From Marmoricola sp. (GTDB lineage Bacteria; Actinomycetota; Actinomycetes; Propionibacteriales; Nocardioidaceae), in NCBI GenBank assembly GCA_025964795.1, contig JAOPYC010000017.1:1-59050 (forward strand): 59,050 bases of DNA, written 5' to 3'. This document shows positions 1 through 59,050 of this stretch, piece by piece. Both the position numbers and the translations under genes were made by a program. The notes beneath the pieces were generated by a model, which made no database searches, was not told the DNA's origin, and was given only the letters and a program-made list of their open reading frames with translations. Position 1 is the first letter of the stretch; the number at the start of each line of letters is the position of its first letter.

Positions 1-877
1 GCGGGCGGCGCAGCAGCAGCGAGACGGCGCGGTAGGCGTCGGCCTGCTTGCTCAGGTCGTCGAACACGATCAGGACGTGCTTGCCGTCGTACATCCAGTG
101 CTGGCCGATGGCCGAGCCGGTGTAGGGCGCGAGGTACTTGAACCCGGCGCTGTCGGAGGCGGGGGCCGCGACGATGGTCGTGTAGTCCAGCGCGCCGGCC
201 TCCTCGAGGGCGCCACGCACGGCGGCGATGGTCGAGCCCTTCTGGCCGATGGCGACGTAGATGCAGCGGACCTGCTTGTCCGGGTCACCGGAGTCCCAGT
301 TCTGCTTCTGGTTGATGATCGTGTCGATCGCGATCGTCGTCTTGCCGGTCGAGCGGTCGCCGATGATCAGCTGGCGCTGGCCGCGGCCGATCGGGGTGAG
401 CGCGTCGATCGCCTTGATGCCGGTGGCGAGCGGCTCGTGCACCGACTTGCGGGCCATCACGCCGGGGGCCTGCAGCTCGAGGGCGCGACGCTCGTCGGAC
501 TCGATGTCGCCGAGGCCGTCGATCGGGGTGCCGAGCGGGTCCACGACGCGGCCCATGAAGCCGTCGCCGACGGGGACCGAGAGGATCTCGCCCGTACGGC
601 GGACCTTCTGACCCTCCTCGATGCCGGAGAAGTCACCGAGGACGACGACACCGATCTCGCGGGTGTCGAGGTTCAGCGCGATGCCGAGAGTGCCGTCCTC
701 GAACTCCAGGAGCTCGTTGGCCATCGCCGACGGCAGCCCGGACACCCGGGCGATGCCGTCGCCGGCCTCCGCAACGGTGCCGACCTCTTCCTTGCTGGAT
801 GCCTCCGGCTGGTAATCGGACACGAAGCGCTGCAGCGCGTCCCGGATCTCCTCCGGACGGATCGAAAGCTCCGTCAT
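1..877 (-). CDS. atpA: ATP synthase F1 subunit alpha (3' end outside window)
   Basis: Non-catalytic nucleotide-binding subunit of the F1 head, peripheral on the inner face of the membrane. The first 292 residues are present; the C-terminal part lies beyond base 1. Visible are the N-terminal beta-barrel region and the P-loop GDRSTGKT at about residues 173-180, preceded by the alpha-type stretch [14 protein letters not shown]. The start is the ATG at 877. It is transcribed after atpH with a 65-base gap, in the usual order B-E-F-H-A. Identification is secure; only the truncation by the window edge is unusual. Confidence 0.98.
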
Positions 878-942
878 TTCCTTGTCCCTACTCTCTGCGT
901 CAAAGCGGTGATCTGAAGTGTGCGGTGGTGCGGGTCGAGCGG

Positions 943-1754
943 TCAGCCGGCGAGCCTGCGGCGTGCGTCGGCGAGCCGGCCGGAGACGGTGCCGTCGATG
1001 ACGTCGTCACCGATCTCCACGCGCATGCCTCCGATGATGTCGGGGTCGACCACGATGTTGAGGTGCACCGTGCGGCCGTACTGGTTGCTGAGCGCCGCCT
1101 CGAGCCGGCCGACCTCGGCGTCGCTCATCTCCTGGGCGACGACGACCTCGGCCACCCGCTGCCCGTGGGCGTCGGCGGCGATCCGCTGGTAGTCCTCGAT
1201 CGCGACGGTCACGCTGCGGTGGCTGCCGGACAGGGCCTGCTCGGCCAGTCGCAGCGTCGCCGCCAGCGTCTTGCCGTCGAGCAGCGAGTGCAGCAACCGC
1301 GCCTTGTCCTCGCGGGACCGGGCCGGGTCCGAGAGCGCCGTACGCAGGTCGGGCTGGGCGTCGATCAGCTCACCCACCGCGAACAGCTCGTCGGAAAGAC
1401 GCGACTGGTCGTCACCGGCGGAGTTCACGACGGCCACGACGCCGAGGTGCTCGAGGGCGTCGGCGAGGTCCCGCGTGCGGGCCCAGCGCCGCTCGACCCC
1501 GTCGGCGACCAGGTCGAGCGCCTTCGCGCCTACCTTGGAGTCCAGGACCTGGCGGATCAGCCCCGACTTGGCGGGGGCGTCCACCGCGGCGTCCGTGACC
1601 ACCCGGCGCAGGCCGGGCTCGTCCTGGAGCAGCGCGGCGATGCCGAACAGGTCCTCGCCCAGCTGGGCAGCGTCGGACCCGCTGACGCCCTCGAGCTGTT
1701 CGCTCAGGTCGGCCAGCGCGTCGGCCGACGGGCCCCGCAGCTCGGCGTTGGACA

Positions 1755-1755
<1 letters not shown>
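943..1755 (-). CDS. atpH: ATP synthase F1 subunit delta
   Basis: OSCP/delta subunit that joins the F1 head to the peripheral stalk. At 270 residues it is longer than the roughly 180 of E. coli, as in other actinobacteria. Mycobacteria fuse this subunit to a second b-type subunit; here atpF and atpH are separate genes. The C-terminal third ([20 protein letters not shown] and onward) is the conserved delta signature. The ATG at 1755 shares one base with the atpF stop (TGATG), indicating translational coupling. Confidence 0.96.
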
Positions 1756-2333
<578 letters not shown>

Positions 2334-2346
2334 TCAGGTGGTGCGG

Positions 2347-2565
2347 TCAGAGCACGAACGCGAGGGCGATACCAATGATGGCCAGCGCCTCGGCGAGGGC
2401 GAAGCCCAGGAACGCGATGGTCTGCAGACGACCCTGCGCCTCGGGCTGGCGAGCCACCCCGTTGATGTAGGCGGCGAAGATCAGGCCGACGCCGATACCG
2501 GGGCCGATCGCAGCCAGGCCGTAGCCGACCATGTTGGCGGATCCATTGATAGCCAGAGGAAGCAC
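2347..2565 (-). CDS. atpE: ATP synthase Fo subunit c
   Basis: Proteolipid of the rotating c-ring, 72 residues, two membrane helices joined by a polar loop with the RQP motif at residues 39-41. The proton-binding carboxylate is Glu59 in the second helix. The start is GTG at 2565, preceded on the minus strand by a GAAAGGAA stretch. Length and glycine pattern in helix 1 are typical. Confidence 0.97.
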
Positions 2566-2655
2566 GGCTAGTTCCTTTCGGTTGGTTCAACTGATTCGGT
2601 GTGTTCGGTTGTGGTGGAGCAGCCCCCGACGTGAGCCGGGAAGTTGGGGTGGGAC

Positions 2656-3483
2656 TCAGTGCTCCTCGGCGATCGCGCCGGAGATGTAGAGCGCGCTGAG
2701 CAGCGTGAAGACGTAGGCCTGGAGCGCCTGGACCAGGAGCTCGAGGAAGGCGATCACGATGAACATCAGCCAGGCCACGATGCCGACCGGCTTGACCAGG
2801 CCCTCGCCGTGGACGAGGAGGTACTCCCCGCCGAGCGCGAACAGGATCAGCAGGATGTGGCCGGCCAGCATGTTGGCGAAGAGTCGCAGGGCCAGCGTGA
2901 GCGGGCGGACGAGGATGTTGGAGAAGAACTCCAGCGGGATCAGCAGCGCCAGCATCGGGCCGTGCACGCCCGGGGGCACCGTCTGGTGCTTGAGGTAGGC
3001 GAACAGCCCGCCCTGCGCCTTGATCCCCGCGATGTTGTAGACCAGCCAGCTGATCAGCACCAGCCCGTAGACGAGCCCGGCGCGGGAGAAGGTCGGGAAC
3101 TGGAGGAACGGGATCGTGGCGAACAGGTTGTTCAGCAGCACGAAGAAGAACAGCGCGAACAGGAACGGCACGAACCGCATGAAGTCCTTGCTGCCGATGA
3201 TGTCGCGACCGAGCTGGTTGCGGACGAAGCCGTAACCCAGCTCGCCGACGTACTGCAGCTTGCCCGGGACCATCTCACGCTTCGCCGCGGCGGCGCGGAA
3301 GAACACGAAGACGAGCACGGCGCTCAGGACGATCATCAGCATCGGCTTGGTGACGCCGAGGTACATCTCCTGGCCGAGGAACGTGAAGGTGTGGTCGGGC
3401 CCGACCGGCGGCAGGTTGAAGTCACCCGGCCCAGGGGGCGTGTAGCTCTCGCTCGGGGCGAGGAGCATCGTGGTGAGGCTCAC
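2656..3483 (-). CDS. atpB: ATP synthase Fo subunit a
   Basis: Static proton-channel subunit, 275 residues, with five to six hydrophobic segments. The essential arginine is Arg200 in LALRLFANMLAGH (Arg210 in E. coli numbering). The frame stays open further upstream, but that part is antisense-like shadow of the preceding gene. I chose the GTG at 3483, whose GTGA overlaps the stop of the upstream small gene. An internal ATG at 3468 is the alternative start. Confidence 0.95.
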   Translation of the reverse strand: MSLTTMLLAPSESYTPPGPGDFNLPPVGPDHTFTFLGQEMYLGVTKPMLMIVLSAVLVFVFFRAAAAKREMVPGKLQYVGELGYGFVRNQLGRDIIGSKDFMRFVPFLFALFFFVLLNNLFATIPFLQFPTFSRAGLVYGLVLISWLVYNIAGIKAQGGLFAYLKHQTVPPGVHGPMLALLIPLEFFSNILVRPLTLALRLFANMLAGHILLILFALGGEYLLVHGEGLVKPVGIVAWLMFIVIAFLELLVQALQAYVFTLLSALYISGAIAEEH

Positions 3484-3746
3484 TGCAACTCCTGTGTCGT
3501 GACGTTCTTCGTCGAAGCTTGTGTGTCTGTCGGATCGGGCTCGAGGCTGAACCGCGACCAGGTCATGTAGATCCCTAGGCCGGCGCCCAGCAGGATCCCC
3601 ACGGCTACGAGGAACGAGGTCCCGAGCCACAGGTCTGCCAGCCAGCCGAGAAGGCCGTAGAAGCCCACCCCGGCCACCAGGTAACAGAATGCGTGCCAGG
3701 GGTCGCCGCTGCGGAACTCCTGGTGCGGCGGATCCTGGTGAGCCAT
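3480..3746 (-). CDS. AtpZ/AtpI-family small membrane protein
   Basis: 88-residue protein with two membrane helices (about 19-36 and 44-62) between polar ends. Size, topology and position directly before atpB match the AtpZ/AtpI family, proposed to help c-ring assembly or Mg2+/Ca2+ supply for the ATP synthase. The ATG at 3746 starts MAHQDPPHQEF. Its stop overlaps the atpB GTG start by four bases. The longer frame running up to 4433 is not coding upstream of this ATG. Confidence 0.85.
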   Translation of the reverse strand: MAHQDPPHQEFRSGDPWHAFCYLVAGVGFYGLLGWLADLWLGTSFLVAVGILLGAGLGIYMTWSRFSLEPDPTDTQASTKNVTTQELQ

Positions 3747-3775
3747 TGCGGTGGGAGCGTAGCAGTCAGGACTGG

Positions 3776-4291
3776 TCACGGGGCACCCACCTCTCGTCGC
3801 CCGGACGGCTCTCGCGACGAGTCCGAGGCGTTGGTCGCGGCGGACCCCGGGAGGTCGATGTCGTAGGCGAGGACCCGGGCCCTGGTCGAGGCCACGAGCT
3901 GCCCGAGGGTCCACGCCACCGTGGCCACGACGACCCCGCCGGCCAGCCAGCCGCCGGAGAGCGTGGTCCCGACGGCACCCGACGACGTGAGCACCACGAA
4001 GACGAGGGCGAGCGCGGCCACCTGCAGCGTGTAGGTCATCAGCGCGATCACGATGGCGGTCTGCGGAGCCATCCGGGTCGCCGTCTCCACGACGAGCGAG
4101 CCGAACAGGAGGAAGCACAGCGCCAGCGACCCGCCGGACAGAGCCCCCAGCGCCGCGTCCGAGCCCCCCACGAGGCCGCCGACGAGCGTGGCCAGGGCGA
4201 CGACCGCCGAGACGCACAGCCCTGCCACCAGGAGGACCTGGGAGGTCCCCCTTCGGGTCTGCCCCGTGGCGGGGCGGGCGGTCGTCGACAT
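3776..4291 (-). CDS. ATP synthase subunit I-like membrane protein
   Basis: 171-residue hydrophobic protein with four predicted membrane helices (about residues 20-40, 47-68, 75-97 and 105-130) and a polar C-terminal tail. Its place at the head of the atp operon corresponds to the Rv1303-type protein of mycobacteria. I prefer the ATG at 4291 over that at 4303, because a GAGG lies six bases before the former and none precedes the latter. It is probably the first gene of the operon. Confidence 0.85.
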   Translation of the reverse strand: MSTTARPATGQTRRGTSQVLLVAGLCVSAVVALATLVGGLVGGSDAALGALSGGSLALCFLLFGSLVVETATRMAPQTAIVIALMTYTLQVAALALVFVVLTSSGAVGTTLSGGWLAGGVVVATVAWTLGQLVASTRARVLAYDIDLPGSAATNASDSSREPSGRREVGAP

Positions 4292-4366
4292 TGGCGGCCT
4301 CATCGTTGGCGTCTGGTGACACTATCCGTGCGTGACGGGTGTTGTCATCGGGCGTGTGGCGGTGCT

Positions 4367-4382
4367 TGTGAAAATTAGCACA
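4367..4382. promoter_or_regulatory. CRP/GlxR-like site upstream of the ATP synthase operon
   Basis: TGTGA-AAATTA-GCACA matches the CRP-family consensus TGTGA-N6-TCACA in nine of ten half-site bases. It sits about 75 bases upstream of the first atp gene. A plausible minus-strand promoter lies between site and gene (ATGACA at 4348-4343, 16-base spacer, GATAGT at 4326-4321). The AT-rich centre contrasts with the surrounding GC-rich DNA. The match is seen directly; binding is inferred. Confidence 0.55.
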
Positions 4383-4460
4383 AGGTCCGGGGTCAAGTGA
4401 AATCTCCGCCTCGGCCGACTCCGGGTACCCCACGGGCCGAGTTGTGCACGGTCCCGGGGA

Positions 4461-5600
4461 TCAGCGGACCAGATGGTCCTCGGGACGAGGCTCTCCCGGG
4501 CGCTGCACGCGCGGCAGGATGAAGGTGAGCACGACGGTCGCCAGCGTCACCGCGACCAGCAACGCCCAGGTCAACCGGCCGGAGTAGAGACTGACCAGCA
4601 CGCCGCCGAAGGCGATCAGGCCGGCCCAGAGCCACATGATCAGCACCGCCCGGCGCTGACTGTGGCCGATCTCGAGCAGCCGGTGGTGCAGGTGCTCCTT
4701 GTCCGGCTGGTAGAACGCCTGGCCCCGCCGGGTGCGGCGTACGACGGCCGTCACCAGGTCCGAGAGGGGCACCACCAGGATCGAGATCGGCAGCAGGATC
4801 GGCAGCAGCATCACGAACGACCCCTCGCCGCCACCCTGCTGGACCGAGACGTCGGCGAACTGCCCGGTGAGCGTGAGCGTCGACCCGGACAGCACCAGCC
4901 CGAGCAGCATCGAGCCGGAGTCCCCCATGAAGATCCGCGCCGGGAAGAAGTTGTGCGGCAGGAAGCCGGCACAGGCACCCCCCATGGCGGCACAGAGCAT
5001 GGCCGCGGTGATGGCGAGCGTGTAGCCGTTGGCGTCGGCGAGCCGGTAGGAGAAGAGGAAGAAGGCGATCGCCCCGATCAGCACCACTCCCCCGGCGAGC
5101 CCGTCGAGGCCGTCGACGAAGTTCACCGCGTTCATCGTGCTGACGACGAGCAGCATCGTCAGGAGCACCCCCTGGGTGGGGTCGAGCACGAGCTGGCCCA
5201 CGACCGGGAGCTTGATCGACCAGAGCCGCACGTCGTTGAGCACCATGAACCCGGCCGCCACGAGCTGGCCGCCCAGCTTGGTGATCGCGTCGAGCTCGAT
5301 GAGGTCGTCGACGACCCCGACGGCACAGATCATCGCGCCGGCGATCAGCACGATGCCGGAGTCGTGGAAGACCGCGGGCTGGGAGGTGCTCAGGAACGGC
5401 AGGTGCCGGGCCACCAGGAGACCGGCCCCGAGACCGCCGAGCATCGCCACGCCACCGAAGTAGGGGATGGGAGTGGCGTGCACGTCGCGGTCACGCACCC
5501 GGGCCACGGCGCCTGACCTGATCGCCAGCTCGCGGGCGAAGACGCACAGCAGGTAGCTGACCACGCCGGCCACGAGGAAGACGAGCAGGTACTCACGCAC
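4461..5600 (-). CDS. WecA/TagO-type undecaprenyl-phosphate sugar-1-phosphate transferase
   Basis: Polytopic enzyme of 379 residues that moves an N-acetylhexosamine-1-phosphate from UDP-sugar to the polyprenyl carrier, starting a cell-envelope polymer (arabinogalactan linker in mycobacteria; the polymer here is unknown). Family motifs are VVDDL (97-101, paired aspartates), NAVNFVDGLDGLAGG (157-171), FMGDSGS (224-230) and the histidine loop HLHHR (303-307). The start is GTG at 5600, overlapping the sua5 end by eight bases; the open frame above it is shadow. Corresponds in position to Rv1302 (rfe). Confidence 0.93.
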   Translation of the reverse strand: MREYLLVFLVAGVVSYLLCVFARELAIRSGAVARVRDRDVHATPIPYFGGVAMLGGLGAGLLVARHLPFLSTSQPAVFHDSGIVLIAGAMICAVGVVDDLIELDAITKLGGQLVAAGFMVLNDVRLWSIKLPVVGQLVLDPTQGVLLTMLLVVSTMNAVNFVDGLDGLAGGVVLIGAIAFFLFSYRLADANGYTLAITAAMLCAAMGGACAGFLPHNFFPARIFMGDSGSMLLGLVLSGSTLTLTGQFADVSVQQGGGEGSFVMLLPILLPISILVVPLSDLVTAVVRRTRRGQAFYQPDKEHLHHRLLEIGHSQRRAVLIMWLWAGLIAFGGVLVSLYSGRLTWALLVAVTLATVVLTFILPRVQRPGEPRPEDHLVR

Positions 5601-6339
5601 GGTCCGGCCCGGCCCCCCGCTCTGTGTCGGGCTTCGTCTCCGGCTGGTCCTCCGACGGGTCTTCCGGCTCTGACTGCTGGTCAGGCTCCGTCTCGAGCTC
5701 GGTGCCGAGTCCCTCCAGCACCGGCGCCAGCTGGGCCGCGGTGATCGCCCCCTCGCGCAGGATCCGGGGACGGTCACCGGTGCAGTCGACGATGGTCGAG
5801 GCCTTGTCGCCCGAGGTCGGGCCGCCGTCGAGGATCACCTCGACGGCCCAGCCCAGCATGTCCTCGGCGTCGTCCGCGTCGGTCGCGGCCGGGTAGCCGG
5901 TGGAGTTCGCCGAGGAGACCGCGAGCGGGCCGGTGCGCTCCAGCAGGTCGAGCGCGGTCTGGTCGTCCGGCATCCGGATGGCGACCGTGCCGCGGGTCTC
6001 GCCGAGGTCCCAGCGCAGGGACGGCTGCTGCCGGCACACGATGGTCAGCGGGCCGGGCCAGTAGTGCTCGGTCAGCCCGGCTGCCCACCCGGGCAGCTCG
6101 GTGGCGAGCGCCTCGAGGGTGGTCGCGGCGGAGATCAGGACCGGCGGCGGCATGTCCCGGCCGCGCCCCTTGGCGTCGAGGAGGCGCTGCACCGCCTCGG
6201 CGTCGAAGGCGTCCGCACCGAGGCCGTAGACGGTGTCGGTCGGCAGCACGACCAGCTGCCCCCGGCGTACGGCGGCGACGGCGGCCGCCACCCCGGCCTC
6301 GCGGCTCTCCGGGTCGGAGAGGTCGAAGCGGTTGCTCAC
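5593..6339 (-). CDS. Threonylcarbamoyl-AMP synthase (Sua5/YrdC/YwlC)
   Basis: Makes L-threonylcarbamoyladenylate from threonine, bicarbonate and ATP, first step of the t6A37 tRNA modification. The YrdC fold covers residues 1-215, with LPTDTVYGLGADAF near 32-45 and LAVSSANSTG near 140-149. The last about 35 residues form an acidic Glu/Pro/Asp tail and there is no complete Sua5 C-terminal domain, so it is a short-type enzyme. The GTG at 6339 has AGGAGG five bases upstream. Confidence 0.93.
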   Translation of the reverse strand: MSNRFDLSDPESREAGVAAAVAAVRRGQLVVLPTDTVYGLGADAFDAEAVQRLLDAKGRGRDMPPPVLISAATTLEALATELPGWAAGLTEHYWPGPLTIVCRQQPSLRWDLGETRGTVAIRMPDDQTALDLLERTGPLAVSSANSTGYPAATDADDAEDMLGWAVEVILDGGPTSGDKASTIVDCTGDRPRILREGAITAAQLAPVLEGLGTELETEPDQQSEPEDPSEDQPETKPDTERGAGPDRA

Positions 6340-6369
6340 TGACCCCTCCTGGTTGCGGTGTTCACGAGG

Positions 6370-7236
6370 TCATCGTGCCAGTCGGGCGGTCACGTACCGC
6401 GCACGACCTGCCAGGTCGCGATGGTCACGCACCTCGGTCCACCGGCCGGCCTCCAGGAACACCCGCGCCGCGGACTCGCCCTGCACGTCGGCGTGCTCGG
6501 CGCCGACCCACCCGCCGGGGCGCAGCAGGCGTGCGGCCGTGGACTCCAGCACCCGCATGGCATCGAGCCCGTCGTCGCCCGACCAGAGCGCCAGCGCGGG
6601 GTCGTGGTCGCGCGCCTCCGGGGCGACGCTGGCCCAGGCCTCGAGGGGGATGTACGGCGGGTTGCAGGCCACCACGTCGACGGCCCCGTCGAGCTCGGGG
6701 AAGGCGTCGGCCATGTCGCCCAGCCGAAGATCGATGCCGGTGTCGCCCAGGTTCCGCTCGGCCCACGCGTGGGCTCCCGGGTCGAGCTCCACGGCGTGGA
6801 CGCGCGCCAGCGGCACCTCGTCCAGGACGCTCAGCGCGATCGCGCCCGAGCCGCAGCACAGGTCGACCACCACCGGCTCCGTCGCCGCCTCGCGGGCCCG
6901 GTCGACTGCTCGGTCGACGGCCCAGCCGGCGAGCAGCTCGGTCTCGGGGCGCGGCACGAACACGCCGGGCCCGACGGCCAGCTCGACGTGGCGGAAGGCC
7001 GCGGACCCGGTGAGGTGCTGGAGCGGCTCGCGGTCCGCCCGTCGGGTGACCAGCTCCTCGAAGGATGCGGCGCGGCGGGGCTCGACGGCGTCGACCAGCG
7101 GCAGCCGGCCCCGGGTCGTGCCGAGGACGTGGGCCAGGAGCTCGGCCGCGTCGAAGTCCGGGCTGGAGACGCCGGCGTCCGCGAGGCGCGAGGTGGCCGC
7201 GCGCAGGAGCGCGCGCACCTGGACGGCGTCGCTCAC
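6370..7236 (-). CDS. prmC: Release factor glutamine N5-methyltransferase
   Basis: Methylates the glutamine of the GGQ motif in release factors with SAM. The 288 residues comprise an N-terminal helical domain (to about 90) and a Rossmann methyltransferase domain with [10 protein letters not shown] at 124-133 and the catalytic NPPY at 192-195. It directly follows its substrate gene prfA, whose stop overlaps the GTG start (GTGA at 7236-7233). Confidence 0.95.
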
Positions 7237-8315
7237 GCGGTCAGCGAGTCGAGCCGGGTGGCCATGTCGGCATCCACGGCCGACCTGATCACGGCCTCGA
7301 GGTCACCGTCGAGGACCCGGTCGAGGTCGTAGGACTTGTAGCCCGTGCGGTGGTCGGAGATGCGGTTCTCCGCGTAGTTGTAGGTGCGGATGCGCTCGGA
7401 GCGGTCGACGGTGCGGACCTGCGACCGACGCGCGTCGCTGGCCTCGGCGTTGGCCTCCTCCTCGGCCACGGCCAGGATCCGGGCGCGGAGGATGCGCATC
7501 GCCTGCTCCTTGTTCTGCAGCTGCGACTTCTCGTTCTGGCAGCTGGCCACGATGCCGGTGGGGAGGTGGGTGATGCGTACGGCGGAGTCGGTGGTGTTCA
7601 CGCTCTGGCCGCCGGGCCCGCTGGAGCGGTACACGTCGATGCGCAGGTCCTTGTCCTCGATCTGCACCTCGACCGTCTCGGCCTCGGGCATCACCAGCAC
7701 CCCGGCGGCGCTGGTGTGCACACGCCCCTGGCTCTCGGTGACCGGCACCCGCTGGACCCGGTGGACGCCGCCCTCGAACTTCAGCAGCGCGTACGGCGCC
7801 TCTCCCGGCTCGGGGGTGCCCTTCGCCTTCACCGCGACGGTGACGGACTTGTAGCCGCCCAGGTCGGACTCGGTCGCGTCGAGGATCTCGGTGGACCAGC
7901 CCCGGCGCTCGGCGTACCGGCTGTACATGCGGAGCAGGTCGCCCGCGAACAGCGCCGACTCCTCGCCGCCCTCGCCGGACTTGATCTCCAGCAGCACGTC
8001 CTTGCCGTCGGAGGCGTCGCGCGGGATCAGCAGGTGGCGCAGCCGCTCCTCGGCCGTGGTGCGGGCGTTCGCCAGCTCCTCGGCCTCGGCGGCGAACCCG
8101 GCTCCGTCGTCGGGATCCCCCGCGAGCTCACGCGCGGCCTCGAGGTCCTCGCCGAGCTGGATCCAGTCGGCGTGCGCGCGCAGGACCGCGTTCAGCTCGG
8201 CGTACCGCTGCCCCAGCTTGCGGGCCAGGGACTGGTCGGAGTGCACCGAGGGATCAGCCAGCTTCACCTCGAGCTCGGCGTGCTCGTCAGCGAGCTGCGA
8301 GACGGCTTCGAACAT
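7233..8315 (-). CDS. prfA: Peptide chain release factor 1
   Basis: Recognises UAA and UAG and triggers peptide release. Length is 360 residues. The stop-codon tripeptide is PVT at 191-193 in [15 protein letters not shown], the RF1 form, which excludes RF2. The catalytic GGQ is at 235-237. It heads the prfA-prmC-sua5-wecA run and starts with ATG at 8315. Three hairpins separate it from rpmE upstream, so it may have its own promoter. Confidence 0.97.
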
Positions 8316-8340
8316 CGGGGGCTCCTGGTAGTGGTGACGG

Positions 8341-8429
8341 TTTCACTGGTTAACCAGTGAAAGTGCCACTTCCCCCACGTTGCGACATGGGGGAAGTGGT
8401 GGTTTCACTGGTTACCCAGTGAAACCACC
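8341..8429. repeat. Cluster of three palindromes between rpmE and prfA
   Basis: Three hairpins lie back to back. The first is a perfect 22-base palindrome at 8341-8362 with half-site TTTCACTGGTT. The second is a perfect 12-base stem CCACTTCCCCCA (8366-8377) pairing with 8388-8399 around a 10-base loop. The third is a perfect 14-base stem GGTGGTTTCACTGG (8398-8411) pairing with 8416-8429 around TTAC. The 22-base cores of the first and third differ at one base, so they are direct copies flanking the middle hairpin. No T-run follows, so simple intrinsic termination is not certain. Confidence 0.85.
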
Positions 8430-8439
8430 AAGCCCGGAG

Positions 8440-8664
8440 CTACTTCTTCTCGGCCGGAGCCTTCTTGGCGTAGCGCGCCTCGAAGCGGGCGACGCGGCCG
8501 CCGGTGTCGAGGATCTTCTGCTTGCCCGTGTAGAACGGATGGCAGTTCGAGCAGACCTCGGAACGGATGGAGCCGCTCGTCGAGGTGCTGCGAGTCGTGA
8601 ACTGGTTGCCGCAGGTGCAGGTGACCTCGGTCGTCACGTACTCGGGGTGGATGTCCTTCTTCAT
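8440..8664 (-). CDS. rpmE: 50S ribosomal protein bL31 (zinc type)
   Basis: 74-residue large-subunit protein. Cys16, Cys18, Cys38 and Cys41 form the zinc site, marking the C+ paralogue used when zinc is plentiful. The signature [12 protein letters not shown] follows, and the tail is Lys/Ala-rich. The ATG at 8664 is preceded by GAGAGGAAACC. The 234 bases between it and the response regulator upstream hold no gene I can support and no clear promoter. Confidence 0.97.
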
Positions 8665-8898
8665 GGTTTCCTCTCGGGGTTACAGCCGCCGGGTCGCCCT
8701 CGATGAGGTGCGTGAACCGGAGCCAGCGTCCAAGTGTGCCATTGACTTCCGGATGGGAGCCAATCGAACGGCTTGGTCACAACGCAGCGGGTCGGTCGTC
8801 TGTTCCCGGGGCAGCCCGCAGCGACGCATCGACCGAACATGTCATCCCGCGCGTGTCGCGCCGGACCGAAGATCCAGGCGGCGCGAACCCAGGGACCG

Positions 8899-9270
8899 CT
8901 AGCGGGTGCGGGCGAGTACGGCGGAGACCCGTGAGGCGAGCTCACGGGGGCTGAACGGCTTCACGATGTAGTCGTCCGCCCCGGCCTCGAAGCCCTGCTC
9001 GATGTCGGACTCCTGCGCACGGGCGGTCAGCATGATGATCGGCAGCCCGTCCATGTTGGAGTCCTTGCGCAGCGCCCGGGCGGCGTCGAGACCGCTCATC
9101 CCGGGCATCATCACGTCCAGGATCACCAGGTCGGGCTTCTGCGCGGTGCAGGCCTCGACGGCAGCGGCCCCGTCACCCACCGGGACGACCTCGTGCCCGC
9201 CATGACGCAGCTTGAACACGACGAGTTCGCGGATATCCGCGTCGTCGTCGGCAATCACGATGCGAGCCAT
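8899..9270 (-). CDS. Single-domain response regulator
   Basis: A receiver domain only, 123 residues with no output domain, as in CheY/Spo0F-type proteins. The phosphoacceptor is Asp52 (VILDVMMPG), with the acidic pair Asp8/Asp9, the switch Thr82 and Lys104 in YIVKPFSPREL all in place. No kinase is adjacent, so the partner is unknown. It stands alone between rpmE and rho on the same strand. Confidence 0.9.
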   Translation of the reverse strand: MARIVIADDDADIRELVVFKLRHGGHEVVPVGDGAAAVEACTAQKPDLVILDVMMPGMSGLDAARALRKDSNMDGLPIIMLTARAQESDIEQGFEAGADDYIVKPFSPRELASRVSAVLARTR

Positions 9271-9345
9271 GTGTTTCCCCTCGATGTGTCAGGCCAACCA
9301 GCATGAGCATATCCACACCAGTGGGTATGCGCGGTCATATCGGAC

Positions 9346-11313
<1,968 letters not shown>

Positions 11314-11500
11314 TCGGGGTCCCTTCCCCTTGTCGGCTGCGCGGCGAGAGCCGCCAGCAGAGCTGTTGCGGTAGTGACCGATACCGGCTGGGCCCTCCGG
11401 ACACAGGCGTGTCGGGTTCCAGGCGGTGTCTTCGGCTGGGTTGCGTCGGAATTCATCGGCTCCGGCGCATTGTCCCCGGGGGGCCGGTCGTGACGCCTCG

Positions 11501-12424
11501 TCACATTAGCACGGAGGCTCCGCGTCCTCCGACGCGTTGCCGCAACGTCCGCCATCCGGCCGGTCCCCGCCTGACGACGTCGTCCGCGTCCTCGGTGACG
11601 AAGGCCAGCACGGTGGGCCCGGCACCCGAGACGACGGCCGGAATTCCCTGCGCCCGCAGCTCCGCGACCAGCGCGAGGGACTCGGGCATGGCCGGCTCGC
11701 GCTGCCGCTGGTGCAAGAAGTCCTCGGTCGCCCGGAGCAGGTGCTCGGGGTGACCGCCGAGGGCTGAGACCAGCAGCGCGGCCCGGCCACTGTTGGCCGC
11801 CGCGTCGGCGTGCGGGACGGTCTCGGGCAGCAGCCCGCGCGCGACGTCGGTGCGTACGCCGCCGGGTGGGACGAACAGCACCGCCGACACGGACGCGTCG
11901 ACGGGCGAGCTCTGCGCCCACACCGTCTCGCGGTCCTGGCCGCTGATCACGAAGCCCCCCAGCAGCGCGGGGGCGACGTTGTCGGGATGGCCCTCGATCC
12001 GGTTGGCCAGGGACAGGGCGAGGTCGTCGTCGAGCAGGTCGGTGCCGGCTGCGACGAGCGCCCGGGCGAGCACGATCCCGCCCACGATCGCGGCGGAGGA
12101 GGATCCCAGCCCGCGGCTGTGCGGGATCCGGTTGGTGCAGGTGAGCCGAAGCCCCGGCGGGCGATGATCCAGCAGCTCGAACGCGGCCCGCATCGCACGC
12201 ACGACCAGGTGGCTCTCGTCGAGCAGGACCTCGCCGTCGCCCTCGCCGTCGACGTGGACCTCGAGCCCCTCGTCGATCACCTTGCCCACGAGGGTGTCGG
12301 ACAGCTCGAGGGCGAGCCCGAGGCAGTCGAACCCGGGCCCGAGGTTCGCACTGGTGGCCGGGACCTCGACGGTGACGGGCCCCCGGACGAACCCAGGGAC
12401 GAGCCCCTCGCCAGGCGCGCCCAT
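11501..12424 (-). CDS. thrB: Homoserine kinase
   Basis: Phosphorylates homoserine for threonine synthesis. GHMP-kinase fold of 307 residues: VPATSANLGPGFDCLG at 21-36 and the ATP-binding PHSRGLGSSSAAIVGG at 101-116. The ATG at 12424 shares a base with the thrC stop (TGATG). It is the last gene of the hom-thrC-thrB set. A GTGACG/CGTCAC hairpin overlaps the stop (11490-11504). Confidence 0.96.
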   Translation of the reverse strand: MGAPGEGLVPGFVRGPVTVEVPATSANLGPGFDCLGLALELSDTLVGKVIDEGLEVHVDGEGDGEVLLDESHLVVRAMRAAFELLDHRPPGLRLTCTNRIPHSRGLGSSSAAIVGGIVLARALVAAGTDLLDDDLALSLANRIEGHPDNVAPALLGGFVISGQDRETVWAQSSPVDASVSAVLFVPPGGVRTDVARGLLPETVPHADAAANSGRAALLVSALGGHPEHLLRATEDFLHQRQREPAMPESLALVAELRAQGIPAVVSGAGPTVLAFVTEDADDVVRRGPAGWRTLRQRVGGRGASVLM

Positions 12425-13506
12425 CAGATGAGGTCGGCGGCGCGCGCTGCAGCGTCCACGTCGGCGTCACACACGGTGTCGACGAGGTCGGTGAAGGTCG
12501 AGAGCGCGGTGTCGATGTCCTTGAGCCCGTGGCCGGTCACGGTCACGACGACCCGCTGGTCGGCGTACCGGACGCCCTCGGATGCCTCGAGCAGGAGGCC
12601 CGCGACGCCGGCCGCGGAGGCCGGCTCGACGAACACCCCGTCGCGGCAGGCCAGCTCGCGCTGCGCGGCCAGGATCTCGGTGTCGGTGACCTGGCGGAAC
12701 TTGCCGCCGGACGAGTCGGCGGCCTCCACGGCGAGGTCCCACGAGGCGGGGTTGCCGATCCGGATCGCGGACGCGACCGTCTCGGGGTCGGGCACGGGCG
12801 CGCCGAGCACGAGCGGCGCGGCGCCGGCGGCCTGCCAGCCGCGCATGACGGGCAGCTTGGTGGTCTCGCCGGCCTGGTGGGACTCGCGGTAGCCGAGCCA
12901 GTACGCCGAGATGTTGCCGGCGTTGCCGGTCGGGAGCATGTGCACGTCGGGGGCGTCCCCGAGGAAGTCGACGATCTCGAAGGCGGCCGTCTTCTGGCCC
13001 TGCAGCCGCATCGGGTTGACCGAGTTCACCAGCGCCACCGGGTAGTGCTCGGCCAGCCCGCGGGAGATGCGCAGGCAGTCGTCGAAGTTGCCGCGGACCA
13101 TGATCACCTGGGCGCCGTGCAGGATCGCCTGGGCCAGCTTGCCCGCGGAGATCTTGCCCTGCGGCACGAGCACGAGCGGCTTCACTCCGGCCCGCGCGGC
13201 GTAGGCCGCCATCGAGGCCGACGTGTTGCCGGTGGAGGCGCAGACCACGGCCTCGGCGCCCTGGCCCACGGCGACCGAGAGCGCGACCGTCATGCCGCGG
13301 TCCTTGAACGAGCCGGTGGGGTTGTCACCCTCGACCTTGAGCCACACCTCGGCGCCGGTCACGTGGCTCAGCCAGGTCGACTCGACCATCGGCGTGCCGC
13401 CCTCGCGCAGGGTGATGGTCGGGGTGCCCTCGGGGAGCGGGAGACGGTGGCGGTACTCCTCGATGACGCCGCGCCACTGCCGCGACTCGGGACGGGGGGC
13501 GCTCAC
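12424..13506 (-). CDS. thrC: Threonine synthase
   Basis: PLP enzyme converting O-phosphohomoserine to threonine. It has 360 residues, the short type usual in actinobacteria. The PLP lysine is Lys68 in [12 protein letters not shown], and the phosphate-binding loop is LPTGNAGN (about 191-198). The GTG at 13506 overlaps the hom stop by four bases (GTGA). Confidence 0.96.
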
Positions 13507-14816
13507 TCGGACTCGCCCTCGACCCGCATCACGGAGGACACGTCGCGGACGTTGGCCATCCCGCGCAGGGTCTCGACGGTCGCCGCCAGGTCGGCGTCGC
13601 TCGCGCGGTGGGACACCACGACGAGCTGGGCGTCGTCACCGCGGCCCTCCTGGCGGACGGTCTGGATGGAGACGTCGTGCTCGGCGAAGGCCAACGCGAC
13701 CGCGGCGAGCACGCCTGCCTTGTCGTCCACGTCGATCTGCACGTGGTAGCGCGTCTGGGTCTCCCCCATCGGCAGCATCCGGAGGTCGGCGTACGACGAC
13801 TCGCCCGCGCCCCGGACGTCGGCGAGCCGGTTGCGCGCGACGGTGACGAGGTCGCCCATCACGGCGCTCGCGGTGGGGGCGCCACCGGCACCGGGACCGT
13901 AGAACATCAGCTGGCCGGCGGCGGCGCTCTCCACGAACACCGCGTTGTAGGCCTCGCGGACGCTGGCCAGCGGGTGGCTGCGCGGGATCATCGCGGGGTG
14001 CACCCGGGCCGAGACGGCTGGACCGTCGGGGGTCTCCTCCAGGGCGCAGATGGCGAGCAGTTTGACCACGCAGCCCATCTCGGCCGCCGAGGCGACGTCG
14101 CTCGCCGTGACCTCGGAGATGCCCTCGCGGTGCACGTCGGCCGCGGTCACCCGGGTGTGGAAGGCGAGGCTGGCCAGGATCGCGGCCTTGGCAGCGGCGT
14201 CGAACCCCTCGACGTCGGCGGTCGGGTCGGCCTCGGCGTACCCCAGCTCCTGGGCCTCCTCGAGGGCCTCGTCGAACCCCGCGCCGGAGGAGTCCATCCG
14301 GTCGAGGATGAAGTTGGTGGTGCCGTTGACGATGCCCAGCACGCGCTTGACCTGGTCCCCGGCCAGGGACTCGCGCAGTGGTCGCACGATCGGGATGGCG
14401 CCCGCCACGGCGGCCTCGTAGTAGAGGTCGCGCCCGGCCCGGTCGGCAGCCGCGAACAGGGTGCTGCCGTCCTCGGCCAGCAGGGCCTTGTTGGCCGAGA
14501 CCACGCTGGCGCCGTGCTCGAGGGCCGAGAGGATCAGGGTCCGCGCCGGCTCGATGCCGCCGATGACCTCGACCACGACGTCGATGTCGCCGCGTGCGAC
14601 CAGTCCCTCCGCGTCGGTGGTGAAGAGGTGCTCGGGCAGGTCGACGTCGCGCGCCAGGGCGAGCCGGCGGACGGCGACGCCGACGAGCTCGACGGGCGCA
14701 CCGACGCGGGCCTCCAGGTCACGGGCCTGCTCCTGGAGCAGCCGGGCGACCTGGGAACCCACGACGCCGCAGCCGAGCAGGGCGACGCGAACTGGTTTCT
14801 GGGAGTGCTGGTTCAT
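13503..14816 (-). CDS. hom: Homoserine dehydrogenase
   Basis: Reduces aspartate semialdehyde to homoserine. With the chosen start it has 437 residues: NAD(P) Rossmann motif GCGVVG at 15-20, a catalytic domain, and a C-terminal ACT domain (about 355-430) for threonine feedback. I chose the ATG at 14816 because GGGAGGA lies ten bases before it. The earlier in-frame start at 14834 would place this Shine-Dalgarno inside codons 2-3. No stand-alone aspartokinase is nearby. Confidence 0.95.
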
Positions 14817-14882
14817 CGCGACACATCCTCCCACCTGCGGGGGGACACCACTGACACCTATCCGACTGCTGAGGTGCTGGGC

Positions 14883-16295
14883 TCAGCCGAGGTCGGTGGC
14901 GAGCAGGTCGTCCAGCGTCTCCCGGCGTACGACGACGCGGGACTCACCGTCGCGCACGGACACCACCGGCGGTCGCAGCGCGTGGTTGTAGTTGCTGGCC
15001 ATCGACCGGCAGTAGGCCCCCGTCCCGGGCACGGCGACGAGGTCGCCGGGAGCCACGTCGCCGGGCAGGAACTCGTCCTTGACGATGATGTCGCCGGCCT
15101 CGCAGTGCTTGCCGACCAGGCGCGTCATCAGGGCCGGGGCGTCGGACGCGCGGTTGGCGAGGGTGCAGGAGTAGTCGGCGTCGTAGAGGGCGGTGCGGAT
15201 GTTGTCGCTCATGCCGCCGTCGACCGAGACGTAGGTGCGCACCGCGCCGCCGTCGAGCTCGACCGCCTTGACGGTGCCGACCTCGTAGACGGTGCACATC
15301 GCCGGACCGGCGATCGCGCGACCCGGCTCGATGGACAGCCGCGGGACGGGGATGTCGCGGACCTTGCACTCGTCGCGAACGATCTTGGTCATCTCGATGG
15401 CCAGCTGCGCGGCGTCGGACGGGTCGTCCTGGGTCGTGTAGGCGATGCCGAAGCCACCCCCGAGGTCGAGCTCGGGCAGCTCGACACCGATCTCGCTGGA
15501 GATCTGCGCGTGCAGCGCTAGCACCCGCCGCGCCGCCACCTCGAAGCCCGAGGAGTCGAAGATCTGCGACCCGATGTGCGAGTGCAGCCCGAGCAGCTCG
15601 AGCCCGGGCGCCTCGTGGATCTGGCGTACGGCGTCCAGGGCGTCGCCACTGCTGATCGAGAACCCGAACTTCTGGTCCTCGTGGGCGGTGGCGATGTACT
15701 CGTGGGTGTGCGCCTCGACGCCGGCGGTGACCCGCACCATCACCTTGACGGGGGCACGAGCCGCTCCGTCGGACGAGCTTGTCGAGACCAGCTCGGCCAG
15801 CCGGTCGATCTCGTGGAAGGAGTCGACGACGATCCGGCCCACGCCCAGCTCGACGGCCAGGCGCAGCTCGGCCACGGTCTTGTTGTTGCCGTGGAACCCG
15901 ACGCGCTCCATCGGGAAGCCGGCGCGCACGGCCACGGCGAGCTCGCCCCCGGAGCAGACGTCGAGGCTGAGCCCCTCCTCGTGGATCCACCGGGCGACCG
16001 TCGTGCACAGGAACGCCTTGCCGGCGTAGTAGACGTCGCAGTCGGCGAACCCGTCCTGGAAGGCCCGGGCCCGGGCGCGGAAGTCCGCCTCGTCCAGGAC
16101 GTACGCCGGAGACCCGTGCTCGGCCACCAGGTCGGTCAGCCGGACGCCGCCGACCTCGAGGGCGCCGTCGACCTTGCGTGCGGTCCCCGACCACAGCTGC
16201 TGGACCAGGGCGTTGGGGTCCTCCGGCTCGCGCAGCCACGCCGGCCCACGGACGGAGACAGCAGCGTGCGCCCAGCCCGCTTCGTGGGCTCTCAC
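14883..16295 (-). CDS. lysA: Diaminopimelate decarboxylase
   Basis: PLP fold-III decarboxylase making lysine from meso-DAP. It has 470 residues, with the PLP lysine Lys93 in YYAGKAFLC, the catalytic-site cysteine in VGKHCEAGD, and C-terminal MASNYNHALRPP. The start is GTG at 16295, overlapping the argS stop (GTGA). Codons for a variable loop (STSSSDGAARAP) contain GACGAGCTTGTCGAGACC, which resembles a dispersed repeat; see findings. Confidence 0.95.
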   Translation of the reverse strand: MRAHEAGWAHAAVSVRGPAWLREPEDPNALVQQLWSGTARKVDGALEVGGVRLTDLVAEHGSPAYVLDEADFRARARAFQDGFADCDVYYAGKAFLCTTVARWIHEEGLSLDVCSGGELAVAVRAGFPMERVGFHGNNKTVAELRLAVELGVGRIVVDSFHEIDRLAELVSTSSSDGAARAPVKVMVRVTAGVEAHTHEYIATAHEDQKFGFSISSGDALDAVRQIHEAPGLELLGLHSHIGSQIFDSSGFEVAARRVLALHAQISSEIGVELPELDLGGGFGIAYTTQDDPSDAAQLAIEMTKIVRDECKVRDIPVPRLSIEPGRAIAGPAMCTVYEVGTVKAVELDGGAVRTYVSVDGGMSDNIRTALYDADYSCTLANRASDAPALMTRLVGKHCEAGDIIVKDEFLPGDVAPGDLVAVPGTGAYCRSMASNYNHALRPPVVSVRDGESRVVVRRETLDDLLATDLG

Positions 16296-17959
16296 ATCCG
16301 CTCCGGGGCGGAGACGCCGAGCAGGCCCAGGCCGTTGGCGATGACCGTCCGGGTCGCGACCACGAGCATCAGGCGCGCCTCGTTGGCAGGAGTCACCGGG
16401 GCGTCGCCCTGCGGGAGCATCCGGCACTCCTTGGTGTCATACCACCGGTTGAAGGTGGACGCCGTGCTCTCCAGGTAGCGCGCGACCCGGTGCGGCTCCC
16501 GGAGCTCGGCGGCGCTGGCCACCACCCGGGGGAACTCGGCCAGCGCCCGCAGGAGGTCACCGTCGCGCGGGTGGGAGAGCAGGGTCGGGTCGAAGTCCGC
16601 CGGCAGCGACATCCCGAGGTCGGCGGCGTTGGCCATCATCCGGCAGGTGCGCGCGTGGGCGTACTGGACGTAGTAGACCGGGTTGTCGTTGGAGGCCTTG
16701 GTGATCTCGGCGACGTCCAGCACCAGCGGTGAGTCGGCGGGGTAGCGGGCGAGGGAGTAGCGCAGGGCGTCCACGCCGATCTCCTCGGCCAGCTCGTCCA
16801 GGGTCACGATCGTGCCGGCGCGCTTGGAGAGCTTCATCTCGGCGCCGCCCTGCATGATCTTGACGAGCTGCCCGATCAGCACGTCGAGCGTCTGGGCCGG
16901 GTCGTCGCCGACGCAGGCGGCCATCGCCTTCAGGCGTCCCACGTAGCCGTGGTGGTCGGCCCCGAGCAGGTAGACGCAGTTGTCGAAGCCGCGCGCCCGC
17001 TTGTTCAGGTAGTAGGCGGTGTCGGAGGCGAAGTAGGTCAGCTCGCCGTCGGACTTGATCAGCACCCGGTCCTTGTCGTCGCCGAAGTCGGTCGTGCGCA
17101 TCCACAGCGCCCCACCCTCGGTGTAGACGTGCCCGAGGTCCTGCAGTCGCTGCAACGTCTCGGGGACCGAGCCCGACGCGTGGAGGGACTGCTCGGAGAA
17201 CCAGACGTCGAAGTGGGTGTTGAAGCGCTCGAGCGACTGCTGCTGCGCGGCCAGCTGGAGCTCGTAGCCCTTGGCCCGCACGGCCACGAGTCGCTCCTCG
17301 GGCGGCAGCTCGAAGATGCCGGGGCTGGCCGCCTCCACCGCCTTCGCGAGCTCGTCGATGTAGCCGCCGGCGTACCCCGACTCGGGCTTGGGCAGGCCGA
17401 GCGCCGAGGCGATGATCGAGTCGGCGAAGTGGTTCATCTGCACGCCGCGGTCGTTGATGTAGAACTCGCGGGTCACCTCGGCCCCGGCAGCGCTCAGCAC
17501 CCGCCCGATGGCGTCCCCCAGGACCGCCCAGCGGGTGTGGCCGAGGTGCAGCGGGCCGGTCGGGTTCGCCGAGATGAACTCCACGTTGATCTTGTGCCCG
17601 GCGAGCACCTCGGTGTGGCCGTAGCGGTCTCCGGCCGCGACGACGTCCGCCGCCACCTGCCCCTGGGCCCCGGTCTCGACGGTGATGTTCAGGAAACCCG
17701 GACCGGCGACGTCCACGGCGCCGATGCCGGCGTCCTTGGCGAGCTCCTCGGCGAGCATCCCGGCGAGCGCGCGCGGGTTCAGGCCGGCCTTCTTGCCCAG
17801 CTGGAGAGCGACGTTGGTCGCGTAGTCCCCGTGCTCCTTGCTCCGCGGGCGCTCGACCACCACCGTGGCCGGGACCCCGTCGGGCAGGCTCAGGCGGCCG
17901 TCCTCGCTGAGCGTGGTCAGGGCAGAGACGATCGCGGTGGAGAGCTGGGCGGGATTCAC
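16292..17959 (-). CDS. argS: Arginyl-tRNA synthetase
   Basis: Class I synthetase of 555 residues. The HIGH signature appears as HLGH at 138-141 in SANPTGPLHLGHTRWAV. An N-terminal additional domain comes first (about 1-110), and the C-terminal DALR anticodon domain starts at about 435 and ends in SAPERM. The start is GTG at 17959. It heads the argS-lysA-hom-thrC-thrB cluster and is divergent from a tRNA-Arg gene 78 bases away. Confidence 0.97.
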   Translation of the reverse strand: MNPAQLSTAIVSALTTLSEDGRLSLPDGVPATVVVERPRSKEHGDYATNVALQLGKKAGLNPRALAGMLAEELAKDAGIGAVDVAGPGFLNITVETGAQGQVAADVVAAGDRYGHTEVLAGHKINVEFISANPTGPLHLGHTRWAVLGDAIGRVLSAAGAEVTREFYINDRGVQMNHFADSIIASALGLPKPESGYAGGYIDELAKAVEAASPGIFELPPEERLVAVRAKGYELQLAAQQQSLERFNTHFDVWFSEQSLHASGSVPETLQRLQDLGHVYTEGGALWMRTTDFGDDKDRVLIKSDGELTYFASDTAYYLNKRARGFDNCVYLLGADHHGYVGRLKAMAACVGDDPAQTLDVLIGQLVKIMQGGAEMKLSKRAGTIVTLDELAEEIGVDALRYSLARYPADSPLVLDVAEITKASNDNPVYYVQYAHARTCRMMANAADLGMSLPADFDPTLLSHPRDGDLLRALAEFPRVVASAAELREPHRVARYLESTASTFNRWYDTKECRMLPQGDAPVTPANEARLMLVVATRTVIANGLGLLGVSAPERM

Positions 17960-18037
17960 CCCGCCAGCCTATCGGCGGCTCCGATTGCCGGCGATCGAGT
18001 ATCGCCCGGTAGTGTTCGGGATCGCGCGTCGGCGCAT

Positions 18038-18113
18038 GCCTCCGTAGCTCAGGGGATAGAGCACTGGTTTCCGGTACCAGGTGTCGCAGGTTCGAATCCT
18101 GCCGGAGGCACCA
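18038..18113 (+). tRNA. tRNA-Arg (anticodon CCG)
   Basis: Complete cloverleaf: acceptor GCCTCCG (18038-18044) pairs with CGGAGGC (18103-18109), anticodon stem CTGGT/ACCAG, seven-base loop TTCCGGT with anticodon CCG at 18071-18073, T-arm GCAGG-TTCGAAT-CCTGC. Discriminator is A18110 and CCA is encoded (18111-18113). It reads CGG, a common arginine codon here. A TAGTGT -10-like box lies at 18010-18015. Confidence 0.97.
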
Positions 18114-18265
18114 CCGGAGTCGGGCCCCAGTCCGCCCGGACGCGGGCACCGTGAGATTGCTGACACATCCGGCTCCGTGGCCTCCTCCCCTGCGGTTCTC
18201 GTGCGCTGGGGTCTAGCCTTGCGGGGTACTCACACATCCGCGCGTTGGAAGAGGCGAAACTGGCC

Positions 18266-21200
18266 GTGCCCGAGTCAACTGAGGACAGCTCGATGTCCGG
18301 ATTCGGAGCCAATGAATGGCTCGTCGACGAGATGCGTGAGCGGTACCAGAAGGATCCCGACAGCGTCGACAAGGTCTGGTGGGACTTCTTCGACAAGGGC
18401 CCCCACCAGGGCAGCACCGCCGACTCGTCTGCTGCGCCGACCTCTGCGGCCGCCAACGGCGACAGCGCGCACGGCCCGGTGACCGCGTCGACCGGGGCCC
18501 CGAAGAGCCGTCCTGGCGCCGCCAAGGCCGAGAGCAAGCCGGCCCCGAAGACCGCCCCGAAGACCGCCCCCAAGACCGAGCAGAAGAACGCCGAGAAGAA
18601 GGCCGAGAAGTCACCGAGCGTGCAGTCCGAGAGCAAGAACAGCGGGAAGGGCGCCACCAAGAGCGCCGCCAGCAGCAACGACAAGTCCGCCTCGAAGGGC
18701 GCTGACCAGGTCGAGTCCGAGGCGAGGGACGAGCCGCAGTACACCGTGCTCAAGGGCGCCCCGGCCCGCACCGTGGCCAACATGGACGCCAGCCTAACCG
18801 TGCCCAACGCCAAGAGCGTGCGCTCGGTGCCGGTGATGCTGCTGTTGGACAACCGCATCTTCTTCAACAACCACCTCGCCCGGGCCCGCGGCGGCAAGGT
18901 TTCCTTCACCCACCTCATCGGCTTCGCCATCGTTCGCGCGCTCAAGTCGATGCCGTCGATGAACGTCGGGTACGACGAGATCGACGGCAAGCCCAACCTG
19001 ATCACCCCGGCCCACGTCAACCTGGGCCTGGCCATCGACATGAAGAAGGACGACGGCTCCCGCACGCTCCTGGTGCCCAGCATCAAGGCGACCGAGGACA
19101 TGGACTTCGCCCACTTCTGGACCGCCTACGAGGACGTCGTCCGCAAGGCCCGCAACGGCAAGCTGCAGGTCTCCGACTTCCAGGGCACCACGATCAGCCT
19201 GACCAACCCCGGCACGATCGGCACCAACCACTCGGTGCCGCGGTTGATGAAGGGCCAGGGCGCGATCATCGGTGTCGGCTCGATGGAGTACCCGCCCGAG
19301 TTCCAGGGCGCGTCGGAGGAGACGCTGACCCGCAACGCGATCAGCAAGATCATGACGCTGACCTCGACCTACGACCACCGCGTGATCCAGGGCGCCGCGA
19401 GCGGTGAGTTCCTGCGCATCGTGCACGGCCTGCTGCTCGGCCAGGACAACTTCTACGACGACATCTTCCGCTCGCTGCGCATCCCCTACGAGCCGATCCG
19501 CTGGTCCTCGGACATCTCGACCAACCACGACGACGAGATCAGCAAGCAGGCCCGGATCCTCGAGCTGATCCACGCCTACCGGGTGCGCGGGCACATGATG
19601 GCCGACACCGACCCGCTGGAGTACAAGCAGCGCAGCCACCCCGACCTCGAGGTCGAGTCGCACGGCCTGACCCTGTGGGACCTCGACCGCGAGTTCGCCA
19701 CCGGATCCTTCGGCGGCGAGCGCCGGTTCATGAAGATGCGCTCGATCCTGGGCATCCTGCGCGACTCCTACTGCCGCACGGTCGGCATCGAGTACATGCA
19801 CATCCAGGACCCCGAGCAGCGCCGCTGGATCCAGGAGCGCGTGGAGCAGCCCCACCAGAAGCCCCCGCGCGAGGAGCAGCTGCGGATCCTGCTCAAGCTC
19901 AACCAGGCGGAGGCCTTCGAGACCTTCCTGCAGACCAAGTTCGTCGGGCAGAAGCGGTTCAGCCTCGAGGGTGGCGAGACCACCGTCCCGCTGATCGACG
20001 AGATCTGCGAGGCGGCCGCCGAGGCCGGCCTCGACGAGGTCACGATGGGCATGGCCCACCGCGGACGGCTCAACGTGCTGGCCAACATCGTGGGCAAGAG
20101 CTACAGCCAGATCTTCCGCGAGTTCGAGGGCAACATCGACCCGCGGACCGTCCAGGGCTCCGGCGACGTGAAGTACCACCTCGGCGCCGAGGGCGAGTTC
20201 CTCTCCGACAACGGCGACAAGATCAAGGTCTCCGTCGCCGCGAACCCGTCCCACCTCGAGGCCGTCGACCCCGTCCTGGAGGGCATCGCCCGCGCAAAGC
20301 AGGACGTGCTCAACCAGGGTGAGGCGTTCCCGGTGCTGCCGTTGCTCGTGCACGGTGACGCCGCGTTCGCCGGCCAGGGCGTGGTGGCGGAGACGCTGAA
20401 CCTCTCCCAGCTGCGCGGCTACCGCACCGGCGGCACCATCCACGTGGTGGTCAACAACCAGGTCGGGTTCACCACCTCGCCCGCCGCGTCGCGCTCCTCG
20501 CTCTACTGCACGGACGTGGCCCGGATGGTGCAGGCGCCGATCTTCCACGTGAACGGCGACGACCCCGAGGCCTGCATCCGCGTGGCCCGGCTCGCCTTCG
20601 AGTACCGCCAGGCGTTCAACAAGGACGTCGTCGTGGACCTCGTCTGCTACCGCCGCCGCGGCCACAACGAGGGTGATGACCCGTCGTACACCCAGCCGCT
20701 GATGTACGACCTGATCGAGCAGAAGCGGTCCGTGCGCAAGCTCTACACCGAGTCCCTGATCGGTCGCGGGGACATCACGCTGGAGGAGGCCGAGCAGGTC
20801 CTCAAGGACTACCAGCAGCAGCTCGAGCGCGTCTTCACCGAGGTGCGGGAGGCCAGCAGCGTCCCGGAGTCCTGGACCACCGTCCCGGACTACCCGGAGA
20901 AGACCCACGAGGACTTCACCACGGCGATCCCCCGGGAGACGCTCAAGCGGATCTCCGACTCCTACGTGAGCGCCCCCGACGGGTTCACCGTGCACCCGAA
21001 GGTGCTGCCGCAGCTGCAGCGCCGGGCCGCGGCGATGACGGACGGGCCGATCGACTGGGGCGCCGGTGAGATCCTGGCGCTCGGGTCGCTGCTGATGGAC
21101 GGCCGGCCCGTGCGACTCTCCGGCCAGGACTCGCGCCGTGGCACCTTCGCGAGCCGGTTCGCCACCATCGTCGACCGCCACAACGCCAGCGAGTGGACGC

Positions 21201-22108
21201 CCCTGGCCAACCTCACCGAGGACCAGGCCAGCTTCTACGTCTACGACTCCCTGCTCTCGGAGTACGCCGCGCTCGGGTTCGAGTACGGCTACTCGGTGGC
21301 CCGTCCCGACGCCCTCGTGGCCTGGGAGGCCCAGTTCGGCGACTTCGTCAACGGCGCGCAGACCGTCATCGATGAGTTCATCACCGCCAGCAACACGAAG
21401 TGGGGCCAGCAGTCCGGCGTCGTGCTGCTGCTGCCGCACGGCTACGAGGGACAGGGGCCGGACCACTCCTCGGCCCGCATCGAGCGGTTCCTGCAGATGG
21501 CCGCCGACGAGGCGTTCGTCGTCGCCCAGCCGTCGACCCCGGCGAGCTACTTCCACCTGCTCCGCCGGCACGCGCTCGGCGACCAGCACCGGCCGATGAT
21601 CGTGTTCACGCCCAAGTCGATGCTCCGTCGCAAGGAGGCCGCCTCCCAGCCCGACGACTTCACCGAGGGCACCTTCCGGCCGCTGATCGCGGACTCGGTC
21701 GCGATCGCTGATCCCGAGAAGGTCGACACGCTGCTGCTGTGCAGCGGCCGGATCACCTGGGACCTGATGGTGGAGCGCGCCAAGCTGCAGGGCGACTCCC
21801 CCACCACGGCGATCGCCCGCATCGAGCAGCTCTACCCGGAGCCGCTCGAGGAGATCCAGGCCGAGATCAAGCGCTACCCGAACCTCGAGGAGATCCGCTG
21901 GGTGCAGGACGAGCCGGCCAACATGGGCCCCTCGCCGCACTTCCGGCTGAACCTGTTCGGCGAGCTCGGCCTCCCGGTCGGCATCATCTCGCGGCCCGCC
22001 TCCAGCTCGCCGTCGGTGGGGCAGCACTCGCGCCACGTCGAGGAGCTCAAGGGCATCATGAGCGAGGCGTTCGCCCAGGTCCGCGGCAAGGCCGAGGAGA
22101 GCTACTAG
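18266..22108 (+). CDS. kgd: Multifunctional 2-oxoglutarate decarboxylase / dehydrogenase E1-E2 fusion
   Basis: Actinobacterial SucA/Kgd of about 1,280 residues that decarboxylates 2-oxoglutarate with TPP and works within a hybrid dehydrogenase complex. In order: an E1-type N-terminal segment ([10 protein letters not shown]), an Ala/Lys/Pro linker (about 50-160), an E2-like acyltransferase domain without lipoyl domain and with the catalytic DHR (His371), then the E1 body with TPP/Mg motif [11 protein letters not shown] from Asp698. I take the GTG at 18266. A TTG at 18245 and an ATG at 18293 (with GAGGA seven bases upstream) are alternatives. The 153 bases after the tRNA hold only its leader. 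Confidence 0.95.
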
Positions 22109-22114
22109 CCCGGC

Positions 22115-22294
22115 ATGTACTTCACCGACCGCGGCATCGAGGAGCTCCAGAAGCGCCGGGGCGACGAGCAGGTGACGCTCGACTGGCTGGGCGACCGGCT
22201 GCAGGAGTTCAGCGACCTGCACCCCGAGTTCGAGACGCCGGTCGAGCGGTTCGCCACCTGGCTCGCCCGCCTCGACGATCCCGAGGACGAGTAG
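22115..22294 (+). CDS. DUF6104 family protein
   Basis: A 59-residue acidic protein beginning MYFTDRGIEELQKRRGDEQV and ending in RLDDPEDE, six bases after the kgd stop on the same strand. The sequence closely recalls the small conserved actinobacterial family DUF6104, found as very similar 55-60 residue proteins in Streptomyces. No membrane segment or metal motif is visible, and its function is unknown. The position suggests co-transcription with kgd. Confidence 0.85.
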   Translation: MYFTDRGIEELQKRRGDEQVTLDWLGDRLQEFSDLHPEFETPVERFATWLARLDDPEDE

Positions 22295-22327
22295 CGCGGT
22301 CCGGACTCTCCGGGCCCGACTGCTCGC

Positions 22328-22510
22328 TCAGCGCGCCGTACGGGTCACGTCGAGGTCGTGACGGACCCGCCACAGGTCGATGTCGCGGTCGGCGTCGGCC
22401 CCGAGCGGCATCCGCGGCAGGCCCGCCGTACGCCTGTGGGTGCGCTCCAGGAGCGCCCAGATGCCGAGGAAGGTGACCACCAGGAACGTGACTGCCATGA
22501 ATTCGCTCAT
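22328..22510 (-). CDS. Small single-helix membrane protein
   Basis: A 60-residue reading frame with one hydrophobic helix (about residues 5-20) and a basic, Arg/Asp-rich cytoplasmic tail. I do not recognise a family. Start is ATG at 22510 or the in-frame ATG at 22498. It is divergent from the GlxA-like regulator with 83 bases between them. The well-formed helix-plus-tail composition supports it, but a spurious frame is possible. Confidence 0.5.
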   Translation of the reverse strand: MSEFMAVTFLVVTFLGIWALLERTHRRTAGLPRMPLGADADRDIDLWRVRHDLDVTRTAR

Positions 22511-22593
22511 GGCAGCTACTTTGCTCCCATGTGAATCCTGCCACCAGTGGCAGGATAGTCACCTGTCGTTGATTTTCTGCCATAGTGGTCGGC

Positions 22594-23562
22594 ATGACCC
22601 TTTCCACCGTGGCCGTCGTCCTTCCCGCGGACCCGGCGATGTTCGAGCTCGGCGTCGTCACCGAGGTGTTCGGCGTCGACCGGACCGACGACGGCGTCCC
22701 CCCGATCGACTTCCGCGCGTGCTCGGAGTTCCCCGGCGAGCCGATCCAGATGGCCAACGGCATCTCGATGACCACCTCCCACGGCCTCGCGGACGCCGAC
22801 GAGGCCGACCTCGTGGTGGCGCCGGCCTACCACTCCCTGGAGAGGCCGTCGGAGGCCGTGCTGGACGTGTTCCGGCGCGCGCACGCCCGGGGCGCCTGGG
22901 TGCTCTCGGTGTGCTCCGGCGCGTTCCTGCTGGGCGACGCCGGCCTGCTCGACGGCCGCTCGTGCACGACCCACTGGATGCACGCCGCCGAGCTCACCCG
23001 CCGCTTCCCGCTGGCCACGGTGGACCCGGACGTGCTCTTCGTCGAGGACGACCGGGTGATCACCAGCGCCGGGACGGCGGCGGGGATCGACGCCTGCCTG
23101 CACCACGTCCGCTGCGAGCTCGGGGCCGGGGTCGCCACCAAGATCGCCCGCCGGATGGTGGTGCCGCCGCAGCGCGACGGCGGCCAGCGGCAGTACATCG
23201 ACCTGCCCGTGCCGAGCTGCGAGGCCGACAGCCTGGCCCCGCTGCTGACCTGGATGCGGGAGCACCTCGCCGACGAGCAGCCGGTGCGCCTGCTGGCCCA
23301 GCGGGCCGCGATGTCCGAGCGCACCTTCGCCCGCCGGTTCGCCGCGGAGACGGGGACGACGCCCGGCAAGTGGCTGCTGGCCCAGCGGCTGCACCACGCT
23401 CGCACCCTGCTGGAGAGCAGCGACCTCCCGGTCGAGACGGTGGCCTCACGGGCCGGGTTCGGTTCGGCGGCGCTGCTGCGCCACCACTTCGGCACCTCTG
23501 TCGGTGTGGCCCCGGCGGAGTACCGGCGTACGTTCCGAACCCCGGACGTACGCGCCGGCTGA
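22594..23562 (+). CDS. GlxA-type transcriptional regulator (DJ-1/PfpI plus AraC)
   Basis: 322 residues: an N-terminal DJ-1/PfpI-like domain (about 1-185) with the nucleophile-elbow cysteine in LSVCSGAFLLGDAG, and a C-terminal AraC DNA-binding domain (about 215-315) with two helix-turn-helix units (VRLLAQRAAMSERTFARRF and VETVASRAGFGSAALLRHHF). The family regulates amine, amino-acid or glycine-betaine catabolism, but the target here is unknown. ATG at 22594 preferred; a GTG three codons earlier is possible. The nearest downstream gene, 26 bases on, may be a target. Confidence 0.88.
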   Translation: MTLSTVAVVLPADPAMFELGVVTEVFGVDRTDDGVPPIDFRACSEFPGEPIQMANGISMTTSHGLADADEADLVVAPAYHSLERPSEAVLDVFRRAHARGAWVLSVCSGAFLLGDAGLLDGRSCTTHWMHAAELTRRFPLATVDPDVLFVEDDRVITSAGTAAGIDACLHHVRCELGAGVATKIARRMVVPPQRDGGQRQYIDLPVPSCEADSLAPLLTWMREHLADEQPVRLLAQRAAMSERTFARRFAAETGTTPGKWLLAQRLHHARTLLESSDLPVETVASRAGFGSAALLRHHFGTSVGVAPAEYRRTFRTPDVRAG

Positions 23563-23588
23563 AACACGTTCCACCTAGTCTCAGCGCC

Positions 23589-24197
23589 ATGACCTATCCC
23601 CCGGCGCCGTGGAACATGCACGGTCAGCTCTGGCTGTCGCTGTTCCGCGTCCGCGAAGGTGACCACCCCGACCACGAGCCAGGGGTGTACGGCGCGGCCC
23701 TGGTCTCCTACGAGCGACCCAGCCCGCTGACCTACTCCGAGCTGCTCGTCGCCCGGCCCATCAAGGCGGCCGGGGGTCGCCGGGTCAACATCACCGACAT
23801 CTGGGTCGACTCCCAGGACTCGCTCGAGGGTGGCCGGGCGCTCTGGGCGATCCCGAAGGACCTGTGCGACTTCGAGCACCGCACGACCGGGAAGCGCGTC
23901 CAGCGCACCTCGTGGAGCACGTCGCTCGACGGCACCCCGATCGCCTCGGCCCGCTTCACCGACGTCACCGGCTCGGTGCCGCGCACCCCGTTCAGGGGAT
24001 CGACCTGGCAGGAGCGGTCGGCCGCGGAGAGCGGTCCCGACCGCGAGGTCGTCGCGGTGCTCAAGGGCAGCGCGCGGGCGTTCCCCTGCCGCGGCAGCTG
24101 GGAGTTCGACGAGCAGGGGCCGCTGGCCTGGCTGGCCGGCAAGCGACCCCTCGCGTCGTTCCGGATGACCGACTTCTCAATGCTGTTCGGGGCCTGA
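23589..24197 (+). CDS. Acetoacetate decarboxylase-like protein
   Basis: 202 residues resembling the acetoacetate decarboxylase superfamily. The stretch SLEGGRALWAIPKDLCDFEH (about 78-97) carries the Glu and the Schiff-base Lys (Lys90) positions of that family. It is shorter than classical ADC (about 245), so the substrate is open; many actinobacterial members are uncharacterised. It probably forms a unit with the regulator upstream. Its last 21 bases overlap the convergent gene. Confidence 0.7.
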   Translation: MTYPPAPWNMHGQLWLSLFRVREGDHPDHEPGVYGAALVSYERPSPLTYSELLVARPIKAAGGRRVNITDIWVDSQDSLEGGRALWAIPKDLCDFEHRTTGKRVQRTSWSTSLDGTPIASARFTDVTGSVPRTPFRGSTWQERSAAESGPDREVVAVLKGSARAFPCRGSWEFDEQGPLAWLAGKRPLASFRMTDFSMLFGA

Positions 24198-24470
24198 GCC
24201 CCCCACGGCACCGGCCGGCCCGGGCGCGTCCGGCCCGAGATCCTCGGGCTCCTCGGGCGGGGGCATCTCGGTGATGTGGTCCTGGCTCGCCTTGCGGGCG
24301 GCGTCGCGGATCTCGAACATCTCGGTCGCGAACCCGCCGACCGCACGCGCGATGTCCCCCACCGCGGTGGTGATGATGGTGGTCACGCTGCCGACGGCCT
24401 GGCTCGCCGCGGTCACGCCGTCCTGCAGCGCGTCCTTGCGGATCTCGGCCTTGCTGAGCTTGTCAGGCAT
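24177..24470 (-). CDS. Hypothetical protein, helical with acidic proline-rich tail
   Basis: 97 residues. Residues 1-60 look amphipathic or helical, with an Ala/Val/Ile/Thr-rich central stretch (AVGSVTTIITTAVGDIARAV). The tail (about 70-97) is Pro/Glu/Gly-rich. No family recognised. ATG at 24470. It overlaps the end of the convergent ADC-like gene by 21 bases and ends the desaturase-side minus-strand group. Confidence 0.65.
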   Translation of the reverse strand: MPDKLSKAEIRKDALQDGVTAASQAVGSVTTIITTAVGDIARAVGGFATEMFEIRDAARKASQDHITEMPPPEEPEDLGPDAPGPAGAVGGSGPEQH

Positions 24471-24494
24471 GTCCTCAGTCTCTCAGGGTGCCGC

Positions 24495-25646
24495 TCAGGC
24501 TGCCAACGGCTCGGTCGTGGTCCCGTGCTCCGGGGCGGTGGTACCCCCGCCGGGCAGGGCGAAACGGCAGATCTTCCTGGCCACGCTGAACAGCTGCTTG
24601 GAGAGGCCGCCGGTGTTGTAGTCCAGGCCGTAGCGCTGGCAGATCTCCTGGATCTCGCCGGAGATCTCGGGGTAGCGACGCGCCGGCAGGTCCGGGAACA
24701 GGTGGTGCTCGATCTGGTGCGACAGGTTGCCGGTCATGACGTGGAACAGCTTGCCGCCGGTGATGTTGGCCGAGCCGAGCAGCTGACGGTAGTACCAGTG
24801 CCCCTTGGTCTCGTCCTCGCACTCCTCCTCGCTGAAGGTCGCGACGCCGGCCGGGAAGTGGCCGCAGAAGATGATGTTGAAGGCCCACACGTTGCGGATC
24901 AGGTTGGCGGTCAGGTTGCCCGCGAGGGTCAGCGGGAACAGCGGACCAGTCAGCGCCGGGAACAGCAGGTAGTCCTTCAGCGCCTGGTTGCGGACCTTGC
25001 GCAGCAGCCCCGGGTAGAGCGGCTTGTTGTCCTCGAGGCGCCGGGTGCCCTTGACGATGTTCTCCACCTCGAGGTCGTGCATCGCCACGCCCCACTCGAA
25101 GAACAGCATCAGCAGGGTTGCGTAGACCGGGTTGCCCAGGTAGTAGGGGTGCCACTTCTGGTCCTCGTCCATCCGCAGGATGCCGTAGCCGATGTCGCGG
25201 TCCTTGCCGAGGATGTTGGTGAAGGTGTGGTGGATGTAGTTGTGGGAGTACTTCCACTGGTCGCGGGGGCAGACGTTGTCCCAGTCGTACATCCGCGAGT
25301 TCAGGCCGGGGTCGCCCATCCAGTCGTACTGGCCGTGCATCACGTTGTGGCCGATCTCCATGTTGTCCAGGATCTTGGAGATGCTCAGCGAGGCGACGGC
25401 GAGCGGCCAGGCCGGCGGGAGGTACATCAGGGCCCGACCGGCGACCTCGAACTGCCGCTGCTTCTTGACGATGCCGCGGATGTAGTTCGCGTCCTCCTCG
25501 CCGAGCTGGCCGATGAGCCGCTGACGGATGGCGTCGATCTCCTCGCCGAACGCCTCGATCTGCTCCGGCGTCAGCTTGTTGTCGTTCTTCTGGACCTTCT
25601 CGGTCCTCTCGGTCTTCTTGAGCTTGGGGAGAGCAATGGTGGTCAT
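24495..25646 (-). CDS. Membrane fatty-acid desaturase (DesA3-like)
   Basis: Di-iron acyl-CoA desaturase of 383 residues in the membrane, introducing a double bond (probably delta-9) using electrons from the reductase encoded just upstream. The three histidine boxes are complete: H100-x3-H104, HNYIHH at 135-140 and HQIEHH at 310-315. Pairing with a flavo-FeS reductase matches Rv3229c-Rv3230c of M. tuberculosis. It starts with ATG at 25646, 37 bases after the reductase stop, so one operon is likely. Confidence 0.93.
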   Translation of the reverse strand: MTTIALPKLKKTERTEKVQKNDNKLTPEQIEAFGEEIDAIRQRLIGQLGEEDANYIRGIVKKQRQFEVAGRALMYLPPAWPLAVASLSISKILDNMEIGHNVMHGQYDWMGDPGLNSRMYDWDNVCPRDQWKYSHNYIHHTFTNILGKDRDIGYGILRMDEDQKWHPYYLGNPVYATLLMLFFEWGVAMHDLEVENIVKGTRRLEDNKPLYPGLLRKVRNQALKDYLLFPALTGPLFPLTLAGNLTANLIRNVWAFNIIFCGHFPAGVATFSEEECEDETKGHWYYRQLLGSANITGGKLFHVMTGNLSHQIEHHLFPDLPARRYPEISGEIQEICQRYGLDYNTGGLSKQLFSVARKICRFALPGGGTTAPEHGTTTEPLAA

Positions 25647-25683
25647 GTCGTGGTTCCCTTCGGATCGGTTGATCGCGGGTAGG

Positions 25684-26805
25684 TCAGAGGTCGACGGAGC
25701 AACTGCCCACGGGCGTGGAGACGCAGATGCGGATGTCCTCGCCCGGGAGGGAGGACTCCTCGCCCGTCAGCACGTTGCGGACGGTGCCCTCCTCCTTGCG
25801 GGAGACGCAGGAGAAGCAGATGCCCATCCGGCAGCCGTACTCCGGGGTCAGGCCCAGCGCCTCCGCCTGCTCCAGGAGCGAGGCGCCGGAGTTGGTGGCG
25901 GTCTTGCCGGCGCGGCTGAACGAGACGTCGCCCTCGGCGGAGTCGCCGTCGACGGGCGTGCCGGTCGAGAGCTTGAAGAACTCGGTGCGCAGGCGCGGCG
26001 AGTCGCCGTACGCCGCGGTGACCAGCTCCATCATCGGGGCTGGGCCGCAGGCCCACGTGTCGGTTCTCCGGAAGTCCGGCACCAGCCTCGCCAGCGACTC
26101 GGCGCTGAAGTGCTCGCCGTAGCGGAGGTGGACGTCGATCCCGTTGTCCTGCCAGGCGATCCGCTGCAGCTCCTCGGCGAAGATCTGGTCCTCGGTGGAG
26201 CGGGCGTAGTGCAGGAAGTGCACGCGCTTGCGGTTGGCCCGGCCGTCGTACCCGTCACGCAGGAGGGTGCGGACCTGGGCCATCACGGGGGTGATGCCCG
26301 AGCCACCGGAGATCATCAGCAGCTCGTTGTTCGTGGGCGTGGCGGGGCTCTCGGTGAGCGTGAACTGGCCCTCGGCCTGGCTCAGGTGCAGGATCTGGCC
26401 GGGCCGGGCCTCGCGGACCAGGAACCGGCTGACCCGCTGCTGGCCGGGCTTCGCCTCCTCGTGGGCGCGCACGGTGACCGAGAACTGCTCGCCCGGGTCG
26501 GACTCGGCCGAGGAGATCGAGAAGCACCGCGTCGTACGCCGGTTGCCGTTGATCTCGACCCCGACCTGGACGTACTGCCCGGCGCGGTGGCCACGCCAGG
26601 TGCTGGTCGGCTGCAGGGTGATGGTGGCGACCGGGTTCTCGCCGTCGGTCTCCCGGACGATGTCGACGATGCGGGCGCGGACCTCGGTGGCGGCCCACAT
26701 CGGGTTGATCTGCTCGAGGTAGCGGTCCACGCCGTGGGGCGAGGTCAACGCGGCCAGCGCACGAGAAGCGAGGACCCGTTCGGCCAGTGATTGAGTCAGC
26801 GTCAT
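25684..26805 (-). CDS. Ferredoxin/flavin oxidoreductase partner of the desaturase
   Basis: 373 residues: FAD domain with RCFSIS at 93-98, NAD(P) domain with GGSGITP at 167-173 and CGP at 253-255, and a C-terminal plant-type [2Fe-2S] domain with Cys325, Cys330, Cys333 and Cys361. It carries electrons from NADPH to the desaturase (Rv3230c type). ATG at 26805 has AAGGAGG upstream on the minus strand; the frame open further upstream crosses the operator and is not coding. Confidence 0.94.
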   Translation of the reverse strand: MTLTQSLAERVLASRALAALTSPHGVDRYLEQINPMWAATEVRARIVDIVRETDGENPVATITLQPTSTWRGHRAGQYVQVGVEINGNRRTTRCFSISSAESDPGEQFSVTVRAHEEAKPGQQRVSRFLVREARPGQILHLSQAEGQFTLTESPATPTNNELLMISGGSGITPVMAQVRTLLRDGYDGRANRKRVHFLHYARSTEDQIFAEELQRIAWQDNGIDVHLRYGEHFSAESLARLVPDFRRTDTWACGPAPMMELVTAAYGDSPRLRTEFFKLSTGTPVDGDSAEGDVSFSRAGKTATNSGASLLEQAEALGLTPEYGCRMGICFSCVSRKEEGTVRNVLTGEESSLPGEDIRICVSTPVGSCSVDL

Positions 26806-26825
26806 CGGCTCGGCCTCCTTCCAAG

Positions 26826-26851
26826 TTTGAGTGAACAGGTGTTCACTCAAA
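26826..26851. promoter_or_regulatory. TetR operator between desaturase operon and regulator
   Basis: A perfect inverted repeat: TTTGAGTGAACA, two-base GG centre, TGTTCACTCAAA. It lies 21 bases upstream of the reductase start and about 130 bases upstream of the divergent TetR gene. The core GTGAACA-N2-TGTTCAC is typical of TetR regulators of fatty-acid genes. The position over the leader or promoter suggests repression of the desaturase operon. Confidence 0.8.
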
Positions 26852-26981
26852 TCATGGTGGCTGCCCGGGTGCGGGTCAAGGCGATCCGCGCGTGACGCCC
26901 GCCACCCCGCCTCAGCGAGGGACGTGATCTGCGTCGCGGCGTGCACGCTCGTCCACCGATCCGGCCCGGACCAGTAGGGTC

Positions 26982-27671
26982 GTGACCATGGAGCGGTCCT
27001 CTCGACGCCCCCGAGTCGCCGGGGGTGACCCGGTCGTGCCCCCCGTGGCGGCCCCCGAGTCACGAGGTGAGCGCAAGGAGCGGACCCGCCGCGCCATCCT
27101 GGACGCAACCCTCGAGCTCTGCGAGGACAGCAGCCTGGTCGCGCTGTCGCTGCGTCAGGTGACGAAGGGGGTCGGGATCGTGCCGACCGCGTTCTACCGG
27201 CACTTCGACTCGATCGAGGACCTCGGCCTGGCCCTGGTCGAGGAGTCGTTCGCGTCGCTGCGCGAGATGCTGCGTGACGTACGCCGCAGCGACCCGACCT
27301 ACCAGAACATCATCGACAGCTCGGTGAAGGTGCTCGGGGAGCACGTCCACTCCCAGCACGACCACTTCGCATTCATCGCCCGGGAGCGGGTGGCCGGTCC
27401 ACCCGCGGTGCGGGCGGCGATCCGGCACCAGATCGAGCTGGTCGAGCGCGAGCTGGCCGCCGACCTCGCCCGGCTGACCGACCCGGAGTACTGGTCGACC
27501 GAGGACCTGCAGGTGCTCTCCAACATGATCGTCACCTCGATGGTCGGCACCACCGAGGCGATCCTCAGCGCTCGCCCAGAGGCGGAGCAGGCGATCGCCG
27601 AGCAGGCCCGCACCCAACTGCGGATGGTGCTGGTGGGCGCGCTGCACTGGCGCTCGACCGGGCTGGGCTGA
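26982..27671 (+). CDS. TetR-family regulator, probable repressor of the desaturase operon
   Basis: 229 residues. A disordered Pro/Arg-rich N-terminus is followed by the TetR helix-turn-helix (about 33-80: RRAILDATLELCED, LSLRQVTKGVGIVPTAFYRHF) and an all-helical ligand domain. Divergent from the reductase-desaturase genes across a perfect palindrome. By analogy with DesT/FasR-type regulators it may sense acyl-CoA; that is inference. GTG at 26982 or ATG at 26988 could start it. It ends three bases from the convergent MFS gene. Confidence 0.88.
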   Translation: MTMERSSRRPRVAGGDPVVPPVAAPESRGERKERTRRAILDATLELCEDSSLVALSLRQVTKGVGIVPTAFYRHFDSIEDLGLALVEESFASLREMLRDVRRSDPTYQNIIDSSVKVLGEHVHSQHDHFAFIARERVAGPPAVRAAIRHQIELVERELAADLARLTDPEYWSTEDLQVLSNMIVTSMVGTTEAILSARPEAEQAIAEQARTQLRMVLVGALHWRSTGLG

Positions 27672-27674
27672 GGA

Positions 27675-29183
27675 TCAGACCGGCTCGGGAGCCCCGACGA
27701 GGTCGTCCTCGACCGCGCGCACCCGGTCCCCGCCACCGTGCCCGTCGCCGGGACCGTCACCGGTCTCGTCGAGGCGGGCCGGCATCAGGAACACCAGTCC
27801 GAGGACGACGACGCAGAGGCCGGCCGCGACCGCGAACGACCAGCGCATCCCCTCCAGCTCGGCGGCGATCGGGCCGACGCCGTCACCGACCAGCGAGGCC
27901 GCTCGGCTCGTCATGATCGTGATCACCAGGGCGGTTCCCATGGCGCCGGCGACCTGCTGGATGGTCCCCAGCAGCGAGCTGCCGTGGGAGTAGAGGTGCG
28001 GCGGGAGCGAGCCCAGGCCCATGGTGAACACGGGCGTGAACAGGGCCGCGAGGCTGATCATCAGCACCACGTGGGCGACCAGGATCTGCCAGGTGGGCGT
28101 CTCCTCGCCGAGCGCGACGAAGGCCGCCATCGACACGAGCAGGCCGATCGCCCCCGGCACCACCAGCACGCGAGCGCCGTGCTGGTCGTAGATGCGCCCC
28201 ACCCGGGGGCCGAGCAGCCCCATCGCGAGACCACCGGGCATCACCAGCAGGCCGGTCGCGAGCGGGCTCATCCCGCGGACGTTCTGCAGGTAGAGCTGGA
28301 GCAGGATCATCGAGCCGAGCATGGCCATGAAGGCGATCGCCATCACGCCGAGGGACAGCGAGAAGACCCGGATCCGGAAGGCCCGCAGGTCGAGCAGCGG
28401 GCGGTCGGTGCGCTGGAGCACCAGCTGGCGCCAGACGAAGCCGCCGATGCCCGCGACGCCGACCACCAGCGCGGCGTAGGCGAGCGTGTGGTCGCCCTGC
28501 ACGCCGACCTCGCTGAGGCCGTAGACGAAGCTGCCGAAGCCGATCGCGGCGATCACGACGCTCAGCCAGTCGACCGTGCCAGCCACGGGCTCACCGACGT
28601 TGACCAGCCTGCGCAGCCCGAGGAGGCCGATGCCGCCGGCGATGGGCAGCACCACCAGGAAGATCCATCGCCAGGACAGTGACTGGAGGACGACACCCGA
28701 GACGGCCGGGCCGAGGGCAGGAGCCACCGACATCGCGAGCGTGACGTTGCCCATGACGCGACCCCGGTCGTGCACGGGGACGACCGCCATCAGGGTCGTC
28801 ATCAGCAGCGGCATCATCACGGCCGTGCCGCCCGCCTGGACGACCCGGGCGACCAGGAGGACCGGGAAGCTCCAGGCCGCGGCGGCCAGCAGCGTGCCGG
28901 AGCAGAAGACGGCCATGGCGAGCCCGAACGCGAACCGGGTGCTCACCCGCTGCAGGAACCAGCCGGTGATCGGGATGACCACCGCCATCGTCAGCATGAA
29001 CGCCGTGGACAGCCACTGCGCCGCGTTGGCGTTGACCGCGAAGTCGACCATCAGTCGCGGGATCGCGTTGATCATGATCGTCTCGTTGAGGATCACGATG
29101 AAGGTCGCGCCGACCAGCCACCGCAGCACCGCGTAGTCGGGGGCGGGGGCCGTGTCGAGCGCCGAGCTCTGGACGGGCTGCAT
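27675..29183 (-). CDS. MFS drug exporter, DHA2 family (EmrB/QacA type)
   Basis: 502 residues with about 14 hydrophobic segments, typical of the 14-helix drug:H+ antiporter family. Motif A-like and motif C-like stretches are present (VHDRGRVMGNV and LAMSVAPALGPAVSG). The C-terminal tail is polar and acidic. The substrate cannot be read from sequence. ATG at 29183. It stands alone, and the 105 bases upstream hold no visible operator. Confidence 0.88.
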   Translation of the reverse strand: MQPVQSSALDTAPAPDYAVLRWLVGATFIVILNETIMINAIPRLMVDFAVNANAAQWLSTAFMLTMAVVIPITGWFLQRVSTRFAFGLAMAVFCSGTLLAAAAWSFPVLLVARVVQAGGTAVMMPLLMTTLMAVVPVHDRGRVMGNVTLAMSVAPALGPAVSGVVLQSLSWRWIFLVVLPIAGGIGLLGLRRLVNVGEPVAGTVDWLSVVIAAIGFGSFVYGLSEVGVQGDHTLAYAALVVGVAGIGGFVWRQLVLQRTDRPLLDLRAFRIRVFSLSLGVMAIAFMAMLGSMILLQLYLQNVRGMSPLATGLLVMPGGLAMGLLGPRVGRIYDQHGARVLVVPGAIGLLVSMAAFVALGEETPTWQILVAHVVLMISLAALFTPVFTMGLGSLPPHLYSHGSSLLGTIQQVAGAMGTALVITIMTSRAASLVGDGVGPIAAELEGMRWSFAVAAGLCVVVLGLVFLMPARLDETGDGPGDGHGGGDRVRAVEDDLVGAPEPV

Positions 29184-29288
29184 CTGGGACCTCGATCGTG
29201 TGGGAGAAACGCAATCCTGACGGCACCCGTGGGCGCCTGCAAATGGATTAGACCCTCCGCCACCGACAGACTCATCGGCGCCGCCGCG

Positions 29289-29966
29289 TCAGGGTCCGGG
29301 GCTCACCGTCACGTCGGGGACGGTGGCGTCCCGCGGCAGGTCCAGGACGTGCAGGATCGCGTCGGCGACCGTCTCGGGACGGATCCAGTCGCTGGCGTCG
29401 TACTCCTGGCCCTCCTGGGCCCGCACCCGTTCCTGCATCGGGGTCGCCGTACGGCCGGGGAAGACGCTGCTCACCCGGACCCCGTGCCGCTTCTCCTCGG
29501 CACGCAGGGCCTCCGCGACAGCGCGCAGGCCGTGCTTCGAGGCGGCATACGCCGCCCAGTCGGGGTGCGCGCGCAGACCGGCGCCGGAGTTCACGAGGAC
29601 GACCGTGCCGCGTGCCTCGCGGAGGGCAGGGAGCGCGATCCGGGTCAGCACGGCGGGCGCGACCAGGTTGACGCTCAGGTGGTCCTGCCACTGCTGCGGA
29701 GTGAGCTCGGAGACCGGCGCCAGGTCGACGACCCCGGCGGCATGGACCACGGAGTCGAGCGCCGGGGGCAGGACCAGGCCGAGCAACGACGCTGGGTCGC
29801 TCAGGTCGGCGACCAGCGTGCGCGCGCCCGGCCAGCGCGTGGCGAGCTCCTCGGCCCGCTCCTCGGAGCGCGCCACCAGCACCAGCGAGTCACCGCGCGC
29901 GTGCAGCACGTCGGTGAGTGCGGCACCGATGCCGGACCCGGCGCCGGTGAGGAGGTGAACGCTCAC
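29289..29966 (-). CDS. Short-chain dehydrogenase/reductase
   Basis: Classical SDR of 225 residues. The cofactor motif TGAGSGIG is at 7-14; the catalytic residues are Ser127, Tyr140 and Lys144 (YxxxK). The Arg of LVARSEE after beta-2 suggests NADPH. The substrate is unknown. The GTG at 29966 overlaps the stop of the upstream quinone-reductase gene (GTGA). Confidence 0.9.
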   Translation of the reverse strand: MSVHLLTGAGSGIGAALTDVLHARGDSLVLVARSEERAEELATRWPGARTLVADLSDPASLLGLVLPPALDSVVHAAGVVDLAPVSELTPQQWQDHLSVNLVAPAVLTRIALPALREARGTVVLVNSGAGLRAHPDWAAYAASKHGLRAVAEALRAEEKRHGVRVSSVFPGRTATPMQERVRAQEGQEYDASDWIRPETVADAILHVLDLPRDATVPDVTVSPGP

Positions 29967-30931
29967 CTGGTGAAGACGATCTTGCCGAACACGTCGCCGT
30001 CCGCCATCGCGGCGAACCCGTCCGCGGCCTGCTCCATCGGCAGGGTGCGGTCGATGAGCGGGCGAGCTCCGCTGGCGTCGAGCAGGTTGACCAGCGAGGC
30101 CAGCTCGGTGCTGTTGCCCATGGTCGAGCCGATGACGCGCAGCTGCAGGAAGAAGATCCGGGTCAGCTCGGCGTCATCGAGCTGGGGGCCCGAGGTGGTG
30201 CCGGAGATGACGATCGCGCCTCCGGGGCGCAGCGCTCGCACCGAGTGGGTCCAGGTCGCCTTGCCCACCGTCTCCATGACCGCGTCGACCTTGACCGGCA
30301 GGCGGGCGCCGGACTCGAAGACCTCGTGGGCCCCGAGGTCGAGCGCCTTCGCGCGCTTGGCCTCGTCGCGGCTGGTCGCGTAGACCTTCAGTCCACCAGC
30401 ACGGGCGAGCGAGATCAGCGCGGTGGCCACCCCTCCGCCCGCGCCCTGCACGAGCACGCTGTCGCCGGCCTTCAGGCCGCCCTGGGTGAACAGCATCCGG
30501 TAGGCCGTCAGCCACGCCGTCGGCAGGCAGGCCGCCTCCTCGAAGGACAGCGACTCGGGCTTGGCGATCACGTTGCGCTTGGGCACGGCGACCTTGTCGG
30601 CGAACGTGCCCTGGTAGCGCTCGCTCAGCAGCGACCGCTTCGGGTCCAGCGTCTCGTCACCGGTCCAGGACGGGTCGCTGATCACCGCGTGCACGACGAC
30701 CTCGTTGCCGTCCTCGTCGATGCCCGCGGCGTCGCAGCCCAGGATCATCGGCAGTGCGGCCTCCTTGAGGCCCACGCCCTTGAGCGACCACAGGTCGTGG
30801 TGGTTGAGCGCGGCGGCCTTGACGGTGATGGTGGTCCACCCGTCGGGCACTTCCGGATCGGGTCGCTCACCGACCACGAGGCCGTTCAGGGGTTCGTCGG
30901 AGGAGAAGCTTTCGGCGTACACGGCAAACAT
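29963..30931 (-). CDS. Zinc-independent medium-chain dehydrogenase (quinone oxidoreductase-like)
   Basis: 322 residues: GroES-like N-terminal domain (ALNHHDLWSLKG) and a Rossmann domain with VQGAGGGVATALISLARAGG (GxGxxG). No structural-zinc cysteine cluster is visible, so it belongs with quinone reductases of the family. It forms a translationally coupled pair with the SDR that follows. The start is ATG at 30931. Confidence 0.88.
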   Translation of the reverse strand: MFAVYAESFSSDEPLNGLVVGERPDPEVPDGWTTITVKAAALNHHDLWSLKGVGLKEAALPMILGCDAAGIDEDGNEVVVHAVISDPSWTGDETLDPKRSLLSERYQGTFADKVAVPKRNVIAKPESLSFEEAACLPTAWLTAYRMLFTQGGLKAGDSVLVQGAGGGVATALISLARAGGLKVYATSRDEAKRAKALDLGAHEVFESGARLPVKVDAVMETVGKATWTHSVRALRPGGAIVISGTTSGPQLDDAELTRIFFLQLRVIGSTMGNSTELASLVNLLDASGARPLIDRTLPMEQAADGFAAMADGDVFGKIVFTR

Positions 30932-30970
30932 GGCTCGACCCTAGCGGGACCGCGGGGTTGGCCGTGTCCA

Positions 30971-32167
30971 CTACCGGCGGGCGACCCCGTCGCGACGGGC
31001 GGCCTCGGACACGGCGGCGGCCACCGCCGGGCCCACGCGGGGATCGAACGGCGAGGGGATGATGTAGTCCTCGCGGATCTCCTCGGCCACGATCAGCGCG
31101 AGGGCGTCGGCGGCGGCGAGCTTCATGCCCTCCGTGATCGCCCGGGCGCGGACGTCGAAGGCGCCGCGGAAGATCCCCGGGAAGGCCAGCACGTTGTTGA
31201 TCTGGTTCGGGAAGTCGGAGCGACCGGTCGCGACCACCCGCGCGTAGCGGTGCGCCACCTCGGGGTGCACCTCCGGCATCGGGTTCGCCAGCCCGAAGAT
31301 GATCGCGTCGGGGGCCATCGTCGCGACGATCTCCTCGGGGATCGTGCCTCCGGAGAGCCCGATGAACACGTCGGCGCCGACCATCACGTCGACCAGGGCG
31401 CCGGTGCGGCCGGTCACGTCGGCGGTGATCTCCGCGAGCGCGCGCTTGGAGTCGTTCAGGGGACCGCGCGCCGAGTGCAGCACCCCGGAGCGGTCCAGCA
31501 CGGAGACGTCCTTGAGCCCCGCGGCGAGCAGGATCCGGGTGACGGCCACACCGGCGGCGCCCGCGCCCGACACGACGACCTTGGCGGTCTCCATCAGCCG
31601 GCCGGTCAGCCGCAGCGCGTTCTCGAGCGCGGCGAGCACGACCACGGCCGTGCCGTGCTGGTCGTCGTGGAAGACCGGGATGTCCAGCGCCTGCTTGAGC
31701 CGGTCCTCGATCTCGAAGCACCGGGGTGCCGAGATGTCCTCGAGGTTGATGCCGCCGAAGCTGGGGGCGAGGCGTACGACGGTCTCGACGATCTCGTCCA
31801 CGTCGACGGTGTCGAGGCAGATCGGGATGGCGTCGACGCCGCCGAACTGCTTGAACAGCACGGCCTTGCACTCCATCACAGGCTTCGCCGCGCGCGGGCC
31901 GATGTCGCCGAGCCCGAGCACCGCCGTGCCGTCGGTGACCACGGCGACCGTGTTGGGCACCCACGTGAAGTCGTCGGACAGGGCCGGGTCGGCCGCGATC
32001 GCCTCGCACACGCGGGCCACGCCGGGGGTGTAGGCCATCGACAGCTCATCCGGTCCGGCGAGCGCGACCCGGGACGCGATCTCCATCTTGCCGCCGACGT
32101 GCAGCGCGAAGACGGGGTCCTGGGCGCGGGCCTTCTCGAGATCGGTCAGGTTCTCCGGTGCAACCAT
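30971..32167 (-). CDS. NAD(P)-dependent malic enzyme
   Basis: Oxidatively decarboxylates malate to pyruvate. It is a short bacterial-type malic enzyme of 398 residues with the N-terminal domain (LSMAYTPGVARVCEAIA, the Tyr region), the metal-site stretch FHDDQHGTAVVVLAAL, and an NAD fold with SGAGAAGVAV. There is no phosphotransacetylase extension and no N-terminal ACT domain. ATG at 32167. The 103 bases between it and sodX are non-coding. Confidence 0.93.
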   Translation of the reverse strand: MVAPENLTDLEKARAQDPVFALHVGGKMEIASRVALAGPDELSMAYTPGVARVCEAIAADPALSDDFTWVPNTVAVVTDGTAVLGLGDIGPRAAKPVMECKAVLFKQFGGVDAIPICLDTVDVDEIVETVVRLAPSFGGINLEDISAPRCFEIEDRLKQALDIPVFHDDQHGTAVVVLAALENALRLTGRLMETAKVVVSGAGAAGVAVTRILLAAGLKDVSVLDRSGVLHSARGPLNDSKRALAEITADVTGRTGALVDVMVGADVFIGLSGGTIPEEIVATMAPDAIIFGLANPMPEVHPEVAHRYARVVATGRSDFPNQINNVLAFPGIFRGAFDVRARAITEGMKLAAADALALIVAEEIREDYIIPSPFDPRVGPAVAAAVSEAARRDGVARR

Positions 32168-32270
32168 GAGCGGCTTCCTAGGTCTGTGGGTCGGCAGGTG
32201 ACAGGGCGAGTCGACGCAGAGCCCGTGGTGGGGCGGCGGATCGCAACGCAGGTGGGTGGTGACCCGGACG

Positions 32271-32624
32271 TCATCGTCCCACAGCGCCAGGAGGCCCCGG
32301 CAGACGGCCGGGACGAGGCCACAGGCGCGCCAGCACCACGGCGAGCACCCCGTCGGGCACGATCGCTCCGCCCGACCACGAGTCCCGCCCCTCGAAGGCG
32401 TTGTCGCGCACGACCCACCACTCGCCGCTCGCCTGGTGGTCGAGCCGCTTCACCGCGACGACCCCGTCCGAGAACCGGACCACGGCCAACCGGCCGGCAC
32501 GCGGCTCGGCCCCGTAGCGCACGAGCAACCGGTCGCCCTCGAGGAGCGTGGGAGTCATCGAGCGGCCCCGCACGATCGCCATCCCCACGCGGGGCAGTGA
32601 CCGTCTCTTCCACATCGCGGGCAC
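32271..32624 (-). CDS. sodX: Ni-superoxide dismutase maturation protease (S26-type)
   Basis: 117-residue signal-peptidase-like serine protease with the Ser/Lys dyad Ser22 (RGRSMTPTL) and Lys59 (VAVKRL). There is no membrane anchor, as expected for the cytoplasmic enzyme that removes the pro-peptide of nickel SOD. The gene is divergent from sodN, 110 bases away. Start GTG at 32624 with GGAGG five bases before it. The C-terminal 20 residues are Pro/Gly/Arg-rich. Confidence 0.9.
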   Translation of the reverse strand: MPAMWKRRSLPRVGMAIVRGRSMTPTLLEGDRLLVRYGAEPRAGRLAVVRFSDGVVAVKRLDHQASGEWWVVRDNAFEGRDSWSGGAIVPDGVLAVVLARLWPRPGRLPGPPGAVGR

Positions 32625-32734
32625 GTCGACCTCCCCATGGAATCACCGTCTCGGTCCGGAGTAGTGTCGCAGCCAGCGAGGCGCTGGAGTCACGTGGCGC
32701 CGTCCCAGTCACTTCTGCGAGAGGAACCATCCGG

Positions 32735-33136
32735 ATGCTGAAGCACCTGTTCGCCCCCACCATCGAGGTCTCCGCCCACTGCGACCTGCCTTGTGGCGTC
32801 TACGACCCGGCCCAGGCCCGCATCGAGGCCGAGTCGATCAAGGCGATCGTCGCCAAGGTCGCGGACAACGACGACCCCGACTTCCGCGTGCGCGCGATCA
32901 TCATCAAGGAGCAGCGCGCCGAGCTGGTCAAGCACCACCTGTGGGTGCTGTGGACCGACTACTTCAAGCCCCCGCACTTCGAGAAGTACCCCCAGCTCCA
33001 CCAGCTGGTCAACGAGGCCACCAAGCTCGCCGGCGGCACCGAGAACAAGGGCACCTTCGACGCCGCCAAGGCCGACGAGCTGCTGGCCAAGATCGACGAG
33101 ATCGCCGAGATCTTCTGGGAGACCAAGAAGGCTTGA
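32735..33136 (+). CDS. sodN: Nickel superoxide dismutase
   Basis: Cytoplasmic hexameric Ni-SOD, 133 residues with a 14-residue pro-peptide (MLKHLFAPTIEVSA). After cleavage the nickel hook begins His15-Cys16-Asp-Leu-Pro-Cys20-Gly, the complete metal-binding motif. The remaining four-helix body matches the Streptomyces enzyme in length. The protease for the pro-peptide is the divergent neighbour. Nickel-dependent control by Nur is expected from Streptomyces, but I see no convincing Nur box. Confidence 0.96.
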   Translation: MLKHLFAPTIEVSAHCDLPCGVYDPAQARIEAESIKAIVAKVADNDDPDFRVRAIIIKEQRAELVKHHLWVLWTDYFKPPHFEKYPQLHQLVNEATKLAGGTENKGTFDAAKADELLAKIDEIAEIFWETKKA

Positions 33137-33220
33137 ACGAAGGGAAAGCCTGGCGGTCCGAGGAAGCACTGAGCCTGCGAAGTGCTGACGCTCGCTTCTA
33201 GCGCAACCGCAGACCCGCTG

Positions 33221-33254
33221 AGAACCCCCGCCGGCCACCGGTCGCGGGGGTTCT
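33221..33254 (+). terminator. Terminator after sodN
   Basis: A perfect 11-base stem AGAACCCCCGC (33221-33231) pairs with GCGGGGGTTCT (33244-33254) around a 12-base loop, followed by TCGCTTG. It lies 85 bases after the sodN stop. A weaker AGCACT/AGTGCT repeat (33165-33186) precedes it. The remaining bases up to 33340 hold no gene and no SigF-type promoter that I can recognise. Confidence 0.75.
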
Positions 33255-33340
33255 TCGCTTGCCTGCCGAACCTCCCACGAAGCGACAACTTCCCCACTAG
33301 TCTGTCTTTCGACTGACCCACCTTCTTCGAGGACACCACC

Positions 33341-33721
33341 GTGAGCAACAGTCCGGACGTCGAGCTGCGCCTCCCCGCCGAGAGCGCCTATGTCGCTGTG
33401 CTGCGCATGACCACGGCGGGCCTGGCCGCGCGTCTGGACTTCACCCTCGACGACATCGAGGACCTGCGGATGGCCGTGGGCGAGGCCTGCGCGCTGGTGC
33501 TGGAGCACTCCGACCCCGGCGGTGACCTGCACGCCACCTTCGACCTGAGCGACGGATCCATCCGGGTCGCGGTGTCCGCCGACACGACGGTCGACACCGA
33601 CCCCGACGAGGACAGCTTCGGCTGGCAGGTCCTCACCGCGTTGACCAGTGACGTGAGGACCAGTCGCGAGGGGCACCTGAACTGGGTCTCCTTCACCGTG
33701 CGCTCGAGCATCGCGGCGTGA
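33341..33721 (+). CDS. Anti-sigma factor, RsbW-type serine kinase
   Basis: 126 residues with the GHKL ATPase fold: N-box region DIEDLRMAVGEACALVLEH and C-terminal SFGWQVLTALTSDV. As in mycobacterial UsfX/RsbW the usual N-box Asn is not obvious, so kinase activity is uncertain. Start GTG at 33341, and it ends three bases before the next gene, which encodes a SigF-type sigma factor, its expected partner. No anti-anti-sigma gene is adjacent. Confidence 0.85.
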   Translation: MSNSPDVELRLPAESAYVAVLRMTTAGLAARLDFTLDDIEDLRMAVGEACALVLEHSDPGGDLHATFDLSDGSIRVAVSADTTVDTDPDEDSFGWQVLTALTSDVRTSREGHLNWVSFTVRSSIAA

Positions 33722-33724
33722 TCG

Positions 33725-34600
33725 GTGAGCGGCCCTGAGTCCGAGCCCGGACGCGAGCCGGCGCACGGCTCCAGCGGCGTGCCGACCGACCTGTCGGCGC
33801 TGAACCGACGTCGGCGTACGCCGCTGACGGCCCGCCAGATCTCGACCCGCGAGCTCAGCAACTCGCTCTTCACCGAGCTGACCCACCCCGACACGTCCGA
33901 CGCGCGCCGCATCGACTGCCGCGACGAGCTGGTGCGGCTGCACCTGCCGCTCGTCGACCACTGTGCCCGGCGGTTCATGAACCGCGGCGAGCCGCTCGAC
34001 GACCTCGTACAGGTGGGCACCATCGGGCTGATCAAGTCGGTGGACCGCTTCGACACGGAGCGGGGCGTGGAGTTCTCGACGTACGCCACCCCGACGATCC
34101 TGGGCGAGATCAAGCGCTACTTCCGCGACAAGGGCTGGGCCATCCGCGTGCCCCGGAGGCTGCAGGAGCTGCGGATGTCGATCGGCGCGGTCACCGGCGA
34201 CATGTCCCAGGAGCTCGGCCGCTCCCCCACGCCCCGGGAGATCGCCCTCAAGCTCGGGGTGTCGGTGGAGGAGGTGATGGAGGGCATCGAGTCCGCCAAC
34301 GCCTACTCGACGCTCTCCCTGGACGCCGGTGACAGCGGTGAGGACGGGCAGAGCAACAGCATGCTCGACACCCTCGGGATGGACGACGAGGCGCTGGCGC
34401 ACGTCGAGATCCGCGAGTCCATCAAGCCGCTGATCGAGCAGCTGCCGCCCCGCGAGAAGCGGATCCTGATGCTGCGCTTCTTCCGGGGGATGACGCAGTC
34501 GCAGATCGCCGACGAGATCGGGGTCTCGCAGATGCACGTGTCCCGGCTGCTCAACCGCACCCTGGCCCAGCTGCGGACCTCGCTGAGCGAGGTCAGCTAG
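33725..34600 (+). CDS. RNA polymerase sigma factor, SigF/SigB group
   Basis: Group 3 sigma factor of 291 residues: region 2 (DELVRLHLPLVDHCARRF, DDLVQVGTIGLIKSVDRF, FSTYATPTILGEIKRYFRD), region 3 (SPTPREIALKLGVS) and region 4 helix-turn-helix (TQSQIADEIGVSQMHVSRLL). It directs stress or stationary-phase genes in actinobacteria and is expected to be held by the RsbW-type protein just upstream. The N-terminal 40 residues are disordered. GTG at 33725. Confidence 0.94.
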   Translation: MSGPESEPGREPAHGSSGVPTDLSALNRRRRTPLTARQISTRELSNSLFTELTHPDTSDARRIDCRDELVRLHLPLVDHCARRFMNRGEPLDDLVQVGTIGLIKSVDRFDTERGVEFSTYATPTILGEIKRYFRDKGWAIRVPRRLQELRMSIGAVTGDMSQELGRSPTPREIALKLGVSVEEVMEGIESANAYSTLSLDAGDSGEDGQSNSMLDTLGMDDEALAHVEIRESIKPLIEQLPPREKRILMLRFFRGMTQSQIADEIGVSQMHVSRLLNRTLAQLRTSLSEVS

Positions 34601-34603
34601 CGC

Positions 34604-35056
34604 TCAGGCACGTCCGGCGGCCCGCTCGAGGGCGCCGATCGAGCGTGGGTGCAGGAGGCCGGCGAGCACGAGGACGGCCAGCACCAGCAGCCCGATGGCC
34701 ACCGGCAGCGTCGACCCGGACCGGAGGTTCCAGGCGAGCCCGAGCCAGATCAGCTGGGCCAGTAGCACCGGCCCGCGCGACCAGGGCCGCAGCGTGTTCA
34801 TCCCCCAGGCGCACAGGATCAGGGCGGCGCCGTAGGCCAGGAAGAAGAATCCGGTCGTCACGCCCATCACCAGCCGGCCGCTGTCCAGGCTCGCCGCCTC
34901 GCTGATGCCGAACAGGAAGGTCAGCAGCCCCTCGACCAGGGTCAGGCCGGCGGCGGCCGCTAGGGGCGCCGGAGTACCGTGGCGGGAGTACGGCGACCTC
35001 GTCGTCGGGTCGGTCTCGGGCCCACCGTCACGAGGATCGAACTCGGCATCGCTCAC
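34604..35056 (-). CDS. Hypothetical four-helix membrane protein
   Basis: 150 residues: a polar, acidic N-terminus (1-30) and four hydrophobic helices (about 33-50, 62-85, 93-108 and 115-135). No conserved motif recognised. GTG at 35056. It ends three bases from the convergent sigma-factor gene. It shares a 208-base upstream region with whiB1, which carries the CRP-like site nearer to whiB1. Confidence 0.75.
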   Translation of the reverse strand: MSDAEFDPRDGGPETDPTTRSPYSRHGTPAPLAAAAGLTLVEGLLTFLFGISEAASLDSGRLVMGVTTGFFFLAYGAALILCAWGMNTLRPWSRGPVLLAQLIWLGLAWNLRSGSTLPVAIGLLVLAVLVLAGLLHPRSIGALERAAGRA

Positions 35057-35223
35057 ACCTCGACTCTATTCCGTCGGTGGCTGTGACCAAGGTGACCACC
35101 GAAGGGGGTTGTCATCGAGCCCGAGAGTTGCAACGATCAAAGAGTTGTGCCGCACCGAACGCTAGGTTTGCGCGCGTCCAACACCCCCCGGCACTGTCTC
35201 TCACCTGGATGCCGGGCCGACAT

Positions 35224-35239
35224 AGTGAATCCGTTCACA
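35224..35239. promoter_or_regulatory. CRP-like site upstream of whiB1
   Basis: AGTGA-ATCCGT-TCACA matches TGTGA-N6-TCACA in nine of ten half-site bases. It lies 26 bases before the whiB1 ATG, near a CATAGT -10-like element, with GGAGGG as the whiB1 ribosome site. In M. tuberculosis the whiB1 promoter is bound by the CRP protein Rv3676, so the context supports this. Confidence 0.65.
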
Positions 35240-35264
35240 AGTACCACGGAGGGTTACCCCAGCC

Positions 35265-35516
35265 ATGGATTGGCGTCACCGTTCCGCGTGCCTCGACGAG
35301 GACCCGGAATTGTTCTTCCCGATCGGCAACACCGGCCCCGCGATCTTGCAGATCGAGGAGGCCAAGCAGGTGTGCCGGCGCTGCGACGTGCGCGAACAGT
35401 GCCTCGCATGGGCCCTCGAGGCCGGGCAGGACCACGGTGTGTGGGGCGGCCTGAGCGAGGACGAGCGGCGCGCGCTCAAGCGCCGCAACGCCCGGGCCCG
35501 GGTGCGCACCGCCTGA
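35265..35516 (+). CDS. whiB1: WhiB1/WblE-type iron-sulfur transcription regulator
   Basis: 83 residues with the four [4Fe-4S] ligands Cys9, Cys37, Cys40 and Cys46, the turn GVWGG at 58-62 and a basic C-terminus (RRALKRRNARARVR). It is the essential WhiB1 class, which binds the C-terminal domain of the primary sigma factor and responds to nitric oxide in mycobacteria. Neighbourhood with pdtaS is conserved (Rv3219-Rv3220c). Confidence 0.95.
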   Translation: MDWRHRSACLDEDPELFFPIGNTGPAILQIEEAKQVCRRCDVREQCLAWALEAGQDHGVWGGLSEDERRALKRRNARARVRTA

Positions 35517-35528
35517 TCTCCCCAGGCG

Positions 35529-37007
35529 TCAGCGGGGCTGACCCGCGACGTTGGGCACGGACACCACGACCTGCGTGCCGGGTCCGTCGACCCGGGGTCC
35601 GAGGCTGATCCGACCACCCAGCTCGCCTACCAGCGTGCTCACGATGGACAGCCCCAGGCTCGAGGCCTGATCGAGGTCGAAGCCCTCGGGCAGCCCGACC
35701 CCGTCGTCCTCGATGCTCAGCCGGAGCCCGGCACCGGTGCGGGCGCAGTCGATGTGGATCTCGCCGCCGTGGTCCTCGTCGTAGGCGTGCTCGACGGCGT
35801 TCTGGATGAGCTCGGTGTACACCATCGCGAGCGGGGTGGCGGCGTCCGAGCCGATCGCCCCGAACGAGCCCGTGCGCCGGGTCCGGATCGGGGCTCCGTG
35901 CGACCCCACGTCGGTGACCAGCCGGGTCAGCCGGTCGGTGACGGCGTCGAAGTCGACCGTCTCGTCGAAGGCCTGGCTGAGCGTCTCGTGGACGACGGCG
36001 ATCGCCCCCACCCGCCGTACGGCCTCCTCCAGGGCGACCCGCCCCTCCGGGATCCCGATGCGGCGCGCCTGCAGCCGCAGCAGGGCCGCAACCGTCTGCA
36101 GGTTGTTCTTCACCCGGTGGTGGATCTCGCGGATGGTGGCGTCCTTGGTGACCAGCTCACGGTCACGGCGGCGCAGCTCGGTGACGTCGCGCAGCAGCAC
36201 CAGCCCGCCGGTGTGCTCCCCCGCCGGGCGCAGCGGGATCGAGCGGAGCACCACGGTGGCCAGCGGGCTGCCGAGCTCGGTGTCGCGCGGCATCCGGCCA
36301 CCGAGGACGGCGCTGATCGTCTCCTCGTCGGGACGCATCGCGGGCGGCACCAGCTCCCGGGTGATCTCCGCGAGCGACTTCCCGCTCAGGTCGCCGGTCA
36401 GCCCCAGCTTGCGGTACACCGACAGCGCGTTGGGACTGGCGTAGGTGACCTTGCCGACGGCGTCGACGCGGATGAACCCGTCGCCGACCCGCGCCGAGTC
36501 CGCGTGGTCGGACCGCTCCCCCAGGAACGGGAAGCTGCCGTGCGCGATCATCTGCGAGAGCTCGCTGGCCGTCTGCAGGTAGGACAGCTCGAGGCGGCTC
36601 GGCGTACGCACGCCCTGGAGGTTGGTGTTGCGGGCCACGACGGCGATCAGCCGGTCGCCGCGGCGCACCGGGATGGCCTCGACGCGGACAGGGATGTCGT
36701 CGCGCCACTCGGGGTCGCCCTCCCGCGCGATCCGCCCCTGGCTCAGCGCCATGTCCAGCAGCGGCCGCTTCCCGGCCGCGATGAAGGAGCCGACGATGTC
36801 GTCGACGAACGCCGTCGGCCCCGTCGTCGGCCGCATCTGCCCGCCCGCCCAGTAGCCGGACCCGTCCCGCGCCGGCAGCCACAGCACCAGGTCCGCGAAG
36901 CTCAGGTCGGCGATGATCTGCCAGTCGGCCATCAGCATCGAGAGCCAGGCCACGTCCTCGTCGGCGAGGTCGGTGTGGGCCCGGACGAGGGCCTGGAGGG
37001 ACGGCAC
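35529..37007 (-). CDS. pdtaS: PdtaS-type sensor histidine kinase
   Basis: Cytosolic HisKA_2 kinase of 492 residues: GAF-like domain (about 1-150), PAS domain (about 170-280), dimerisation/phosphoacceptor region EIHHRVKNNLQT at 294-305, and HATPase with NAVEHAYDE and DDGVGLP. In mycobacteria it pairs with the RNA-binding antiterminator PdtaR; no such gene is in this window. Convergent with whiB1. Start GTG at 37007 has no clear Shine-Dalgarno and may be leaderless. Confidence 0.93.
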   Translation of the reverse strand: MPSLQALVRAHTDLADEDVAWLSMLMADWQIIADLSFADLVLWLPARDGSGYWAGGQMRPTTGPTAFVDDIVGSFIAAGKRPLLDMALSQGRIAREGDPEWRDDIPVRVEAIPVRRGDRLIAVVARNTNLQGVRTPSRLELSYLQTASELSQMIAHGSFPFLGERSDHADSARVGDGFIRVDAVGKVTYASPNALSVYRKLGLTGDLSGKSLAEITRELVPPAMRPDEETISAVLGGRMPRDTELGSPLATVVLRSIPLRPAGEHTGGLVLLRDVTELRRRDRELVTKDATIREIHHRVKNNLQTVAALLRLQARRIGIPEGRVALEEAVRRVGAIAVVHETLSQAFDETVDFDAVTDRLTRLVTDVGSHGAPIRTRRTGSFGAIGSDAATPLAMVYTELIQNAVEHAYDEDHGGEIHIDCARTGAGLRLSIEDDGVGLPEGFDLDQASSLGLSIVSTLVGELGGRISLGPRVDGPGTQVVVSVPNVAGQPR

Positions 37008-37065
37008 CCGGCCAGCCTAGGAGAGACCACTCCGCATCCCGGTGACCGGGCGCTAGCCTCGGGCC

Positions 37066-38772
37066 ATGACGCAGGCACCCGAGCAGCCCACCGGTCAGAG
37101 CGCAGCGCAGCCGGCGGCGGGAGGCCCCGTCGAGGCGCACGCCGGCCAGCACGCCGTGGCGGTGGCCCGGGCGCACGGGGTCGAGACGATGTTCACGCTC
37201 TCCGGGGCCCACGTCTTCCCGATGTACGACGGAGCCGTCACCGCCGACCCGCCGATGCGGATCATCGACGTGCGGCACGAGCAGACCGCCGCGTTCGCCG
37301 CCGAGGCGATGGGCAAGCTGACCCGGACCCCGGGGCTGGCCGTGCTCACGGCCGGACCGGGCGTGACCAACGGGGTCAGCGCGATCGCCCAGGCCCAGTT
37401 CAACGGCTCCCCCCTCGTGGTCGTCGGCGGCCGCGCGCCCTCCAACCGATGGGGCATGGGCTCCCTGCAGGAGCTCGACCAGCCGCCGATCGTGGCCCCG
37501 GTCTCCAAGTTGGCCCGCACGATCCACACCGCCGACGAGGTCGCCGACGGGATGGACGAGGCGTTCACCGTGGCGGGCTCCTCGCACCGCGGCCCGGTGT
37601 TCGTCGACATTCCGATGGACGAGTTCTTCAACTCCTCGTCGGTCACCCGCCCGGTCGTCGGTGAGCGCCGGCGCGTCGAGCCCGACGGCGACGCCATCGC
37701 CGACATCGCCGAGCTGCTCGGCCAGGCCCAGCGGCCCGTGCTCGTCATGGGCACCGACGTCTGGGCCGACGGCGCCGAGGAGGCCGCGCTCCGACTGGTC
37801 GAGGAGACCGGCGTACCGACCATCACCAACGGCATGGGCCGTGGCGTCATCCCCGGTGGCCACCGGCTGCTGGTCACCAAGGCCCGCGGTGTCGCGCTCG
37901 GTGGCGCCGACCTGGTGGTCGTGGCCGGCACGCCGCTCGACTTCCGGCTCGGCTACGGCGTCTTCGGCGGGAAGGACGGCGCCACGCCCGCCCGCGTCGT
38001 CCACCTCGCCGACTCCCCCGGCCAGCTCTCCTCGCACGCCGACCTCGCGGTCGCGGCCTCCGGCGACCTGACGCTGGTGCTGGACGGCCTGCGCACCGCG
38101 ATCGCCGGGCTGGTCCGCCGGCCCGACCGGTCGGCCTGGGTGAGCAAGCTGCAGGACACCGCGAAGGCCGCCGCCGCCCGCGACGCCGAGCTGCTCGGCG
38201 CCACCGCCGACCCGATCCACCCCGCCCGCATCTACGGCGAGCTGGTGCCACGGCTGGCCGAGGACTCCATCGTGATCGGCGACGGCGGCGACTTCGTCTC
38301 CTTCGCGGGCAAGTTCGTCGAGCCCAAGCGCCCCGGCGGCTGGCTGGACCCCGGGCCCTACGGCTGCCTGGGTGCCGGCCTCGGCGCGGCCATCGCCGCG
38401 CGCATCGCGCGCCCGTCGGCCCAGGTGGTCCTGCTCTACGGCGACGGCGCCGCAGGCATGTCCCTGATGGACGTCGACACCCTCGTCCGCCACAACCTGC
38501 CGGTCGTGATCATCTGCGGCAACAACTCCGCCTGGGGGCTGGAGAAGCAGCCCATGCAGATGCTCTACGGCTACGACGTGGCCGCCGACCTCGCGCCGCA
38601 GACGCGCTACGACGAGGTGGTCCGGGCCCTGGGCGGCGCGGGCGAGACGGTGACCGACCCGCGCGAGATCGGTCCGGCCATCGACCGCGCCTTCGCCTCG
38701 AACGTCCCCTACCTGGTCAACGTGATCACCGACGTGAACGCGCCCTACCCCCGCGCCACCTTCGGCATCTGA
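37066..38772 (+). CDS. Thiamine-pyrophosphate enzyme, acetolactate synthase-like
   Basis: 568 residues in the three-domain POX/AHAS fold. The TPP-activating glutamate is Glu72 (VRHEQTAAFAAEAMG) and the cofactor motif starts at YGDGAAGMSLMD and ends at ICGNN. The N-terminal 25 residues are disordered. No small regulatory subunit is adjacent, unlike biosynthetic IlvBN, so it may be a catabolic or IlvG-like paralogue; other TPP decarboxylases are possible. ATG at 37066. Confidence 0.83.
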   Translation: MTQAPEQPTGQSAAQPAAGGPVEAHAGQHAVAVARAHGVETMFTLSGAHVFPMYDGAVTADPPMRIIDVRHEQTAAFAAEAMGKLTRTPGLAVLTAGPGVTNGVSAIAQAQFNGSPLVVVGGRAPSNRWGMGSLQELDQPPIVAPVSKLARTIHTADEVADGMDEAFTVAGSSHRGPVFVDIPMDEFFNSSSVTRPVVGERRRVEPDGDAIADIAELLGQAQRPVLVMGTDVWADGAEEAALRLVEETGVPTITNGMGRGVIPGGHRLLVTKARGVALGGADLVVVAGTPLDFRLGYGVFGGKDGATPARVVHLADSPGQLSSHADLAVAASGDLTLVLDGLRTAIAGLVRRPDRSAWVSKLQDTAKAAAARDAELLGATADPIHPARIYGELVPRLAEDSIVIGDGGDFVSFAGKFVEPKRPGGWLDPGPYGCLGAGLGAAIAARIARPSAQVVLLYGDGAAGMSLMDVDTLVRHNLPVVIICGNNSAWGLEKQPMQMLYGYDVAADLAPQTRYDEVVRALGGAGETVTDPREIGPAIDRAFASNVPYLVNVITDVNAPYPRATFGI

Positions 38773-38773
38773 G

Positions 38774-39256
38774 TTGGAGATCCGCCCGGTCCTGCCCGCG
38801 GAGTACGACGAGGTCGGCCGACTCACCACTGACGTCTACATCGGCGACGGGTTCCTGACCCTGGGGGACGACTACCTGCTCGAGCTCGTCGACACCGCCC
38901 GCCGGACCCGCGAGGCCGAGGTGTGGGTGGCGGTCGACGACAGGGGGCTCCTCGGGTCGGTGACCTTCTGCGCGATCGGCTCGTCCTACCGCGAGATCGC
39001 GCGCGACGACGAGGGCGAGTTCCGGATGCTGGCCGTGAGCCCGGTGGCGCGGGGACGCGGTGTCGGGCGCGCGCTGGTCGAGCTCTGCCTGCGGCGCTCC
39101 CGGGAGCTGGGGTACGCCGGAGTCCGGATGTCGACCATGGACAAGATGACCTCGGCGCACCGCGTCTACGAGCGGCTCGGCTTCACGCGGGTGCCGGAGG
39201 ACGACTGGTCACCGATCCCCGGGATGACGCTGCTGGCCTACCAGGCCGCCCTCTAG
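38774..39256 (+). CDS. GNAT-family N-acetyltransferase
   Basis: 160 residues with the acetyl-CoA site LAVSPVARGRGVGRALVELCLRRS (VxxxxRGxGxG) and the C-terminal stretch HRVYERLGFTRVP. Substrate unknown. The start is TTG at 38774, one base after the TPP-enzyme stop, so translation is probably coupled. Its stop overlaps the end of the convergent oxidase gene by four bases. Confidence 0.85.
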   Translation: MEIRPVLPAEYDEVGRLTTDVYIGDGFLTLGDDYLLELVDTARRTREAEVWVAVDDRGLLGSVTFCAIGSSYREIARDDEGEFRMLAVSPVARGRGVGRALVELCLRRSRELGYAGVRMSTMDKMTSAHRVYERLGFTRVPEDDWSPIPGMTLLAYQAAL

Positions 39257-40632
39257 AGGACCTTGCCCGGGTTGAGGACGTCGTGCGGGTCCAGCGCCGC
39301 CTTGACCGCGCGCTGCATCGCCATCACCTCGGGGGCGAGCTCCTGGGTCAGCCCGGCCCGCTTGAGCAGGCCGATGCCGTGCTCGCCGGTGACGGTGCCG
39401 CCGAGCTCGAGCGCGTCGCCGATGATCTCCTCGAAGGCGGTCTGCGCGCGGTCGCGGGCCGCGGTGTCGTCGGGCGGCACGATCATGAGCGGGTGCAGGT
39501 TGCCGTCGCCGGCGTGGGCGATGTTGGCGATCAGGATGTTGTTGCGCGCGGCGGCCGCCTCGACGCGCGCCAGCATCTCCGGCACCGCCGACTTCGGCAC
39601 ACAGACGTCCTCCGTGAGCACTGCGCCGAGCCGCTCCAGCGCCGGGTAGGCCAGACGCCGCGCCGCGAACAGGGCGTCGGCCTCCTCCTGGTCGGTCGAC
39701 TGCGCGGCCCAGGTGGCACCCGCGCCCTCGAAGCAGGCCAGCATGGCGGCCGCCTCGGCGTCCCCGGCGGCACCGGGCGCGTCGCTGCGACCGAGCAGCA
39801 CGACGTTCGCGTCGACCGAGAGGCCCATGTTCTTCCACTGGTCGACGGCGGCGAGGCAGTGCCGGTCGATCAGCTCGAGGGCCGACGGCACGATCCCGGC
39901 GGCGCCGATGGCCGCCACGGCCTCGCCCGCGGCCACGACGGTGTCGAAGTAGCCGGCCACGGTGCGCTCCGGGTCCCGGGCTCCGCGCAGCCGCACGGTC
40001 ACCTCGGTGACGACGCCGAGCGTCCCCTCCGAGCCGACCATCAGGCCGACCAGGTCGTAGCCCGCGACCCCCTTCGCCGTACGACGACCGAGGCGGACCA
40101 CCTCACCGGTGCCGGTCACCACCTCGAGGGCGAGCACGTAGTCGCGGGTGACGCCGTACTTCACGCAGCACAGTCCCCCCGCGTTGGTCGCGACGTTGCC
40201 GCCGATGGTCGACCACGGCGAGCTCGCCGGGTCGGGGGGATACCAGAGCCCCTCCTCGGCGCAGGCGGCTCGCAGGTGGTCGTTGACGACCCCCGGCTGC
40301 ACGACGGCCAGCCGCTCGGTCGGGTTGATCTCGCGGATCTGGGTCATCTGCTCGGTGGAGAGCAGCACGCACCCCTCGACGGCGTTGGCACCTCCGGAGA
40401 GTCCGGTGCCGGCGCCGCGCGTGACCACCGGCACGCCGTGCCGCAGACAGGCCTGGACGACGCTCTGCACGTCCTGCGTCGTCCGGGCGCGTACGACGAC
40501 CAGCGGCACCCCGTGCGCGGCCCACTCCGCCTCGTCGTGGGCGTAGGAGCCGGTGACCTCCGCATCGGTGACCAGCTGCTCGGGTGCGAGCACCGTGCGG
40601 AGCTCGCCCACCAGCGGGTGCTCGGAGGTCAC
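39253..40632 (-). CDS. FAD-linked 2-hydroxyacid oxidase (GlcD / D-lactate dehydrogenase type)
   Basis: 459 residues: PCMH-type FAD-binding domain (VTRGAGTGLSGGANAVEGC, STIGGNVATNAGGLCCVKYG) and the FAD-oxidase C domain with HAGDGNLHP and GEHGIGLLKR. It oxidises glycolate, D-lactate or a similar 2-hydroxyacid. No GlcE or GlcF is adjacent, so it is a stand-alone enzyme. GTG at 40632 overlaps the thioesterase stop (GTGA); the frame above it is shadow. Confidence 0.92.
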   Translation of the reverse strand: MTSEHPLVGELRTVLAPEQLVTDAEVTGSYAHDEAEWAAHGVPLVVVRARTTQDVQSVVQACLRHGVPVVTRGAGTGLSGGANAVEGCVLLSTEQMTQIREINPTERLAVVQPGVVNDHLRAACAEEGLWYPPDPASSPWSTIGGNVATNAGGLCCVKYGVTRDYVLALEVVTGTGEVVRLGRRTAKGVAGYDLVGLMVGSEGTLGVVTEVTVRLRGARDPERTVAGYFDTVVAAGEAVAAIGAAGIVPSALELIDRHCLAAVDQWKNMGLSVDANVVLLGRSDAPGAAGDAEAAAMLACFEGAGATWAAQSTDQEEADALFAARRLAYPALERLGAVLTEDVCVPKSAVPEMLARVEAAAARNNILIANIAHAGDGNLHPLMIVPPDDTAARDRAQTAFEEIIGDALELGGTVTGEHGIGLLKRAGLTQELAPEVMAMQRAVKAALDPHDVLNPGKVL

Positions 40633-41033
40633 GGTGCCGGCACCCGCGACAGGAAGCGCTCGGACTCGACCACCACGCGGGTCACCTCGCCGGAGCCGAC
40701 CAACCGCGCGCCGTCGCGCGCGGCGACCGTGAACCGCACCAGGCGCCCGTCGACGTGGACCAGGCTGGCAGTGACCCGCAGCGCGGAGCCCACGGCCGAG
40801 GGAGCCGAGTGCTCCAGGGAGACCCGGGTGCCGACGCTGGTCTCGGTGGACCGCAGGACGGGGGCGATCGCCGCGCAGGTCGCGGCCTCGCACCAGGCGA
40901 GCAGGCGCGGAGTGCCGAGCACGGGCAGGCTCCCGGACCCGACCGCCTCGGCGGTGTCCTCCTCGCCGACCGCGCGTTCCAGGGTGGCGCTGAGGCCGAC
41001 CTCGAGGCGTCCGCCCGGGTCCGCGCCGCTCAC
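40629..41033 (-). CDS. FlK-like hotdog thioesterase
   Basis: 134-residue hotdog protein. Thr41, Glu49 (WCEAAT) and His75 (LEHSAP) reproduce the spacing of the Thr42/Glu50/His76 triad of the fluoroacetyl-CoA thioesterase FlK. Such proteins are common in actinobacteria and the natural substrate is usually unknown. It sits between a DUF6882 gene and a GlcD-like oxidase with GTGA overlaps on both sides, so the three are translated together. GTG at 41033. Confidence 0.8.
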   Translation of the reverse strand: MSGADPGGRLEVGLSATLERAVGEEDTAEAVGSGSLPVLGTPRLLAWCEAATCAAIAPVLRSTETSVGTRVSLEHSAPSAVGSALRVTASLVHVDGRLVRFTVAARDGARLVGSGEVTRVVVESERFLSRVPAP

Positions 41034-41518
41034 GGTGCCGACCCGTCGAAGGTGGAGACGCGGCCGCCCGGCTCCTCGATGGTCACCGCGCCGAAGGTGA
41101 GGTAGGTGGCCAGCTGCCCGTCGTAGGGGTGGTAGATCCCCGTGCCCTGCGCGACGGCGAACGCGACCGCCACCAGGTCGCGCACCTGCTCCTCGTCGAC
41201 CTTCAGCGGCGAGGTGCTCAGGGCGGGCACCTCGTGCTCGACGCCGAAGGCCCGGACCTGGCCGGCCAGCACGCTCAGCGAGGGCTGGATGGTCTCGTTG
41301 TCCCAGGCCCAGACGAAGGTGCTCACCTTGCTGTTCCAGGAGCCGAGGACCTGCGCCGGGGCCGAGACCACGTGGTCCTCGAAGGACCAGCGGATGATGC
41401 CGGTCGTCTGGTCGAGGACCCAGCGTTGCGCCGTACCGAGTCCCCAGCGCTCGGCGTGGGCCCGGGTGGTGCGGTCGACCAGGTCGCGGCCCTGCTGCAG
41501 CAGCGTCTCGAGTTCCAT
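41030..41518 (-). CDS. DUF6882-like protein
   Basis: 162 residues, soluble, rich in Trp and acidic residues. It begins MELETLLQQGRDLVDRTTRAH and contains WSFEDHVVSAPAQVLGSW and AFAVAQGTGIYHPYDG. I recall this layout from DUF6882 proteins; function unknown. ATG at 41518. It is first in the GTGA-coupled set with the thioesterase and the oxidase. A strong terminator just upstream separates it from bL37. Confidence 0.75.
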   Translation of the reverse strand: MELETLLQQGRDLVDRTTRAHAERWGLGTAQRWVLDQTTGIIRWSFEDHVVSAPAQVLGSWNSKVSTFVWAWDNETIQPSLSVLAGQVRAFGVEHEVPALSTSPLKVDEEQVRDLVAVAFAVAQGTGIYHPYDGQLATYLTFGAVTIEEPGGRVSTFDGSAP

Positions 41519-41542
41519 GGGTTCATCCGAACACAGAACAGA

Positions 41543-41571
41543 CGAGCCCCGGACCGACGGTCCGGGGCTCG
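41543..41571 (-). terminator. Rho-independent terminator after bL37
   Basis: A perfect 13-base stem, CGAGCCCCGGACC (41543-41555) pairing with 41559-41571 around a three-base loop. On the minus strand it is followed by TCTGTTCTGTGTT. It lies 28 bases after the bL37 stop, insulating it from the DUF6882 operon, which starts 25 bases further on. Confidence 0.85.
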
Positions 41572-41598
41572 AGCAGCTGAGTGGTTCCTGAGCTGGGC

Positions 41599-41673
41599 TC
41601 AGGCGTTGGGGCGCTTGCCGTGGTTCGCTGCCTTCTTCTTGCGCGCGCGGCGCTTGCGGCCTGTCTTGCCCAT
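41599..41673 (-). CDS. Ribosomal mini-protein bL37
   Basis: A 24-residue, extremely basic protein: MGKTGRKRRARK, then KKAANHGKRPNA. It matches, including the C-terminal NHGKRPN, the bL37 protein found in mycobacterial 50S structures. AGGAGG lies five bases before the ATG, and a strong terminator follows. Too short for routine gene callers, but start, ribosome site and terminator all agree. Confidence 0.85.
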   Translation of the reverse strand: MGKTGRKRRARKKKAANHGKRPNA

Positions 41674-41778
41674 GAGGTCCTCCTACGTGATCGCTCCGCG
41701 GAGTCTCCCTCGAAGCCGACGTACATCCTCTCAGGTCGGGCGCGACTCGCGAAATCGACCGATCAGGGGCGAGACGCC

Positions 41779-42072
41779 TTACTCGCCGCGGGAGATCTGG
41801 ATCTGCACCTGGCGGATCGAGAGCTGCACCCGCTGGCGCAGGCCCTCGGGAGCCACCTCGGAGCAGGAGCGGGCCACCAGGGTCTTCACCGTGCGTTCGA
41901 GGTCGTAGCGCGCCAGGCAGGGACCGCACTCGTCGAGGTGGTGCTGGATCTCGGCGCAACCGGCCTGGTCGAGCTCGTTGTCGAGGAAGAAGAAGACCCG
42001 CCCGAGGACCTCGGAGCAGTCGGTGTCTGGGGTGCTGCCCTGCACCGAGGGACCCTGCTGGTCGTGACTCAT
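41779..42072 (-). CDS. rsrA: RsrA/RshA-type redox zinc anti-sigma factor
   Basis: 97 residues that hold SigR until disulfide stress oxidises the zinc cysteines. The ZAS motif is H45-x3-C49-x2-C52 with the upstream ligand Cys19 (C-x25-H), the spacing of S. coelicolor RsrA (Cys11, His37, Cys41, Cys44). Cys39 and Cys70 are additional. The ATG at 42072 overlaps the sigR stop (ATGA). The 105 bases to bL37 contain no visible terminator. Confidence 0.93.
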
Positions 42073-42737
42073 CGCGAGCCGCCCTTCGTGGTGGGCGCCG
42101 AGCCGCTGGGGAGCAGGTCGTTCTCGCGGACGTAGCCGGTGAGCATCTCGCGCAGCTGGCGGCGTCCGCGGTGGAGGCGAGACATCACGGTGCCGATCGG
42201 CGTCTCCATGATCTCGGCGATCTCCTTGTAGGGGAAACCCTCGACGTCGGCGAGGTAGACGGCGAGGCGGAAGTCCTCCGGCAGTCGCTGCAGGGCGTCC
42301 TTGACGTCGGAGTCCGGAAGGTGCTCCAGCGCCTCCATCTCCGCGGACTTCAGGCCGCTCGAGGAGTGCGACTCCGCACGCGCCAGCTGCCAGTCCTCGA
42401 CGTCCTCGGCCATCGACTGCTGCGGCTGGCGCTGCTTCTTGCGATAGGTGTTGATGAAGGTGTTGGTCAGGATGCGGTAGAGCCACGCCTTCAGGTTCGT
42501 GCCCGGGCGGAACTGGTGGAACGAGCCGTAGGCCTTGGCGAAGGTCTCCTGCACCAGGTCCTCGGCGTCGGCGGGGTTGCGGGTCATCCGCATCGCCGCG
42601 GAGTAGAGCTGGTCGAGGAACGGGAGGGCGTCGCGCTCGAACCGTGCCTGACGGTCGCCCTCGCTCTCGGTGGCGGGATCGATCGTGGTCGGGTCGATGT
42701 CGACGAGGCCCAGGGCCTCGGTGTCGGAGTCACTCAT
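42069..42737 (-). CDS. sigR: ECF sigma factor SigR/SigH (thiol-oxidative stress)
   Basis: 222 residues: region 2 ([50 protein letters not shown]) and region 4 ([41 protein letters not shown]). It drives thioredoxin and other thiol-stress genes. ATG at 42737 preferred. The frame stays open to an ATG at 42803, giving a 22-residue extension like the longer unstable isoform of Streptomyces. A SigR-type promoter lies upstream. Followed by its anti-sigma gene with a four-base overlap. Confidence 0.94.
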
Positions 42738-42835
42738 CGCCCCCCAGACTACCGGGGACTCCACGGACGTGGATCTCTCGAGTGTGGCGAGCAACAGAAT
42801 CATCCCTCCTCGGTCAGCGGCGGATCCTCTGGTTC

Positions 42836-42862
42836 AACACGACCTCAGCCGTTTCGATTCCC
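42836..42862 (-). promoter_or_regulatory. SigR-type promoter in front of sigR
   Basis: Read on the minus strand: GGGAAT (42862-42857), 18-base spacer, GTT (42838-42836), an exact fit to the SigR/SigH consensus GGAAT-N18-GTT. It lies partly inside the end of the hydrolase gene. Transcripts would start around 42828, upstream of both possible sigR start codons, indicating positive autoregulation. Confidence 0.8.
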
Positions 42863-43489
42863 CGCGACCTCGCGGACGACCCATTCCAGCGTCGCCTCCA
42901 GGACGACGGCGAGCGCGTCCTCCTGGCTCAGCGGCGCCGACTTGGGGACCTTCATGGAGTGGTCGGCGGCCGGCACCACGGCCAGGTCGACGTCGTCCGG
43001 GAACTCCTCGGGCGTGCCGAACGGATCGCGCTCCCCCTGGATGACGAGGGTGCGTACCCGGGCCCGCTGGAGCTCCTCGAGCCGGGACTTCTCCGGCTTG
43101 CCGGGGGGATGCAGCGGGAACGAGAGCGCGAGCACGCCGCGGGCCCCGACCTGGCGTGCGATCCGGCACGAGGACCGCGCGCCGGCGCTGCGACCGCCCA
43201 GCACCAGGGGGCTGCGGGTGCGCAGGTTGTCGAGCACGGCGAGGTAGCACTCGTCGATCACCGGCGGCGCCGGCGCGAGCCGCTTCCCGGCCACGCGCCA
43301 CGGCATCTCCACCAGGGTCACCGAGATGTCCTGCTGAGGCAGCGTGCGGGCCAGCCGGACCAGGTCGGGGGCGCCGACTCCCCCGCCGGCGCCGTGGGTC
43401 AGCACCAAGGTGGCGATCGGCCGCTTGGCCCGGCGTACGAGCAGGCGGGCGTCGCCCCTCGGGGTCGGGACCAGGCGCTCGATCGGCAT
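42845..43489 (-). CDS. Alpha/beta hydrolase (dienelactone hydrolase/Tex30-like)
   Basis: 214 residues: oxyanion region THGAGGG (31-37), nucleophile Ser101 in GGRSAGA, and late GERDPFG and ADHSMKV supplying Asp and His. Substrate unknown. ATG at 43489 shares a base with the SRAP stop (TGATG); the frame above it is shadow. The C-terminal codons overlap the SigR promoter of the next gene. Confidence 0.85.
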   Translation of the reverse strand: MPIERLVPTPRGDARLLVRRAKRPIATLVLTHGAGGGVGAPDLVRLARTLPQQDISVTLVEMPWRVAGKRLAPAPPVIDECYLAVLDNLRTRSPLVLGGRSAGARSSCRIARQVGARGVLALSFPLHPPGKPEKSRLEELQRARVRTLVIQGERDPFGTPEEFPDDVDLAVVPAADHSMKVPKSAPLSQEDALAVVLEATLEWVVREVAGNRNG

Positions 43490-44295
43490 CAGCCGACCCT
43501 GTTCCCGGGGGCGCCGTCCGGGGGCGCGTCCGGTGGCAGCTCCTCGGGGGGCACGTGCTCCACAGGCAGGGGCTCGAGGAGCTCCGGGCCGTTGTTCTTC
43601 ACGTTGGAGACCAGCGTCGAGACCGGGAACGCCTCGAGCCGTCCGGGGGCCGCGGGCTCCAGCAGCGCCAGCAGGTCGTCCTGGTCGTGCCGTCGCGGGT
43701 CCAGCCACGCGTCGTAGCGGTCCGGGCTGAGCATCAGCGGCATCCGGTCGTGGATGTGGCCGAGCGAGTCCTCGGCCGAGGTGGTCAGCACCGTGCAGGT
43801 CCAGCGGAACCGGGTCGGGTCCTCCTCGTCCTTGGTGGGGTCGCGCCAGATCTCGTAGAGGCCGGCCATCGCGAGCACCCCGCCGTCGGCGGGGCGGATG
43901 AAGTAGGGCTGCTTGTGCGGCTTGCCGGCCTTCGTGAGCTGCTCGGTGGCGTACCACTCGAAGTAGCCGTCCGCCGGCAGGATGGCGCGGCGCTTCTCGA
44001 AGGCGCGCCGGTAGGCCGGCTTCTCGGCGACGGTCTCCATCCGGGCGTTGATCATCCGGCTGCCCACCGAGGCGTCCTTGGCCCAGAACGGCACCAGTCC
44101 CCAGGTGAGCACCCGCAGCTGGCGTTCGGGGGCCGACTCCTGCTCACCCGAGGGGGGCCGCTCGACGACGGCGTAGACCTCCTTGGTGGGTGCGACGTTG
44201 AAGTCGGGCTCGAGGTGCGGGAGGTCGTGACTGCGGATCTCGAACTCCTCGACGAGGTCCTCGGGCTGTCGGCTCGAGGCGTAGCGACCACACAT
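43489..44295 (-). CDS. SRAP (HMCES/YedK) abasic-site protein
   Basis: 268 residues. It protects single-stranded DNA abasic sites by forming a thiazolidine crosslink through Cys2, exposed after Met removal (MCGRYASS). Other conserved residues: Asn in PDFNVAPT, Glu in GYFEWYA and His in LGHIHDRMPLML. A Pro/Glu-rich tail (about 240-268) is extra. It corresponds to the Rv3226c position next to aroA. Coupled to the hydrolase downstream. Confidence 0.93.
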   Translation of the reverse strand: MCGRYASSRQPEDLVEEFEIRSHDLPHLEPDFNVAPTKEVYAVVERPPSGEQESAPERQLRVLTWGLVPFWAKDASVGSRMINARMETVAEKPAYRRAFEKRRAILPADGYFEWYATEQLTKAGKPHKQPYFIRPADGGVLAMAGLYEIWRDPTKDEEDPTRFRWTCTVLTTSAEDSLGHIHDRMPLMLSPDRYDAWLDPRRHDQDDLLALLEPAAPGRLEAFPVSTLVSNVKNNGPELLEPLPVEHVPPEELPPDAPPDGAPGNRVG

Positions 44296-44354
44296 GTGGC
44301 AAGGCTAGCGACCGGCTTCCCGGGGCCTCGTGGACCGCCGCTGGTCTAGATCGG

Positions 44355-45119
44355 TCAGCTGCGCGCGATCTCGTCGAGAAGGAGGCCGGCACCGTCGTCG
44401 TACGGCGGCAGCCCCTCGATCCAGACCCTCGCCCTCCCAGTACCGAGAGCCTGGTTCTCGACGAGATCGCGCAACAGCCCCACTCGCTGGGCGAGCAGGT
44501 CTTGGCGCCGGGCGAGCACCACGATCCTTCCGGGCCCGGCCTGGCAGATCGTCTCGTCGCCCGGGAAGGCGGTGCGGGCGCTCTCGGCCATCCGAACGAG
44601 GCTCATCGTCGACTCGAAGGCCCCTGCCCACACCGTCTCCTCGACGGGGACGGGCAGGTCGAGGACCACCAGCGCGTGGCTGGTGGCCGACGACTCCCTC
44701 CGCCCGTGCTCCCCCTGCTCGGCCGCGCGATAGACCTCGGAGAGCCTGGCCCGCAGGTGAGCGAGGCTGGCCAGGCCGGTCAGCGGGTCCTCGCACGAGA
44801 GCTGGTGGAGGTAGCCGAGCGTCTCCTCGCTCCACGCCACACCCAACGCGCGCACAGCCCGGTAGTCGGGCTCCCCTCCCAGAACGCGTGCGTAGGCGGA
44901 CCGCAGCCCGTCCAGTGCCTCACCCAGGTCGGCACCGTCACGGGCCATCTCGCGGCCCACCATCGCGCACGCGGCGCTTGCGTCACGTCCAGCGGCCAGG
45001 CGCTCGTCGACGGCCTCGAAACGGGCAGACAGCAGGGTCTGACCGCGCGATGCCGCCGGGGCGTCCGGGACCACCTCGGCTGGTGCGCCCTTGCGGCTGT
45101 GTGTCGCAAAGATGCCCAT
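44355..45119 (-). CDS. Degenerate GGDEF-domain protein
   Basis: 254 residues. An N-terminal helical part (about 30-105) precedes a diguanylate-cyclase-like domain opening with CEDPLTGLASLAHLRARL (DPLTGL signature). The active-site GGDEF is replaced by an AGPGR-like stretch (ICQAGPGRIVVLARR), and the substrate Asp of strand 1 is followed by PVPVEE rather than FKxxND. It therefore cannot be an active cyclase of the usual type; c-di-GMP or GTP sensing, or protein binding, is possible. ATG at 45119 with GGAGAG upstream; earlier starts at 45131 and 45167. Divergent from the sigma-fusion gene. Confidence 0.75.
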   Translation of the reverse strand: MGIFATHSRKGAPAEVVPDAPAASRGQTLLSARFEAVDERLAAGRDASAACAMVGREMARDGADLGEALDGLRSAYARVLGGEPDYRAVRALGVAWSEETLGYLHQLSCEDPLTGLASLAHLRARLSEVYRAAEQGEHGRRESSATSHALVVLDLPVPVEETVWAGAFESTMSLVRMAESARTAFPGDETICQAGPGRIVVLARRQDLLAQRVGLLRDLVENQALGTGRARVWIEGLPPYDDGAGLLLDEIARS

Positions 45120-45256
45120 ACCACTCTCCATCCTTTTTGTAGGCCACCCCCCTCGTGATGGCCTCACAATGAACTAACGGGGATCGAACCCACCCATGAC
45201 GCGAAAAAGCCCATAAACTCATTCCGCGCATATCACCCCACCCAGAAGGCCACCCC

Positions 45257-47215
45257 ATGAGCCAGCTCGACGTCCAGGCTCCGGACCTCACCGACCCGGA
45301 GCTGATCTCCCGGGTCCGCGGGGGCGACGTGGCGGCGTACGGCACGCTCTTCTCCCGGCACGTCGAGGCGGCCACCCGCCTGGCGCGGGTGCTCATCGGC
45401 GGCTCCGACGCCGACGACCTGGTCTCCGAGGCCTTCGTCAAGGTGCTCAACGTCCTCCTCGCCGGCGGCGGACCCGACATCGCCTTCCGGGCCTACCTGC
45501 TGACCGCCGTACGCCGGCTGCACATCGACAAGGTGCGCAGCAACCAGCGCCTGACCACCACCGACGACCTGACAGCCTTCGACCCCGGGGTGCCGTTCAC
45601 GGACACGGCGGTGGCCGGCTTCGAGGGTGGCGCCGCGGCGAAGGCCTTCGCCTCGCTGCCCGAGCGCTGGCAGATGGTGCTGTGGCACCTCGAGGTCGAG
45701 AACCAGAAGCCCGCGGACATCGCCCCGCTCCTGGGACTGACGGCCAACTCGGTCTCGGCCCTCGCCTACCGCGCCCGGGAGGGCCTGCGCCAGGCGTTCT
45801 TGACCATGCACGCCGGCGACCTGGTCAGCGACGACTGCAAGGAGACCAACGGCCTGCTCGGCGGCTACGTGCGCGGAGCGCTCTCGCGCCGCGACGCCCA
45901 CAAGGTCGACGAGCACCTCGTGCACTGCCGGCGCTGCACCGCGGTCTACCTCGAGCTGAGCGAGGTCAACTCCTCCCTCGCCGGCATCATCGGGCCGGTG
46001 CTGCTGGGTGGTGCGGCGGCCGGTTACCTCGGGAGCGGTGTCGCGACCGGCGCCGGCGTGGGCCTGGTGGCGCTGCTCGGCCGGGCCAGGGATGTCGTCG
46101 TCAGTCACGTGGTGGCCACGGCAGCGACGACGGCCGTGGTCGGGATCGCCGGGATCACCGCCATCACCGCGATCCACCGAGGGACCGCCAAGGACGTCAC
46201 CTCGGCCGACGGTCCCTCGCAGAGTCGCATCGGACCCAGCTCGCGGTCGGACGCCTCCGGGTCCGGCGGCACCAGCGACAACGGCTCCAGCAGCGACCAC
46301 GGGGCCCCGACCACGGACCCGGGCCTGAACACGGCGATCGACCTGGGTGCGGGACTGCCCGCCACGGCGGACGGCACGGCGTCCTCCCCCGAGAGCGCCG
46401 GCACCACGGACGGCGAGAACGGGTCGCTGGCGTCCCCGACGCCCGACCCAGGCACCAGCACGGACGCCGGCGCGGGCGCCGGGGACACCGGAACGGGCGG
46501 CACGCCGGGAACCGGTGGCTCGACCACCACCCCGACGACGCCTGCCAAGCCCACCAAGCCTGCGAAACCCACCAAACCTGCGAAACCCGCGAAACCGACC
46601 AAGCCCGCGAAACCCGCGAAGCCGACCAAGCCCGCGAAACCCGCGAAGCCGGCCAAGCCGTCCAAGCCGCCGGAGCCGTCCAAGCCGACTCCGTCCAAGC
46701 CGACTCCGTCCGAGCCGGAGCCGTCCAAGCCGACTCCGTCCAAGCCGACTCCGTCCAAGCCGACTCCGTCCAAGCCGACTCCGCCCAAGCCCACCCCACC
46801 GAAGCCGGTGGAACCGACGAAGCCCAGCGCTGACGTCGCCGTACGCGTCTCCCGTGTGCAGGACCGCGACGGCCGCGTCACGGTCCGGGTCCAGGTGACC
46901 GGGGTGCCCTCGGGTGAGCAGGTGCGACTCACCGCTGCCACCAGCGACGGCGACCTGCACGCGCGCCGGGGTGCCTGCCGCCCCTCCGGCAGCGGGTTCG
47001 CGTGCGCGGCCTCACGCTTCAGCAGCGCCTTCCTCTTCGACTGGCACGGCAAGTCCGACGCCACGCTGACGTTCTCGGTCACCACGCCCGACGGCTACAC
47101 CGACAGCGCGTCCGGCAACAACCGCTCCACGGTGCAGGCCAGCGGCCACGCCGACGGGAACGGCAACGGCAACGGGCGCGGCAACGGGCGCGGCAACGGG
47201 CGCGGCCGAGGCTGA
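45257..47215 (+). CDS. ECF sigma factor fused to zinc anti-sigma, membrane and surface domains
   Basis: 652 residues in one chain: sigma region 2 (about 20-95), region 4 (about 130-185), a zinc-finger anti-sigma-like domain (C194-x25-H220-x3-C224-x2-C227), two hydrophobic stretches (about 242-275 and 285-307), a Gly/Ser/Thr linker, a Lys-Pro repeat stalk (430-523), a beta-rich CARDB-like domain with Cys574 and Cys583 (525-628), and a Gly-Asn-Arg tail. Families ECF52/53 of actinobacteria show comparable sigma-ZAS-membrane-extracellular designs. It is probably a membrane-tethered sigma factor released by signal or proteolysis; whether one or two helices span the membrane decides the side of the C-terminus. 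ATG at 45257 with AGAAGG upstream. The 137-base divergent region is comparatively AT-rich, with no promoter I can name. Confidence 0.88.
   Translation: MSQLDVQAPDLTDPELISRVRGGDVAAYGTLFSRHVEAATRLARVLIGGSDADDLVSEAFVKVLNVLLAGGGPDIAFRAYLLTAVRRLHIDKVRSNQRLTTTDDLTAFDPGVPFTDTAVAGFEGGAAAKAFASLPERWQMVLWHLEVENQKPADIAPLLGLTANSVSALAYRAREGLRQAFLTMHAGDLVSDDCKETNGLLGGYVRGALSRRDAHKVDEHLVHCRRCTAVYLELSEVNSSLAGIIGPVLLGGAAAGYLGSGVATGAGVGLVALLGRARDVVVSHVVATAATTAVVGIAGITAITAIHRGTAKDVTSADGPSQSRIGPSSRSDASGSGGTSDNGSSSDHGAPTTDPGLNTAIDLGAGLPATADGTASSPESAGTTDGENGSLASPTPDPGTSTDAGAGAGDTGTGGTPGTGGSTTTPTTPAKPTKPAKPTKPAKPAKPTKPAKPAKPTKPAKPAKPAKPSKPPEPSKPTPSKPTPSEPEPSKPTPSKPTPSKPTPSKPTPPKPTPPKPVEPTKPSADVAVRVSRVQDRDGRVTVRVQVTGVPSGEQVRLTAATSDGDLHARRGACRPSGSGFACAASRFSSAFLFDWHGKSDATLTFSVTTPDGYTDSASGNNRSTVQASGHADGNGNGNGRGNGRGNGRGRG
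46544..46825 (+). repeat. Lys-Pro tandem repeat in the sigma-fusion gene
   Basis: In-frame repeats encode KPTKPAKP blocks (9-base units such as AAGCCCGCG arranged in 27-base groups) followed by 15-base units AAGCCGACTCCGTCC encoding KPTPS. The segment is basic and proline-rich, suited to crossing a cell wall as an extended stalk. Copy number can change without frameshift. Confidence 0.85.
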
Positions 47216-47258
47216 CCCGCGCTGGTTGAGCAGAACCGGATCGGGTATTGATGTACCC

Positions 47259-47789
47259 ATGACCGTCACCCGACTGATCGCCCGCCCGCTGCTCGCCTCC
47301 ACCTTCGTCGTCGGCGGCGTGAGCGCGCTGAAGAACGCTCCCGCCCTGGCTGCCAAGGCCAAGCCGGTGACCGACCGCCTGCGCCCGGCCCTCGCAAAGG
47401 CGGCGCCCCAGGTGAGCATCCCCGAGGACACCGTGACGCTGGTCCGGATCAACGCCGCCGCGCAGATCGTCGCGGGCGTGGCCCTGGCCCGCGGGCGCGC
47501 TCCGCGGCTCTCGAGCACGGTCCTGGCCGCGTCGCTGCTGCCGACGACCGTGGCCGGGCACCAGTTCTGGAAGGAGTCGGACCCGACCGTCAAGGCCAAC
47601 CAGCAGATCCACTTCTTCAAGAACCTCTCGATGGTCGGCGGGCTGCTCCTCGCCTCGGTCGACACCGAGGGTCGCCCGGGCGTCGCCTGGCGGGCCAGGC
47701 ACGGTGCGGGCGCCGTACGCCGCGAGGCCAAGCACCTGCGCCGCGAGGCCAAGCTGCAGGCCAAGGTCGCAGCGAAGTCGATCGGCTAA
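47259..47789 (+). CDS. DoxX-family membrane protein
   Basis: 176 residues with about four hydrophobic segments. The N-terminal MTVTRLIARPLLASTFVVGGVSAL and the loop HQFWKESDP are typical of DoxX-like proteins in actinobacteria. The C-terminus is a basic helix (RREAKHLRREAKLQAK). Function unsettled (redox or sulfur-related roles are proposed for DoxX). I chose the ATG at 47259 over a GTG at 47226. Confidence 0.82.
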   Translation: MTVTRLIARPLLASTFVVGGVSALKNAPALAAKAKPVTDRLRPALAKAAPQVSIPEDTVTLVRINAAAQIVAGVALARGRAPRLSSTVLAASLLPTTVAGHQFWKESDPTVKANQQIHFFKNLSMVGGLLLASVDTEGRPGVAWRARHGAGAVRREAKHLRREAKLQAKVAAKSIG

Positions 47790-47801
47790 TAGCCTCGGTG
47801 C

Positions 47802-49094
47802 GTGGACGCACCCCCGGACATCGGACCTGACACCGGCGCGGCGCTGTGGCCGGCCCCGGTCGCGACGACGCCGGTCGACGTGCGCGTCGAGCTCCCCGGC
47901 TCGAAGTCGCTGACCAACCGCGCCCTGGTGCTGGCGGCGCTGTCCAACGCCCCCTCCGTCGTACGACGGGCCCTGCGCTCGCGTGACACCGAGCTGATGG
48001 CTGCCGCGCTGTCGACGCTGGGCTCGACCGTGGTGACGACCGACGACGACTGGCTGGTCTTCCCCGGGCCACTTCGCGGCGGCTCGATCGACTGCGGCCT
48101 GGCCGGCACGGTGATGCGGTTCCTCCCACCGGTGGCCGCCCTGGCCAAGGGCGTCGTCCGGTTCGACGGGGACCCGCACGCGCGGACCCGCCCGATGGCC
48201 GGCGTGCTGGACGCGCTGCGCGACCTGGGTGCGCACATCGACGACGAGGGCCGCGGCACGCTGCCCTTCACGGTCGCCGGCTCCGGCCGGCTGCGCGGTG
48301 GCGAGGTGATCCTCGACGCGTCCGCCTCGAGCCAGTTCGTCTCGGCGTTGCTGCTGGCCGGGGCGCGGTACACCGACGGGGTCGTCGTCCGCCACGTGGG
48401 GCCGCCGGTGCCCTCGCTGCCGCACATCGAGATGACGATCGCCTGCCTGCGAGAGCACGGCGTCGAGGTGTCGTCGGGCGACGACACGTGGACCGTGCCG
48501 CCGTCGAGGATCGAGGCGACCGACGTGACGATCGAGCCCGACCTGTCCAACGCCGCGCCCTTCCTGATGCTGGCGATGACCAGCGGCGGTCGGGTGCGCG
48601 TCCCGGGATGGCCGCGTGAGACCACCCAGGCCGGGGACGCGCTGCGCGACCTGCTCGCCCGGATGGGTGCCGAGGTGGTGCTCGACGACGAGGGGCTCAC
48701 CCTCACCGGCGGCCCGACGCTGCTGGGCCTGGACGCGGACCTGCACGACGCCGGCGAGCTCGCGCCCGCCGTGGCCGCCCTGTGCGCGCTCGCCTCCACC
48801 CCCTCGCGGCTGCGCGGCATCGCGCACATCCGCGGCCACGAGACCGACCGGCTGGCCGCGCTGTCCACCGAGCTGCGCGGGCTCGGAGCGTCGGTCACCG
48901 AGCACGACGACGGATTGTCCTTCGAGCCGGCCACGCTGCACGGGGGCACCTTCCACACCTACGCAGACCACCGGATGGCGCACGCGGGCGTCATCGTCGG
49001 CTCCGCCGTCGCGGGGGTGCTGGTCGAGGACGTCGCCACCACCGCCAAGACCTTCCCCGGCTTCGCCGACGTGTGGGCCGGGCTGCTGAGGTGA
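47802..49094 (+). CDS. aroA: 3-phosphoshikimate 1-carboxyvinyltransferase (EPSP synthase)
   Basis: Shikimate-pathway enzyme of 430 residues joining PEP to shikimate-3-phosphate. Signatures: [18 protein letters not shown] (about 32-49), [37 protein letters not shown] and the late DHRMAH. The LAGTVMRF stretch replaces LGNAGTA-type sequences, as in mycobacteria. GTG at 47802. It is followed by rsgA eight bases on, the mycobacterial aroA-rsgA order. Confidence 0.95.
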
Positions 49095-49101
49095 CGGCTC
49101 G

Positions 49102-50091
49102 ATGACGACCGGGCGCTACGGCAGCGAGGACCCGGAGAGCTATGAGCGGCCCCGTCGCCACACGCGCCCACGCACCAAGGACCGACCGGCCCACAAGGAC
49201 GCCGTGCCCGCGGTCGTCGTCACCGTCGACCGTGGCCGCTACACCTGCCGGCTCGGCGAGACCGAGCCGATCGTGACCGCGATGAAGTCCCGGTCGCTGG
49301 GACCGAAGGCGGTGATCACCGGGGACCGGGTGCGCCTGGTCGGGGACACGTCCGGTGACGACGGCTCGCTGGCCCGGATCGTCACGGTGGACGAGCGCAC
49401 GACCGTGCTGCGCCGTACGGCCGACGACGACGACCCGGTCGAGCGCGTCATCGTCGCCAACGCCGACCAGCTCGTCATCGTCACCGCGCTGGCGGACCCC
49501 GAGCCGCGGCAGGGCCTGATCGACCGGGCCCTGGTCGCGGCGTACGACGCGGGGATGGACCCACTGCTCTGCCTCACCAAGGCGGACCTCGCCGACCCCG
49601 AGCCGCTGCTGAGCAGCTATCGGCCGCTGGGCGTGCCGTACGTCGTGACGCAGCGCGGCGCCGACCTGGCCGAGATCGTCGAACGGCTCGCCGGCCGCAC
49701 CAGCGTGCTGCTCGGGCACAGCGGCGTCGGCAAGTCCACGCTGGTGAACGCCCTGGTGCCCGACGCGTTCCGCGAGGTGGGCGTGGTGAACACGGTGACC
49801 GGTCGTGGGCGGCACACCTCGGTGAGCGCGATCATGCTGGCGCTACCCGGTGGTGGCTGGATCGTCGACACCCCGGGCATCCGGTCGTTCGGGCTCGCGC
49901 ACGTCGACCCCGACAAGCTGATCGAGGCCTTCCCCGACCTGCACGAGCTCACCCGGGACTGCCCGCGCGGCTGCACGCACGGTGAGAACGAGCCCGAGTG
50001 CGGGCTCAGCGAGGCCACCGGTCAGGAGGCCGATCGGGTGCAGTCGTTCCGGCGGCTGCTGGCGAGCCGGGAGGCGGCCGAGCACTACTGA
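49102..50091 (+). CDS. rsgA: Ribosome small-subunit GTPase A
   Basis: Circularly permuted GTPase that helps mature the 30S subunit, 329 residues. OB-fold N-terminus (about 35-100), then G4 TKAD, P-loop GHSGVGKST and G3 DTPG in the permuted order. The C-terminal zinc knuckle is C-x3-C-x-H-x5-C (CPRGCTHGENEPEC). The start is ATG at 49102. Confidence 0.95.
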   Translation: MTTGRYGSEDPESYERPRRHTRPRTKDRPAHKDAVPAVVVTVDRGRYTCRLGETEPIVTAMKSRSLGPKAVITGDRVRLVGDTSGDDGSLARIVTVDERTTVLRRTADDDDPVERVIVANADQLVIVTALADPEPRQGLIDRALVAAYDAGMDPLLCLTKADLADPEPLLSSYRPLGVPYVVTQRGADLAEIVERLAGRTSVLLGHSGVGKSTLVNALVPDAFREVGVVNTVTGRGRHTSVSAIMLALPGGGWIVDTPGIRSFGLAHVDPDKLIEAFPDLHELTRDCPRGCTHGENEPECGLSEATGQEADRVQSFRRLLASREAAEHY

Positions 50092-50100
50092 CCCGAGCGG

Positions 50101-50568
50101 TCAGTTCTTCCAGACCGCGCGGGCCCCGGCGTCACCGGTGAGGAAGACCAGCACCAGCACGGCGATCGCCGCGAGGGGCACCAGCACCATCAGCGGCTTC
50201 TCCAGCGCGGCCAGCTTCGCCGTCCGGTCCTTGCCGCCGGCCAGCCGGGTGACGTGCGGCCACACCGCGAAGGCCACGACGACGAGGGCACCGAAGATCC
50301 ACATCGAGATCATCAGCCGCTCGCCCCACTCCTCGTGGGTCTTGACCAGCGGCGACTCGAGGCCGCGGCCCTTCTCGAGGTCCTCCCCGGTCAGCGTGGC
50401 GACGTAGGTCGCGACGGTCGCCCCGACCGTGACCACCAGGGCCGGCCACCGGGCCAGCCAGCGCCACTTCGGCACCGACATCGCGATGCCGAGGAGCGCC
50501 GCGAGGGGCACGAACACCACCACGGCGTGCACGACGAGCGGGTGGAGGGGTACCCCGTTGAGCTCCAT
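50101..50568 (-). CDS. DUF2231 membrane protein
   Basis: 155 residues with four hydrophobic helices (about 8-28, 38-58, 83-104 and 125-145). The opening MELNGVPLHPLVVHAVVVFVPLA is the DUF2231 hallmark (HPxxVH). Function unknown; a redox or heme role has been suggested for relatives. ATG at 50568. Convergent with rsgA (nine bases apart) and divergent from hisN (120 bases). Confidence 0.88.
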   Translation of the reverse strand: MELNGVPLHPLVVHAVVVFVPLAALLGIAMSVPKWRWLARWPALVVTVGATVATYVATLTGEDLEKGRGLESPLVKTHEEWGERLMISMWIFGALVVVAFAVWPHVTRLAGGKDRTAKLAALEKPLMVLVPLAAIAVLVLVFLTGDAGARAVWKN

Positions 50569-50688
50569 GCCGCCGATCGTATTCGCCGGTCCGGGGCGGC
50601 TCTCCTGTCCATTGGTCCTACGACCACGGGCGAGTCGGCCCGGAGGCACGGCGCACCGCGGCGTTTCCCGGGGCTTACCCTGTGCACC

Positions 50689-51561
50689 ATGCCGACCGAC
50701 TTCACCGACGACCTCCGGCTGGCCCACGTGCTGGCCGACGACGCCGATGCCCTCTCCGAAGCCAGGTTCAAGGCGATCGACCTGCACGTGATGACCAAGC
50801 CCGACCTGACGCCGGTCACCGACGCCGATCGCTCGGTGGAGGAGGGCATCCGTCGTACGTTGTCGCGGGCGCGGTCACGTGACGCCGTCGTGGGCGAGGA
50901 GACCGGGTCGACCGGCCACAGCCAGCGCCGCTGGGTGGTGGACCCGATCGACGGCACCAAGAACTTCGTGCGCGGCGTGCCCGTCTGGGCCACGCTGATC
51001 GCGCTGATGGTCGACGACGAGGTGGTCGTGGGCGTGGTGTCCGCGCCGATGCTGAACCGCCGCTGGTGGGCGATGAAGGGCGGTGGCGCCTGGACCGGGA
51101 AGTCGCTGCTGCGCGCCACGGCCTGCCAGGTCTCCGACGTCTCCCGGGTCGAGGACGCGTCGCTGTCCTACTCCTCGCTCTCCGGCTGGGACGAGCGCGG
51201 CCGGCTCGACGACTTCCTGTCCCTGTCCCGGCGCTGCTGGCGCACGCGGGCGTACGGCGACTTCTGGTCCTACATGCTCGTCGCCGAGGGGGCGGTCGAC
51301 ATCGCGACCGAGCCCCAGCTCGAGCTCTACGACATGGCGGCCCTCGACATCATCGTGCGCGAGGCCGGTGGTTACTTCACCTCGCTCGACGGCGAGCCCG
51401 GCCCGACGGGGGGCAGCGCGCTGGCCACCAACGGCAAGCTGCACGACCAGGCCCTGGCCTTCCTGGGCTCGATCCCGGAGCAGGGCGACCCGCACCCCGG
51501 TGGCACCGTGCACGACCTGAGCTCGCGCCGCGGCGAGCCGGCCCACGACCGCGAGTCCTGA
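50689..51561 (+). CDS. hisN: Histidinol-phosphate phosphatase, inositol-monophosphatase fold
   Basis: 290 residues. Metal-site motifs GEETG and DPIDGTKNFVRGVP, and the second motif LYDMAALDIIVREAGG. Within the IMPase superfamily the local order (aroA-rsgA-hisN) and DPIDGTKNFVRG favour actinobacterial HisN over inositol-1-phosphatase. ATG at 50689. The C-terminal about 25 residues are polar. Confidence 0.9.
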   Translation: MPTDFTDDLRLAHVLADDADALSEARFKAIDLHVMTKPDLTPVTDADRSVEEGIRRTLSRARSRDAVVGEETGSTGHSQRRWVVDPIDGTKNFVRGVPVWATLIALMVDDEVVVGVVSAPMLNRRWWAMKGGGAWTGKSLLRATACQVSDVSRVEDASLSYSSLSGWDERGRLDDFLSLSRRCWRTRAYGDFWSYMLVAEGAVDIATEPQLELYDMAALDIIVREAGGYFTSLDGEPGPTGGSALATNGKLHDQALAFLGSIPEQGDPHPGGTVHDLSSRRGEPAHDRES

Positions 51562-51642
51562 ACCGCCCCTGTGCACAAGGGCGCAAGCGCACTAGATTGC
51601 GAGGAAGACCTCCACGCAGCCCCCGAAGCGAAGGGCCAGACC

Positions 51643-52074
51643 ATGAAGATCAGCGACGTCATCCGCGGCAAGTCCACCAGCGGCGTCATCACGATCAGCC
51701 CCGGCGCCACCGTCCGTGACCTGCTCGCCCTGCTCTCCGAGCACAACATCGGCGCGGTCATCGTCAGCGACGACGGCGCCACGGTCGGCGGCATCGTCAG
51801 CGAGCGTGACGTCGTCCGCAAGCTGCACGGCAACGACGCCGTGCTCGACGGCCCGGTCGAGGCGATCATGACCGCCGTCGTCCAGACCTGCGAGCCGGGG
51901 CACGACGTCGACGAGCTGATGGGCCTGATGACCGAGCACCGGATCCGGCACGTGCCCGTGGTCGAGAACGGCGAGCTGGTCGCGGTGATCAGCATCGGCG
52001 ACGTCGTGAAGAGCCGGATCACGCAGCTGGAGTTCGAGCGCGACCAGCTCGACAGCTACGTGCACCAGACCTGA
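51643..52074 (+). CDS. CBS-domain protein
   Basis: 143 residues made of two CBS motifs (about 8-62 and 72-128) and a C-terminal helix. Such stand-alone pairs bind adenine nucleotides or NAD(H) and act as sensors; the partner is unknown. ATG at 51643 with AAGGG seven bases upstream; the earlier in-frame start has no ribosome site. Its stop is one base from that of the convergent VOC gene. Confidence 0.9.
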   Translation: MKISDVIRGKSTSGVITISPGATVRDLLALLSEHNIGAVIVSDDGATVGGIVSERDVVRKLHGNDAVLDGPVEAIMTAVVQTCEPGHDVDELMGLMTEHRIRHVPVVENGELVAVISIGDVVKSRITQLEFERDQLDSYVHQT

Positions 52075-52075
52075 G

Positions 52076-52465
52076 TCACTCGGCCTGCTCCTCCGCCTCG
52101 TCGACGTAGAGGCAGAACGGGTGGCCGGCAGGGTCGAGGCAGACCCGGACGTCGTCCTGCGGCTGGAACTCCGCCAGCCTGGCCCCGCACGCCAGCGCGT
52201 GCGCCAGCGCGCCCTCGAGGTCGTCGACCCGCACCTCGAGGTGCGACTGCGTGGGCGGCCGCCCGGGCTCGCTGGGCCACACCGGCGGCTGGTAGTGCTG
52301 GTCGAGCTCGAAGGCCAGCGGGATCGAGCCCCGACCGCCGATGACCACCCACTCCGGCTCGTCGGTCTCCACCTCCAGCCCGAGCAGCGCCGCGTAGAAC
52401 CGGGAGAGGCCCTGCGGGTCCGAGGAGCTGAGGTTGACCGTGGAGACCCTGATGCCATGTTCCAT
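52076..52465 (-). CDS. VOC (glyoxalase/bleomycin-resistance fold) protein
   Basis: 129 residues with two beta-alpha-beta-beta-beta modules: STVNLSSSDPQGLSRFYAALLGLEV and QSHLEVRVDDLEGALAHALACGARL, closing with VCLDPAGHPFCLYVDE. Metal ligands of the glyoxalase type are only partly present. Function unknown. The start is ATG at 52465. Divergent from the FKBP gene across 57 bases. Confidence 0.85.
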   Translation of the reverse strand: MEHGIRVSTVNLSSSDPQGLSRFYAALLGLEVETDEPEWVVIGGRGSIPLAFELDQHYQPPVWPSEPGRPPTQSHLEVRVDDLEGALAHALACGARLAEFQPQDDVRVCLDPAGHPFCLYVDEAEEQAE

Positions 52466-52522
52466 GGCACCTGATCCAACCACCCTGACGGTGTCGCGAA
52501 CAGGCGTGGGAGGGTGGAGTCC

Positions 52523-52897
52523 ATGACTGCAGAGAAGCCTGAGATCGACCCGCCCGACGGCCCACCCCCCTCCGACCTCGAGGTCGTCGAGCTCACCGAG
52601 GGCGACGGCGCCGAGGCCACCGCCGGCAGCACCGTCTCGGTGCACTACGTCGGCGTGGCCCACTCGACCGGTGAGGAGTTCGACGCGTCGTACAACCGCG
52701 GGGCTCCCCTGGACTTCCGCCTCGGCGTCGGCCAGGTCATCTCCGGCTGGGACCAGGGCGTCCAGGGCATGAAGGTCGGCGGCCGCCGCCGCCTCGTCAT
52801 CCCCCCGCACCTCGGCTACGGCGACCGCGGCGCCGGCGGCGTGATCAAGCCCGGCGAGACGCTGATCTTCGTGGTGGACCTGCTCGACGTTCGCTGA
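52523..52897 (+). CDS. FKBP-type peptidyl-prolyl isomerase
   Basis: 124 residues, a single cytosolic FKBP domain after a 25-residue Pro/Asp/Glu-rich leader: VSVHYVGVAHSTGEEFDASYNRG, LGVGQVISGWDQGVQGMKVGGRR, IPPHLGYGDRGAGG and LIFVVDLLDV. The drug-pocket aromatic and Asp residues are conserved. ATG at 52523 with GGAG three bases and GGGAGGG about ten bases before it. A hairpin follows the stop. Confidence 0.94.
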   Translation: MTAEKPEIDPPDGPPPSDLEVVELTEGDGAEATAGSTVSVHYVGVAHSTGEEFDASYNRGAPLDFRLGVGQVISGWDQGVQGMKVGGRRRLVIPPHLGYGDRGAGGVIKPGETLIFVVDLLDVR

Positions 52898-52909
52898 GCG
52901 TTGTGGGAC

Positions 52910-52942
52910 TGCAGGTTCCCCGGGTACCCGGGGGAACCTGCA
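52910..52942. terminator. Bidirectional hairpin between FKBP and S4 genes
   Basis: TGCAGGTTCCCCGGG (52910-52924) pairs with 52927-52942 around TA, with one bulged base; the centre is the palindrome CCCGGGTACCCGGG. It lies between two convergent genes (ends at 52897 and 52947), so it can serve both. No T-run is present on either strand. Confidence 0.65.
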
Positions 52943-52946
52943 CCGC

Positions 52947-53171
52947 TCACCCCGACGCCACCCGCGACCGCACCCCGCCGAGCCCGACCACGTCGCCGAC
53001 CACCAGCTGACGGCCGCGCCGGGTCTCGACCTCGCCGTTGACGGTGACCGCGCCCTGGATCATCAGCTCCTTGGCGTCGGAGCCGCTCTCGATCAGGTTG
53101 GCGAGCTTGAGGAACTGGCCGAGGCGGATGGAGGCGTCGCGGATCGGGACGTCCTCGATCGGGGCGGCCAT
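52947..53171 (-). CDS. S4-domain RNA-binding protein
   Basis: 74 residues, essentially one S4 domain: IRLGQFLKLANLIESGSDAKELMIQGAVTVNGEVETRRGRQL. This is the YaaA/RlbA-type stand-alone S4 protein, probably binding rRNA or tRNA. ATG at 53171 shares one base with the stop of the upstream DUF445 gene (TGATG), so the two are translated together. Confidence 0.9.
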   Translation of the reverse strand: MAAPIEDVPIRDASIRLGQFLKLANLIESGSDAKELMIQGAVTVNGEVETRRGRQLVVGDVVGLGGVRSRVASG

Positions 53172-54427
53172 CAGAGCACCTGCGCGACGGCGTGGATGAC
53201 GACGCCGACCAGGCCGCCGACGACCGTGCCGTTGATCCGGATGAACTGCAGGTCTCGGCCGACGTGCAGCTCGATCTTGCGAGCGGCCTCCTTGCCGTCC
53301 CAGCGCTCGATGGTCTGGGTGATCACCGCGGTGAGCTCGTTGCCGTAGCGGCCCACCGCCCAGACCACGAAGTCAGCGGCCCAGGTGTCCAGCCGCGAGC
53401 GCAGGTCGCTGTCGGTGCCGATGCGTCGGCCGAAGCCCGCCAGCTCCCCGGCCGCACGGTCGCGCAGCGGTCCCTCCTCGTCCTCGAGGGCCCCGAGCAG
53501 GGCCTGGCGGAACGCGCTCCACAGCGACATGCCGGTGACCACCATCTGCGGCTGCTCCAGCACGCGCAGCTTCAGGTTCTCGGCGCGCTCCTGGGTCGCG
53601 GCGTCGTGGAGCAGGTCCTGCGCGAGCTGGCCCAGCAGGCTGTCCAGGGCGAGCCGCGCGTGGTGCTGCGGGTCGCGGCGGATGTCGGCCATCCACCGGA
53701 CCGCCTCCAGGTGGATCCGCGTGGTGACCGCCTCGTTGAGCCGGTCGGGGGCCCACCAGGGGGCACGCTCGCCGAGCACCTCGGAGAACGTGTCCTGGTT
53801 GTGCACCAGCCACCGGTGCCCCTCCTCGAGGGCCAGGTCCACCAGGCCGTGGTGCGCGTCGTCGCGCAGGATCTCCTGGAGCAGACTGCCCGCCACCGGC
53901 GAGATCGGCTCCTCCATGAAGCGCGGGATCAGCACCTCGCGCACGACGGACTCGACGTCCTCGTCGCGCATCCGGCGCAGTCCGAGCGCCAGCACCGTGG
54001 TGGCCTCGGCGACCACGCGCTGGGCGTTGGCCGGCTCGGTGAGCCACACGCCGATGCGGCGCGAGATGTCGGCAGCGGTCAGCCGCTCGCGGATGACGTC
54101 CTCGTTGAGGAAGTTCTCCGAGAAGAACTCCTCCAGGCTCTTGCCGAACTCGTCCTTCTTGCGCGGCACCAGGGCGGTGTGCGGGATCGGCAGCCCCAGC
54201 GGGTGCCGGAACAGCGCCGTCACCGCGAACCAGTCGGCGATCGCGCCGACCATGCTCGCCTCGGCGCCCGCGTTGACGTAGCCCCAGAACCCGTCCCGGT
54301 CCTGCGTGACCAGGTAGACCACCGCCGCGAACAGCAGCAAGCCGCCGGCCACGGCCTGCATCCGGCGCAGGCGCGTACGCCGCAGCGCATCCGCCTCGGT
54401 CTCCTGGGTGATCAGTGCAGTAGCCAT
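53171..54427 (-). CDS. DUF445 (YjiN-like) membrane-associated protein
   Basis: 418 residues. Hydrophobic helices near the N-terminus (about 27-45, and the GAEASMVGAIADWFAVTALF motif about 55-75) and a hydrophobic C-terminal end (GTVVGGLVGVVIHAVAQVL), with a long helical soluble part between. DUF445 members are widespread and poorly characterised. ATG at 54427; divergent from the secreted protein gene by 59 bases. Confidence 0.88.
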   Translation of the reverse strand: MATALITQETEADALRRTRLRRMQAVAGGLLLFAAVVYLVTQDRDGFWGYVNAGAEASMVGAIADWFAVTALFRHPLGLPIPHTALVPRKKDEFGKSLEEFFSENFLNEDVIRERLTAADISRRIGVWLTEPANAQRVVAEATTVLALGLRRMRDEDVESVVREVLIPRFMEEPISPVAGSLLQEILRDDAHHGLVDLALEEGHRWLVHNQDTFSEVLGERAPWWAPDRLNEAVTTRIHLEAVRWMADIRRDPQHHARLALDSLLGQLAQDLLHDAATQERAENLKLRVLEQPQMVVTGMSLWSAFRQALLGALEDEEGPLRDRAAGELAGFGRRIGTDSDLRSRLDTWAADFVVWAVGRYGNELTAVITQTIERWDGKEAARKIELHVGRDLQFIRINGTVVGGLVGVVIHAVAQVL

Positions 54428-54486
54428 CTCCCCCGAAACCTATCGACACGACGAGAAGACGCAGGTCAACCCCCTACACTCCGGGG

Positions 54487-56133
54487 GTGTACCGCACCCT
54501 TCGCGTCCTCCTCGTGGCGCTGCTCGCCCTCGTCCTCGCGACGTCGGCGCCGCTGGCCGCCACCGCCGACCAGGGGTCCGGGTCCCTCCCCACGCCGAGC
54601 CCGAACAGGCACGGCTTCACCCATGACGACGCGCTCGACCTGCTGGCCAAGGCGCGCCGGCAGCTCCGCCCGGACACCCGGCGCGTGCGCGAGCGCAAGC
54701 CGGTCGGCCAGGGCGCCTCGACCGACATCACCATGACGCTGCGCGACCTCTACCTGGCGCGACCGCTGTTGACGGGCGAGCAGCGTCGACAGGCCGACGC
54801 GATGCTCGCCCGTCCCTCGGACCCGGACGGGGACGACCTCGGCGGCGGCGCCCCGGTCACCTACCCCACGCTCGGGCGCGCCCACTGGTGCCCGACCGGC
54901 GGCATCGCCTGCATCCACTGGGTCACCACGGGCGCCGAGCGGATCAGCACCGCCGACGCCGACCTCGACGGCGTCCCGGACTACGCGGAGACCGTCTACG
55001 CGACGATGGCCCAGGTCTGGAACGCCGAGACCGGCACCATGGGCTACCGCACCCCGCTGCCCGACGACGGCACCGCGACCGACGCCGACAACCCGGACTC
55101 GAAGCTGGACATCTACCTGGCCGACCTCGGCACCCGCGGCCTCTACGGCTACTGCGCCCCCGAGGGCAGTGCCGCGGCCCGGCAGGTGAGCGGCTACTGC
55201 GTCCTGGACAACGACTTCTCCCGCACCCAGTACGGCATCGCGCCGATCAACGCCCTCCGGGTCACCGCAGCTCACGAGTTCTTCCACGCCATCCAGTTCG
55301 GGTACGACGTCGACGAGGACGTCTGGTTCATGGAGGGCTCGGCCGCGTGGATCGAGGACGAGGTCTACGACGCGATCAACGACAACTACCAGTTCCTCCG
55401 CGACAGCCCCATCCGCTACCCGCACGCGCCCCTCGACTACAGCGTCGGCATCCACCGCTACGGCGCCTTCCTGTTCTTCAAGTACGCCGCGGAACGGCTC
55501 CGTGACCGCAACGTCGTCCGCCAGTTCTGGGACGCCGCGGCCGCCCCCCGCGACCGGTTCTCGCTGCAGTCGATCCGTGCGGTGATCGCCGCGCGGCACG
55601 TCAGCTGGGCCACGTTCTTCTCGGTGTTCGCCAGCTGGAACACGCTGCCGGCGGGGAGCTACTCCGAGCGTGGGGCCTACCCCGCCCCGGCGTACGCCCT
55701 GACCAAGGTGCTCTCCACGCGCAGCAGGGCGGCGCGGACGACGGGCTGGCGCAGCCTGAACCTGCCGCACGCGTCCAGCTCCACGATCCGGCTCGTGCCC
55801 AACGCGCGGCTCAAGCCGCGCAAGCGGGTCCTGGTCGAGGTGAACGCCCCCAACTCCGCACGCGGGGCCACCGCCCTGATCCAGCGCCGCTTCCGCAACG
55901 GCACCGTCACGCACGCGATGATGCCGCTGAACAGCCGTGGCGACGGACGGGCGCTGCTCGGCTTCGACCGCCGGGTGATCTCCTCCATCGTCGTGGTGGT
56001 GAGCAACACCAGCACCACGATGCGCGACTGTGGGCACGTCGGCGACGGGTACGGCGGGCCGCTCTACTCCTGCTACGGCCGTGGCTACTTCGACCGCGCC
56101 CAGACCTACTCGGTGCGCGCCACGCTGCGCTGA
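54487..56133 (+). CDS. Secreted HExxH protein, putative zinc metalloprotease
   Basis: 548 residues. Signal peptide MYRTLRVLLVALLALVLATS with a likely cut after ATA (about residue 27). Mid-protein: an Asp-rich EF-hand-like loop DADLDGVPDYAE (157-168), a second Asp-rich stretch (TDADNPDSKLDIYLAD), then HEFFH at 263-267 with a candidate third ligand Glu283 in FMEGSAAWIEDE. This is gluzincin-like and resembles the MXAN_6640 family of putative metalloproteases. The C-terminal about 150 residues look beta-rich. Cys135/142 and Cys223/238 may form disulfides. The start is GTG at 54487. No pro-peptide boundary or substrate can be named. Confidence 0.8.
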   Translation: MYRTLRVLLVALLALVLATSAPLAATADQGSGSLPTPSPNRHGFTHDDALDLLAKARRQLRPDTRRVRERKPVGQGASTDITMTLRDLYLARPLLTGEQRRQADAMLARPSDPDGDDLGGGAPVTYPTLGRAHWCPTGGIACIHWVTTGAERISTADADLDGVPDYAETVYATMAQVWNAETGTMGYRTPLPDDGTATDADNPDSKLDIYLADLGTRGLYGYCAPEGSAAARQVSGYCVLDNDFSRTQYGIAPINALRVTAAHEFFHAIQFGYDVDEDVWFMEGSAAWIEDEVYDAINDNYQFLRDSPIRYPHAPLDYSVGIHRYGAFLFFKYAAERLRDRNVVRQFWDAAAAPRDRFSLQSIRAVIAARHVSWATFFSVFASWNTLPAGSYSERGAYPAPAYALTKVLSTRSRAARTTGWRSLNLPHASSSTIRLVPNARLKPRKRVLVEVNAPNSARGATALIQRRFRNGTVTHAMMPLNSRGDGRALLGFDRRVISSIVVVVSNTSTTMRDCGHVGDGYGGPLYSCYGRGYFDRAQTYSVRATLR

Positions 56134-56217
56134 GCCCCCAAGGAACAAAGCTGACATCCGGATCGCCTGCCCCTACGAACCACCGTCTGAGCCCACCCGA
56201 CCCCCGAGGAGAACCAC

Positions 56218-56700
56218 GTGCCGACTCTGAGCGACTTCACCGCCAACACCATCACCGGCGAGGAGCAGCCCCTGGACACCTACTCCGGCAAGGTCGCGCT
56301 CGTGGTGAACACCGCGTCGAAGTGCGGCTTCACGCCGCAGTTCGAGGGCTTGGAGAAGCTGCACGAGCAGTACGCCGACCAGGGACTGGTCGTCCTCGGC
56401 TTCCCGTGCAACCAGTTCGGTGAGCAGGACCCGGGCGACAACGAGGAGATCGGCGCGTTCTGCCAGAAGAACTACGGCGTCACGTTCCCGATGTTCGAGA
56501 AGGTCGACGTGAACGGCGACGAGGCCCACCCGCTCTACAAGTGGCTGCGCGAGGAGAAGAAGGGCCTGCTCGGCGAGAAGATCAAGTGGAACTTCACCAA
56601 GTTCCTGATCGGCCGCGACGGCACCGTGCTCAAGCGCTACGGCTCGACCACGAAGCCGGAGAAGATCGCCTCCGACATCGAGAAGGCGCTCGCCTCCTGA
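56218..56700 (+). CDS. Glutathione peroxidase-like thiol peroxidase
   Basis: 160 residues, thioredoxin fold. The peroxidatic residue is Cys36 ([11 protein letters not shown]), not selenocysteine, with Gln in FPCNQFGEQ and Trp in WNFTKFLI completing the site. Actinobacteria lack glutathione, so the reductant is probably thioredoxin. GTG at 56218 with GAGGAG upstream. The 84 bases upstream hold no recognisable stress promoter. Confidence 0.93.
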
Positions 56701-56799
56701 CGGTCATCGAGGCCTGTCGCTCCCTGGGGCGACCCTCGCCGGACACGGGTTGTACTGCGCGGTAAGTTGGCCAGCACGCCCGCCACGACAGGAGCCGAG

Positions 56800-57960
56800 A
56801 TGCAGCTTGCCTTGACCGAGGAGGAGGCCGCTTTCCGCGAGGAGATGCGCACCTTCTTCACGACCAAGATCCCCCAGGAGATCCGCGACACCATCGCCTC
56901 CGGGCGACACGTGGGCAAGGACGGGATCGTCGAGACGCAGCGCATCCTGAACGAGGCCGGCCTCGCCGTGCCCAACTGGCCCGTGGAGTGGGGCGGCCAG
57001 GACTGGTCGCCGCTCCAGCGCCACATCTGGCACGAGGAGATGCAGCTCGCCTGCGTTCCGCCGCCGCTGGCGTTCAACGCCAACATGGTCGGCCCGGTGA
57101 TCGCGAACTTCGGCTCCCAGGAGCAGAAGGAGAAGTTCCTCCCCAAGACCGCCAACCTCGACATCTGGTGGTGCCAGGGATTCTCCGAGCCCGAGGCCGG
57201 CTCCGACCTGGCCTCGCTGCGGACGACGGCCGTCCGCGACGGCGCCGACTGGGTGATCAACGGCCAGAAGGCCTGGACGACGCTCGGCCAGCACGCCGAC
57301 TGGATCTTCGTGCTCTGCCGCACCGACCCCGAGGCCCCGAAGAAGCAGGCCGGGATCTCGTTCATCCTGTGCCCGATGGACGCCGAGGGCGTGACCCTGC
57401 GCCCGGTGCAGCTGATCGACGGCAGCTACGAGGTCAACGAGGTCTTCTTCGAGGACGTGCGCGTCCCGGCGGAGAACCTCGTCGGCGAGGAGAACGCCGG
57501 CTGGAGCTATGCGAAGTTCCTGCTCGGCAACGAGCGCGTCGGGGTGGCCCCGGTCGGCGCCACCAAGCGCGTGCTGGCCGACGCCAAGGAGATCGCCGTG
57601 CAGACGGGCCAGATCGAGGACCCGCTGGTCGCCGCCCAGATCATCGACCTGGAGAACGAGCTGCTGGCCCTCGAGCTGACCGCGCTGCGCGTGGTGGCGA
57701 GCTCCGCCGACGGGAAGCCGCACCCCGCGTCCTCGGTGCTCAAGCTGAAGGGCACCGAGCTGCAGCAGGCCGTCTCCGAGCTGGTGGTCGACCTCGGTGG
57801 GCCGCTCGCGCTGGCCTCCGGGGCCGGCGAGGGCTCGGACGTCCCCACGTGGGCCCGGGTCGCCGTGCCGACGTACCTCAACCTCCGCAAGGCCTCGATC
57901 TACGGCGGGTCCAACGAGGTCCAGCGCCAGATCATCGCCGGCACGATCCTCGGTCTCTGA
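56800..57960 (+). CDS. Acyl-CoA dehydrogenase, first of an adjacent pair
   Basis: 386 residues in the ACAD fold: FAD/substrate region CQGFSEPEAGSDLASLRT, middle beta domain, and the C-terminal IYGGSNEVQRQIIAGTILGL. At the usual catalytic Glu position (YEG in MCAD-type enzymes) it has Gly (YGG). Such residues occur in alpha2beta2 ACADs of actinobacterial steroid or side-chain catabolism. ATG at 56800 with AGGAG five bases before it. It is followed 24 bases later by a second ACAD. Confidence 0.9.
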   Translation: MQLALTEEEAAFREEMRTFFTTKIPQEIRDTIASGRHVGKDGIVETQRILNEAGLAVPNWPVEWGGQDWSPLQRHIWHEEMQLACVPPPLAFNANMVGPVIANFGSQEQKEKFLPKTANLDIWWCQGFSEPEAGSDLASLRTTAVRDGADWVINGQKAWTTLGQHADWIFVLCRTDPEAPKKQAGISFILCPMDAEGVTLRPVQLIDGSYEVNEVFFEDVRVPAENLVGEENAGWSYAKFLLGNERVGVAPVGATKRVLADAKEIAVQTGQIEDPLVAAQIIDLENELLALELTALRVVASSADGKPHPASSVLKLKGTELQQAVSELVVDLGGPLALASGAGEGSDVPTWARVAVPTYLNLRKASIYGGSNEVQRQIIAGTILGL

Positions 57961-57984
57961 CCACCTTCGAGAAGGAGCACAGAC

Positions 57985-59050
57985 ATGGACTTCACCCTCG
58001 ATGGTGAGCAGACCGCCCTGCGCGACGCCGTACGCGGCCTGCTGAAGGGCTACGACACCGAGCACCGCCGCGAGGTCGTCGCCGAGGACCCGGGCTTCGA
58101 CGAGAAGCTCTGGGGCCGGCTCGCGGAGATGGGCGTCCTCGGGCTGCCCTTCGCCGAGGACGACGGCGGCATGGGCGCCGGCCCGGCAGAGGTCTCGGTC
58201 GTCGCCGAGGAGTTCGGGCGCGTGATCGCCCCCGAGCCGTTCGTCGAGGCGGTCGTCCTGGCCGGTGGCCTGGTGGCCGCCCACGGCAGCGACGAGCAGA
58301 AGAAGGAGATCCTCGGCGGCCTGGCCTCCGGCGAGCTCGTTCCCGCCTTCGCCTGGTCCGACCCGACCGGCGGCGAGGGCGGTGTCACCGTCGACGGCGA
58401 CACCCTCACCGGGGTCAAGGAGCCCGTCCTCAACGGTGGTCGCGCCGACGTGCTCGTGGTCTTCGCCGAGGGACAGCTGTTCCTGGTCGACCCGGCCGGC
58501 ACCGAGCGGACCTCCTACGAGACCTTCGACGGCGGCCGCGCCGCACGCATCGCCTTCGACCAGACCCCGGCCACCCAGCTCGGCGAGGGCGGCGACGTGA
58601 CCGAGGGCGTCAAGGACGTGATCGCCGCAGCGACCGTGGCCTACTGCCACGAGGCGCTCGGCGCGATGGACTCGGCGCTGAAGCTGACGACCGACTACCT
58701 GCCCAGCCGCAAGCAGTTCGGCGTCTCGCTCAACCGCTTCCAGGCGCTGACCTTCCGCGCGGCCGACATGTACACCTCGCTCGAGCTGACCCGCAGCATC
58801 GTCATCTGGGCCACCATGGTCCTCGCCGACGCGTCGACCTCCGCGGAGAAGAAGCGCGAGGCGGCCGCCCGCGCGAAGCTCCAGGTCAGCCGCGCTGCCC
58901 GCCACATCGGTCAGGAGGCGATCCAGCTGCACGGCGGCATCGGGATGACCGCGGAGTTCTCCGTGGGCCACCTGACCGCGCGGCTGACGGCCATCGACCA
59001 CCTGCTCGGCGACGGGCGCCAGCAGGTGCGCAACCTGTCGCGCCGGCTCA
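57985..59050 (+). CDS. Acyl-CoA dehydrogenase, second of the pair (3' end outside window)
   Basis: At least 355 residues, beginning MDFTLDGEQTALRDAVRGLL, with GVLGLPFAEDDGGMGAG and the C-terminal LHGGIGMTAEFSVGHLTARL. The N-terminal and middle domains are less conserved than in its neighbour (no clear SEPxAGSD motif), typical of the non-FAD-binding or partner subunit of heteromeric ACADs. GAAGGAG lies about eight bases before the ATG. The last few residues are cut by the window end. Confidence 0.88.
   Translation, partial: MDFTLDGEQTALRDAVRGLLKGYDTEHRREVVAEDPGFDEKLWGRLAEMGVLGLPFAEDDGGMGAGPAEVSVVAEEFGRVIAPEPFVEAVVLAGGLVAAHGSDEQKKEILGGLASGELVPAFAWSDPTGGEGGVTVDGDTLTGVKEPVLNGGRADVLVVFAEGQLFLVDPAGTERTSYETFDGGRAARIAFDQTPATQLGEGGDVTEGVKDVIAAATVAYCHEALGAMDSALKLTTDYLPSRKQFGVSLNRFQALTFRAADMYTSLELTRSIVIWATMVLADASTSAEKKREAAARAKLQVSRAARHIGQEAIQLHGGIGMTAEFSVGHLTARLTAIDHLLGDGRQQVRNLSRRL

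Follow-up and report, generated by a model that had tools for sequence, protein, structure and literature searches.

The window, by which we mean the whole 59,050-nucleotide stretch of Marmoricola sp. DNA that was analyzed, carries a gene in which sigma regions, a zinc anti-sigma domain, a predicted membrane part, and a predicted outer domain follow one another in a single chain. A divergent gene, here called the partner, lies beside it, with a promoter-like element between the two. The features at the locus are:

45257 to 47215, plus strand: fused sigma/anti-sigma/membrane/ectodomain gene, starting at ATG, 652 aa, frame unbroken
45293 to 45550, plus strand: sigma region 2 (residues 13-98)
45632 to 45808, plus strand: sigma region 4 (residues 126-184)
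45830 to 45982, plus strand: zinc anti-sigma domain (residues 192-242), with C194, H220, C224, and C227
45965 to 46084, plus strand: first hydrophobic segment, Gly/Ala-rich (residues 237-276), from hydropathy
46091 to 46177, plus strand: predicted transmembrane segment (residues 279-307), from hydropathy
46541 to 46816, plus strand: Lys-Pro-rich stalk (residues 429-520)
46829 to 47146, plus strand: C-terminal beta-sandwich (residues 525-630), with C574 and C583
45176 to 45202, minus strand: ECF-promoter-like element GCGTCAT-N16-CGTT, facing the partner, recognized by conservation between relatives
44355 to 45119, minus strand: divergent partner gene, 254 aa, predicted helical domain (24-108) plus GGDEF fold (~103-254) lacking the GGDEF signature
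43489 to 44295, minus strand: SRAP-family gene, 59 bp past the end of the partner gene
42845 to 43489, minus strand: alpha/beta hydrolase gene, meeting the SRAP gene at 43489
42069 to 42737, minus strand: sigR-like sigma gene (TIGR02947, 344.8 bits)
about 41779 to 42072, minus strand: zf-HC2 anti-sigma gene, following the sigR-like gene
47226 to 47789, plus strand: DoxX-family gene, starting 10 bp past the sigma stop
47802 to 49094, plus strand: aroA, following the DoxX gene
49102 to 50091, plus strand: rsgA, following aroA

The fused frame is real and intact. Sigma region 2 was recognized by Pfam (Sigma70_r2, residues 31-98, E 8.9e-8), as was the zinc domain (zf-HC2, residues 194-227, E 1e-7, above the cut-off), while region 4 (Sigma70_r4_2, residues 129-175) scored 22.5 bits, below its cut-off of 25.7; the chain as a sigma factor passed TIGR02937 (sigma70-ECF) with 49.7 bits against a cut-off of 42.9. 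The HxxxCxxC motif follows sigma region 4 as H220-LVH-C224-RR-C227, preceded by C194, and all four residues are invariant in a 50-row alignment. The whole chain has just five cysteines, three in the zinc domain and two (C574 and C583) in the C-terminal domain. Two loci, L144 and L150, are cut and do not enter the cysteine count. An earlier note, made from the letters of this DNA, had described one intact chain joining sigma regions 2 and 4, a zinc motif, hydrophobic segments, a Lys-Pro stalk, and a beta-rich C terminus with two cysteines, and this description was confirmed. At E<=1e-3 the fused protein has at least 2711 matching proteins among the best 7998 candidates scored, of which 120 were listed. 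Orthologues are present in 20 of the 24 genomes of the genus, with 69-100 % identity over residues 1-240; none of the 20 contains a stop codon, and 19 have open frames of at least 476 codons. The remaining orthologue begins at base 99 of its contig and seems to run off the contig.

The same note had proposed that the chain tethers a sigma factor to the membrane, and a placement with the sigma part inside and the sensor outside is predicted from hydropathy and charge. The best 21-residue hydropathy window falls at ~280-300 in 18 of the 20 genus orthologues (the exceptions are L150, which is cut, and L158), and in all 18 there are two to three Lys/Arg residues in the 15 residues before the window and zero to two after it, a positive-inside pattern. 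The AlphaFold2 model, however, leaves the membrane part unmodelled, with pLDDT <50 for residues 242-326 and no confident structure for residues 242-426. Residues 237-276 may form a membrane hairpin or may be the last helix of the anti-sigma domain; from hydropathy and charge we infer either a single pass or, with the hairpin, three, and either arrangement would place the C terminus outside.

Beyond the membrane part, the linker and stalk are long (residues 308-520), and overlapping Lys-Pro repeat arrays in the DNA span 46540-46807. We rejected the stalk as a family marker: in a scan of named genomes that returned 75 loci, 11 (L066-L076) matched the stalk alone and were dropped from all later counts, leaving 64 true relatives (L002-L065). 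The named and genus sets share two loci (L002/L145 and L003/L146, on zero-length branches), and the window is itself also L143 and L173. The C-terminal domain was modelled by AlphaFold2 with eight beta strands at residues 528-608 and one more at 623-628, with pLDDT mostly 95-98, and is predicted to be a CARDB/DUF11-like beta-sandwich of the Ig kind that would lie outside the cell. By eye, close relatives of the window protein are also CARDB/DUF11-like in their outer part, and the outer module is apparently present in several copies in one relative (P0051). NPCBM had no Pfam match in the window protein at E<=1, whereas it was found in both scanned Streptomyces relatives (L062 and L064, E 1.4e-24 and 6.3e-21); in one protein each of Glycomyces, Actinorhabdospora, Lentzea, and Saccharopolyspora, no Pfam domain scored above cut-off in the outer part. 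With NPCBM in these Streptomyces and a putative CARDB/DUF11-like domain here, the core of sigma regions, zinc domain, and anchor is common to the branches and the outer domain varies from one to another.

The comparison with ECF52 and ECF53 layouts drawn in the earlier note was correct. ECF52, represented by SCO4117 of Streptomyces coelicolor, likewise joins sigma regions 2 and 4, zf-HC2, a membrane segment, a Pro-rich stretch, and an extracellular-type C terminus in one chain (PMC5826349, partial text), and the window protein has this layout, with region 4 under the Pfam cut-off and the membrane segment assigned by hydropathy. The available part of that paper presents SCO4117 as the first ECF52 member characterized, with an unsettled promoter motif, an uncharacterized protease, and a carbohydrate-binding module of the smart00776/NPCBM type (PMC5826349). 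The differences lie in the outer domain given above, in the published ECF52 motif (CSGYN-17-SRHA, as against GCGTCAY-N16-CGTY here; PMC5826349, partial text), and in the neighbor, which is a TetR-like gene directly upstream in L062-L064 (named by eye) and the pseudo-GGDEF gene in the window. AtrA is a TetR-type protein. The gene atrA likewise stands directly upstream of SCO4117 (PMC5826349, partial text). The Streptomyces relatives (L062-L065) are 38-39 % identical to the window protein, and in our tree these four loci form one clade (100/100) separate from the window clade, although the fork above has support of 87/79 and several branches are long. ECF53 and ECF48 are likened to the window protein by description, as actinobacterial sigma factors that carry a zinc finger at the C terminus and one or two membrane helices and whose release by proteolysis is expected (PMC8999054, partial text). 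Another fused sigma/anti-sigma protein freed by proteolysis, IutY of Pseudomonas putida (ECF243), differs in belonging to a Gram-negative iron-starvation cell-surface signalling system (PMC8999054, partial text). The chain thus appears, from its sequence, to be a variant of the ECF52/ECF53 kind that lacks the NPCBM feature of ECF52 and is likened to ECF53 by description, and its novelty is limited because the layout is published (PMC8999054 and PMC5826349, partial texts). The suggestion that the C-terminal sensor is new holds insofar as the outer domain differs from the NPCBM of the Streptomyces ECF52 type, but it does not extend to the chain layout.

Two things had escaped the earlier note: the divergent pseudo-GGDEF gene, which is conserved, and the promoter-like element that separates it from the sigma gene. 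A Pfam search of the window copy of the partner gave no match, and a PDB sequence search with the partner alignment gave two chance-level matches only; its GGDEF fold was assigned by fold search, in which most VIA-align rows span residues 103-254, past the N-terminal helical domain. The GG(D/E)EF active-site signature had no match in any of the 49 aligned members, and judged by these sequences the partner is a signalling-enzyme-like protein that is probably inactive as a diguanylate cyclase. We found no published description of a fused ECF sigma with a linked GGDEF-type gene, nor of a conserved two-box element beside a fused sigma, in a literature search that most subscription journals lay outside, and the pseudo-GGDEF partner is apparently undescribed so far.

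Partner and fused sigma gene are tightly linked. In a class-wide sample, 29 of 296 genomes had a partner match and 27 of these were confirmed by BLAST; in 27 of the 27 confirmed copies, spread over seven families, the fused sigma gene stands divergently beside the partner. The two weakest matches were L200, with a fused sigma match nearby, and L201, which has none. Of the 64 named loci, 40 have the partner next to the fused sigma gene; upstream DNA is missing for L006, and the other 23 have no partner detectable using the window protein. Within the genus, the partner was found in 18 of 24 genomes, 17 of which also have the sigma orthologue, next to the partner; in the eighteenth (G022) a contig end truncates the partner, and the sigma orthologue was not found. 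Three genomes (G002, G008, and G010) have sigma and element and lack the partner, and by eye the next frame in that direction is a SRAP-like gene. Three others (G001, G003, and G004, each 99 % complete) have neither sigma orthologue nor partner.

The element between the two genes looks, from its sequence, like an ECF promoter. ECF promoters have a CGTC-like second box and a spacing of about 16 nt, and the CGTC/CGTT second box and constant 16-nt spacing found here resemble them in general terms. The window itself has two matches to GCGTCAY-N16-CGTY, with a mean of 0.59 in shuffled sequence and 10 of 100 shuffles reaching two; a lone match accordingly means little, and the weight rests on conservation. 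For the count we took the 250 bp that precede the sigma gene and the pattern [GC]C[GA]TCA[CT]-N16-CGT[CT] in the orientation facing the partner. All 20 genus orthologues have it, as do 13 of the 16 named family loci (the three misses are L012, L013, and L015), 19 of the 20 loci of the Lentzea group, and 3 of 4 others; it is in none of the 10 tested genus paralogues (of 21 found) and in none of the 23 named loci where no partner was detected. With shuffled upstream sequences the means were 0 to 0.045 matches per set; shuffles for the family sets and the class sample preserved single-base content only. Five loci were scored as misses: in L015, L033, and L041 the element lies farther out than 250 bp, and in L012 and L013 the partner has the inverted orientation. 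The match in L040 fits only with a later partner start than assumed. In the class sample, GCGTCAY-N16-(C/T)GT was present in 25 of 27 intergenic regions (shuffle mean 0.05; one on the other strand) and was not found in L185 and L198; with the stricter second box CGT(C/T) at N16 the count was 14 of 27. Across spacers of 10-23, only 16 recurs; 14 and 18 were each seen at a single locus, and no other length was seen.

The inverted loci fix the direction of the element. In L012 and L013 the element stands upstream of the partner, and we rejected the reading toward the sigma gene (CATGACGCG as printed on the plus strand), since the element follows the partner there. A separate sigma-facing copy with a looser first base, present at 6 of 20 genus loci and 9 of 16 named family loci, begins 28-47 nt ahead of the start codon. 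The window does not have it, nor do any of the 20 Lentzea-group loci, the 10 tested paralogues, or the 23 partner-less loci, and among the 28 class loci with a sigma match just one has it. Autoregulation is not general, given that this copy is missing in the window, the Lentzea group, and 27 of the 28 class loci.

A small regulon behind the element is possible. The pattern GCGTCAYG-N15-CGTY has four matches in the window's genome, as against one for the reversed pattern, and one to nine in each of the 24 genus genomes; single matches mean nothing, because the sigma-less genomes G001, G003, G004, and G022 have them too (5, 2, 8, and 2). The other two strict matches in the genome (C90 and C110) adjoin SDR-like and cytidylyltransferase-like frames, by eye, and point away from them. 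Upstream of rbpA (Pfam RbpA, E 2.5e-41), both boxes occur in a looser pattern at N16 (L080:1501-1527 and L084-L104), in 13 of the 18 sigma-bearing genus genomes with a sampled rbpA locus, 0 of 3 sigma-less genomes, and 0 of 3 with sigma and no partner, counts that ignore relatedness and concern boxes inside a longer conserved block that sigmaA-like boxes overlap. As a second target, rbpA is a lead that we do not claim. In one other family (L190-L197 and L199), a conserved A/T-rich stretch, AAAAAATATCCCG or close to it, precedes the element and is possibly UP-like.

What was observed directly is the set of domains in one frame, the tight linkage to the partner, and the element conserved at fixed spacing and facing the partner. 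On this footing we consider it reasonably likely that the chain is a membrane-held, zinc-locked, single-chain ECF-type sigma factor that, once freed, transcribes the divergent pseudo-GGDEF gene from GCGTCAY-N16-CGTY. Directly following region 4, the zinc domain would occlude the sigma in cis, and the anchor would hold the two on the membrane. Carried by the Lys-Pro stalk, the outer domain would sense the state of the wall or surface, and a signal would lead to stepwise cleavage, most likely by proteolysis, as has been proposed for ECF52 (PMC8999054, partial text). M50 proteases exist in the window's genome and equally in all 14 control genomes, so their presence is not discriminating. The freed sigma would recognize the element and transcribe the partner gene as its first target, and perhaps also the SRAP, hydrolase, and sigR-like genes that follow it in the same direction. 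In the least certain step, the partner would feed back on the sigma/anti-sigma pair.

Direct feedback by the partner is a reasonable proposal because the GGDEF domain of RmdB in Streptomyces venezuelae acts on the sigmaWhiG-RsiG pair, binding the sigma directly and keeping the anti-sigma off (PMC13232838, partial text). RmdB differs in being a GGDEF-EAL phosphodiesterase, whereas the partner here has no EAL domain, and WhiG/RsiG is another type of sigma/anti-sigma pair than the fused chain (PMC13232838, partial text). Going further, we tentatively suggest, as a possibility well short of probable, a two-gene envelope-to-transcription switch in which the dead-GGDEF protein, as the core target, binds the sigma or its zinc lock, either alone or together with a nucleotide (c-di-GMP, for example), and holds the switch open or resets it. 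If this is true, a pseudo-cyclase would be the cytoplasmic governor of a tethered sigma across several actinobacterial families.

Release could also be dispensable: a signal on the outer domain might alter the zinc domain in place, so that the sigma transcribes while tethered in an uncut chain. Conformational activation is known in the extended ECFs ECF41 and ECF238 (PMC8999054, partial text), sequence cannot show a cleavage site, and the linker and stalk are long. We regard this as unlikely, since proteolysis is the published expectation for ECF52/ECF53, with IutY as the characterized case (PMC8999054, partial text), and a truncated SCO4117 that lacks the zinc finger, the membrane region, and the carbohydrate module is still able to modulate development (PMC5826349, partial text).

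Rather little credence, in our view, attaches to the element being read by another regulator, for example a different ECF sigma or a transcription factor on two direct CGTCA repeats. In its favor, some loci (L174-L177) repeat CGTCA as the second box, and both boxes also occur before rbpA, within a block with sigmaA-like boxes; against it, the second box is mostly just (C/T)GT plus varying bases, the spacing is 16 in nearly all loci, no element was found next to tested paralogues or partner-less relatives, and the element faces the sigma gene too in 15 loci of two overlapping sets. That the chain is an ordinary ECF52/ECF53 member whose neighbor is a conserved bystander outside the pathway is improbable: the layout is published, and for Saccharopolyspora, Glycomyces, and Streptomyces relatives, which have the chain, tblastn with the window copy detects no partner (a strongly diverged copy could escape), but the linkage is 27 of 27 over seven families, adjacency survives inversion in L012 and L013, and G006 has a second, diverged partner beside a paralogous fused sigma.

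Actinobacterial single-chain sigma/anti-sigma proteins are little studied. For this branch, the promoter-like element of fixed spacing and the partner so tightly linked to it offer a target that can be tested, and the GGDEF fold of the partner would link a membrane sigma switch to nucleotide-signalling proteins.

Extra fused sigma paralogues occur in several of the genus genomes, with up to five matches per genome including the orthologue; 10 paralogue loci (L163-L172), at 39-45 % identity, are without the element. Fodinicola feengrottensis has two related fused sigma genes (L039 and L042), with the partner detected at one only.

The earlier statement that no separate anti-sigma gene is adjacent is true of both flanking genes; the sigR-like/zf-HC2 pair lies ~2.5 kb off on the minus strand. 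Short gaps separate the partner, SRAP, hydrolase, sigR-like, and anti-sigma genes (41779-44295, minus strand), and a sigma cascade via the sigR-like gene is conceivable. On the other side, the DoxX-aroA-rsgA order downstream of the fused sigma is seen again at several Nocardioidaceae loci, and cotranscription of the sigma gene with aroA and rsgA is therefore possible.
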